A stretch of DNA of 29,049 bases from the IMG/VR virus record IMGVR_UViG_3300031656_000023, positions 1 through 29,049 of that record; one strand, given 5' to 3'. The stretch comes from a virus. Under the pieces are notes generated by a model. It was not told the origin of the DNA. It did no database searches and worked only from the letters and a program-made list of their open reading frames with translations. The position numbers and the translations under genes are program-made. Numbering within the stretch: the first letter of the stretch is position 1; each line of letters begins with the position of its first letter. This document shows, piece by piece, positions 1 to 29,049 of this stretch.

Positions 1-3000
1 ACCTATATCGTATGTTCCTGTTGGTCCAGTTGCTATAATATTTTGTGTTGTTATATCACCACTAAATGTACCACCTGGGAATGGATTACCAGTTGGTCCA
101 GTAGCACCTGTGGATCCCTTATCACCGGATGGTCCTGCTACAGTACTGTTTTCACCTTTCTGACCTTTAGATCCATTGCTACCATCATTACCTTGTGGTC
201 CAATATTACCTTGCGGTCCTTGTAACCCTTGGGCTCCTTGAGCTCCCTTGTCACCTGTGACACCAACTTCACCTTTATTACCCTGAGCACCTGCTGTACC
301 TTGAAATCCTTGAGCACCTTGAGCTCCCTTATCACCTGTAGTACCTGCTGTACCTTGAGCTCCTTGAGCTCCTGTGACGCCTTTCTGTCCTTGAGGTCCG
401 ACTGGTCCAACATTTCCTTGTGGTCCTTGTGGTCCTGTTGCCCCTGCTGGTCCTGTTGCCCCAACTTCGCCTTTATTACCTACGTTGCCTTGTGGTCCTT
501 GAGCACCTGTTGGTCCAACTTCACCTTTATTACCTACGTTGCCTTGTGGTCCTTGAGCACCCGTGGCTCCTTTATCGCCAGTAGTACCTTGAGCACCGGT
601 GGCTCCTTGAGCTCCTTTATCACCTGTTGTTCCTTGTGGTCCTGTTGGTCCTTGTGGGCCTAATGGTCCTTGAGCACCTGTGGCTCCTTTATCGCCAGTA
701 GTACCTTGAGCTCCTTGAGCTCCCTTATCACCTTGTGGGCCGCTATCTTTTGCTACCCAATCATAGTCTGAACCATTGTAACTTAATACTTCGCCTGTTG
801 CGGCTGATGATCTGTTTATCTGCGTATCTACTCTGGCATCTGTGTAATATAAATTTGTGCCTTCTGATAAATCTGTTGTACTTCTTGTACTTAATGCTGT
901 TGCTTGTAGTTTACCACTTGCGTCAAACAATACTGCTGAACTTGGTCCTACAATACTGTCAGTGAATGTAGTACTAGCACTAAATGTCTTAGCACCGGCA
1001 ACTGTTTGTGTTCCACTTGTTCTTACAACTGTACTGTCAACTGCCAATGTTGCTTCACCGCTTGTTGCTCCACCACTTAAACCATCGCCTGCTACAACAC
1101 TTGTAACATCGCCTGCTTCAGTTAATGATAAAATACCTGTAGCATTATCGTATGCTAATGCTGTACCACTAACACTAATAGCCGCTCTGGCTCTTGCTGT
1201 TGTATGGTATAAATTTGTTCCTTCTGTTACGTTTGATGTGGTTCCGTTCCAACTAATAGCACCTGTGCCACTGTTGTATGTTACGCCACCACTCGCACTT
1301 AACGATGCTCTTGCTCTAGCATCTGTATAATATAAATTTGACGAGCCTTCTGTTACTACGTCTGTGTCACCTGTAAAGGAAACAGTTACTACGTCACTTG
1401 CTTCTGCTATGCCTAACCCTGTACCTACTGCTAAATTTCGTGATACATGTAAGTTACCAGTTTTCTTCATTAAGTTTTTGCGTGTAGATGTTTCTACACC
1501 GCTTGATGCGTTTGTTAATGAGAATGGATCTACTGCTGATAGTGTTACTAGACTACCTTGAGCAATACCTTTAATGTTATTTCCATCATAAAATATCATA
1601 CCGTCTAATGTGCCGGCCGCTCTTGCTGTTGCTATAGCGCCACTGCTTTGTGCTGGATCTATTTGTGCTAAACTGACATTGGACGAATCCAATAGTCTTA
1701 AATTTTGTATAGTTGTTAAACCATTTTTTGTCATCTCTAAAACAGGACTTGATGTAACACCTCTGGCATTTACAAATTGTACTGATGAATTTGCCTGTGC
1801 TGAATCCAAGTTATACTGGAACTGTAATGCTCCACCACTGTATGCTTTTAATGTGCTGTCGTTACCTAAAATCTGTGTAGCACTTGTTGTGTGGAATGCG
1901 TTATTGCTTATCTCTGTCGCATCGTAGAATCCTATTTGTGCTCCACCTACTGTTACGGCATTACTGAATAAGTTAATATCTGTATTCTTAATGTTTAAGC
2001 CACCTGTGGTAGTTGCCGATGCTGTTGGTGTTATGTTCGCATAGTTAAAGTTAACTGTAGTAATATCTGCTTGGTTACTGTGTATGTTATTAATCTTTTT
2101 AGTCGAACTACCTAGGCTACCTTCATTGGTAACTTTTGGTACAATATCATTGCCCAATTCCCATTGATTAGTAGACACCGCACCGCTAAATGTTGTTGCT
2201 GTAATTGTGCCTGCGGCAAAGTTACCCGAACCGTCCCTGGCTACAACTTTACTTGCTGTATTTGTTGTTGTGGCATCTACGGCTATATCGTCTACGTTAG
2301 CAATTATGTAATTACCTGCGCCAATAGTAAATGTTCTGTTAGCAGTTAAATTTCCGCCACCTGTTAAGCCTACGCCTGCTATTAAATCAATTGCCTTTAA
2401 GTTTGTAATGTCGCCTGTGTTATTTGTTACGGCAGTACCTAAACTAGCATCGTCATTTAATGCCGCGGCTAATTCATTTAGTGTATTTAATGTACCTGGT
2501 GCTCCGTCTATTAAACTTGTAATTGCTGTTTCTACATAGGCTGTAGAGGCCGCTTTAGTTGAGTTATCACCAGCAACATAGTTGCCACCTGATGAACTAG
2601 GCATTGTTACTGCCGGTAGTACAACACTTGTACTAAACGTTTTAGCACCTGCTATACTTTGTGTACCAGTTGTTCTTATAACTGTACTGTCAACGTCTAC
2701 AACACCACTAGCAAAGTCTATTCCGTCTCCGCCAGTTACATGGGCTCTTACTTCACTGGCACTTGGGCCTGTGTAAGTAATTACACCAGTTGTACTATTG
2801 TATGCTAATGATCCGTCTCCGCCTGCGTCAGTAACACTTATCAATGCTCTTGCTTCGGCATCAAAGTCTGTAACTTGCGTATGCGGTATTGCTATGATTA
2901 CATCTGCCGCCGTTGTTAATTGTCCTTGTGCGTTTACAGTAAACGTTGGTACTGCCGAAACACTACCATAGGCCGAGGCTGTAACGCCTGAATTTGTAAT

Positions 3001-3804
3001 ACTAAATGCGCCACTGCTATATGTAAGTCCTGTGCCGGCACTTAGATGTGCTCGTATTTCACTAGCACTTGCGCCTACTGATGTTATTACACCAGTGCCG
3101 CTGTTATATGATAATGACCCATCGCCACTATGTGTAGCACTAATGCTAAGTCTTGCTCTAGCATCTGTATAATATAAATTTGAACCTTCTGTTAGATCTG
3201 CTGTAGTTGAACTACTTTCGTCTATTAACTTAATCCAGTTGCCACCATGAGCAAAGTATCCTTTTGCTGTGCCATGTACATGAGCAAACATTCCGTGGTA
3301 TGTTGCCGCACTTGGTAAATCTCCTTCTGCGGCATACATGTTACCAAATAAAACTTTGTTTCCTGCCATGTCAAGATCAGCACCTGTTATCTCTGTTCTT
3401 GCTCTTGCGTTAGTATAATATAAATTAGTGCCTTCTGATAAATCTGTTGTAGACTTAGTTCCTAATCTAGTATCAAATCTTGCGGTAGTATAATATAAAT
3501 TAGTACCTTCTGATAAGTTGCTTGTAGATAATCCGCTTATTGAACTAGCAGTTACACTACCTGAAATACCACCTACAAATGTGTGGTTAGTTCCGTCCCA
3601 ACTTATTGTACCGTCTGACAGACCTGATGCTCTAAATTTTAGTGTTGAAGTAGTAGTACCCTGGTCTGCGTTAATAATAATCTGATCATCGTTTACTCGC
3701 AGTTCATTGGTACTGGATATAACAGTATCACCTGTTTGGTTAATTGTTGTACCAGTTAGGTCAATGTTGCCTTGGGATCTGATTATATGTTTTTTATCTG
3801 CCAT
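1..3804 (-). CDS. Giant tail-fibre-like protein with collagen-like C-terminal region (3' end beyond left edge)
   Basis: An open frame of 1268 codons runs from an ATG at 3804 off the left edge with no stop. The start follows GGAG by a good spacing and a late promoter box lies at 3839-3846. The protein begins MADKKHIIRSQGNIDL. It carries six copies of a SEGTNLYYTDARAR-like motif (coded near 3500, 3420, 3170, 1330, 1210 and 850), paired blocks of the type ASExRAHxxxG and VxRTxGTQxxAGAKTFS, and a KAASTAYVETAI element of the kind seen in phage fibres. From about residue 1020 it becomes a Gly-X-Y collagen-like repeat. Such repeat-built, glycine/serine/threonine-rich proteins are typical of tail fibres and other virion appendages; host-receptor binding is inferred from architecture. 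The receptor-binding tip, if present, lies outside the window. Confidence 0.75.
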   Translation of the reverse strand, partial: MADKKHIIRSQGNIDLTGTTINQTGDTVISSTNELRVNDDQIIINADQGTTTSTLKFRASGLSDGTISWDGTNHTFVGGISGSVTASSISGLSTSNLSEGTNLYYTTARFDTRLGTKSTTDLSEGTNLYYTNARARTEITGADLDMAGNKVLFGNMYAAEGDLPSAATYHGMFAHVHGTAKGYFAHGGNWIKLIDESSSTTADLTEGSNLYYTDARARLSISATHSGDGSLSYNSGTGVITSVGASASEIRAHLSAGTGLTYSSGAFSITNSGVTASAYGSVSAVPTFTVNAQGQLTTAADVIIAIPHTQVTDFDAEARALISVTDAGGDGSLAYNSTTGVITYTGPSASEVRAHVTGGDGIDFASGVVDVDSTVIRTTGTQSIAGAKTFSTSVVLPAVTMPSSSGGNYVAGDNSTKAASTAYVETAITSLIDGAPGTLNTLNELAAALNDDASLGTAVTNNTGDITNLKAIDLIAGVGLTGGGNLTANRTFTIGAGNYIIANVDDIAVDATTTNTASKVVARDGSGNFAAGTITATTFSGAVSTNQWELGNDIVPKVTNEGSLGSSTKKINNIHSNQADITTVNFNYANITPTASATTTGGLNIKNTDINLFSNAVTVGGAQIGFYDATEISNNAFHTTSATQILGNDSTLKAYSGGALQFQYNLDSAQANSSVQFVNARGVTSSPVLEMTKNGLTTIQNLRLLDSSNVSLAQIDPAQSSGAIATARAAGTLDGMIFYDGNNIKGIAQGSLVTLSAVDPFSLTNASSGVETSTRKNLMKKTGNLHVSRNLAVGTGLGIAEASDVVTVSFTGDTDVVTEGSSNLYYTDARARASLSASGGVTYNSGTGAISWNGTTSNVTEGTNLYHTTARARAAISVSGTALAYDNATGILSLTEAGDVTSVVAGDGLSGGATSGEATLAVDSTVVRTSGTQTVAGAKTFSASTTFTDSIVGPSSAVLFDASGKLQATALSTRSTTDLSEGTNLYYTDARVDTQINRSSAATGEVLSYNGSDYDWVAKDSGPQGDKGAQGAQGTTGDKGATGAQGPLGPQGPTGPQGTTGDKGAQGATGAQGTTGDKGATGAQGPQGNVGNKGEVGPTGAQGPQGNVGNKGEVGATGPAGATGPQGPQGNVGPVGPQGQKGVTGAQGAQGTAGTTGDKGAQGAQGFQGTAGAQGNKGEVGVTGDKGAQGAQGLQGPQGNIGPQGNDGSNGSKGQKGENSTVAGPSGDKGSTGATGPTGNPFPGGTFSGDITTQNIIATGPTGTYDIG
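97..744 (-). repeat. Collagen-like Gly-X-Y repeat region
   Basis: Within the fibre gene about 70 consecutive Gly-X-Y triplets are coded, rich in GPQ, GDK, GAQ, GAT and GNK. At DNA level this gives short imperfect repeats of ccttgtggtcct/ccttgagcacct type. Collagen-like stretches in phage fibres form trimeric rods; the repeats are also prone to length change by recombination or slippage, and to assembly collapse. Confidence 0.9.
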
Positions 3805-3838
3805 TTGTACTCCACACTATAGATAGGTTGCTTTAACA

Positions 3839-3846
3839 TATTTATC
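3839..3846 (-). promoter_or_regulatory. Late promoter box GATAAATA upstream of the fibre gene
   Basis: GATAAATA on the minus strand, matching the NATAAATA form of the T4 late promoter. It lies 35 nt before the fibre ATG, leaving a leader of about 29 nt with a GGAG ribosome site. It is placed just downstream of the capsid-operon terminator, so the fibre gene is its own transcription unit. Confidence 0.7.
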
Positions 3847-3871
3847 AAATTCGCCAAATAATAGTGAAGTC

Positions 3872-3903
3872 AAAAAAAAGCACCTCCCGAAGGAAGTGCT
3901 TTA
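3872..3903 (-). terminator. Rho-independent terminator after major capsid gene
   Basis: Read on the minus strand: stem AAAGCACTTCC, loop TTCG, stem GGAGGTGCTTT with one T.G wobble, followed by a run of eight T in all. The C(UUCG)G loop is the extra-stable tetraloop. It begins about 23 nt after the gp23 stop codon and ends the portal-to-capsid operon. Confidence 0.92.
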
Positions 3904-3925
3904 GTCTGTTTCTTGTAAGTAAAAC

Positions 3926-5071
3926 TTACTTGAATGAAACGTTGCTTAGAGCAATTTCACCTAAGTAGTCAGCCGCGTTACCTAAAGAACTTGCTGTATT
4001 AGTAAGTTCGATGTAACCGTATCTTGTCATGAAAGATACAACTGGTTCAAAAGTGCTAGGGTCCATTACTGGTCCTGTGCTCATCAACGGAATGTAAGGA
4101 CAGTAGAATGCCGGCGCATCAGTTTCTGATGATCCTTTATATCCTACTAGTACTGATGTTCCGTCAGCCGCGTAATTGTCAACAAATACTTTAACAGTAC
4201 CGTTTAAAGTTCCAACAAACTTAGAGTTTACTGGTGCTTCAAAAGGACCTTCTGTACTTCTAACAAAAGTCGAAGTAGTCGCTGATTGTAATATTGTTAA
4301 AGCCTGTGGGCTTACAACAACATAGTTACCTGCGCCACGTCTTGTTCTTGCGGCAATTAAGTTTGCAACTCTATTAATTAGAATTGCTAAGATTGCATGT
4401 CTTTCACCGATATACGTTTGTGTACCTGTGATTCCACTGTTAAAATCTAAAGTGTCAACAGTTGGAGCAAGTGCTCTCAATTTTGCTAACATTTCTTGGT
4501 CGATTTCAACCGCAATTTCTTGTGCTAGAGCCTGCATAATTTCTGCCTCTACGTCAACACCGTGCATTGCGTTTGCGTCTTGTGCACTCTCAAAAGTCCA
4601 TCTTGCTGATAGACGTCTTGATTTTGCTTCAACTGTTTGCTTCAAGATTTGGATAGACATTTTGCTACCTGCAGTTCCTTCACTTGCCGCAGTCGCGTCA
4701 GGAGTTCCTGAGTACGCTGTTGCTAATGCGAAAGGACTAAGTGCTTCTTGTCCAGCCACTGCTGAGTCTTTAGACTCTGCATATCTTACTCTTAATGTAT
4801 GGATCTGTCCTACAGGTCCACTCATTGGTTGCACACCAAGTAATTCGTTGGCGATCAATGAAGGCATAACCCTTCTAATAAGAGGTAACATTACTTTGTT
4901 TAAAGAAGCGATGTTTCCACTCATTGTTGAACCTGCTGAAGCGGCTTCTTGTAATTGAACTTTAGCGTTCTCAAGAATTACGTCCATAGTGCTCTTTTTT
5001 GATCCGTTTAGGCCTTCTAATAAGGCGTCTTTGGTTGCAGACCAATTTGATTCAAATAATGCTTCTGCCAT
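3926..5071 (-). CDS. 23: Major capsid protein, T4 gp23 family
   Basis: Forms the hexameric shell of the head. Recognised from LPLIRRVMPSLIANELLGVQ (61-80) followed by PMSGPVGQI (82-90) and the RVRY element, the hallmark of gp23. At 381 residues it is shorter than T4 gp23 (521), suggesting fewer insertions in the HK97-type fold. The N-terminus is a likely propeptide: L40-Q41-E42|A43 fits the (L/I)-X-E cleavage rule of the gp21 protease and would give a 339-residue mature form (inference). AGGAG precedes the ATG. It is the last gene of the operon gp20 to gp23 and is followed at once by a strong terminator. Confidence 0.96.
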   Translation of the reverse strand: MAEALFESNWSATKDALLEGLNGSKKSTMDVILENAKVQLQEAASAGSTMSGNIASLNKVMLPLIRRVMPSLIANELLGVQPMSGPVGQIHTLRVRYAESKDSAVAGQEALSPFALATAYSGTPDATAASEGTAGSKMSIQILKQTVEAKSRRLSARWTFESAQDANAMHGVDVEAEIMQALAQEIAVEIDQEMLAKLRALAPTVDTLDFNSGITGTQTYIGERHAILAILINRVANLIAARTRRGAGNYVVVSPQALTILQSATTSTFVRSTEGPFEAPVNSKFVGTLNGTVKVFVDNYAADGTSVLVGYKGSSETDAPAFYCPYIPLMSTGPVMDPSTFEPVVSFMTRYGYIELTNTASSLGNAADYLGEIALSNVSFK

Positions 5072-5083
5072 TATATTCTCCTA

Positions 5084-6208
5084 TTATTTAAGTCCGGCTA
5101 GTTTTCGTAACTCATCAATCTCAATGACTGATTGGTCGACGGTTTCTTCATTGGTGGAGCCGGTCTGCCCGTCCAACGATCTTTTACCAGTGTGTTCTGA
5201 TATCACTGATTCCTTGATAATTGCTTTCTTTGATCTAACAGAAACTTCTTCGTTTATTACACTTGGAAGGTACTTGTTGAATGATTCTTCAAGTCTATCT
5301 GTTTTCACTGTTTCTAGCAATTCTGTCATTAATTCTTTCTTGTCCTTGCTTAAAGGTGCAAGTAAGCCTGTCATGACGTTATTTCTGTTTGCTCTATCCT
5401 CTGATATTTTGAGTTTAGATTCAACTAAATTTTTCTGTTCTGCCATTCCCTCTGCTACGACTTTAGCATCTGTAACTTCAGTTTTAAGTGTAGTTAGTTC
5501 TGCTTTAAGTTTTCTCACTTCAGTATTTTCATTTAAATACGAAGTTCCATACTCACTTGCCATTGCTTCGAAAATTCTTCTGCCGAATTCGTTTTCACGA
5601 GCTTTCGTGATATCTTCTTTAAACTGAGAAACTTCGTTTTTCAGTGCTGAAGAAATGGTTTGTTCAACCTTATCTGCCGCTCTTCGAATAAATTCTTTTT
5701 TAGCATCTGCTAATTGTTCTCTTCCTTCACGGACTAACTGAACTTTCTTTTCAGCCAATTCACGTTTGTCTGCGTGGAATTCTTTAATCTCTTCTGCCAC
5801 TGCGTCTAGGACAAACCCTTCTAACTTCGCAAAATTCTCATTTTGTGAAATCCTGTCTGTCTTTAACTCTTTGACTTCTGATGCTAATGTTTCTGTGATG
5901 AACTTGTTAAGCACGTTAGCATGTTCACTAACGGCTCTTTTATAGTTTACTCGTTCGGCTACAGTTGCCTTCTTATCCTCAGCCAATTCTGCTAACTCGT
6001 CTTTGAGGGAACTTGTTATAAATTTGTCCATGGCTTCAACAACTTGTGTCTTGTCATGTTCAAATCTTTGTGCAAATTCTTCTCTAAGTTCTGCTGTTAA
6101 CTGGTCTTTGGCCTCAGCAAGGCGTGATTCCCATGCTTCTTGAATCTGAGTCTTAACGTCTTCTGATAAGTTTCCAGATTCTAAAAGGTCATTAAATGTC
6201 TTCGCCAT
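5084..6208 (-). CDS. 22: Prohead core scaffolding protein, gp22-like
   Basis: A 374-residue, highly charged and almost wholly helical, coiled-coil-prone protein between the protease and the capsid gene, the exact place of T4 gene 22. The element KARENEFGRRIFEAMASEY near residues 205-223 resembles the conserved block of marine T4-like gp22 proteins, and the C-terminus IDELRKLAGLK is typical for the core protein's capsid-contacting end. In the family the scaffold fills the prohead and is degraded by gp21. It is longer than T4 gp22 (269). GGAG precedes the ATG; the gap to gp23 is 12 nt. Confidence 0.88.
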   Translation of the reverse strand: MAKTFNDLLESGNLSEDVKTQIQEAWESRLAEAKDQLTAELREEFAQRFEHDKTQVVEAMDKFITSSLKDELAELAEDKKATVAERVNYKRAVSEHANVLNKFITETLASEVKELKTDRISQNENFAKLEGFVLDAVAEEIKEFHADKRELAEKKVQLVREGREQLADAKKEFIRRAADKVEQTISSALKNEVSQFKEDITKARENEFGRRIFEAMASEYGTSYLNENTEVRKLKAELTTLKTEVTDAKVVAEGMAEQKNLVESKLKISEDRANRNNVMTGLLAPLSKDKKELMTELLETVKTDRLEESFNKYLPSVINEEVSVRSKKAIIKESVISEHTGKRSLDGQTGSTNEETVDQSVIEIDELRKLAGLK

Positions 6209-6218
6209 TTGCTATCTC

Positions 6219-6845
6219 CTATTTGAGTTCTAATTCACGTATGAAGGATTCCATCATACGTGCAAGGTGTACTTCTGCTTTTTTGTCATGTGTAACGGAT
6301 TGAGCCATCTCGTGGATCCTCGCACCGCCTTTCATATTGAATAAACTTTCATAAATCGCTTTTGGGTAGGCGTCAGGAGCACTTGGTTGTGCTACTATAT
6401 CAACGGTTACTATGTCAAAATCACTAACTCTACCACTTTCATTTACATTACCACTTCCTCGGCTACTTACACCTAGTTTAGCGCCTCCTTTTAGTAATGC
6501 TTCAGCAATCTTCCCCATCGGAGTATCCAATAGTTTAAGTTTGCCGTATCCATTTGAGCCTTCGACTCGCATTTCTGATATCATATGACTGACACGATCT
6601 AAATTTATTTGCAATTCTGTAGGATGATCCAACTCGCCTAAAACAGTCTCTCCACCAGTTAGACGTTTACCAATTGATTCAACCGCTGTTATGATTTCAT
6701 CTTTTGGGTAAACTCTTCCGTTCTGATTTTTAACTTCGCCTTGTATAAACAGTCCACTCATTACTAAGTCTTTGCCATCTTTTCCTGACTCGACTATAAT
6801 GTTTGCGTTCTCTGGACTATAATATTCAAATAACTGTCTTGACAT
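6219..6845 (-). CDS. 21: Prohead core protease, gp21-like
   Basis: Serine protease that matures the prohead by cutting scaffold and capsid proteins after (L/I)-X-E sites. Visible motifs: GEVKNQNGRVYP (36-47), LDHP with candidate catalytic H74, and GVSSRGSG with candidate nucleophile S127 or S128, as in the herpesvirus-assemblin-like gp21 fold; D147 or D149 in FDIVTVDIVAQP may belong to the active site. Length 208 residues, close to T4 gp21 (212). GGGAG stands before the ATG. Lies between the acidic core-like protein and the scaffold, as in T4. Confidence 0.95.
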   Translation of the reverse strand: MSRQLFEYYSPENANIIVESGKDGKDLVMSGLFIQGEVKNQNGRVYPKDEIITAVESIGKRLTGGETVLGELDHPTELQINLDRVSHMISEMRVEGSNGYGKLKLLDTPMGKIAEALLKGGAKLGVSSRGSGNVNESGRVSDFDIVTVDIVAQPSAPDAYPKAIYESLFNMKGGARIHEMAQSVTHDKKAEVHLARMMESFIRELELK

Positions 6846-6873
6846 TTTAAATCTCCCTTAATTAATTAGTTAA

Positions 6874-7755
6874 TTACTTAACTTTTCCTGCTATTGGACT
6901 TGCTGACTTCTCACTAGCAACTTTCGGTGCTGGTGCGGCTTTTGGTTTCTCACCTGTGTTATCACTTGATGGATTACTTTTTGGTGTGTCTCCGCCTTTC
7001 TTACCTTCACTACCGTCTTTACCGAATAAAGATTTTTCGTCTGATCCGAAATTTTCTTTCTTTGGGAATTTTGGTGATGCGGTGTTGTCGCCACTTGAGT
7101 CGTTATTAGCACTTTGAGGTTTACTGAATGTAGTTGCTTCTTCAACAACTTCTTCTTCAACTTCTTCGTCAAGGTCGATTTCCTCAAAAGATTCCATTTC
7201 CATTTCATCTTCTAATTCGTTTTCAGCATCAGCCATTGGCTCGTCTTCTGCGCCTTCTTCTGATTCTTCATCGCCCATTAACTTTTCAAATTCTGCTTTT
7301 AATTCGTCTAGTTGTGCTTCAAGGTCGTCTACTCTATCTTCAACTTCCTCTTCTCCAGACTCTTCTTCCCCGTCCATTTCCATTCCTGGCATTTCTGGTT
7401 CCATATCGTCTTCTTCTTCATTCACTCCACCTTCGTGGTCATGAATTGTTGCTTCTACTTCATCGTAAAAGTTTTCTGTAGGTGATCCGCCAACAGTTTC
7501 TTCTACAGGCTCTTCTTCTGATTCTTCAGCCTCTTCAACTGCTTCCTCATCGGATTCCTCTGCTTCATCAACTATTTCTTCGGATGCTACTTCTTCTTCG
7601 ATTGCTTCTTCAAGAGCATCTTCGTCTAACAGACTTTCGTAGATTGATCTACTTTTTTCAACCATAAAACCGTGTAACAGTTCTGAGGCCTTCTCTTCGT
7701 CTTCTGCTAGAAGATGTTCTAGAACTTGCTCTAGTACACTTTTGTTCTCTGACAT
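6874..7755 (-). CDS. Very acidic prohead-core-like structural protein (positional counterpart of T4 gp67/gp68)
   Basis: 293 residues. The N-terminal 45 residues form a helical head containing ELLHGFMVEKSRSIYESLLD, followed by about 160 residues dominated by Glu and Asp, then a basic Lys/Ser/Pro/Gly-rich tail from about residue 215. It sits between portal and protease genes where T4 has the small core proteins gp67 and gp68, but is far longer and I see no clear sequence match to either. A core or DNA-mimic-like internal head role is inferred from charge and position. AGGAG precedes the ATG. The low-complexity acidic repeats make it a poor candidate for similarity searches without masking. Confidence 0.7.
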   Translation of the reverse strand: MSENKSVLEQVLEHLLAEDEEKASELLHGFMVEKSRSIYESLLDEDALEEAIEEEVASEEIVDEAEESDEEAVEEAEESEEEPVEETVGGSPTENFYDEVEATIHDHEGGVNEEEDDMEPEMPGMEMDGEEESGEEEVEDRVDDLEAQLDELKAEFEKLMGDEESEEGAEDEPMADAENELEDEMEMESFEEIDLDEEVEEEVVEEATTFSKPQSANNDSSGDNTASPKFPKKENFGSDEKSLFGKDGSEGKKGGDTPKSNPSSDNTGEKPKAAPAPKVASEKSASPIAGKVK

Positions 7756-7783
7756 AGTAACTCTCCTAATATTTTTATTACAC

Positions 7784-7798
7784 CAGAGGTGTCCTCTG
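7784..7798. other. Perfect 6-bp hairpin in the 5' leader of the acidic core-like gene
   Basis: CAGAGG-TGT-CCTCTG within the 125-nt space 7756-7880. On the minus strand it lies 28 nt before the acidic gene's ATG and is followed by A-rich, not T-rich, sequence, so it is not a terminator; a processing or mRNA-stability element is possible. A weaker box TGTAAATA (7 of 8 matches to the late consensus) lies just upstream near 7811-7818 on the same strand. Confidence 0.4.
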
Positions 7799-7880
7799 AT
7801 GCATCGTATTTTTATTTACATGATATGTGCTGTTTTATTCTAATAACGGTGTTTTTTGAAGTGATTTTTGACTATTACAG

Positions 7881-8696
7881 TTATAACTGCCTTTTATTCA
7901 CTTCGTCTAGTATATGTTCTGCGTATATAGAGTGTGCGTATGGACTGTTATGGTGGCTAACAGGGTAGTGTGTAGTTGCTTCACCTTGCTCATCTATAAT
8001 CTCTGGATTAAATTGAGCATAGTGTCCTGCGCCATTTTCTAAGTAATATTTATCAGGAATGAAGTCCCAGTTAAAACTGTCTATATGGTGATGGTCCTCT
8101 ATCAAACCCGTTTTATCAAACTCAGAATATTCAAAAGTATTAGGAGAGAATAAAAACGGTATATTTTGTTCTATGATGCTTAAAAGACCGCTTTGTAAAA
8201 CATAGTAATCGTTGTGTGCTTTTATGTTTTCATCGAACACATAATACGCATACTCCTGTAATGCTTTAATTCGTTCAGGGTCTATGTTCTGATAACGCCT
8301 TGCTTCTTGGCTAATAACAGTATAAATGCTATCACACCAAATCTGTGGGTCATATGTTTTGTCAAAATTAATGTGATGTTCATGATCAAAGTGATCCCAG
8401 TCAAAATCGCCAAAGCAAACTTGATCGTACCCTTTGTTGTGGTCGTATTTGTTATCTAGTTCTTTGAGTATCTCAAATCTATTAACACCTGTGGCGTTAA
8501 CAATCATTAAGTCTGGGTTTAGGTGTTTTAAAGCATAGTCAATTTGTAACCGTATACCAAAGTTACTCATTCCACATCTTGCTAAGTTGATATAATTGTA
8601 GCCTAGTTTTCTTGCTACTAGGTAACCGTATTCAAAGTTAGGATATACCGGGTCTCGGCTACTCCAACTGCAACCGCAGACAACTAGTGTCTTCAT
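7881..8696 (-). CDS. SGNH/GDSL hydrolase-like protein inserted in the capsid operon
   Basis: 271 residues. The start VVCGCSW has the shape of SGNH block I with Cys replacing Asp and candidate nucleophile S10; CGMSNFGI (41-48) resembles block II, IVNATGVNRFE (65-75) block III, and the His-rich segment SHHNSPYAHSIYAEHIL (247-263) block V with candidate catalytic His. Proteins starting with GCS-type blocks are common in marine phage genomes, usually unnamed. Substrate unknown: carbohydrate deacetylation or ester cleavage are the family's usual reactions. It is not part of the T4 head set; a moron-like cargo or virion-associated enzyme are both possible. Only 5 nt separate it from the preceding gene stop, and no strong ribosome site is seen. 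Confidence 0.6.
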   Translation of the reverse strand: MKTLVVCGCSWSSRDPVYPNFEYGYLVARKLGYNYINLARCGMSNFGIRLQIDYALKHLNPDLMIVNATGVNRFEILKELDNKYDHNKGYDQVCFGDFDWDHFDHEHHINFDKTYDPQIWCDSIYTVISQEARRYQNIDPERIKALQEYAYYVFDENIKAHNDYYVLQSGLLSIIEQNIPFLFSPNTFEYSEFDKTGLIEDHHHIDSFNWDFIPDKYYLENGAGHYAQFNPEIIDEQGEATTHYPVSHHNSPYAHSIYAEHILDEVNKRQL

Positions 8697-8701
8697 CGGC
8701 T

Positions 8702-8914
8702 TTAGATTAAGCCAGATCCGCCGCCATCATCGACTGGCTTTCTATACATTTGCTGAGCAAGTTTTTTGTGCTTCTCAGATTCTAATTGTTTAAGAGCTCT
8801 AATCTTTCTAAGTTTTCCAACTTCTTCCAGACTAAGCATTTTCTTTCTTGTATCAGTCTTATGACGTTGTTGAATCTCGTCATGTGCTGGTTCATAAAAT
8901 TCCATTATTTTCAT
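8702..8914 (-). CDS. Small basic protein coupled to the portal gene
   Basis: 70 residues, lysine/arginine-rich and helical (TRKKMLSLEEVGKLRKIRAL), ending in a glycine-rich tail. Its ATG overlaps the portal stop codon by one base (TAATG), indicating translational coupling. It occupies the position of T4 gene 67 just after gene 20, but charge is opposite to T4 gp67. Small proteins of this kind occur after gp20 in marine T4-like phages. Function unknown; probably head assembly. Confidence 0.6.
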   Translation of the reverse strand: MKIMEFYEPAHDEIQQRHKTDTRKKMLSLEEVGKLRKIRALKQLESEKHKKLAQQMYRKPVDDGGGSGLI

Positions 8915-10629
8915 TATACTTCTGGTCCTCCACCTAATGTATTTAGCTCATCCATGCCTGCGTCGCCACCGTCGGGCATTTCGCCTAGTCCTGGCTCTGC
9001 GGCACCCATATCAATTGGCGCCATACTTACATCTACGCCTGGTTGTGGTCTTACGCCAACTTGTCGTAGATCAGATGATGTAGTATCAGAACTTAAATCG
9101 TCTATGTCTACAGCATTCTCTTCCGCCCAAAGTTCTTCATTTCTAGCAATTTCTTCTTCTGTTAATCCCAAGTACTTCTTGAGTTTAAACTGTGTTGCTA
9201 AGTAAGGGATTCCTTCTAACGCACCAAACAACTGTGTTCGTGCTTGGTCTAATTCTAGTTCTCTATAAGAACTAAAGTTTTGTGGATCTGTAAATGTTAT
9301 GTCAAACAAACTGTTATCAACTGTTACACCACTTGCGGCTAGGAATACTTTAAATTCCTGATTTAAACTTTTAATAATCTGTCTTTGTAGTCTTTCACAG
9401 TATTTGGCAAATCTATATTCTTGAATATATGCTACACCAACCTTGCCATCGTTAAATGGTGCTGATCCGTCGTCTGGTCCAGTAGGTAAGTAACTGCTTG
9501 GTATTCTTAATCCTCTAATAAGTTTATTATTAAAGAATTTTAAATCATCTATTTCGCCTAAGTTATCACCGCCGGGTAAAGTATCAACTTTACTACCACG
9601 ACCGTCTGCCGTTTGAGCAAAGAAGTAATCTTCTAACATACTCATTGGATTGTAACTGCTGTCTGCTACGTTCTGTCCACCACCTGTTTTGTTAGGAATA
9701 CGTTTTTGTTGTACTTCATACTTAACACGTTCTAGATACTGTTGTGCTTTGTGTGGTGGCATATTACCTACGTCAATAAAGAACACACGTCTTTCAGGTG
9801 CTCTGTGAACTCTGTAAATAATAATAGCGTCTTCTAATAATTCTTTTTGTTTAAAGATTTTAAACACAGGGTCTAATATACTGTTACCAAAAGGCCAAGT
9901 TGTTTCCATGCCTTCGCTCATGCTTATGTGTAATACATGTTGTGCGTCAATTGGTACTGCGTTATTAGAGTCTGGTCCAAAGCCGGAACTACTGCTCTTA
10001 AATCCTGAGCTGGCTTGTGGGTTAGTGTAGTCACTCATTATAGCACCTGAACCATATGGTCTCTGTGAGTTAGGTGATACACTGGTTGCCGCTAAATCTT
10101 TTAAATGTAAATCTAAGTTCTTGATAAAGTACTGTTCTATCTTTTTACCGTTACTTTCGTTTACTAACACTTTTTCAATTTGGTAAGGATCGACCCAATA
10201 TAGTTTTTTAGTTTGTGGGTCTCTGATATATACTTGGTCGCCGTACTTAACTGTACTACGGAATATTTTAAATATACGTCTTGGTAATTCATTTAGTTTA
10301 CACCACTTCTGTAAACTTTGCTGTATAACTTTTACTTCTGGTGAACTGGGTTGGTCGTTGTAGTTAATTAAAAATGGTAATTTTGTATCGTCATCTTCTT
10401 GTGTACAAAATTCTGAGATAATATCTAGTGCGGCATTAACTTCTAAATCTCTATCCATCGCATCATATTGATAGTATCGCATAACCCTGTCTGGTGATCC
10501 CTGATAAACCTCAGGTAACCAACTGCTATATCTACTGGCATACATATCAGCATTACCTGACTTGTCTCCAGCAACGCCTGCCGGCAATGCACTATTTTCT
10601 ACGGGGTTAAAGTATTTTTTCCAACTCAT
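8914..10629 (-). CDS. 20: Portal vertex protein, gp20-like
   Basis: 571 residues (T4 gp20: 524). Dodecameric portal through which DNA is packaged and to which the neck attaches. Recognised by MRYYQYDAMDRDLEVNAALD (50-69), the PFGNSILDPVFKIFKQKELL segment, RVHRAPERRVFFIDVGNMPP (conserved portal core) and LRIPSSYLPTG. GGAAGA lies before the ATG. First gene of the capsid operon, behind a late box and an overlapping sigma70-like promoter at 10657-10685. Confidence 0.96.
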   Translation of the reverse strand: MSWKKYFNPVENSALPAGVAGDKSGNADMYASRYSSWLPEVYQGSPDRVMRYYQYDAMDRDLEVNAALDIISEFCTQEDDDTKLPFLINYNDQPSSPEVKVIQQSLQKWCKLNELPRRIFKIFRSTVKYGDQVYIRDPQTKKLYWVDPYQIEKVLVNESNGKKIEQYFIKNLDLHLKDLAATSVSPNSQRPYGSGAIMSDYTNPQASSGFKSSSSGFGPDSNNAVPIDAQHVLHISMSEGMETTWPFGNSILDPVFKIFKQKELLEDAIIIYRVHRAPERRVFFIDVGNMPPHKAQQYLERVKYEVQQKRIPNKTGGGQNVADSSYNPMSMLEDYFFAQTADGRGSKVDTLPGGDNLGEIDDLKFFNNKLIRGLRIPSSYLPTGPDDGSAPFNDGKVGVAYIQEYRFAKYCERLQRQIIKSLNQEFKVFLAASGVTVDNSLFDITFTDPQNFSSYRELELDQARTQLFGALEGIPYLATQFKLKKYLGLTEEEIARNEELWAEENAVDIDDLSSDTTSSDLRQVGVRPQPGVDVSMAPIDMGAAEPGLGEMPDGGDAGMDELNTLGGGPEV

Positions 10630-10656
10630 ATCTATTCTTCCAAAGTTTACTGTTAT

Positions 10657-10685
10657 ATAATACTATATTTATCATATGAAGTCAA
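10657..10685 (-). promoter_or_regulatory. Nested promoters before the portal gene: sigma70-like plus late box
   Basis: Minus strand: TTGACT (10680-10685), a 17-nt spacer, and TATTAT (10657-10662) make a good host-type promoter. The late box GATAAATA (10666-10673) lies within that spacer. The two cannot be occupied together, suggesting a switch from host-type to gp55-type transcription of the head operon. Confidence 0.6.
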
Positions 10686-10713
10686 CCTTTGTGGTTTAAA
10701 TATGATGTGGCTA

Positions 10714-13449
10714 TTAAGTGTTTGCGTTATCGGTGTCTAAAGTTAGCCGAAGACCATTCATTGAATTAATTAAATCATCAATCTTAGATGCTTGATCACC
10801 AAGCATCTTCCTGTTGTCTTCTAAGAATTCTTTGTACTTTTGCGTTAACAGATCTTTCTCTTCTTTGTTAATACCGTCTGTGGCATCAAAGTTTTGGGTT
10901 TTGTCTGCGTTCAGTTGTACGACTAGGTCTTTGAAGAATTTTTGTTCACCATATGTCGCACCCTTGCCTGTTAAGTTTCTCGAGACTCTGTTCATCGCAG
11001 AGGGGGAGTCTACATGGGTGCCATCAAACCGAGTAGCCGGCGACCCGGACCCGGAAAGGCTATCAAAAAGTCCGCGGCCTCCCTCCACTATCAGTTGTGC
11101 TAGGCCTTGGTCCATCTCATCTGGGCCGCCAAAGATTTTACGTCCCCCATCGATCAGGTTTGCAAATTTCGCACCGTCTTTTAACATGGAGGTGGTTTCG
11201 GCGAAATCGTATCCTGCGTCAATCAAAAGTTGTCTTAACACCTCGGATCTTGCATCATAGGTTTCAGCAATAGATACAAAGTCATCTTCAGATAAGTTGT
11301 ACTTTTTCATCAACTTGGCCTTATCTCGTTTGAGTGAAGCACTAAATAATTCTTCACCGTTGTTATATGTGGCTTGGAATGATGCGGCATCGGAGTCGTC
11401 CACACCTAAGTTTGAGGATAGTTTCTTTCTAGACCTACTAATTTTATCCTCGATTGCTTCTCCTATTACAGTACCAGCGTCATATCCCCATGAGTCGACT
11501 GAAAAAGCCGAGTCTTTGTCGCCCGCTCTCATGTAAGCCATTGCCGCTGTTTTGGCGCCCATGCCGGTTGACTCGTATATTTGAATAGAAATCTGGTCCA
11601 TCAAGTTTGAAAAGAAGGTAGATATCTCTCTTGCAACAGTACCATCCAATATTACTTGGCCAAAGCCTGCGCCTAAATCTTCAATTAATTGCACAGTTAT
11701 CTGTTGCAGTTGCTTTCTTGCGTCTGCTTTATCTCCTTGTGTGGCGTCTTTGGCAAAGAACTCATTAACTGTCTGATTCAACTGATTAATGAAGCCATTT
11801 TTTTCTAATACTGCCCCAATTATTGGTAGTTGGTGAACAAAGTCCGTAGCCAGTGTTGCAAATTTAGATACCATTACACCCAGGTTCATATCTTTACCCG
11901 AATTTGATACCCCTAAGAATCCAAACATAAATGTTGACATGGCATTTTCTAATGGTGCTTTCAGCATATCAAAGAATATACTTGCTTGTCCAGATATTAT
12001 TGCTGAGTTTCTTAGGGTGACCCCTTGGTCGTTTAGGTTATTAAATAATGAATCTCTTGCTCTTGCTTCACTGGCAAAGTTTACTGCCAGTATGGCTGTT
12101 TGGTTTCTTGTCATTAAGGCCATTTGTTTTGCTCTATCAAACTCATCGTCACTAGTAGTGCGTAAGTTTTCCATTATATCAGTAATTGTAGAGTCAGTTA
12201 TTTCTCCACTGTTGGCTATATCCTGTTGCGCCATGCTCATGGAACTGACCAATCCAGGGAATACAGTTACAAGGTCTGTAAAGCCTTCATCAAGACCAAC
12301 TGCTCCAGTTATAATAGCATTCACTAACGGCTCAGTTATAGCATTAGCATACGTTGGCGATAGTCCTGCCATTCTAATAGTTAATTTTCTTATACTTGTC
12401 TGTAATGCCGATATACCATCATCGCCTAAATTTCTTGCTCTGGCGGCTATCAGTGTATTAGTTTCGTCGCTTAATTTTGACGCATCATATAATGCTTCAG
12501 CAGAAATACCTGCTACTGCTCCGATTCTTCTTAGTTCACCTGCTACCGAAACAATGTCTCTGGCTAGCTCGTCGCCGCCATGTTCTAATCGCATACCCAT
12601 TCTGGCTCTTATTGATATTTCTCTACCCAGTAACTTGGTTACTTCTTCGTTTGCAAATCCTAGTTCAAAAAGACCGTTTGCTGTATCTATTGTTGCTGTT
12701 CGAAGACTGGCATATCCCTTGGCACCTAATACCATAATTTCTTCCGAGTTTTGCTCTAATGCTTCTGTAAATTCTCGCAAACCTAATCCTGCTCTACTGG
12801 CCTCTGCTGATATATTAACTGAACTCTTTTGAAGTGCGCCAACTAATCCTGCTGTTCCGTTTGTCAAACTGTCATTAAGCAAGTTTAACACTTTGGTAAT
12901 CTGTCTACCTATGGCAAGAGTAAGAGTTGTTGCTACACCAAGAATACCTTTAGCAAATTGATAAACAGCCTTAGTTGCGCCAGCAATCCCATTCATGAAC
13001 ACGCCAAGAAAACTTCGCTTAGTCGCCAAGTCACCCAATGATCCGCCAATGCCTGAATCGGCCGCCTTGCCTTGATTAGACAGTTTGCCCAGATCCTTTA
13101 ATGCCTGAGCATTGCTCATTGTAGCATCAAATAAATCATCTGCGGCTTTTTGGGTCTTGCTTTGATGTTTTTTAGTTTCGTCTTGCGACGTGTTGTCGCC
13201 TTTGTTATCTTTTGTCTGTTGACCTTTTAAATCTTTTATTGCGTCAGTGTTGTTGTCTAATGCCGCTTTCAGCATTGCGCCTAAACCGCCTTTAGCATTA
13301 AGTTTTTTATCTATGGAACCTAATTTTTTATTAATTAAAGCCTGCGTGGCTTCCTTGGCCCAATCAGGTCCAGTAAAGGTAATACTATACTCGTTACCGC
13401 CTCCTGAAGCAGTACCTTTAAAATCCTGTGGTGCTTTACCTTGTGCCAT
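10714..13449 (-). CDS. Tape-measure-like tail protein
   Basis: 911 residues, much longer than T4 gp29 (590). N-terminal 145 residues are Gln/Lys/Asp-rich and low-complexity; residues about 148-190 form a hydrophobic segment (FLGVFMNGIAGATKAVYQFA and onward), typical of tape measures that line the tail tube; the rest is mostly helical. It lies head-to-head with the gp26/gp51-like pair, the hub factors associated in T4 with gp29, which supports the call. The C-terminal part coded at about 10975-11160 is Gly/Ser/Pro-rich and noticeably richer in G+C. AGGAAAG precedes the ATG with a leader of about 69 nt from the late box at 13524. Similarity to known tape measures should be tested by profile search. 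Confidence 0.65.
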   Translation of the reverse strand: MAQGKAPQDFKGTASGGGNEYSITFTGPDWAKEATQALINKKLGSIDKKLNAKGGLGAMLKAALDNNTDAIKDLKGQQTKDNKGDNTSQDETKKHQSKTQKAADDLFDATMSNAQALKDLGKLSNQGKAADSGIGGSLGDLATKRSFLGVFMNGIAGATKAVYQFAKGILGVATTLTLAIGRQITKVLNLLNDSLTNGTAGLVGALQKSSVNISAEASRAGLGLREFTEALEQNSEEIMVLGAKGYASLRTATIDTANGLFELGFANEEVTKLLGREISIRARMGMRLEHGGDELARDIVSVAGELRRIGAVAGISAEALYDASKLSDETNTLIAARARNLGDDGISALQTSIRKLTIRMAGLSPTYANAITEPLVNAIITGAVGLDEGFTDLVTVFPGLVSSMSMAQQDIANSGEITDSTITDIMENLRTTSDDEFDRAKQMALMTRNQTAILAVNFASEARARDSLFNNLNDQGVTLRNSAIISGQASIFFDMLKAPLENAMSTFMFGFLGVSNSGKDMNLGVMVSKFATLATDFVHQLPIIGAVLEKNGFINQLNQTVNEFFAKDATQGDKADARKQLQQITVQLIEDLGAGFGQVILDGTVAREISTFFSNLMDQISIQIYESTGMGAKTAAMAYMRAGDKDSAFSVDSWGYDAGTVIGEAIEDKISRSRKKLSSNLGVDDSDAASFQATYNNGEELFSASLKRDKAKLMKKYNLSEDDFVSIAETYDARSEVLRQLLIDAGYDFAETTSMLKDGAKFANLIDGGRKIFGGPDEMDQGLAQLIVEGGRGLFDSLSGSGSPATRFDGTHVDSPSAMNRVSRNLTGKGATYGEQKFFKDLVVQLNADKTQNFDATDGINKEEKDLLTQKYKEFLEDNRKMLGDQASKIDDLINSMNGLRLTLDTDNANT

Positions 13450-13485
13450 AGATTCACTTTCCTATTAACCATGTACTTTATGATA

Positions 13486-13493
13486 GATAAATA
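13486..13493 (+). promoter_or_regulatory. Late promoter box for the gp26/gp51-like pair
   Basis: GATAAATA on the plus strand; expected start near 13499, leader about 67 nt to the ATG at 13566. It faces the minus-strand box at 13524-13531, so the two transcripts overlap at their 5' ends. Confidence 0.65.
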
Positions 13494-13523
13494 GTTCTAA
13501 CATAGAGTATATCTCGTTACAAG

Positions 13524-13531
13524 TATTTATC
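13524..13531 (-). promoter_or_regulatory. Late promoter box for the tape-measure-like gene
   Basis: GATAAATA on the minus strand; expected start near 13518, leader about 69 nt. It lies inside the transcribed leader of the divergent gp26-like gene. Confidence 0.65.
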
Positions 13532-13565
13532 GATATAATTAAAATATGTTATAATGGAGCAAAGA

Positions 13566-14417
13566 ATGACAGCAAAGAACACATTACAGGATTTTTATAG
13601 ATCCCCTAAACTATATGTAGGCCTACCAAGCGGTGGTGCTTTTTACGACAGCGATGTAATTGACTGGCCAGAGACCAATGAGTTACCAGTGTTAGCAATG
13701 ACACCGAAAGACGACTTAATTGTTCGCAACCCAGACGCATTACTTAACGGCGATGCTGTAATTAGATTGGTTAAAAGTTGTGTACCCAGCATTAAAAAGC
13801 CGGAAGAAATTATTGCTCCTGACATGGAACTGCTATTAGTAGCAATTAGAGCCGCATCAGAATCAAAAAAACAACTCACAGTTGATCATAAATGCGAAAA
13901 GTGTGAGCATGAGATGTCTTTTGATGTTGATCTAGGTTTAGCAGTCCAAGACTTCGAACCAATTGAGGATTTAACTGAGTTTGGTTTACAAAACGGTTTA
14001 ACTATTGGTGTAAAGCCAGCAAACTACTTGTATGCTATTCAAACTGCCAAATCCATGATCGAACAAGCAAACCTACTAGGTAGAATTGCTAACGAAGAAG
14101 CAGATAACGAAGAGCAACGAATTAAAGACATTGGCAATGCGTTTGAAAAAATGGCTAACTTTAATTATAGTGTACTTGTTAATAGTGTTAAATATATAAA
14201 GATACCCGACGTCGAAGAACATGTTGAAGATTTCAAAGAGATTTTAGACTTCATTGATAATGTTGACGCAAATGTTGGTAGAGAAATTACTGAAGCAGTA
14301 GGCAAAATTAACAACGGCGGTATTAACAAAACATACAACGCAAATTGCGAAGAATGTGACGAACCATTTGAAGTACCACTCGACTTCGACCCAGTAAGTT
14401 TTTTCTTAACTTCCTAA
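13566..14417 (+). CDS. 26: Baseplate hub protein, gp26-like (zero-frame product)
   Basis: 283 residues from the ATG at 13566, chosen over the in-frame ATG at 13554 because GGAG (13556-13559) sits 6 nt before it. The segment LNGDAVIRLVKSCVPSIKKPEEI, then a helical part and two Cys pairs, CEKCEHEM and CEECDEPFEVPLDFDP, match the T4 baseplate (gp26) family of tape-measure-associated hub factors; the four Cys could bind zinc. It ends DFDPVSFFLTS, and the two Phe codons lie on a slippery heptamer leading into the -1 frame. Together with the divergent tape-measure-like gene this recalls lambda G/GT, where the frameshift product acts as tail chaperone. Confidence 0.8.
   Translation: MTAKNTLQDFYRSPKLYVGLPSGGAFYDSDVIDWPETNELPVLAMTPKDDLIVRNPDALLNGDAVIRLVKSCVPSIKKPEEIIAPDMELLLVAIRAASESKKQLTVDHKCEKCEHEMSFDVDLGLAVQDFEPIEDLTEFGLQNGLTIGVKPANYLYAIQTAKSMIEQANLLGRIANEEADNEEQRIKDIGNAFEKMANFNYSVLVNSVKYIKIPDVEEHVEDFKEILDFIDNVDANVGREITEAVGKINNGGINKTYNANCEECDEPFEVPLDFDPVSFFLTS
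14399..14405 (+). promoter_or_regulatory. Slippery heptamer T TTT TTC for programmed -1 frameshifting
   Basis: In phase with the gp26-like frame (agT TTT TTC TTA) four codons before its stop. Slipping one base back reads CTT AAC TTC CTA AAT and enters the open -1 frame that ends at 14650, giving a 361-residue fusion instead of 283. A weak hairpin CCTG-AAGACAT-CAGG follows at 14429-14443. Confidence 0.75.
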
Positions 14418-14650
14418 ATAGAGCAGAACCTGAAGACATCAGGGACTATTTGGGATTACTCCAAGAGCAATCGGAACTAATTTCTAGAGGTGTATATGAC
14501 TTGGTTATATATACAGAAGGATCCATTACATTAGCAGAAGCGTGGAGTATCGACGGTGATACTAGACGTGGAGTTATGGATAGTTTTGAAGAGTTTGTTA
14601 AAGCAAAGAATCCAGGCGGTAAAAACGAAATGAAACAAGAGCAGATGTAA
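14405..14650 (+). CDS. 51: gp51-like module reached by -1 frameshift from gp26-like gene
   Basis: 81 residues in the -1 frame (LNFLNRAEPEDIRDYLGLLQ to the end). It has no ATG until codon 59 and no convincing ribosome site: the only early start is TTG at 14450 behind a weak AGGG. Segment VIYTEGSITLAEAWSIDGD has the look of the small hub-assembly factor that follows gp26 in T4 (gene 51, hub assembly catalyst) and of the T part of GT-type tail chaperones. It stops one base before the convergent neighbour's stop. Separate translation from TTG is the alternative. Confidence 0.65.
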   Translation, partial: LNFLNRAEPEDIRDYLGLLQEQSELISRGVYDLVIYTEGSITLAEAWSIDGDTRRGVMDSFEEFVKAKNPGGKNEMKQEQM

Positions 14651-15577
14651 CTATAAGTATAAATCCTGCTCGTCATTGCCATTAAGAAACCTAATATACC
14701 CTTTATAATCCTCATTTAAGTTGTTTAAATGCTCGATATCCATTGATTCCACCTGTGTTATTATGTGTCCGACCTCTGTGTTATCGGTTAATTTACCGAC
14801 TTCTTTTAGATAATTCAGTGTTTTATTGTACGCATTGGCACTCTGAACTTTGTATTTTACCCTATCGTACATAGGTACTTGCTCGTCTTGTTGTAAGTGT
14901 AGCAATGCGTGATTGATATTCCTGTGTAGTACAAGTCTCATCTCGTCGGCCTCGCTTAATACCATGCCTAAGACTGCGTATAAGCCGTTGTCGCCGGTGT
15001 TCTGTGTTAATGTTACTACATGTTCCAGGCCACCAATAGCAGACGTTGTAAGCACTCTATTATAGAACTGAAACCATGACAGTTCATTGCGTATCATTAT
15101 GCCGGCATGGGCAAGGGTTATGGTATACCGCTCCGGCTCAAAATTTCTATCAGCCACATTAAGTAAACAGTAACGGTCATCGTCCTGTACAATAATCCAA
15201 TCGTACTCCGGATCTACATTCATAGTCTTTGCACTATCTATGTCTCCCGGATACAATAGCACTAGTGCTTCATTATCAGTACCGTAGACTTCCTGTAATA
15301 CGTCCTCGCCAAACTTGTTTAACAAGTAAGGAGCACTCGCACACCTAAAAAATTTATTTGCTGTTTCGACACAACACCTACTCACTGCTAACTGGCATTC
15401 TATAAAGTCCTGTACATGTCCATCTATACCACCCATGCTTGTAGGCAAGAGTAGTTTGAATAACCCTAGTTGTTTAAACCGTTGTAAGTTATCTGCGTAA
15501 GTGCTGTTGGTTATTAAGTCACAACTATCTATAAACTTATGTTTTATGTGTAACCAATTATCTTGTACTGGAATCAT
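14651..15577 (-). CDS. Acyl-CoA-dehydrogenase-like protein, reduced form
   Basis: 308 residues. Residues 31-75 read as the N-terminal helical domain of acyl-CoA dehydrogenases and related flavin monooxygenases: FKQLGLFKLLLPTSMGG followed by DFIECQLAVSRCCVETA, then YLLNKFGEDVLQEVYG (84-99). The middle GDIDSAKTM / IIVQDDDRYCLLNV resembles the beta domain, and residues 170-300 are helical as in the C-terminal domain. It is about 75-100 residues shorter than family members, and I see no catalytic-Glu loop, so activity is uncertain. It has its own late box exactly 5 nt upstream of the ATG and no ribosome site. The gene ends back-to-back with the gp51-like frame, without a spacer. Not a known T4 function; role unknown. 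Confidence 0.55.
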   Translation of the reverse strand: MIPVQDNWLHIKHKFIDSCDLITNSTYADNLQRFKQLGLFKLLLPTSMGGIDGHVQDFIECQLAVSRCCVETANKFFRCASAPYLLNKFGEDVLQEVYGTDNEALVLLYPGDIDSAKTMNVDPEYDWIIVQDDDRYCLLNVADRNFEPERYTITLAHAGIMIRNELSWFQFYNRVLTTSAIGGLEHVVTLTQNTGDNGLYAVLGMVLSEADEMRLVLHRNINHALLHLQQDEQVPMYDRVKYKVQSANAYNKTLNYLKEVGKLTDNTEVGHIITQVESMDIEHLNNLNEDYKGYIRFLNGNDEQDLYL

Positions 15578-15582
15578 ATCTA

Positions 15583-15590
15583 TATTTATA
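15583..15590 (-). promoter_or_regulatory. Perfect T4 late promoter TATAAATA, 5 nt from ATG
   Basis: TATAAATA on the minus strand, five bases before the ATG at 15577. As the T4 late box spans about -13 to -6, the predicted first base is the A of the ATG, a leaderless mRNA. A hairpin AGACAC-TTC-GTGTCT (15604-15618) lies just upstream. Confidence 0.7.
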
Positions 15591-15603
15591 TGTTTACTTT
15601 ATT

Positions 15604-16148
15604 AGACACTTCGTGTCTTTGCCAACTTCAAACTTCATTCACTTCGTTTCATGATAGTTTTTGTTTGCAATTTTTTAAAACATTTAAGTTATCAAGTAAC
15701 TTGAGCCATAATTCTCCTTAAGCAAGGAGAAGCATGTCAGGTGTCATCAAGTGAACCATTACCATCTCTAACTCGGGTGCTACTAGGAACCGGTGAGCCT
15801 TCTGTCCCCATACACTACCGTCTCGAATCTCACGGAAGTCTGTATAACGTTGTAGAGTTCTGTTACACAAACTTGTAGGTTGCTTTTTCTCAGTGCCTAC
15901 ATTCTTCTAATACTGTTTGTCGTTTGTTTGTATCTTTGCCGCTATACATCTCCAATTCTCGCACCGGGGCTACCGGATTGTCGAGGAGCCAGATATTCAA
16001 TGCCTCTGTTGGGGCGGGTGTATAGTCCTATGTGGGTGCCGTAATGCGAGTTAGACTTAGCGTCTGTGTGTGCCGTGTTTTTTGTGTTCTTCAGTAATTA
16101 GTTATCGTTTCTCAACGTTGAGTCAAACATTTTGTGAGTTACCCTTAT
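15604..16148. other. 545-nt gap without a convincing gene; possible structured RNA or decayed sequence
   Basis: The only long gap in the window. Both flanking genes carry late boxes at their very start, so the gap is not their leader. All three minus frames give protein-like fragments (for example WLLDNPVAPVRELEMYSGKD and GIEYLAPRQSGSPGARIGD), but none is longer than about 65 codons or has a start with ribosome site. Base composition is balanced (about 47% G+C at 15721-16080, 62% at 15961-16020). Possible stems: TGTAGG/CCTACA (about 15873-15902), CCGGTGAG/CTCACGG with one bulge (about 15790-15835), GCACC/GGTGC (15961-15965 with about 16035-16039), and the palindrome CTCAACGTTGAG (16111-16122). 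No tRNA found. A TTGACT on the minus strand (16121-16126) lacks a good -10 partner. Confidence 0.35.
15712..15731. other. Perfect 8-bp hairpin containing a Shine-Dalgarno sequence on both strands
   Basis: TTCTCCTT-AAGC-AAGGAGAA. Read on plus, AAGGAG precedes ATG at 15734 and a 6-codon frame (MSGVIK); read on minus, AAGGAG precedes an ATG and a 5-codon frame (MAQVT). In each case the ribosome site would be locked in the stem. Could be a translational switch, part of a larger RNA, or chance. Confidence 0.45.
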
Positions 16149-16156
16149 CATAAATA
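16149..16156 (+). promoter_or_regulatory. Late promoter box CATAAATA, 5 nt from ATG
   Basis: Plus strand; five bases (acagc) separate it from the oxygenase ATG at 16162, with no ribosome site, predicting a leaderless transcript as for two other genes here. Confidence 0.65.
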
Positions 16157-16161
16157 ACAGC

Positions 16162-16659
16162 ATGGACCCTATTATAATAAACGGCATGTTAACTAGCGAT
16201 CAGTGTGCTGACATCATAAACCAGTTACCAGACGATTCACATCACATGCCTGGCGGTACTACACTAGCACCTGGCCACTGGACTGATGCTGTCTGGAACG
16301 AAACACATAAAACTTTTAACACCCACCGAATAAGATTAGAACAGGATTCAGCGGCACATGTTAGCAGTTTAATTAAACCAGTAAGTATAGAATCAGAAAC
16401 ATACACCGTATCAAACAAAGATAATTTCTACGCAAATTATTATCTTCCTGGCGAAAGTTGTGGCTCACATAAAGATCCATCTAAGTATTCAATATGTGTT
16501 ACTCTTAATGATGAGTTTGAGGGCGGAGAATTTTCTATTAAGAATGAGCCGGTAAAACTAAAAGCAGGCGATGGTATACTTTTTTCAGGTAATAGCACTC
16601 ACGCATTAAGCGAAATAGTTTCTGGTAAAAGGTGGAGTTTATGTATCTGGATTTTTTGA
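16162..16659 (+). CDS. 2-oxoglutarate/Fe(II)-dependent oxygenase, prolyl-4-hydroxylase-like
   Basis: 165 residues. The double-stranded beta-helix metal triad is visible as H103-x-D105 in GSHKDPS and H147 in NSTHALSEI, with R157 in SGKRWSL as the 2-oxoglutarate carboxylate binder, and GGEFSI plus KAGDGILFSG as typical strands. These enzymes hydroxylate proteins, nucleic acids or small molecules using O2 and 2-oxoglutarate; the substrate cannot be told. They are frequent in marine T4-like phages. The last 21 nt overlap the convergent nuclease gene. Confidence 0.85.
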   Translation: MDPIIINGMLTSDQCADIINQLPDDSHHMPGGTTLAPGHWTDAVWNETHKTFNTHRIRLEQDSAAHVSSLIKPVSIESETYTVSNKDNFYANYYLPGESCGSHKDPSKYSICVTLNDEFEGGEFSIKNEPVKLKAGDGILFSGNSTHALSEIVSGKRWSLCIWIF

Positions 16660-17085
16660 GTCTTCTTTAAGACCTTCACGTAAGATTTTTGAACCACCAA
16701 TACGAACGTTGATAATTCCATTGTAGTACTCATCTGAGAGCAACACTTTTCTTTCAAACTGTTCTCTTGCCTCTATATAACTAGCAACACCCCTGCTAGG
16801 ACAAAAGTACAAAATTTCTCTAGTAAATTTATCTTCCCCGAGTGCTAAAACGTCTTCTTTTAAATTATCTGAACTGCCCCAATACTCACGCCAGTCTGAT
16901 TCTTTGGTACCGCGTCTTTTATTCTTTTTGCCTTTTAGTGGAGGTTTTGTTGTTTTGAATTTTGCTAACTTTTTGCCAACATACTTTTTGTCGTTGGTAT
17001 TGTTAGTTATTAGGTATACAAATGCTTCGCAGTCTTCGGGGAGGGTATCTACTACGTTGTTATTATGTAACCAATCACTGAGCAT
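16639..17085 (-). CDS. GIY-YIG-like endonuclease
   Basis: 148 residues from ATG 17085, which has GGAG at 7-nt spacing; the ATG at 17091 is too close to it. In numbering from 17091, FVYLITN (24-30) and KKYVGKK (36-41) are the two GIY-YIG strands, EYWGSS (69-74) and REILYF (91-96) follow with candidate R91, E107 in YIEAREQFE is the candidate metal-binding Glu, and N124 in YYNGIIN completes the pattern. Similar proteins in marine T4-like phages are called Seg/Hef-like homing endonucleases. It overlaps the gp46 3' end by 11 nt, so it may be a mobile gene that became coupled to the recombination operon, or a resident repair nuclease. Confidence 0.7.
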   Translation of the reverse strand: MLSDWLHNNNVVDTLPEDCEAFVYLITNNTNDKKYVGKKLAKFKTTKPPLKGKKNKRRGTKESDWREYWGSSDNLKEDVLALGEDKFTREILYFCPSRGVASYIEAREQFERKVLLSDEYYNGIINVRIGGSKILREGLKEDSKNPDT

Positions 17086-18847
17086 TAACATACTCCGTGT
17101 CGGTGTTGTAACTAGTGAAGCCTCCTTCCTTAATCACAAATAATACATCATTGACTCTACCACTTAATTCTTCTCTGTGCGAAATAAGGAATATATTTTT
17201 ATTTTGCTCTCTGCTCATTTTCTTAAGTATACCAAGTGCGTTCTCTACGCCTGTAGCATCTAAGCCACTGTCAATGAGCTCATCAATACACAAGAAGTTC
17301 ATTGGATGATTAAGACTTTCAAAAATATCTCTAAATGCCCAACTTAAACTTAGTATAAGTCTGTTACGCTCACCTCTGCTTAAATTATCAAAGTCTAGGT
17401 CTCTACCATACTCTGTAATCTCTACACTTAGGTCACTGTTAAACTTGACATCATGCGGCAAGCCAATTTCATTTAAGTAATGTGCTAGTCTGTGATTTAA
17501 GTAAGCAATGTTTTGATCAATGATACGTCTTCTAATAAAACTGTCTTTGCTTGTTAGCAGTTTGTATAAAAACTCTTGATGGTCTTTAAGAGCAGTAAGT
17601 TCGTTAATTAAATCCCAACTGACTTCTTGTATGCCTGTATTTTTCATAGACTCTATTTGATCTATGTATGGATTTTCTTCGCTATGCTTTGATCTAGTAC
17701 TTTCAATTAAGTTATCAACATTATTTCTGTGTGTTAATGCTTCTTCTAATGTTTTGTAGAATGTACTTGGACGATCCTCTACAGGACCAAGTAATCCAAT
17801 ACCGTCTTTTAAATCTTCTTCTTTAATAGTTAAACCAGTAAAGTATTCTTTTTCTTCTGCTATCTTGGTCTCTAACTCTTTTGTGTATACTTCATGTGTG
17901 TCTAAATGTGCTGTACCTTGTTCACATGTAGGGCACACTCCTTCCTTTGCTTTTACTAAGTTTGCTTCTAGCTCACTTAATTTGCTTGTACTTCTTTTAA
18001 AAGAGTTCTGTGTGTTAGATAAGTTGTTTGCTAATATATTTAAATTTGCTTCATGGTCCTTGATAACAACTAACTGGTTATGTTTTGCTACTTCACTGTC
18101 AACATCAATTTCTTTTAACTGCTCTAGAGCAGATGCCATTTCGCCTAACTTAATGTCTTTGTTTCTTTCCCATGCGTTACTGCGACTTTCTAATTCTTTA
18201 ATGTTCTTGCCCATACGTTCGTTGCTGTCTTTTACAGCATTAATACGCATTTCTTCTTCTTTGATACCGTCTCTAGTATCCTTTTGTTTGTCTTTAAGTA
18301 TTTCCGCTTTTTGCGACAGTTCTTCTATGCCAAGTAACTGCTCGATCATTTCTCGCTGATCGTTGTTTTTCATACCCAAGAATGGTTCAGTATAAGTGTT
18401 TAATGCTACAATGTGCTTAAACATTTGATGACTAAAGCCAATAATTTTTTCTATTTCTTTTTGTGTTTCTCTACTGTCGCCTTGTTGCTCTTGGTCTTCT
18501 AGTTCAGAACCGTCAACAAACAATCGTAACACATTAGGACGCCTGCCCCTTTCAATACGATATTCTTTACCGTTAAGTTCAAAGTCACATGATACAATCA
18601 TGCCTTTGGCATTTGTTTTGTTAATTAAGTTATCACGCCTAATGTTTGTTAATGCTTCTCCGTAAAGAGCATAACTGAGTGCGTTAATAATAGTAGTCTT
18701 GCCTGTGCCGTTTCTACTACCGTCGCCACCTAGGTCTAAGTTATTACCTAGCACTAAGGTTAAGTGCTTATCATCAAACCTAACGCCTTGGACGTTATTT
18801 CCGACGCTCATGAAATTCTTTACACTGATGTTTTTTATGTTTAGCAT
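17075..18847 (-). CDS. 46: Recombination endonuclease ATPase subunit, gp46-like (SbcC/Rad50 family)
   Basis: 590 residues (T4 gp46: 560). Walker A NGTGKTT at 46-52 after the usual GNN segment, long coiled-coil arms, a zinc hook CPTC at 305-308, the ABC signature LSRGERNR at 489-496 and Walker B FLCIDEL at 518-524. With gp47 it resects DNA ends for recombination-dependent replication and host DNA breakdown. The stop of the gp47 gene is 1 nt before its ATG. Part of the gp55-gp47-gp46 operon. Confidence 0.96.
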   Translation of the reverse strand: MLNIKNISVKNFMSVGNNVQGVRFDDKHLTLVLGNNLDLGGDGSRNGTGKTTIINALSYALYGEALTNIRRDNLINKTNAKGMIVSCDFELNGKEYRIERGRRPNVLRLFVDGSELEDQEQQGDSRETQKEIEKIIGFSHQMFKHIVALNTYTEPFLGMKNNDQREMIEQLLGIEELSQKAEILKDKQKDTRDGIKEEEMRINAVKDSNERMGKNIKELESRSNAWERNKDIKLGEMASALEQLKEIDVDSEVAKHNQLVVIKDHEANLNILANNLSNTQNSFKRSTSKLSELEANLVKAKEGVCPTCEQGTAHLDTHEVYTKELETKIAEEKEYFTGLTIKEEDLKDGIGLLGPVEDRPSTFYKTLEEALTHRNNVDNLIESTRSKHSEENPYIDQIESMKNTGIQEVSWDLINELTALKDHQEFLYKLLTSKDSFIRRRIIDQNIAYLNHRLAHYLNEIGLPHDVKFNSDLSVEITEYGRDLDFDNLSRGERNRLILSLSWAFRDIFESLNHPMNFLCIDELIDSGLDATGVENALGILKKMSREQNKNIFLISHREELSGRVNDVLFVIKEGGFTSYNTDTEYVNAQ

Positions 18848-18848
18848 A

Positions 18849-19862
18849 TTATAAGTTTTGGTAGATGTTGATGAGTTTGTCTGTGTCTATTGTGTTGCTT
18901 TCAATTGTCTGTAACTGACTCACAACTATTTGTTCCACACTTTCAAAATGTATTTCACCTGCTTCGTACTCTTCTTCAACTTCTTTGACAGGTACAAGTT
19001 GTATTTCTCTACACTTGTATTTGTCCATAAAGTTTTCTTTAATAAACGATGCTTCTTCATAACTGATATCAACGTCTAATTTAATTCTAGCATACGTTGT
19101 AGCATCTAGAAACTTAGCAGGGTCGTCAATTAGTTCTACTAATCCACATGTAACATACTTTGGACATTCAGGCCAATTGACAAAGATAGGTTCTTTATCC
19201 CATTCAAGGAACATGTACCCTCTGTCATTGTCTTGTGCGTCTGCGTAATTATGCGGGAACGCATTACCGATGTAATGTATATTACTATTGTACTGTCTTT
19301 TATGAAAATGTCCTGTGAATACATAATCTGGTTTATCCAGCATTGATGCTTGAATGCCACCGTGGTTCGGCATTTCGATCATAGCATTCATTTTAAAGAA
19401 CGGCAATTCAAAATGACCAAACATATACTTACATTCCATCTTAGCAACTGTTTTGTAATCGTCGCCAACTAGCCAAGGCACAATAGCAACATCGTCTTGT
19501 TCAAACATGTCGTCCACCATAACAAAGTTAGATAGGTCACGAGCAAATTCTATGCTATTGAGTTCTCGTTTGTCTCTGTAATATAAATCATGATTGCCTG
19601 TAATAAAATATACTTTGTCAAATGCGTCATTGAGTTTTTTAAGATCTCTTAGACTAGCATTCATAGTAGCAATATTAATACTTGCTCTGTGATGATGCCA
19701 ATCGCCTAAGAAAAAACAAGTTTCTGCTTTGCGAAGTTTTGCTTCAACAATGAACCAGTCGACAAAATTGCTACAGTCTTTCAAATGCTGATGGCTATTT
19801 TGTTTTAAGCCATAATGTATATCTGTAAAAACTGCGGCTTTATCAAATAAGTTATCAGTCAT
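18849..19862 (-). CDS. 47: Recombination endonuclease nuclease subunit, gp47-like (SbcD/Mre11 family)
   Basis: 337 residues from ATG 19862, which overlaps the gp55 stop in ATGACTGA; a GTG at 19874 would add four residues. Metallophosphoesterase motifs in order: TDIHYG (13-18), FLGDWHHH (51-58), TGNHD (88-92), FGHFE (148-152) and TGHFHKR (183-189). Two-metal nuclease partner of gp46. Length matches T4 gp47 (339). Confidence 0.96.
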   Translation of the reverse strand: MTDNLFDKAAVFTDIHYGLKQNSHQHLKDCSNFVDWFIVEAKLRKAETCFFLGDWHHHRASINIATMNASLRDLKKLNDAFDKVYFITGNHDLYYRDKRELNSIEFARDLSNFVMVDDMFEQDDVAIVPWLVGDDYKTVAKMECKYMFGHFELPFFKMNAMIEMPNHGGIQASMLDKPDYVFTGHFHKRQYNSNIHYIGNAFPHNYADAQDNDRGYMFLEWDKEPIFVNWPECPKYVTCGLVELIDDPAKFLDATTYARIKLDVDISYEEASFIKENFMDKYKCREIQLVPVKEVEEEYEAGEIHFESVEQIVVSQLQTIESNTIDTDKLINIYQNL

Positions 19863-20703
19863 TTTTTTCAGCACTCTCCGAATTTGCTTTTCTGAGTTCT
19901 TTCATCGCATTTTCGTGTGCTATTTGCCTTCCGTAACTTGGCAAATGTCCAGAGTCAATAAGGATATCGTCTCTGATGTTTTGGTTTCTTTTTTCAATGT
20001 TAAGAACCCTTGTAAAACTGTTTGTAATTGCGGCTGTATAATAAGCAAACGGATTGTCCGACTTTGCTTCATTAAACTGTAACCCAATCATCGCTAACTG
20101 TAAAAGTGCTTGACCTCTCATTTCATCAATGTAAGTGTAGCCTCTCCAGTTTGCTCTTTGGCTATATCTTTCAACTAGTTTAAGATACATTTTGCCTAAT
20201 TCGTTTGTGATACTTCCGTGCTGTACAGAAAACTTACCACTCTTAAGACCGCCTTTCCAGTGACTTCTAGCAACTTCAGTTATTTCTCCGTCAACTTTAG
20301 CATAATGTTTAAATGCCGGAAAGTTACACTTTGCTTTAGTTTCAGCCTCGTTCCTAGGATTCTTTTTTCTGCCTGGCTCTAATGGAATGTGTTCCATGTC
20401 CATAACCCTAACAGTAACATCCTCATCTGGGATAGTAACAGGATCGACTAAAAACTCTTTTTGTTTAGGTTTTTTATTAGCCGGCCCACTGTAGTCTTTA
20501 ACCGCGGCCTGATACGCAAAATCTTTCATGCGTCCTGCTTTGTTTTGTTTTGCTTGATCGAATATTGCCGTAGTAATATCATTGACGTCGTCGACGATAA
20601 TGTCGGGTCGATCGTACTGAGTAGACTTCGTCCATGTAAAACTCATTTTACTTTTATGAATCTCTGCTAATAAGTCTTTATTGTTTAAGTATTTTTGTGC
20701 CAT
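19855..20703 (-). CDS. 55: Late-transcription sigma factor, gp55-like
   Basis: Directs RNA polymerase to NATAAATA boxes. The core RGYTYIDEMRGQALLQLAMI (188-207), SDNPFAYYTAAITNSFTRVL (215-234) and NIEKRNQ correspond to the sigma region-2-like domain of T4 gp55. At 282 residues it is much longer than T4 gp55 (185): residues 1-140 are an extension with no motif I recognise, and the C-terminus (ANSESAEKND) lacks the hydrophobic tail by which T4 gp55 contacts the sliding clamp. A GGAG is 10 nt before the ATG and a sigma70-type promoter lies just upstream, fitting production before late genes. Confidence 0.85.
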   Translation of the reverse strand: MAQKYLNNKDLLAEIHKSKMSFTWTKSTQYDRPDIIVDDVNDITTAIFDQAKQNKAGRMKDFAYQAAVKDYSGPANKKPKQKEFLVDPVTIPDEDVTVRVMDMEHIPLEPGRKKNPRNEAETKAKCNFPAFKHYAKVDGEITEVARSHWKGGLKSGKFSVQHGSITNELGKMYLKLVERYSQRANWRGYTYIDEMRGQALLQLAMIGLQFNEAKSDNPFAYYTAAITNSFTRVLNIEKRNQNIRDDILIDSGHLPSYGRQIAHENAMKELRKANSESAEKND

Positions 20704-20726
20704 TGTATGTAATCTCCATTTAATGT

Positions 20727-20754
20727 ATTATACATTGTTTTTTTCGGAAGTCAA
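20727..20754 (-). promoter_or_regulatory. Strong sigma70-type promoter for gp55-gp47-gp46
   Basis: Minus strand: TTGACT (20749-20754), 16-nt spacer, TATAAT (20727-20732). It lies 24 nt before the gp55 ATG. No late box is present on this side, so this operon should be read by unmodified host polymerase early in infection. Confidence 0.8.
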
Positions 20755-20800
20755 GTATAATTATCCACTTTTAGGAATTAACGGCAGTTTTATTGAAACT

Positions 20801-20808
20801 GATAAATA
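20801..20808 (+). promoter_or_regulatory. Late promoter box for the baseplate operon
   Basis: GATAAATA on the plus strand; predicted start near 20814, leaving a leader of about 20 nt with AGGAG before ATG 20833. It reads away from the early promoter of the gp55 operon. Confidence 0.75.
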
Positions 20809-20832
20809 CATTATGTAAAATAGGAGATTATA

Positions 20833-21555
20833 ATGGGATTCGGGCCACCAACAACGACTAACCCAAACGACGACCATGCGTCACATACGTTTGACCAACG
20901 AGCACGTTTGCAATTATATAAAAAGAATGCCGAGACATTCTTTGAAAAGGACGACAGTAAAAAAGACGTTCTGAATCCTTTAAAGAAAAATCGCGGTGTT
21001 GTATTTCCGTATACCCCTAACATATTCCTATCAAGAAGTGCAAACTATGCCTCCATGGAATTTAAGGGTGCCAACTTTCCGATCTACTCGTATGTTAATT
21101 CGAGTCCTCCGGTTATTCCTCTTATCGCAACATTTACAGCAGGAACAAAAGAAGATGGTCAATATATGTTAGCGGCATATCGATTTTTTAACATTTTAAC
21201 ACAATCTGATTTTGGCGAAAGAGCAGTCAAGACAGGAACAAATGGCGCACCACCGCCAGTACTACAATTTTCATACTTAGGCCCATTTGGGTTTGATCGT
21301 GTTCCAGTGATACTCACAGACTTTAACATGCTGATAGGTAACAATGTAGACATGGTACCAATAGAACACTCAATGTCAAACATGGAAGACGGCAAAGGTT
21401 TTGCTAGTGCGTTTGGCGACAATGCTAATATAACATATATGCCTGTTGATGTTGAATTCACAATTAACTTACAAGTACAATACTCACCGCGTAGAGTTAG
21501 AAAAGACTTTGATTTAGACGCAATGAGGAAAGGACATAACATAGGATTTATTTAA
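20833..21555 (+). CDS. Baseplate-tail tube junction protein, gp48/gp54-like
   Basis: 240 residues. VFPYTPNIFLSRSANYASM (57-75), IPLIATFTAGTKEDGQYMLA (95-114), APPPVLQFSYLGPFGFDRVP and VDVEFTINLQVQYSP give the pattern shared by the tail-tube cap (gp48) and tube initiator (gp54) of T4-like phages, which are related to each other and to the tube protein. Which of the two it is cannot be settled; only one copy is seen here and it is shorter than both T4 proteins (364 and 320). First gene of the plus-strand baseplate operon; its stop overlaps the next ATG (TAATG). Confidence 0.65.
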   Translation: MGFGPPTTTNPNDDHASHTFDQRARLQLYKKNAETFFEKDDSKKDVLNPLKKNRGVVFPYTPNIFLSRSANYASMEFKGANFPIYSYVNSSPPVIPLIATFTAGTKEDGQYMLAAYRFFNILTQSDFGERAVKTGTNGAPPPVLQFSYLGPFGFDRVPVILTDFNMLIGNNVDMVPIEHSMSNMEDGKGFASAFGDNANITYMPVDVEFTINLQVQYSPRRVRKDFDLDAMRKGHNIGFI

Positions 21556-21857
21556 TGCCATATTCGAAAAACAGTTTCTTAAAAAACGCACCAAACAAGT
21601 CTTTTTATACAGGTCTAAACTATAATAAGTTGCCTGTTATTAAAGAAAGCATCAGCGACACGACTATAACATTATCAGAAAAATATAATATGCGACCAGA
21701 CTTACTGTCATATGATCTATATGGTTCTGTTGATTTTTGGTGGGTGTTTAGTTTAAGAAATGTTAATATTATCAAAGATCCAATAAATGATTTCAAACCA
21801 GGAGTTTCAATCAAGGCACCAAGTCCTCAGACCATCGAACGTTTAGCGAGAAACTAA
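21555..21857 (+). CDS. 53: Baseplate wedge protein, gp53-like
   Basis: 100 residues. SEKYNMRPDLLSYDLYGSVD, then FWWVFSLRNVNIIKDPINDF and KPGVSIKAPS match the wedge protein gp53 core, which carries a LysM-like end. It is about half the length of T4 gp53 (196), so mainly the core remains. The ATG overlaps the stop of the previous gene by one base. Confidence 0.75.
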   Translation: MPYSKNSFLKNAPNKSFYTGLNYNKLPVIKESISDTTITLSEKYNMRPDLLSYDLYGSVDFWWVFSLRNVNIIKDPINDFKPGVSIKAPSPQTIERLARN

Positions 21858-21858
21858 C

Positions 21859-24696
21859 ATGGCCGATCCTACAAATACCGATCCTGAAAATACCCTAAAA
21901 TCTATATACATTAGTAACGATAATGTTCAACATAACATATTAGACGAATATGAAAGTTACACATATAACTTGACATTTAGTATGATGCCAATGAGTTTTT
22001 ATTATTCTGGCAATTTCACTTTAGGATCTCAGGCAAGAAAAGATGCCAAGAGAGTAATTATTGCCCAAACAGGCGTAACAACAAAATTTAATATTGATAA
22101 TTTAACCATTGAGTCAGTCACCGACAATTACGGTAGTACATTTACATCTTCTCTAACATACTCCACCCAGGCAACTTTCCAAATTCTAGAGCCACAGGGT
22201 TCTAGTTTAATTCATTTAATGCACATGGGATATAATAAATTAAAAGAAATAGACGAAGCCAACGGAAATACATTTGAAAAACTATACGGCGACTCAAAAA
22301 ATAAAGGACCACTGGACTTACCATATTTGTTAGAAGTAGATCTAATAGGACATAAGCCAATTGGCGAGCAGTATGACGAACAAGAATTTAATGTAATTGG
22401 CAAATATGTCTACCCGTGTTACTTAACAAACTTTGATTTTAATCCGCAGACTGAAGGAACACAATATAATTTTAGGCTGGTCTCAATACACAATATTGGA
22501 GCAACACTTATTCCTGAAACACGTCGGCTTGCTAAAGAGGTTACTATTAAAGGCAAAGATACCACGGAACTATTGAAGGACTTAGAAGGGCAGGTAAACC
22601 GCGACATAGTACAACGATTACATATTGCTGATACTGATTCGGCAGATGCCCAACAAAGGTCGCATGTTATAAAGATAGACCTAGGTTCAAAATATGAAGA
22701 AGATAAAAAGATGGAGCAAGAGCTCGACGATAAAGGCAAACCCAAATGGCATGCCGCCGTCCTGCCGATTGATCCAGGAAAACTAACACCAGTCACAGAC
22801 GCAGTTGGCTCCAGCGAACAAGCAGATAACGATGGTACCGGATCCAAAGAAGAAACAAAACTGCACCATGTCATGACATTAAAAAAAGGTAGATCAATCA
22901 AAGCGTGTATAACAGACATATTAGGATTGAATCATAAATTTTGTTCTCTAGTAACAGATAGAGAATTTACTAACGAAGAGAGTGACATAGGCAAACCAAA
23001 AGACCCCAAGGCCGACATATTCTCACCAAAAATACAAATGGCTCCAGTGGCTAAAGCAGGAGGTTACACAGTAACAACAGGCGGACCGGCTTATAACATT
23101 GCATACACTATAGATCTATTAAAACAAGCAGGTGTACAAACTGGTTCGCAAAAGGTTCTCACTGAGGAAGAAAAATCCAAAGCCTTAATTGACAGATGGG
23201 GCATTGTTAAGAAATATGATTATATGTTTACTGGTTTAAATGATCAAATACAAGATGTAGATATCACTTTCCCAACTGGACAAGTATTTTTGTTTCCTGA
23301 ATATGGCGGAATGTCACCTACATACAAGGATGCTCCGGCACAAGCCAGATCCTTAAAAGAGATAGCCAGCGGCAAAAAGAAAACAACAAACCGACTTACA
23401 AAAGGTGCCTTTGATGCGGAAAGTGTACTTGCTCACTTTGAGACATTAGGCAATGACTTAAGAGACATAGTAACCGGTGCTAGAACAGACGCAGTTGACT
23501 TTATTGAAGGTTTAGCGGCAATGAGACCAGGAGTAGCCGCAAATTTAAGATCCGGTAACAAACGACTACCAGCGTCACCACAGGCAGTATTTGCCAAAGG
23601 CAAGGCCATTACTCAAGCAACACAAACCATCGATAAATTATTTACAGACATACAAGATTTGCAAAAAGCAGTAGAAAGTGCGGCAGGAGAACTAGCATCC
23701 GGAATAAATGGCGGTGTTAATTTACTCACAAAGAAAATAGGAAAAATAGTTACTGAGTCCATGACTCCGTTTAATTTTAAATCATCGTTGGGCTCTGCCA
23801 TAGGTAATGTTCGAGACGGCATTGGCGGACTTGTAGATAATATCAACGACGCCACAGGCCTGACGTTGAATGCCAATGATATACCTGGGCTAGGTGAATT
23901 TGACAATATATTAAGCGATATTGAAGATGTTGCCAATTCCACAATACCTGATGGTTTTGGAACACCGGGGACAAATCCGGATTTATTTGGCGCACTTACA
24001 TATGACACAACTTCCGTAGATCAAAATCAATATTTAGAAGAATTTGACTTTAGCACGGATGAGCTCTACTCCGGAGACAGTCAATCGATAGGTTTGCCCG
24101 GTCAGGCAAACTCGGGCGATGAATTAAGTCAAGACACTACACCTAAACAACATTACACGACCACAGCATTAAGTTATGGCAAAACAGGCATACCCTACTT
24201 AGCCAGACTCACATTGGATGTTAAAGGTGACCCTTATTGGTTAGGTAGACGAAATTTTGCCAGCGAATATCAAGCAGGTATTGATGGCGACCCTATTACT
24301 GAGTCATTAATGAGGAAAGGAGGGGGATGGAAGCCTGAGTTTCTAACTTCACGCACAGAGATTGATGGCGCACCATATGATGCGGGTTCTGTATTTCTTG
24401 CTTTTAGATATGTGTTTCCAAAAGAATACGAAACATACCAAGACGACATCAATGAGCACTCGGGTAAAATAGAAATGACCACAATAGATATGTCCTACAC
24501 GGGTTACTATATGGTAGTTAAAGTTACTAATAAGTTTATTGGAGGTTTATTTACACAACAACTAGAGTCTGTTAAAATGAATACAGCACCAAACAAAGCA
24601 GTCTTTGTAGATGGCAAAGAAGTAGCAGGCCCCAATATTAATAAGGAAGGCAATAGTCTTTCAGATGATATGCTTGATGCTCTGGTCGATACATAA
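21859..24696 (+). CDS. Large baseplate hub-like structural protein (possible gp27 counterpart)
   Basis: 945 residues. N-terminal 210 residues contain beta-rich segments (ILEPQGSSLIHLMHMGYNKL, PYLLEVDLIGHKPIG, YPCYLTNFDFNPQTEGTQY) of the type found in tail-hub proteins; a middle block has KKYDYMFTGLNDQIQDVDIT (447-466); residues 560-720 are helical with Gly-rich turns; the C-terminal part (from about 775) has DPYWLGRR and YYMVVKVTNKFIGGLFTQQL. Its place directly before the gp5-like gene suggests the hub partner gp27, but it is over twice the length of T4 gp27 (391), so the assignment is an inference from position and fold-like features. Confidence 0.5.
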   Translation: MADPTNTDPENTLKSIYISNDNVQHNILDEYESYTYNLTFSMMPMSFYYSGNFTLGSQARKDAKRVIIAQTGVTTKFNIDNLTIESVTDNYGSTFTSSLTYSTQATFQILEPQGSSLIHLMHMGYNKLKEIDEANGNTFEKLYGDSKNKGPLDLPYLLEVDLIGHKPIGEQYDEQEFNVIGKYVYPCYLTNFDFNPQTEGTQYNFRLVSIHNIGATLIPETRRLAKEVTIKGKDTTELLKDLEGQVNRDIVQRLHIADTDSADAQQRSHVIKIDLGSKYEEDKKMEQELDDKGKPKWHAAVLPIDPGKLTPVTDAVGSSEQADNDGTGSKEETKLHHVMTLKKGRSIKACITDILGLNHKFCSLVTDREFTNEESDIGKPKDPKADIFSPKIQMAPVAKAGGYTVTTGGPAYNIAYTIDLLKQAGVQTGSQKVLTEEEKSKALIDRWGIVKKYDYMFTGLNDQIQDVDITFPTGQVFLFPEYGGMSPTYKDAPAQARSLKEIASGKKKTTNRLTKGAFDAESVLAHFETLGNDLRDIVTGARTDAVDFIEGLAAMRPGVAANLRSGNKRLPASPQAVFAKGKAITQATQTIDKLFTDIQDLQKAVESAAGELASGINGGVNLLTKKIGKIVTESMTPFNFKSSLGSAIGNVRDGIGGLVDNINDATGLTLNANDIPGLGEFDNILSDIEDVANSTIPDGFGTPGTNPDLFGALTYDTTSVDQNQYLEEFDFSTDELYSGDSQSIGLPGQANSGDELSQDTTPKQHYTTTALSYGKTGIPYLARLTLDVKGDPYWLGRRNFASEYQAGIDGDPITESLMRKGGGWKPEFLTSRTEIDGAPYDAGSVFLAFRYVFPKEYETYQDDINEHSGKIEMTTIDMSYTGYYMVVKVTNKFIGGLFTQQLESVKMNTAPNKAVFVDGKEVAGPNINKEGNSLSDDMLDALVDT

Positions 24697-24699
24697 ATA
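24692..24699 (+). promoter_or_regulatory. Late promoter box CATAAATA spanning the upstream stop, 5 nt from ATG
   Basis: The box overlaps the last codons and stop (TAA) of the 945-residue hub-like gene. Five bases (gcact) separate it from ATG 24705, and no ribosome site is present, predicting an internal leaderless start within the baseplate operon. Confidence 0.6.
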
Positions 24700-24704
24700 G
24701 CACT

Positions 24705-26393
24705 ATGCCTAGTATTTCAAAAACAGAAAAACAATATCAAGATAAACTTGGAACTAAACAACTTTGGTTTGGTGTAATACATCAAACAATTGACGCAACC
24801 AGAATGGGAAAAATGCTAGTTCATATACCTGATATTACAGGCAATGACACATCACTCAAAGCATTATTTAATTGTCATTGGACATCACCATTTGCTGGTG
24901 CTACACAGTTAGGTTCCAACGCTGACGAAACATCAGAAGGTGCTACACAAACCAGTTACGGTATGTGGATGAGACCGCCCGATCCGGGCACACAGGTTGT
25001 AGTAGGGTTAATAATGATCAACGCCGTAGTAGAACCAGTTATACTTTCATGTTTATTTCATAATTATAGAAACTTTATGGTTCCGGGTATACCAGCAAGT
25101 GATACCGGAGAAGGACCAAATCCGTCTGCTGAAATAAATATAAACAACGACGTAAAAAGTCATAATGTAAAATACACTAACAAGGGAGCGGATGTTGAAG
25201 TTAAATCCGCAAAAAGACCCAGATCAAAATTAGCAGACAATTTATTTTATCAAGGCCTAGGCGATGATTTCGTAAGAGGTCAAAGTACCAGTGGCGCAAG
25301 AAGAGAAGACAACTCAGAGGTGTTTGGAATATTAACACCGGGCTCACGTAAAGACGGTGACCCTGGAAAACGTAATCCAGGACATCAATTTGTTATGGAT
25401 GACAACGATACAAACAATTTAATTAGATTGCGTACAGGCCAAGGAATGCAACTATTATTAAATGATACACATGACATCATTTACATAGTAAATAAAAAAG
25501 GCACAGGCTATGTTGAAATAGATGGCGACGGTAACATAGATGTATTTGGCAAAAGCAGTATTAACCTTAGAACAATGGGAGACCTAAATCTAAGAGCAGA
25601 TCAAAATGTAAACATCGAAGCAGGCCAGGACGTTAATATAAAGGCGGCCAACAATGCTCCACATCCATATGATAAAAGCAGAGGCTTAGGCGGAGTGGTA
25701 GATGATATTGATTTAGCACACATGGATCCAATGTTTGGCGCAGACTTTTTAAAAGCCAATAACAGAGGAACAGTTAATATTGAAGGACAGAACAATGTTA
25801 ACGTAATTGGTAAAAATTTAAAATTCACAGCATGGCCAAGTTTGATGGGCATTAAAGAAGGAACAGACGGCACTATTGATTTTCTATCAGCGGGACCTTT
25901 ATCCATACAGTCACAAAATATTATAGCAAACGCATTAGGTAGAGCAAACGAAAATTCAGTTATACCTGGCATCATTTATTTACAGTCAACTGGCACATCG
26001 TCTTTAAGAGCCGAGGCACAGGTTGTTATAAACAGCAAATTAAAACTTGATCTAGAAGGATCTTTGGTTGATATTGCTACTAAGGTAACACCACCAACAG
26101 TAATCCCAGTAATTAGACCAGGCGATTATATTAAAACTAACAAGAAAAAAATGACGCTATTTGGATTTGATACGCAACTACTACCAATCCCTGTACCATC
26201 AGCCATAGCACCATCTAAGCAAATACAAGGTAAGACAATTACAGGATTAGGTAAAGGAAACCCAGGAGAGTCCATTCCAGCATGGGAAGGGTTAGGAACA
26301 GGCGGAATAAAAACTATTCTTTCAAGAGTACCTCAACCTGAGCCAAGTAGATCTAAAAAGGATAAACCGTTCAGAGGTCAAGACAATGATTAA
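24705..26393 (+). CDS. 5: Baseplate hub spike protein, gp5-like, without lysozyme domain
   Basis: 562 residues. Residues about 18-125 form the OB-fold of gp5/VgrG spikes (WFGVIHQTIDATRMGKMLVH, MRPPDPGTQVVVGLIM, VVEPVILSCLFHN). A repetitive beta-helix follows (GYVEIDGDGNIDVFG, SINLRTMGDLNLRADQNV, NIEAGQDVNIKA) that makes the membrane-piercing needle. In T4 gp5 a lysozyme domain lies between the two; here none is seen, and a lysozyme-fold protein is coded by the next gene instead. The C-terminus is Pro/Lys-rich. It overlaps the next gene by 8 nt. Confidence 0.85.
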   Translation: MPSISKTEKQYQDKLGTKQLWFGVIHQTIDATRMGKMLVHIPDITGNDTSLKALFNCHWTSPFAGATQLGSNADETSEGATQTSYGMWMRPPDPGTQVVVGLIMINAVVEPVILSCLFHNYRNFMVPGIPASDTGEGPNPSAEININNDVKSHNVKYTNKGADVEVKSAKRPRSKLADNLFYQGLGDDFVRGQSTSGARREDNSEVFGILTPGSRKDGDPGKRNPGHQFVMDDNDTNNLIRLRTGQGMQLLLNDTHDIIYIVNKKGTGYVEIDGDGNIDVFGKSSINLRTMGDLNLRADQNVNIEAGQDVNIKAANNAPHPYDKSRGLGGVVDDIDLAHMDPMFGADFLKANNRGTVNIEGQNNVNVIGKNLKFTAWPSLMGIKEGTDGTIDFLSAGPLSIQSQNIIANALGRANENSVIPGIIYLQSTGTSSLRAEAQVVINSKLKLDLEGSLVDIATKVTPPTVIPVIRPGDYIKTNKKKMTLFGFDTQLLPIPVPSAIAPSKQIQGKTITGLGKGNPGESIPAWEGLGTGGIKTILSRVPQPEPSRSKKDKPFRGQDND

Positions 26394-27228
26394 TGTTGAG
26401 TTAGATTTATTACCAGGACAACTAGATAAGAGGGATAAACGACCAGTTGATTATTGTTCGCCACAAGGACAATTCAGAGGCACGGGGTATAGATTAGTCG
26501 ACGGAGTTACAGAGCCGGTATACGAAAAAGTAATAGGTAATGCTCAAGAATTTATTATACCAATCAATTTTCAATTCCGTAAAACATTTAAGGCAAGTAT
26601 AAAAGAGTTTATTACTTCACAACAACCCACGTTTGTGTATCCTACTAGGGACGGCGAGAATGTGTATGTGGGAATTAATCACAAGTTAACTCCAATTGAA
26701 GTAGCAAACAATATGATGGCTTTTAGAAACGCTGAATTATTGCCGCTTACAGATCCAGGAGTACAACGTGTTATTAAGAACAACTTTAACGCATTACAAA
26801 CTAGCTCGTTGTACAACACTACAGTAGGTGCTACAGCAACGTACACCCCTCTTACAGCAACGGACACTGATACTGGCATAACAGTCGTTAGTTTTAAAAA
26901 CGGTGTGTTAGAAGCAGTTATTAACAGTATTTATAATACAGATCTTAATGTTGCTATCAACGTTATACAGCAACAGGTAAGAGTACCATTAACAGCAAAT
27001 CAACTGATGGCTTTGGTGTCGCTAGTATTTGAAGTAAAGGGCAAACGTGTATATAACAGCAGATTATTAACAGTACTTAATAACTTAGAATACCACAAAG
27101 TACCGTCGTACTTTATGGAATTTGCTGAAACAGAATTACCTAGTGGTAAAACAATGGTTAATGAGGAAACTTATAACCGACGTTATAACGAAGCAGAGCT
27201 ATTCAGTACTATTCTTGAGAACAGATAA
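26386..27228 (+). CDS. Lysozyme-fold (GH24-like) protein lacking catalytic residues
   Basis: 280 residues. Residues 71-104 align with the active-site region of T4-type lysozymes: IKEF then FVYPTRDGENVYVGINHKLT. The C-terminal part has VRVPLTANQLMALVSLVFEV (198-217), YNSRLLTVLNNLEY and YNRRYNEAELF (263-273), the classic GH24 C-terminal lobe. In the best by-eye alignment the catalytic Glu becomes I76 (or a Ser), the Asp becomes Thr or Pro near 86-87, and the Thr becomes Y94, so cleavage of peptidoglycan is unlikely. The N-terminal 65 residues are not lysozyme-like. Directly after the gp5-like spike, a structural or peptidoglycan-binding role in the baseplate is inferred. AGAGG precedes the ATG. 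Confidence 0.65.
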   Translation: MINVELDLLPGQLDKRDKRPVDYCSPQGQFRGTGYRLVDGVTEPVYEKVIGNAQEFIIPINFQFRKTFKASIKEFITSQQPTFVYPTRDGENVYVGINHKLTPIEVANNMMAFRNAELLPLTDPGVQRVIKNNFNALQTSSLYNTTVGATATYTPLTATDTDTGITVVSFKNGVLEAVINSIYNTDLNVAINVIQQQVRVPLTANQLMALVSLVFEVKGKRVYNSRLLTVLNNLEYHKVPSYFMEFAETELPSGKTMVNEETYNRRYNEAELFSTILENR

Positions 27229-27417
27229 TTCTTTCTGTATATCCGCAAACTTAATATAGGCTCTATATTTTGCTTCTTGCTCTTCCGCTACAGTCTGTCT
27301 AAGTATAGCAATTTCACCTCTTAGAGCATTATTCTCATTGTTCTTTTCAACAAGCATAGTGCGTAATTCTTCTTCGAGGGTATCGTTAGTAAACTGAGTT
27401 GTTAGTGGATCTGTCAT
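27199..27417 (-). CDS. Small coiled-coil protein
   Basis: 72 residues, largely one predicted coiled coil (EEELRTMLVEKNNENNALRG, then EIAILRQTVAEEQEAKYRAY). Function not recognised. Its ATG overlaps the stop of the preceding gene (ATGA) and its 3' end overlaps the convergent lysozyme-like gene by 30 nt. Confidence 0.6.
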   Translation of the reverse strand: MTDPLTTQFTNDTLEEELRTMLVEKNNENNALRGEIAILRQTVAEEQEAKYRAYIKFADIQKELSVLKNSTE

Positions 27418-27692
27418 CGTTGTGTCTTAATGGACCCATTAACTAAACTTTTCATCTCTTCCAATTCAGGAATATGATTTACATTTCTAGCAATGTAGTC
27501 TCTGATAAACACTAGTGCGTATCGCTTGGTCTTTACATTGTAAAAACCTAGGCTGTCATATTTACCACGTCTATCTTTTTGGATACACGTGGCAATGACT
27601 GTTTGTTGATGTGCTGAATTAATTTCTGAAGCACGTTGTTGGAGGTCTTTGAAAGTACCTATAATCTTTTTAATAATTTTATCTGTTGTCAT
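27414..27692 (-). CDS. Small protein of unknown function
   Basis: 92 residues, basic, mixed alpha/beta; contains YDSLGFYNVKTKRYALVFIR and a helical N-terminus. No family recognised. AGGA lies before the ATG in a leader of about 27 nt from the late box at 27725-27732. Forms a two-gene unit with the coiled-coil gene. Confidence 0.6.
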   Translation of the reverse strand: MTTDKIIKKIIGTFKDLQQRASEINSAHQQTVIATCIQKDRRGKYDSLGFYNVKTKRYALVFIRDYIARNVNHIPELEEMKSLVNGSIKTQR

Positions 27693-27724
27693 TGTGGTCC
27701 TACAATGTTGTTAAATTGTATTAT

Positions 27725-27732
27725 TATTTATT
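27725..27732 (-). promoter_or_regulatory. Late promoter box AATAAATA for the two small genes
   Basis: Minus strand, between the receptor gene's stop (27736) and ATG 27692. Its tight fit behind the receptor gene shows that gene is set within the phage's own transcription layout. Confidence 0.6.
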
Positions 27733-27735
27733 GTA

Positions 27736-29049
27736 TTACCAGTTATACTTAACTGTTAAGTGGATTTCACGCCCTTCGCTGTTATAACCAGGCACAACTT
27801 CTACTTCTTCATCTGTGATATTCTCAACTTTAAAGTTTAAAGCAACACCGTTAGTAAACGTTTTTGTAGCATAAAAATTAAGTTTCTTAAGATCATCCAT
27901 AAATTGTTGTCCGTCGCCTAGCATGTCATACGGTCCAGGAAGTCTATCAAACTGTCCGGCATACTTTACTCTATAGTTAATATCGTTAAATGTTTGTTGC
28001 CATGTTATGACACCAACATACTCGGGTACTCTAGTTTGATCTGTGTCGTTTATTTTTAACATTAACGATACAGGACCCCATGTGTTAGCAAATCTAACAC
28101 CCTGTGTTTTATAACTACCAGAGTTAAGATATGTTGCGTTAGTCCAAACATCAGTACTACTAGCCGTTTCTACCATCTCTATAACATCGTCGCTTTCGTC
28201 AACAGCATTTGCGATAGGCATTATAGTGTTATACCCGGGGGTATACTCAATTGACTCTTCAAAGTCATATATGAATACACTTAGTACACCATAACCTACT
28301 TCGTAACCTACCCCTTCTTCTGGTAATAAGCCTTCATTGCCGTCAACATAAATGTCGCCAACAGTTTCGTATAAGTTTGGTCGTCTATAACTAGTACCTA
28401 CATTCATAAAGAATGCGTCTTTCTCAATACCAAATCTCATTGCGTTTTGATCGTTGTTGCCTGCTCTAAAACCAAAGTTATACTTTAAAGCAAACTCGGC
28501 ATTGATACTAAGATATGCTCCGTAGTTATCCTGTTCGCTTTCCATGTATTGCTCTTTACTTCCATCGACACCATATGTAACTTGTAATAAGTTAGATAAG
28601 TTTACAGTATCTCCTGCTCTAAAATAGTCTCTACTGCTTTCATTTTGATAAGTGCTTACACCTTCAGTGAAGTAGTCAGCCTTTTCTTCTGTTCTACCAA
28701 TAGTAAAATACTCGTTCCTGACACTTACAGTAAACTTTTTACCGTCCTGTAAGCAATCATTACTTTGACTGAAACCAGCAGTATAACAATTATCATAATC
28801 GTAAGCATAATCTGTCGCACTTACAATAAATTCAAAGTCGCCTGCGTCGGCAATAATTTTTACACTTTGATTCTCGTATGTGTCGCTTTCTGTGTTGTCG
28901 TTTCTTGCTTGTTGTTCAACCGTAAAATCTGTATACTGTAACCATGTAGTTGGTGCGACACTTACATAGTAATGTTTGTTACTGCCTAGTCTTGCTGTGG
29001 CACTTCTTTCTATGGTATCTTCTATTAATACAGTTCCAGCAATACTGCC
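27736..29049 (-). CDS. TonB-dependent outer-membrane receptor, BtuB-like, C-terminal part (5' end beyond right edge)
   Basis: The frame is open for 437 codons from the right edge to a TAA at 27736. It has the alternating-strand, aromatic-rich look of a 22-strand beta barrel. MNVGTSYRRPNLYETVGD followed by GLLPEEGVGYEVGYG is the classic barrel segment of TonB-dependent receptors, SGSYKTQGVRFANTW another, and the end VENITDEEVEVVPGYNSEGR / EIHLTVKYNW matches the last strands of the BtuB (vitamin B12) group, closing on an aromatic residue as outer-membrane proteins do. Signal peptide, TonB box and plug domain would lie outside the window. Such receptors bind and import cobalamin, siderophores or sugars; ligand unknown. 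Confidence 0.82.
   Translation of the reverse strand, partial: GSIAGTVLIEDTIERSATARLGSNKHYYVSVAPTTWLQYTDFTVEQQARNDNTESDTYENQSVKIIADAGDFEFIVSATDYAYDYDNCYTAGFSQSNDCLQDGKKFTVSVRNEYFTIGRTEEKADYFTEGVSTYQNESSRDYFRAGDTVNLSNLLQVTYGVDGSKEQYMESEQDNYGAYLSINAEFALKYNFGFRAGNNDQNAMRFGIEKDAFFMNVGTSYRRPNLYETVGDIYVDGNEGLLPEEGVGYEVGYGVLSVFIYDFEESIEYTPGYNTIMPIANAVDESDDVIEMVETASSTDVWTNATYLNSGSYKTQGVRFANTWGPVSLMLKINDTDQTRVPEYVGVITWQQTFNDINYRVKYAGQFDRLPGPYDMLGDGQQFMDDLKKLNFYATKTFTNGVALNFKVENITDEEVEVVPGYNSEGREIHLTVKYNW

Follow-up and report, generated by a model that had tools for sequence, protein, structure and literature searches.

A conserved slippery heptamer and a probable −1 frameshift in the tail chaperone gene of a T4-superfamily virus record

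The locus described here is very probably a tail assembly chaperone (TAC) locus of the T4 superfamily, in which the TAC-N protein is the normal product and some ribosomes slip by −1 on the heptamer T TTT TTC, giving a longer protein, TAC-NC. It lies in a 29,049-base IMG/VR virus record, IMGVR_UViG_3300031656_000023 (hereafter the window; it is not a whole genome), which also encodes T4-type portal and major capsid proteins (Table 1). In the proposed mechanism, most ribosomes would read the 0 frame and produce TAC-N (283 amino acids), whereas a minority would slip on the heptamer, aided by a stem-loop 6 nt downstream, and would produce TAC-NC (361 amino acids), with an extra helical C-terminal domain. 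If the analogy with gpG and gpGT of phage lambda holds, the tape measure protein would be coated by TAC-N, with the C domain bringing in tail tube subunits. What we infer are the frameshift efficiency, the part played by the stem-loop and the function as a chaperone.

Table 1. Positions of the TAC locus and its divergent neighbour in the window
Feature	Position	Strand	Remark
TAC-N gene (T4 gp26-like, PF12322)	13566..14417	+	283 aa from ATG at 13566
Slippery heptamer T TTT TTC	14399–14405	+	in phase for tandem −1 slippage
ORF2, −1 frame, TAC-C extension (gp51 C-terminus-like)	14399..14650	+	predicted frameshift product
Predicted stimulatory stem-loop	14412..14455	+	6 nt after heptamer
Candidate tape measure gene, divergent neighbour, 911 aa	10714..13449	−	position only

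The start of TAC-N given in Table 1 is preceded by GGAG at 13557–13560, and the N-terminus of the window protein aligns with those of its relatives. This ATG is more likely to be the start than the upstream ATG at 13554, which is possible. The fusion would have 361 amino acids from the former and 365 from the latter; the length of 361 residues proposed earlier thus holds for the likelier start and fails for the other. The 0-frame gene ends GTA AGT TTT TTC TTA ACT TCC TAA, with the stop at 14415–14417; in the −1 frame, no stop interrupts the reading from 14372 until 14648–14650. After a slip, the −1 reading would continue as CTT AAC TTC CTA and so on for 81 codons, 77 of them past the 0-frame stop. 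Within ORF2 of the window, the first ATG is only reached at codon 59 after the slip site, and the first TTG, at codon 17, has no ribosome site. A reading made from the sequence alone (the sequence-only reading) had described an in-phase heptamer near the end of a gp26-like gene and a −1 frame open for 81 codons without an early ATG or ribosome site, and both descriptions proved accurate.

The 0-frame protein matches the Pfam family PF12322 (T4_baseplate) with 60.5 bits against a cut-off of 24.5 (E 2.5e-16), as well as phrog_150 (baseplate hub; E 2e-17), in agreement with the earlier view of the N-terminal protein as gp26-like. T4 gp26 and T4 gp51 each match PF12322 across their N-terminal ~200 residues; in gp51 the match spans residues 1–201 and is followed by ~45 extra residues. 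Since gp51 comprises a gp26-like part plus an extension, the predicted fusion (TAC-NC) would be the counterpart of gp51 in its entirety, and gp26 that of TAC-N. The idea of a fusion of gp26 with gp51 is supported with regard to the C-terminal extension, which is probably of the gp51 type, but has to be amended with regard to gp51, which is itself a PF12322 protein carrying that extension.

ORF2 of the window had no family match of its own in Pfam or PHROG; it is homologous to the ORF2 of relatives, the best match being SCTP-2 (29%, E 6e-9). The family phrog_634 (baseplate hub assembly catalyst) matches ORF2 of cyanophages, HTVC008M, KVP40, phiM12 and phiM9, and also the C-terminal part of T4 gp51. 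Profiles of ORF2 form a chain from jumbo phages to cyanophages (E 4e-4) and from cyanophages to gp51 residues 200–245 (E 4e-5), so that the link of the window ORF2 to T4 gp51 appears to run via the cyanophage profiles. For the N domain, the corresponding values are E 7e-16 (jumbo to cyanophage) and E 1e-16 (cyanophage to gp26), and this link was obtained through Pfam and cyanophage intermediates; single-sequence hhalign comparisons of T4 gp26 and gp51 with the jumbo profiles were too weak to use. In AlphaFold models, the N domain has a pLDDT of 86, and the C domain consists of four helices with a pLDDT of 84. The N-domain model matches the “baseplate hub” models of many phages in BFVD. Foldseek searches of the PDB with both models returned nothing meaningful (no match at E <= 0.001); known TAC structures were absent, and this result excludes nothing. 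The records of RaK2 and PA5oct leave ORF2 unannotated. PHROG 18291 (unknown function) matches the ORF2 of RaK2 (3331–3552 of the RaK2 locus; E 6e-31), and could be renamed as a frameshifted chaperone extension.

The programmed −1 frameshift proposed by the sequence-only reading is supported by conservation of the heptamer across relatives. A tblastn search matched 61 phage records, nearly all of jumbo myophages, with identities of 25–32%. Used alone as query, the window protein gave no match in viral contigs, and contig relatives were reached via PA5oct and then an IMG/VR intermediate; a search of genome contigs yielded no relatives. Among the window and 12 chosen jumbo relatives, the heptamer is T TTT TTC in 11 and T TTT TTT in two; the distance from heptamer to stop is 9–39 nt, and past the stop the −1 frame continues open for 58–77 codons. 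An in-phase heptamer followed by an open −1 frame is also found in P-SSM2, S-PM2, HTVC008M, phiM12, phiW-14, phiM9 (as the variant T TTT TTG), KVP40, Cr30 and Astolliot. The named relatives with in-phase T TTT TT(C/T/G) and an open −1 frame number 21 and range from cyanophages to jumbo phages. IMG/VR was scanned twice with protein queries, without use of the junction, which gave 61 unique informative loci of cyanophage type and 57 of jumbo type; in every one of these 118, T TTT TTC is in phase and the −1 frame is open. All informative relatives examined that have a single PF12322 copy carry both features. An alignment of homologues had been suggested as a check on whether the heptamer and the frame relation are conserved, and they are kept in 118 of 118 contig loci and in the 21 named phages.

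Given the amino acids and the codon usage of the gene itself, the probability of the heptamer in the window alone is ~0.23, i.e., the heptamer in this one sequence is unremarkable. For 18 divergent phages jointly, the probability falls to 10^-12.8, and for all 138 sequences, which are not independent, to 10^-58.9. Judged from these alignments, the heptamer signal is not chance, and it is conservation that lifts the heptamer of the window above chance. It is scarcely credible that the heptamer has been retained only through conservation of two phenylalanines in the protein. F283 and F284 are indeed invariant in the alignments, but the position before them is occupied by N, S, D, A, H, T or R, each time with a codon that ends in T, and TTT is the only codon used for the first Phe; because this synonymous choice is fixed, as measured by the joint value for the 18 phages, the Phe-Phe explanation is refuted. 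Furthermore, T4 gp26 keeps the two phenylalanines, encoded as GAG TTC TTT, without a heptamer. The second frame could instead arise by slippage of RNA polymerase on the T6 tract, rather than by slippage of the ribosome, and all loci of the frameshift type do contain six consecutive T. This has a very small probability: six T is short for polymerase slippage, and the fixed codon phase, the usual C as seventh base and a correctly spaced RNA stem are what would be expected of tandem tRNA slippage.

Selection acts on ORF2 in one frame. The pN/pS ratio in the −1 frame is 0.16 for the cyanophage type (98 close pairs) and 0.24 for the jumbo type (272 pairs), compared with 1.4–2.0 in the other two frames over ORF2 of the relatives; the −1 frame is the only one in which ORF2 shows purifying selection. 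The second ORF is thus coding, overlapping and in the −1 frame, and it has no start of its own in the window; some relatives have an early ATG, mostly without an SD-like site. A coding ORF2 might also be a separate small gene, whose translation begins by reinitiation or coupling where the gp26-like gene ends; this is suggested by the separate annotation of gp51 in many cyanophage records and by an ATG 3–5 codons after the slip site in several relatives. We regard this as highly unlikely, since an early start is lacking in the window, in PA5oct and in most jumbo-type loci, few loci have an SD-like site near an early start (1 of 57 of jumbo type and 8 of 61 of cyanophage type), and a separate gene would leave the invariant heptamer, its phase and the stem unexplained.

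The stem-loop predicted downstream of the heptamer in the window has a folding energy of −14.9 kcal/mol, with z −3.25 when 51 nt (14405–14455) are considered and only −1.1 in a stretch of 86 nt. When the relatives were scanned in 50 nt segments at nine offsets, an excess of stability was found right after the slip site (mean z −2.9 for the cyanophage type, −1.7 for the jumbo type and −1.6 for the named phages); everywhere else, mean z lay between −1.0 and +0.5. Pairing of the stem over 45 unique sequences of the jumbo type reached 78% of cells, whereas none of 300 shuffles exceeded 73% and slid versions gave 32–47%. Compensating A-U/G-C exchanges occur at two inner pairs of the jumbo-type stem; the counts of pair types alone were not above those of the shuffles. 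RNAalifold found no consensus structure for the mixed cyanophage set, because stems differ between subgroups. The cyanophage-type loci have a further element: GAGG or AGGA, which is SD-like, lies 8–10 nt upstream of the heptamer in 45 of 61, as an SD-like element does in dnaX of E. coli. A stimulator of this kind was also sought upstream of the slip site in the window and the 57 loci of jumbo type, none of which has it.

T4 itself has the same PF12322 N domain and the same two-product logic as the window (gp26 as TAC-N, gp51 as TAC-NC), but the T4 group has two diverged genes without a heptamer, whereas the window has one gene with a frameshift. Two PF12322 genes are present in T4, Aeromonas phage 31, IME13 and KARL-1, whose gp26 genes end without a slippery site, and RB43 has two PF12322 copies; the other tested genomes with a PF12322 match have a single copy plus the heptamer. 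SCTP-2 has the heptamer, and its gene was missed by the PF12322 search of genomes. One frameshifted gene and two separate genes are mutually exclusive in the sampled genomes, and this mutual exclusion is strong circumstantial evidence that the two arrangements would make the same pair of products. Since KVP40, a member of the same family as T4, uses the frameshift, it is reasonable to infer that the duplication is the derived state. Perhaps the frameshift is ancestral and near-universal across the T4 superfamily, including jumbo phages, with stimulators that are specific to lineages (a widespread downstream stem-loop and, in cyanophages, an added SD-like element), and T4 genes 26 and 51 arose by a duplication that replaced the frameshift; we consider this whole picture plausible, at somewhat less than even odds, and its breadth and the stimulators may be unreported.

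In phage lambda, the tape measure protein is coated by the pair gpG and gpGT, which also brings in tube subunits, and conserved TAC frameshifts were reportedly described by Xu, Hendrix & Duda in 2004. As proposed for the window, a −1 slip in lambda occurs close to where a short tail chaperone ORF ends and leads into an ORF without a start of its own, so the comparison drawn in the sequence-only reading is a sound one. The likeness is one of arrangement: the lambda slippery sequence is GGGAAAG as opposed to T TTT TTC, and the candidate tape measure gene in the window is divergent. In Kyanoviridae, the arrangement and the heptamer of gp26 and gp51, the “baseplate hub assembly catalyst” (phrog_634), are identical to those of the window; however, they are annotated as two genes, and most have the SD-like element upstream of the slip site that the window lacks. 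The TAC genes of Vandenendeviridae and Andersonviridae (phage Adele, GTTTTT motif; PMC12846349) resemble the window in having a conserved −1 frame and a T-rich slip site at the end of TAC-N, but these are different phage families from that of the window.

The sequence-only reading knew of no description of such a fusion for T4-like phages. That the fusion is undescribed is not supported: PMC10885494 and PMC12846349 both cite Vladimirov, Gautam & Davidson 2022 (Virology 566:9–15; known here via these citing papers) on T4-like TAC genes and poly-T signals. According to the PRFect paper, which cites that study, some T4-like phages have one short gene and one long, fused gene in place of TAC frameshifting (PMC10885494), and the paper on Adele credits the same study with poly-T slippery sequences in T4-like TAC-N genes (PMC12846349). 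Going by these citing passages, frameshifting in TAC genes has been described before, poly-T sites in the TAC-N genes of T4-like phages included, and the window is a solid new instance and not a new phenomenon. Its significance lies in the correction of annotation, in that gp26 and gp51 of cyanophages, vibriophages and jumbo phages would be one frameshifted chaperone gene, and ORF2, often unannotated or called hypothetical, a real coding domain. It also offers a natural comparison of two ways to set a chaperone ratio: by a frameshift in one gene or, as in T4, by two genes.

A divergent neighbour beside the portal gene is common to PA5oct, BF, XaC1, CBB, RaK2, 121Q and GAP32, and the RaK2 record annotates it with similarity to a tail tape measure protein. 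The 911-residue neighbour in the window had no family hit in Pfam or PHROG, and its position makes it a candidate tape measure protein. TAC genes usually precede the tape measure gene; in the window, the candidate gene adjoins the TAC gene but is divergent, not directly downstream. In Cr30, the annotated tape measure gene comes shortly after the TAC pair and is read in the same direction.

Several other features of the window can be recorded. Converging on ORF2 from the minus strand is a gene for a 308-residue protein (14651–15577) that weakly matches acyl-CoA dehydrogenase-like flavoproteins (PDB 2jbr, E 0.0024; below the cut-off in Pfam) and, if real, would be unusual cargo for a phage. It is followed by ~580 bases (15580–16160) without a clear gene and without an Rfam or tRNA match; scans of the whole window for Rfam families and tRNAs were empty. 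Next come a 2OG-Fe(II) oxygenase-like gene (16162–16659, plus strand; PF13640, E 7e-7) and a SegE-type GIY-YIG homing endonuclease gene (16639–17091, minus strand; PF19835, E 1.6e-32), the latter beside a gene for a recombination-endonuclease-like ATPase. A frame of at least 437 codons runs off the window end on the minus strand (27736–29049); it had no match in Pfam or the PDB, resembles by eye the C-terminal barrel of a TonB-dependent receptor, and might reflect a join between contigs or the capture of a host gene. At the opposite end, positions 1–700 form a low-complexity, collagen-like region with long open frames on both strands, in which the frame at 138–464 (minus strand) has, by eye, three-residue repeats that are glycine-poor but collagen-like.

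Follow-up and report, generated by a model that had tools for sequence, protein, structure and literature searches.

Three genes in a 29,049-base virus record, a fragment of an uncultured T4-like phage, very probably have gp55-type late promoters that give leaderless late mRNAs, and these sites would be part of a systematic second class of late promoter. The whole of this record is called the window below, and a spacer of five nucleotides between promoter box and ATG is written N5 (likewise N4, N6, and so on). In the proposed mechanism, transcription from a T4-type (gp55-dependent) late promoter would start on the A of the start codon, and host ribosomes would enter the leaderless message via its 5'-terminal AUG. 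In the first class of late genes, a leader of about 10-35 nt would carry a Shine-Dalgarno (SD) site. The N5 class appears to be common to this clade of marine T4-like phages, the pelagiphage HTVC008M, and a 328-kb jumbo phage contig (G011).

Late-promoter boxes in the window

Genes in the window include those for the T4-type portal (gp20), the major capsid protein (gp23), and baseplate proteins. By capsid protein the closest cultured relatives are PA5oct-like jumbo phages (67%), and a megablast search of the window matched no phage record. An origin from a cyanophage is therefore unsupported.

The window has 12 copies of the NATAAATA box on both strands. Three of these boxes are separated from a gene's ATG by exactly 5 nt (15577 on the minus strand, 16162 and 24705 on the plus strand; Table 1), and no SD sequence is found upstream of any of the three. 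Box, spacer, and ATG are all as given in the preliminary description of this DNA, which predicted leaderless late mRNAs from them and considered the identical spacing unlikely to be chance. With about 25 gene starts, approximately 0.005 exact N5 coincidences are expected in the window (Poisson probability of at least three, ~2e-8). The same description had all other late genes with a longer leader and a ribosome site. This holds for the four contrast boxes in Table 1, which precede SD-like or weak SD sites. It does not hold throughout, since for several genes no separate box is present and not every box is near a gene start. An AGGAG SD precedes the major capsid gene.

Table 1. Predicted late-promoter boxes, spacers, and genes in the window
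Feature	Position	Strand	Remarks
Box TATAAATA of gene 14651-15577	15583..15590	-	sequence and orthologs
5-nt spacer TAGAT, box to ATG (15577-15575)	15578..15582	-	predicted +1 is the A of ATG at 15577
Predicted leaderless gene, 308 aa (MIPVQDNWLH...)	14651..15577	-	orphan
Box CATAAATA of gene at 16162	16149..16156	+	sequence and orthologs (L084, G004, G005, G015)
5-nt spacer ACAGC	16157..16161	+	before ATG at 16162
Predicted leaderless gene, 165 aa, 2OG-Fe(II) oxygenase superfamily	16162..16659	+	PF13640, 30.6 bits (cut-off 27)
Box CATAAATA, overlapping stop codon of upstream gene (24694-24696)	24692..24699	+	
5-nt spacer GCACT	24700..24704	+	before ATG at 24705
Predicted leaderless gene, 562 aa, baseplate hub / tail lysozyme family	24705..26393	+	phrog_13211
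Contrast box GATAAATA, SD-led class	20801..20808	+	N24 to ATG at 20833, GGAG SD
Contrast box GATAAATA	3839..3846	-	N34 to ATG of gene starting at 3804, GGAG SD
Contrast box GATAAATA	10666..10673	-	N36 to portal gene (10629-8914)
Contrast box AATAAATA	27725..27732	-	N32 to gene 27692-27414, AGGA SD

The 308-aa protein has no PHROG or Pfam match. Another gene in the window (16639-17091, minus strand) has the PHROG name 'NAD synthetase' (phrog_447), and homing endonuclease families also match it. The start of its protein (FVYLITN...KKYVGKK) resembles a GIY-YIG domain, so that the PHROG name may be wrong. Downstream of the SD-led box at 20801 (window 20801-20818, plus strand), ATG TAA is found at N4, so that the predicted mRNA would have a start-stop at its 5' end. 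A mini-ORF at N5 (MIAIAENTA-stop) is similarly placed in one of the related contigs (G006).

Spacing between box and start codon across genomes

The distance from ATAAATA to the ATG of ORFs of at least 60 codons was counted over the whole contigs of 17 relatives and over T4, Syn9, PA5oct, and HTVC008M. In the window, the relatives, HTVC008M, and PA5oct together, there are 72 such ORFs at N5, four at N4, five at N6, and ten over N7-N13, with a broad class from about N15. The flat distribution of spacings that the preliminary description named as a refutation was thus not found. When the ORF filter is left out, 75 of the 464 distinct ATAAATA boxes in the window, the 17 related contigs, and HTVC008M are followed by ATG at offset 5, about nine times the average of ~8 at offsets 0-4 and 6-17. 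The ATGs at N5 also open long frames: 63 of 77 open at least 80 codons, compared with 20 of 118 at other short offsets. After removal of near-identical contexts, the numbers are 53 at N5, 4 at N4, 5 at N6, 13 in total over N7-N14, and 161 over N16-40. Box-to-ATG spacing therefore falls into two classes, an N5 spike and a broad SD-led class at N16-40, and N7 to N14 is almost empty.

By genome, nine genes are at N5 in HTVC008M and 21 in the 328-kb contig, whereas T4 and Syn9 have none, with 28 and 17 genes, respectively, at N15-40. Seven of the nine HTVC008M ATGs are at record positions 6280, 7562, 16007 (minus strand), 18916 (minus strand), 19456, 31132, and 49760. The depositors of HTVC008M had independently placed the start at the N5 ATG in each gene checked, namely those for 2OG oxygenase, CsgF, tape measure, DNA end protector, tube cap, and gp25 and one further wedge gene. 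Permuted heptamers (n = 20) give a mean of only 0-0.6 per record at N5. CTAAATA and GTAAATA are likewise above background at this distance.

These counts bear on the simplest alternative, that the three sites are coincidences in an AT-rich genome. With one mismatch allowed, the octamer occurs in the window no more often than in shuffled sequences, as a chance origin would have it. Such an origin is nevertheless vanishingly improbable given three sites for the 0.005 expected, the excess at offset 5 among the 464 boxes, and the conservation in orthologs described below, and the flat controls refute it.

Several candidate extensions of the N5 class were rejected. Sigma70-like -10 hexamers give no comparable ATG spike that would point to leaderless early genes. 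An N5 class is not claimed for PA5oct: only two of its eight raw N5 matches open 60 codons, and the maximum for permuted heptamers is four. Nor is one claimed for GAP32 and XbC2, which have two conserved matches; those of GAP32 are not annotated gene starts.

By eye, several N5 genes of the 328-kb contig (L189-L205) resemble host metabolic genes. They include IscU-like (at N6), QueC-like, and nucleotidyltransferase-like genes and one with a PilX-like start.

Predicted transcription start and Shine-Dalgarno sites

Both classes have the same GATAAATA box. The base before it is G in 58% of N5 sites and 63% of leader-class sites, and because of this shared G the two kinds of box seem to be one promoter. 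Leader-class sites have A at box+6 in 100 of 150 cases (67%; background 41%, p ~2e-10) and mostly T at box+5. This preference places +1 at box+6, in agreement with T4 geometry (PMC2988020), and provides a statistical mapping of the predicted start that is independent of the N5 genes. In the N5 genes, box+6 is the A of ATG, with T just before it in 79%. From the leader-class preference and the T4 geometry, we infer that +1 would be this A. Late promoters can start within about a base of +1. Some N5 mRNAs may thus carry one or two extra nucleotides.

An SD-like motif is found in 5 of 53 N5 genes compared with 109 of 161 leader-class genes (p ~3e-14). Among ORFs of at least 80 codons at N5, 63 start with ATG, one with GTG, and none with TTG; this near-lack of GTG and TTG fits leaderless initiation. 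Host ribosomes would presumably translate the N5 messages. Overall, the prediction of leaderless late mRNAs is supported by the box-specific N5 spike, conservation in orthologs, the missing SD, and the A-rich position at box+6 of the leader class.

A fixed distance to ATG and a missing SD in the same genes would also be expected if ATAAATA-N5 were not a promoter but an element of translation initiation, an AU-rich, S1-type ribosome site at -12 to -6. We consider this very unlikely. The same box with the same preceding G is found 16-40 nt upstream of SD-led genes, where a role as ribosome site is impossible, and there the A preference at box+6 marks a transcription start. Permuted A/T heptamers do not substitute for the box. 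In addition, GAP32/CBB-type relatives are reported to use ATAAATA as a late promoter (PMC5259590).

Late sigma factor gp55

A gp55-type sigma was found in all 19 records searched (12 related contigs and seven phages). No gp55 gene was identified in the 29-kb window itself, and its presence in this phage is deduced from the relatives. In contigs of this clade gp55 is about 280-320 aa (phrog_12791), longer than the 185 aa of T4. GAP32 has the same gp55 family as these contigs, and HTVC008M has the short T4-type form. The N5 sites thus have three features of T4-type late promoters: the NATAAATA/TATAAATA box, a start about one helical turn downstream with no conserved -35 (both statistical), and a gp55-type sigma (in relatives only). 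By this family link, a gp55-type holoenzyme would use the box here.

Conservation in orthologous genes

All three genes keep the spacing in their orthologs. For the gene at 15577, CATAAATA-N5/N6-ATG is found in eight of eight orthologs (N6 in two closely similar copies) and also in G004, G005, and G015. For the gene at 16162, N5 is found in every ortholog examined (L084, G004, G005, and G015). N-terminal residues of both proteins are conserved, which indicates that the starts are right. The N-terminus of the hub protein encoded at 24705 is more variable than these two. Its orthologs have xxTAAATA-N5-ATG in L005-L009, L012, L013, and L020, and AATAAATA-N5-ATG in G002, G003, G005, and G016. In one ortholog (L010) the box is lost, and GGAGG is found before ATG instead.

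The promoter at 24705 is less certain than the other two because its box shares bases with the stop codon of the preceding gene and position 2 of the octamer differs among relatives (TTAAATA/GTAAATA). Because of this overlap, the upstream transcript may also cover the gene by read-through, adding a second message. Read-through can be proposed for the class as a whole: the late promoters would be real, but N5 genes would mostly be expressed from longer upstream transcripts, with leaderless starts incidental and translation by coupling or from weak AU-rich sites. The gene at 24705, 8 nt after an upstream neighbor whose TAA stop overlaps the box, and several HTVC008M N5 genes within same-strand gene runs are consistent with this possibility. 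It does not, however, predict the exact N5 spacing, and SD sites are not found before N5 genes. A 584-nt intergenic stretch separates the divergent genes at 15577 and 16162, and some other N5 boxes lie directly 3' of terminator-like hairpins (HTVC008M 6280, G012, and G014). We therefore regard read-through as very unlikely to be the main route, and transcription from the N5 promoters themselves as the preferred explanation.

In all records, 81 sites at N4-N6 fall into 47 gene/protein families, of which gp25 is the most widespread. Homologs of gp25 are at N5 or N6 in all 24 pelagiphage loci listed. In a group of more distant relatives of the pelagiphages they range from N5 to N8, and those at N7-N8 have a leader of 2-3 nt. 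Late promoters of the gp25 family (e.g., L048, L054, L044, and L225) share the inverted repeat TTAA-N8-TTAA, which precedes the box by about 10-25 nt (e.g., ATTAAAACTTCTTTTAAT). At other late promoters no shared upstream element was seen, and a general one resembling a -35 was rejected.

Judging from the sequences, one gene (protein start MSxRLTKALEFA) is a natural switch between the two classes. It has the box and a leader of 24-30 nt in G001, G002, G007, and G009 (with AGGA in G001, G002, and G009). Its ortholog in G012 (L284:19653) is at N5, directly after a terminator-like hairpin.

Comparison with known systems

T4 late promoters, which depend on gp55, gp33, and gp45, have an 8-bp TATA box that precedes the start by about one helical turn and lack a conserved -35 (PMC2988020, PMC7892883). 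The promoters described here are alike in the 8-bp box, the spacing, the lack of a conserved -35, and the gp55-type sigma gene (in relatives). They differ in that T4 and the cyanophage Syn9 have only leader-class spacing, while here there is a second class with +1 predicted on the start codon. In jumbo phages CBB and GAP32, ATAAATA late promoters have been predicted (PMC5259590). The same heptamer precedes structural genes here, but GAP32 has no visible leaderless class. In pelagimyophages, late-promoter prediction by the method used for cyanophages was unsuccessful (PMC7029224); a box-to-gene distance near zero may partly explain this failure.

We found no report of leaderless T4-type late mRNAs in the open-access literature, and subscription papers may mention them. 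A leaderless second architecture of late genes is thus apparently unreported so far. The cI mRNA of lambda is leaderless. Leaderless mRNAs also exist in mycobacteria (PMC4633059). The N5 messages are like both in having no SD and an AUG, with almost no GUG or UUG, at the predicted 5' end. Unlike them, the N5 messages, which are predicted from sequence, would come from late promoters specific to phages and, in this clade, belong to baseplate, hub, and accessory genes.

Implications for late gene expression

T4 late transcription is a textbook system, and its promoters are thought to feed SD-led messages. If the proposed mechanism is true, the phage sets the translation mode by promoter placement, and the class is conserved among T4-like phages that are abundant in the sea, one of them a cultured phage of SAR11. 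The N5 genes would then be a natural gene set to test leaderless initiation in SAR11-type hosts. The class may also explain the trouble that start-site and late-promoter predictors have in these phages, and box-N5-ATG would mark true starts without SD in annotation.

It is possible, though rather doubtful, that promoter position alone sets two parallel modes of late translation, SD-led for abundant virion proteins and leaderless for baseplate, hub, and accessory proteins of low copy number. Which mode is used could respond to the state of ribosomes late in infection, perhaps aided by a phage-coded bS21. A bS21 gene is found in the 328-kb contig and in HTVC008M, but also in phages without the N5 class, and a link between the two was rejected.

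A candidate structured RNA between the divergent genes

The 584 bases between the genes at 15577 and 16162 are about 89% identical in relatives. Approximately 440 nt of them (window 15620-16060, minus strand), upstream of the 15577 gene, are a candidate structured noncoding RNA. No consistent long reading frame was found in its 24 non-redundant copies, and it has no match in Rfam or in 50,697 phage records. At 17 predicted pairs, pairing is preserved across these copies (at least 85%) although two or more Watson-Crick types occur, and the consensus fold of the minus strand is more stable than that of the plus strand. A 27-base signature of this RNA is present in 62 viral-contig stretches, where it usually follows another ORF of the same strand and no late box is present. 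A minus-strand hairpin at 15604-15618 (AGACAC-GAA-GTGTCT), about 15 nt before the box at 15583-15590, may be the 3' end of the RNA. The hairpin is invariant in most relatives, and its counterpart in L169 has the compensated form AGACTC-GAA-GAGTCT.
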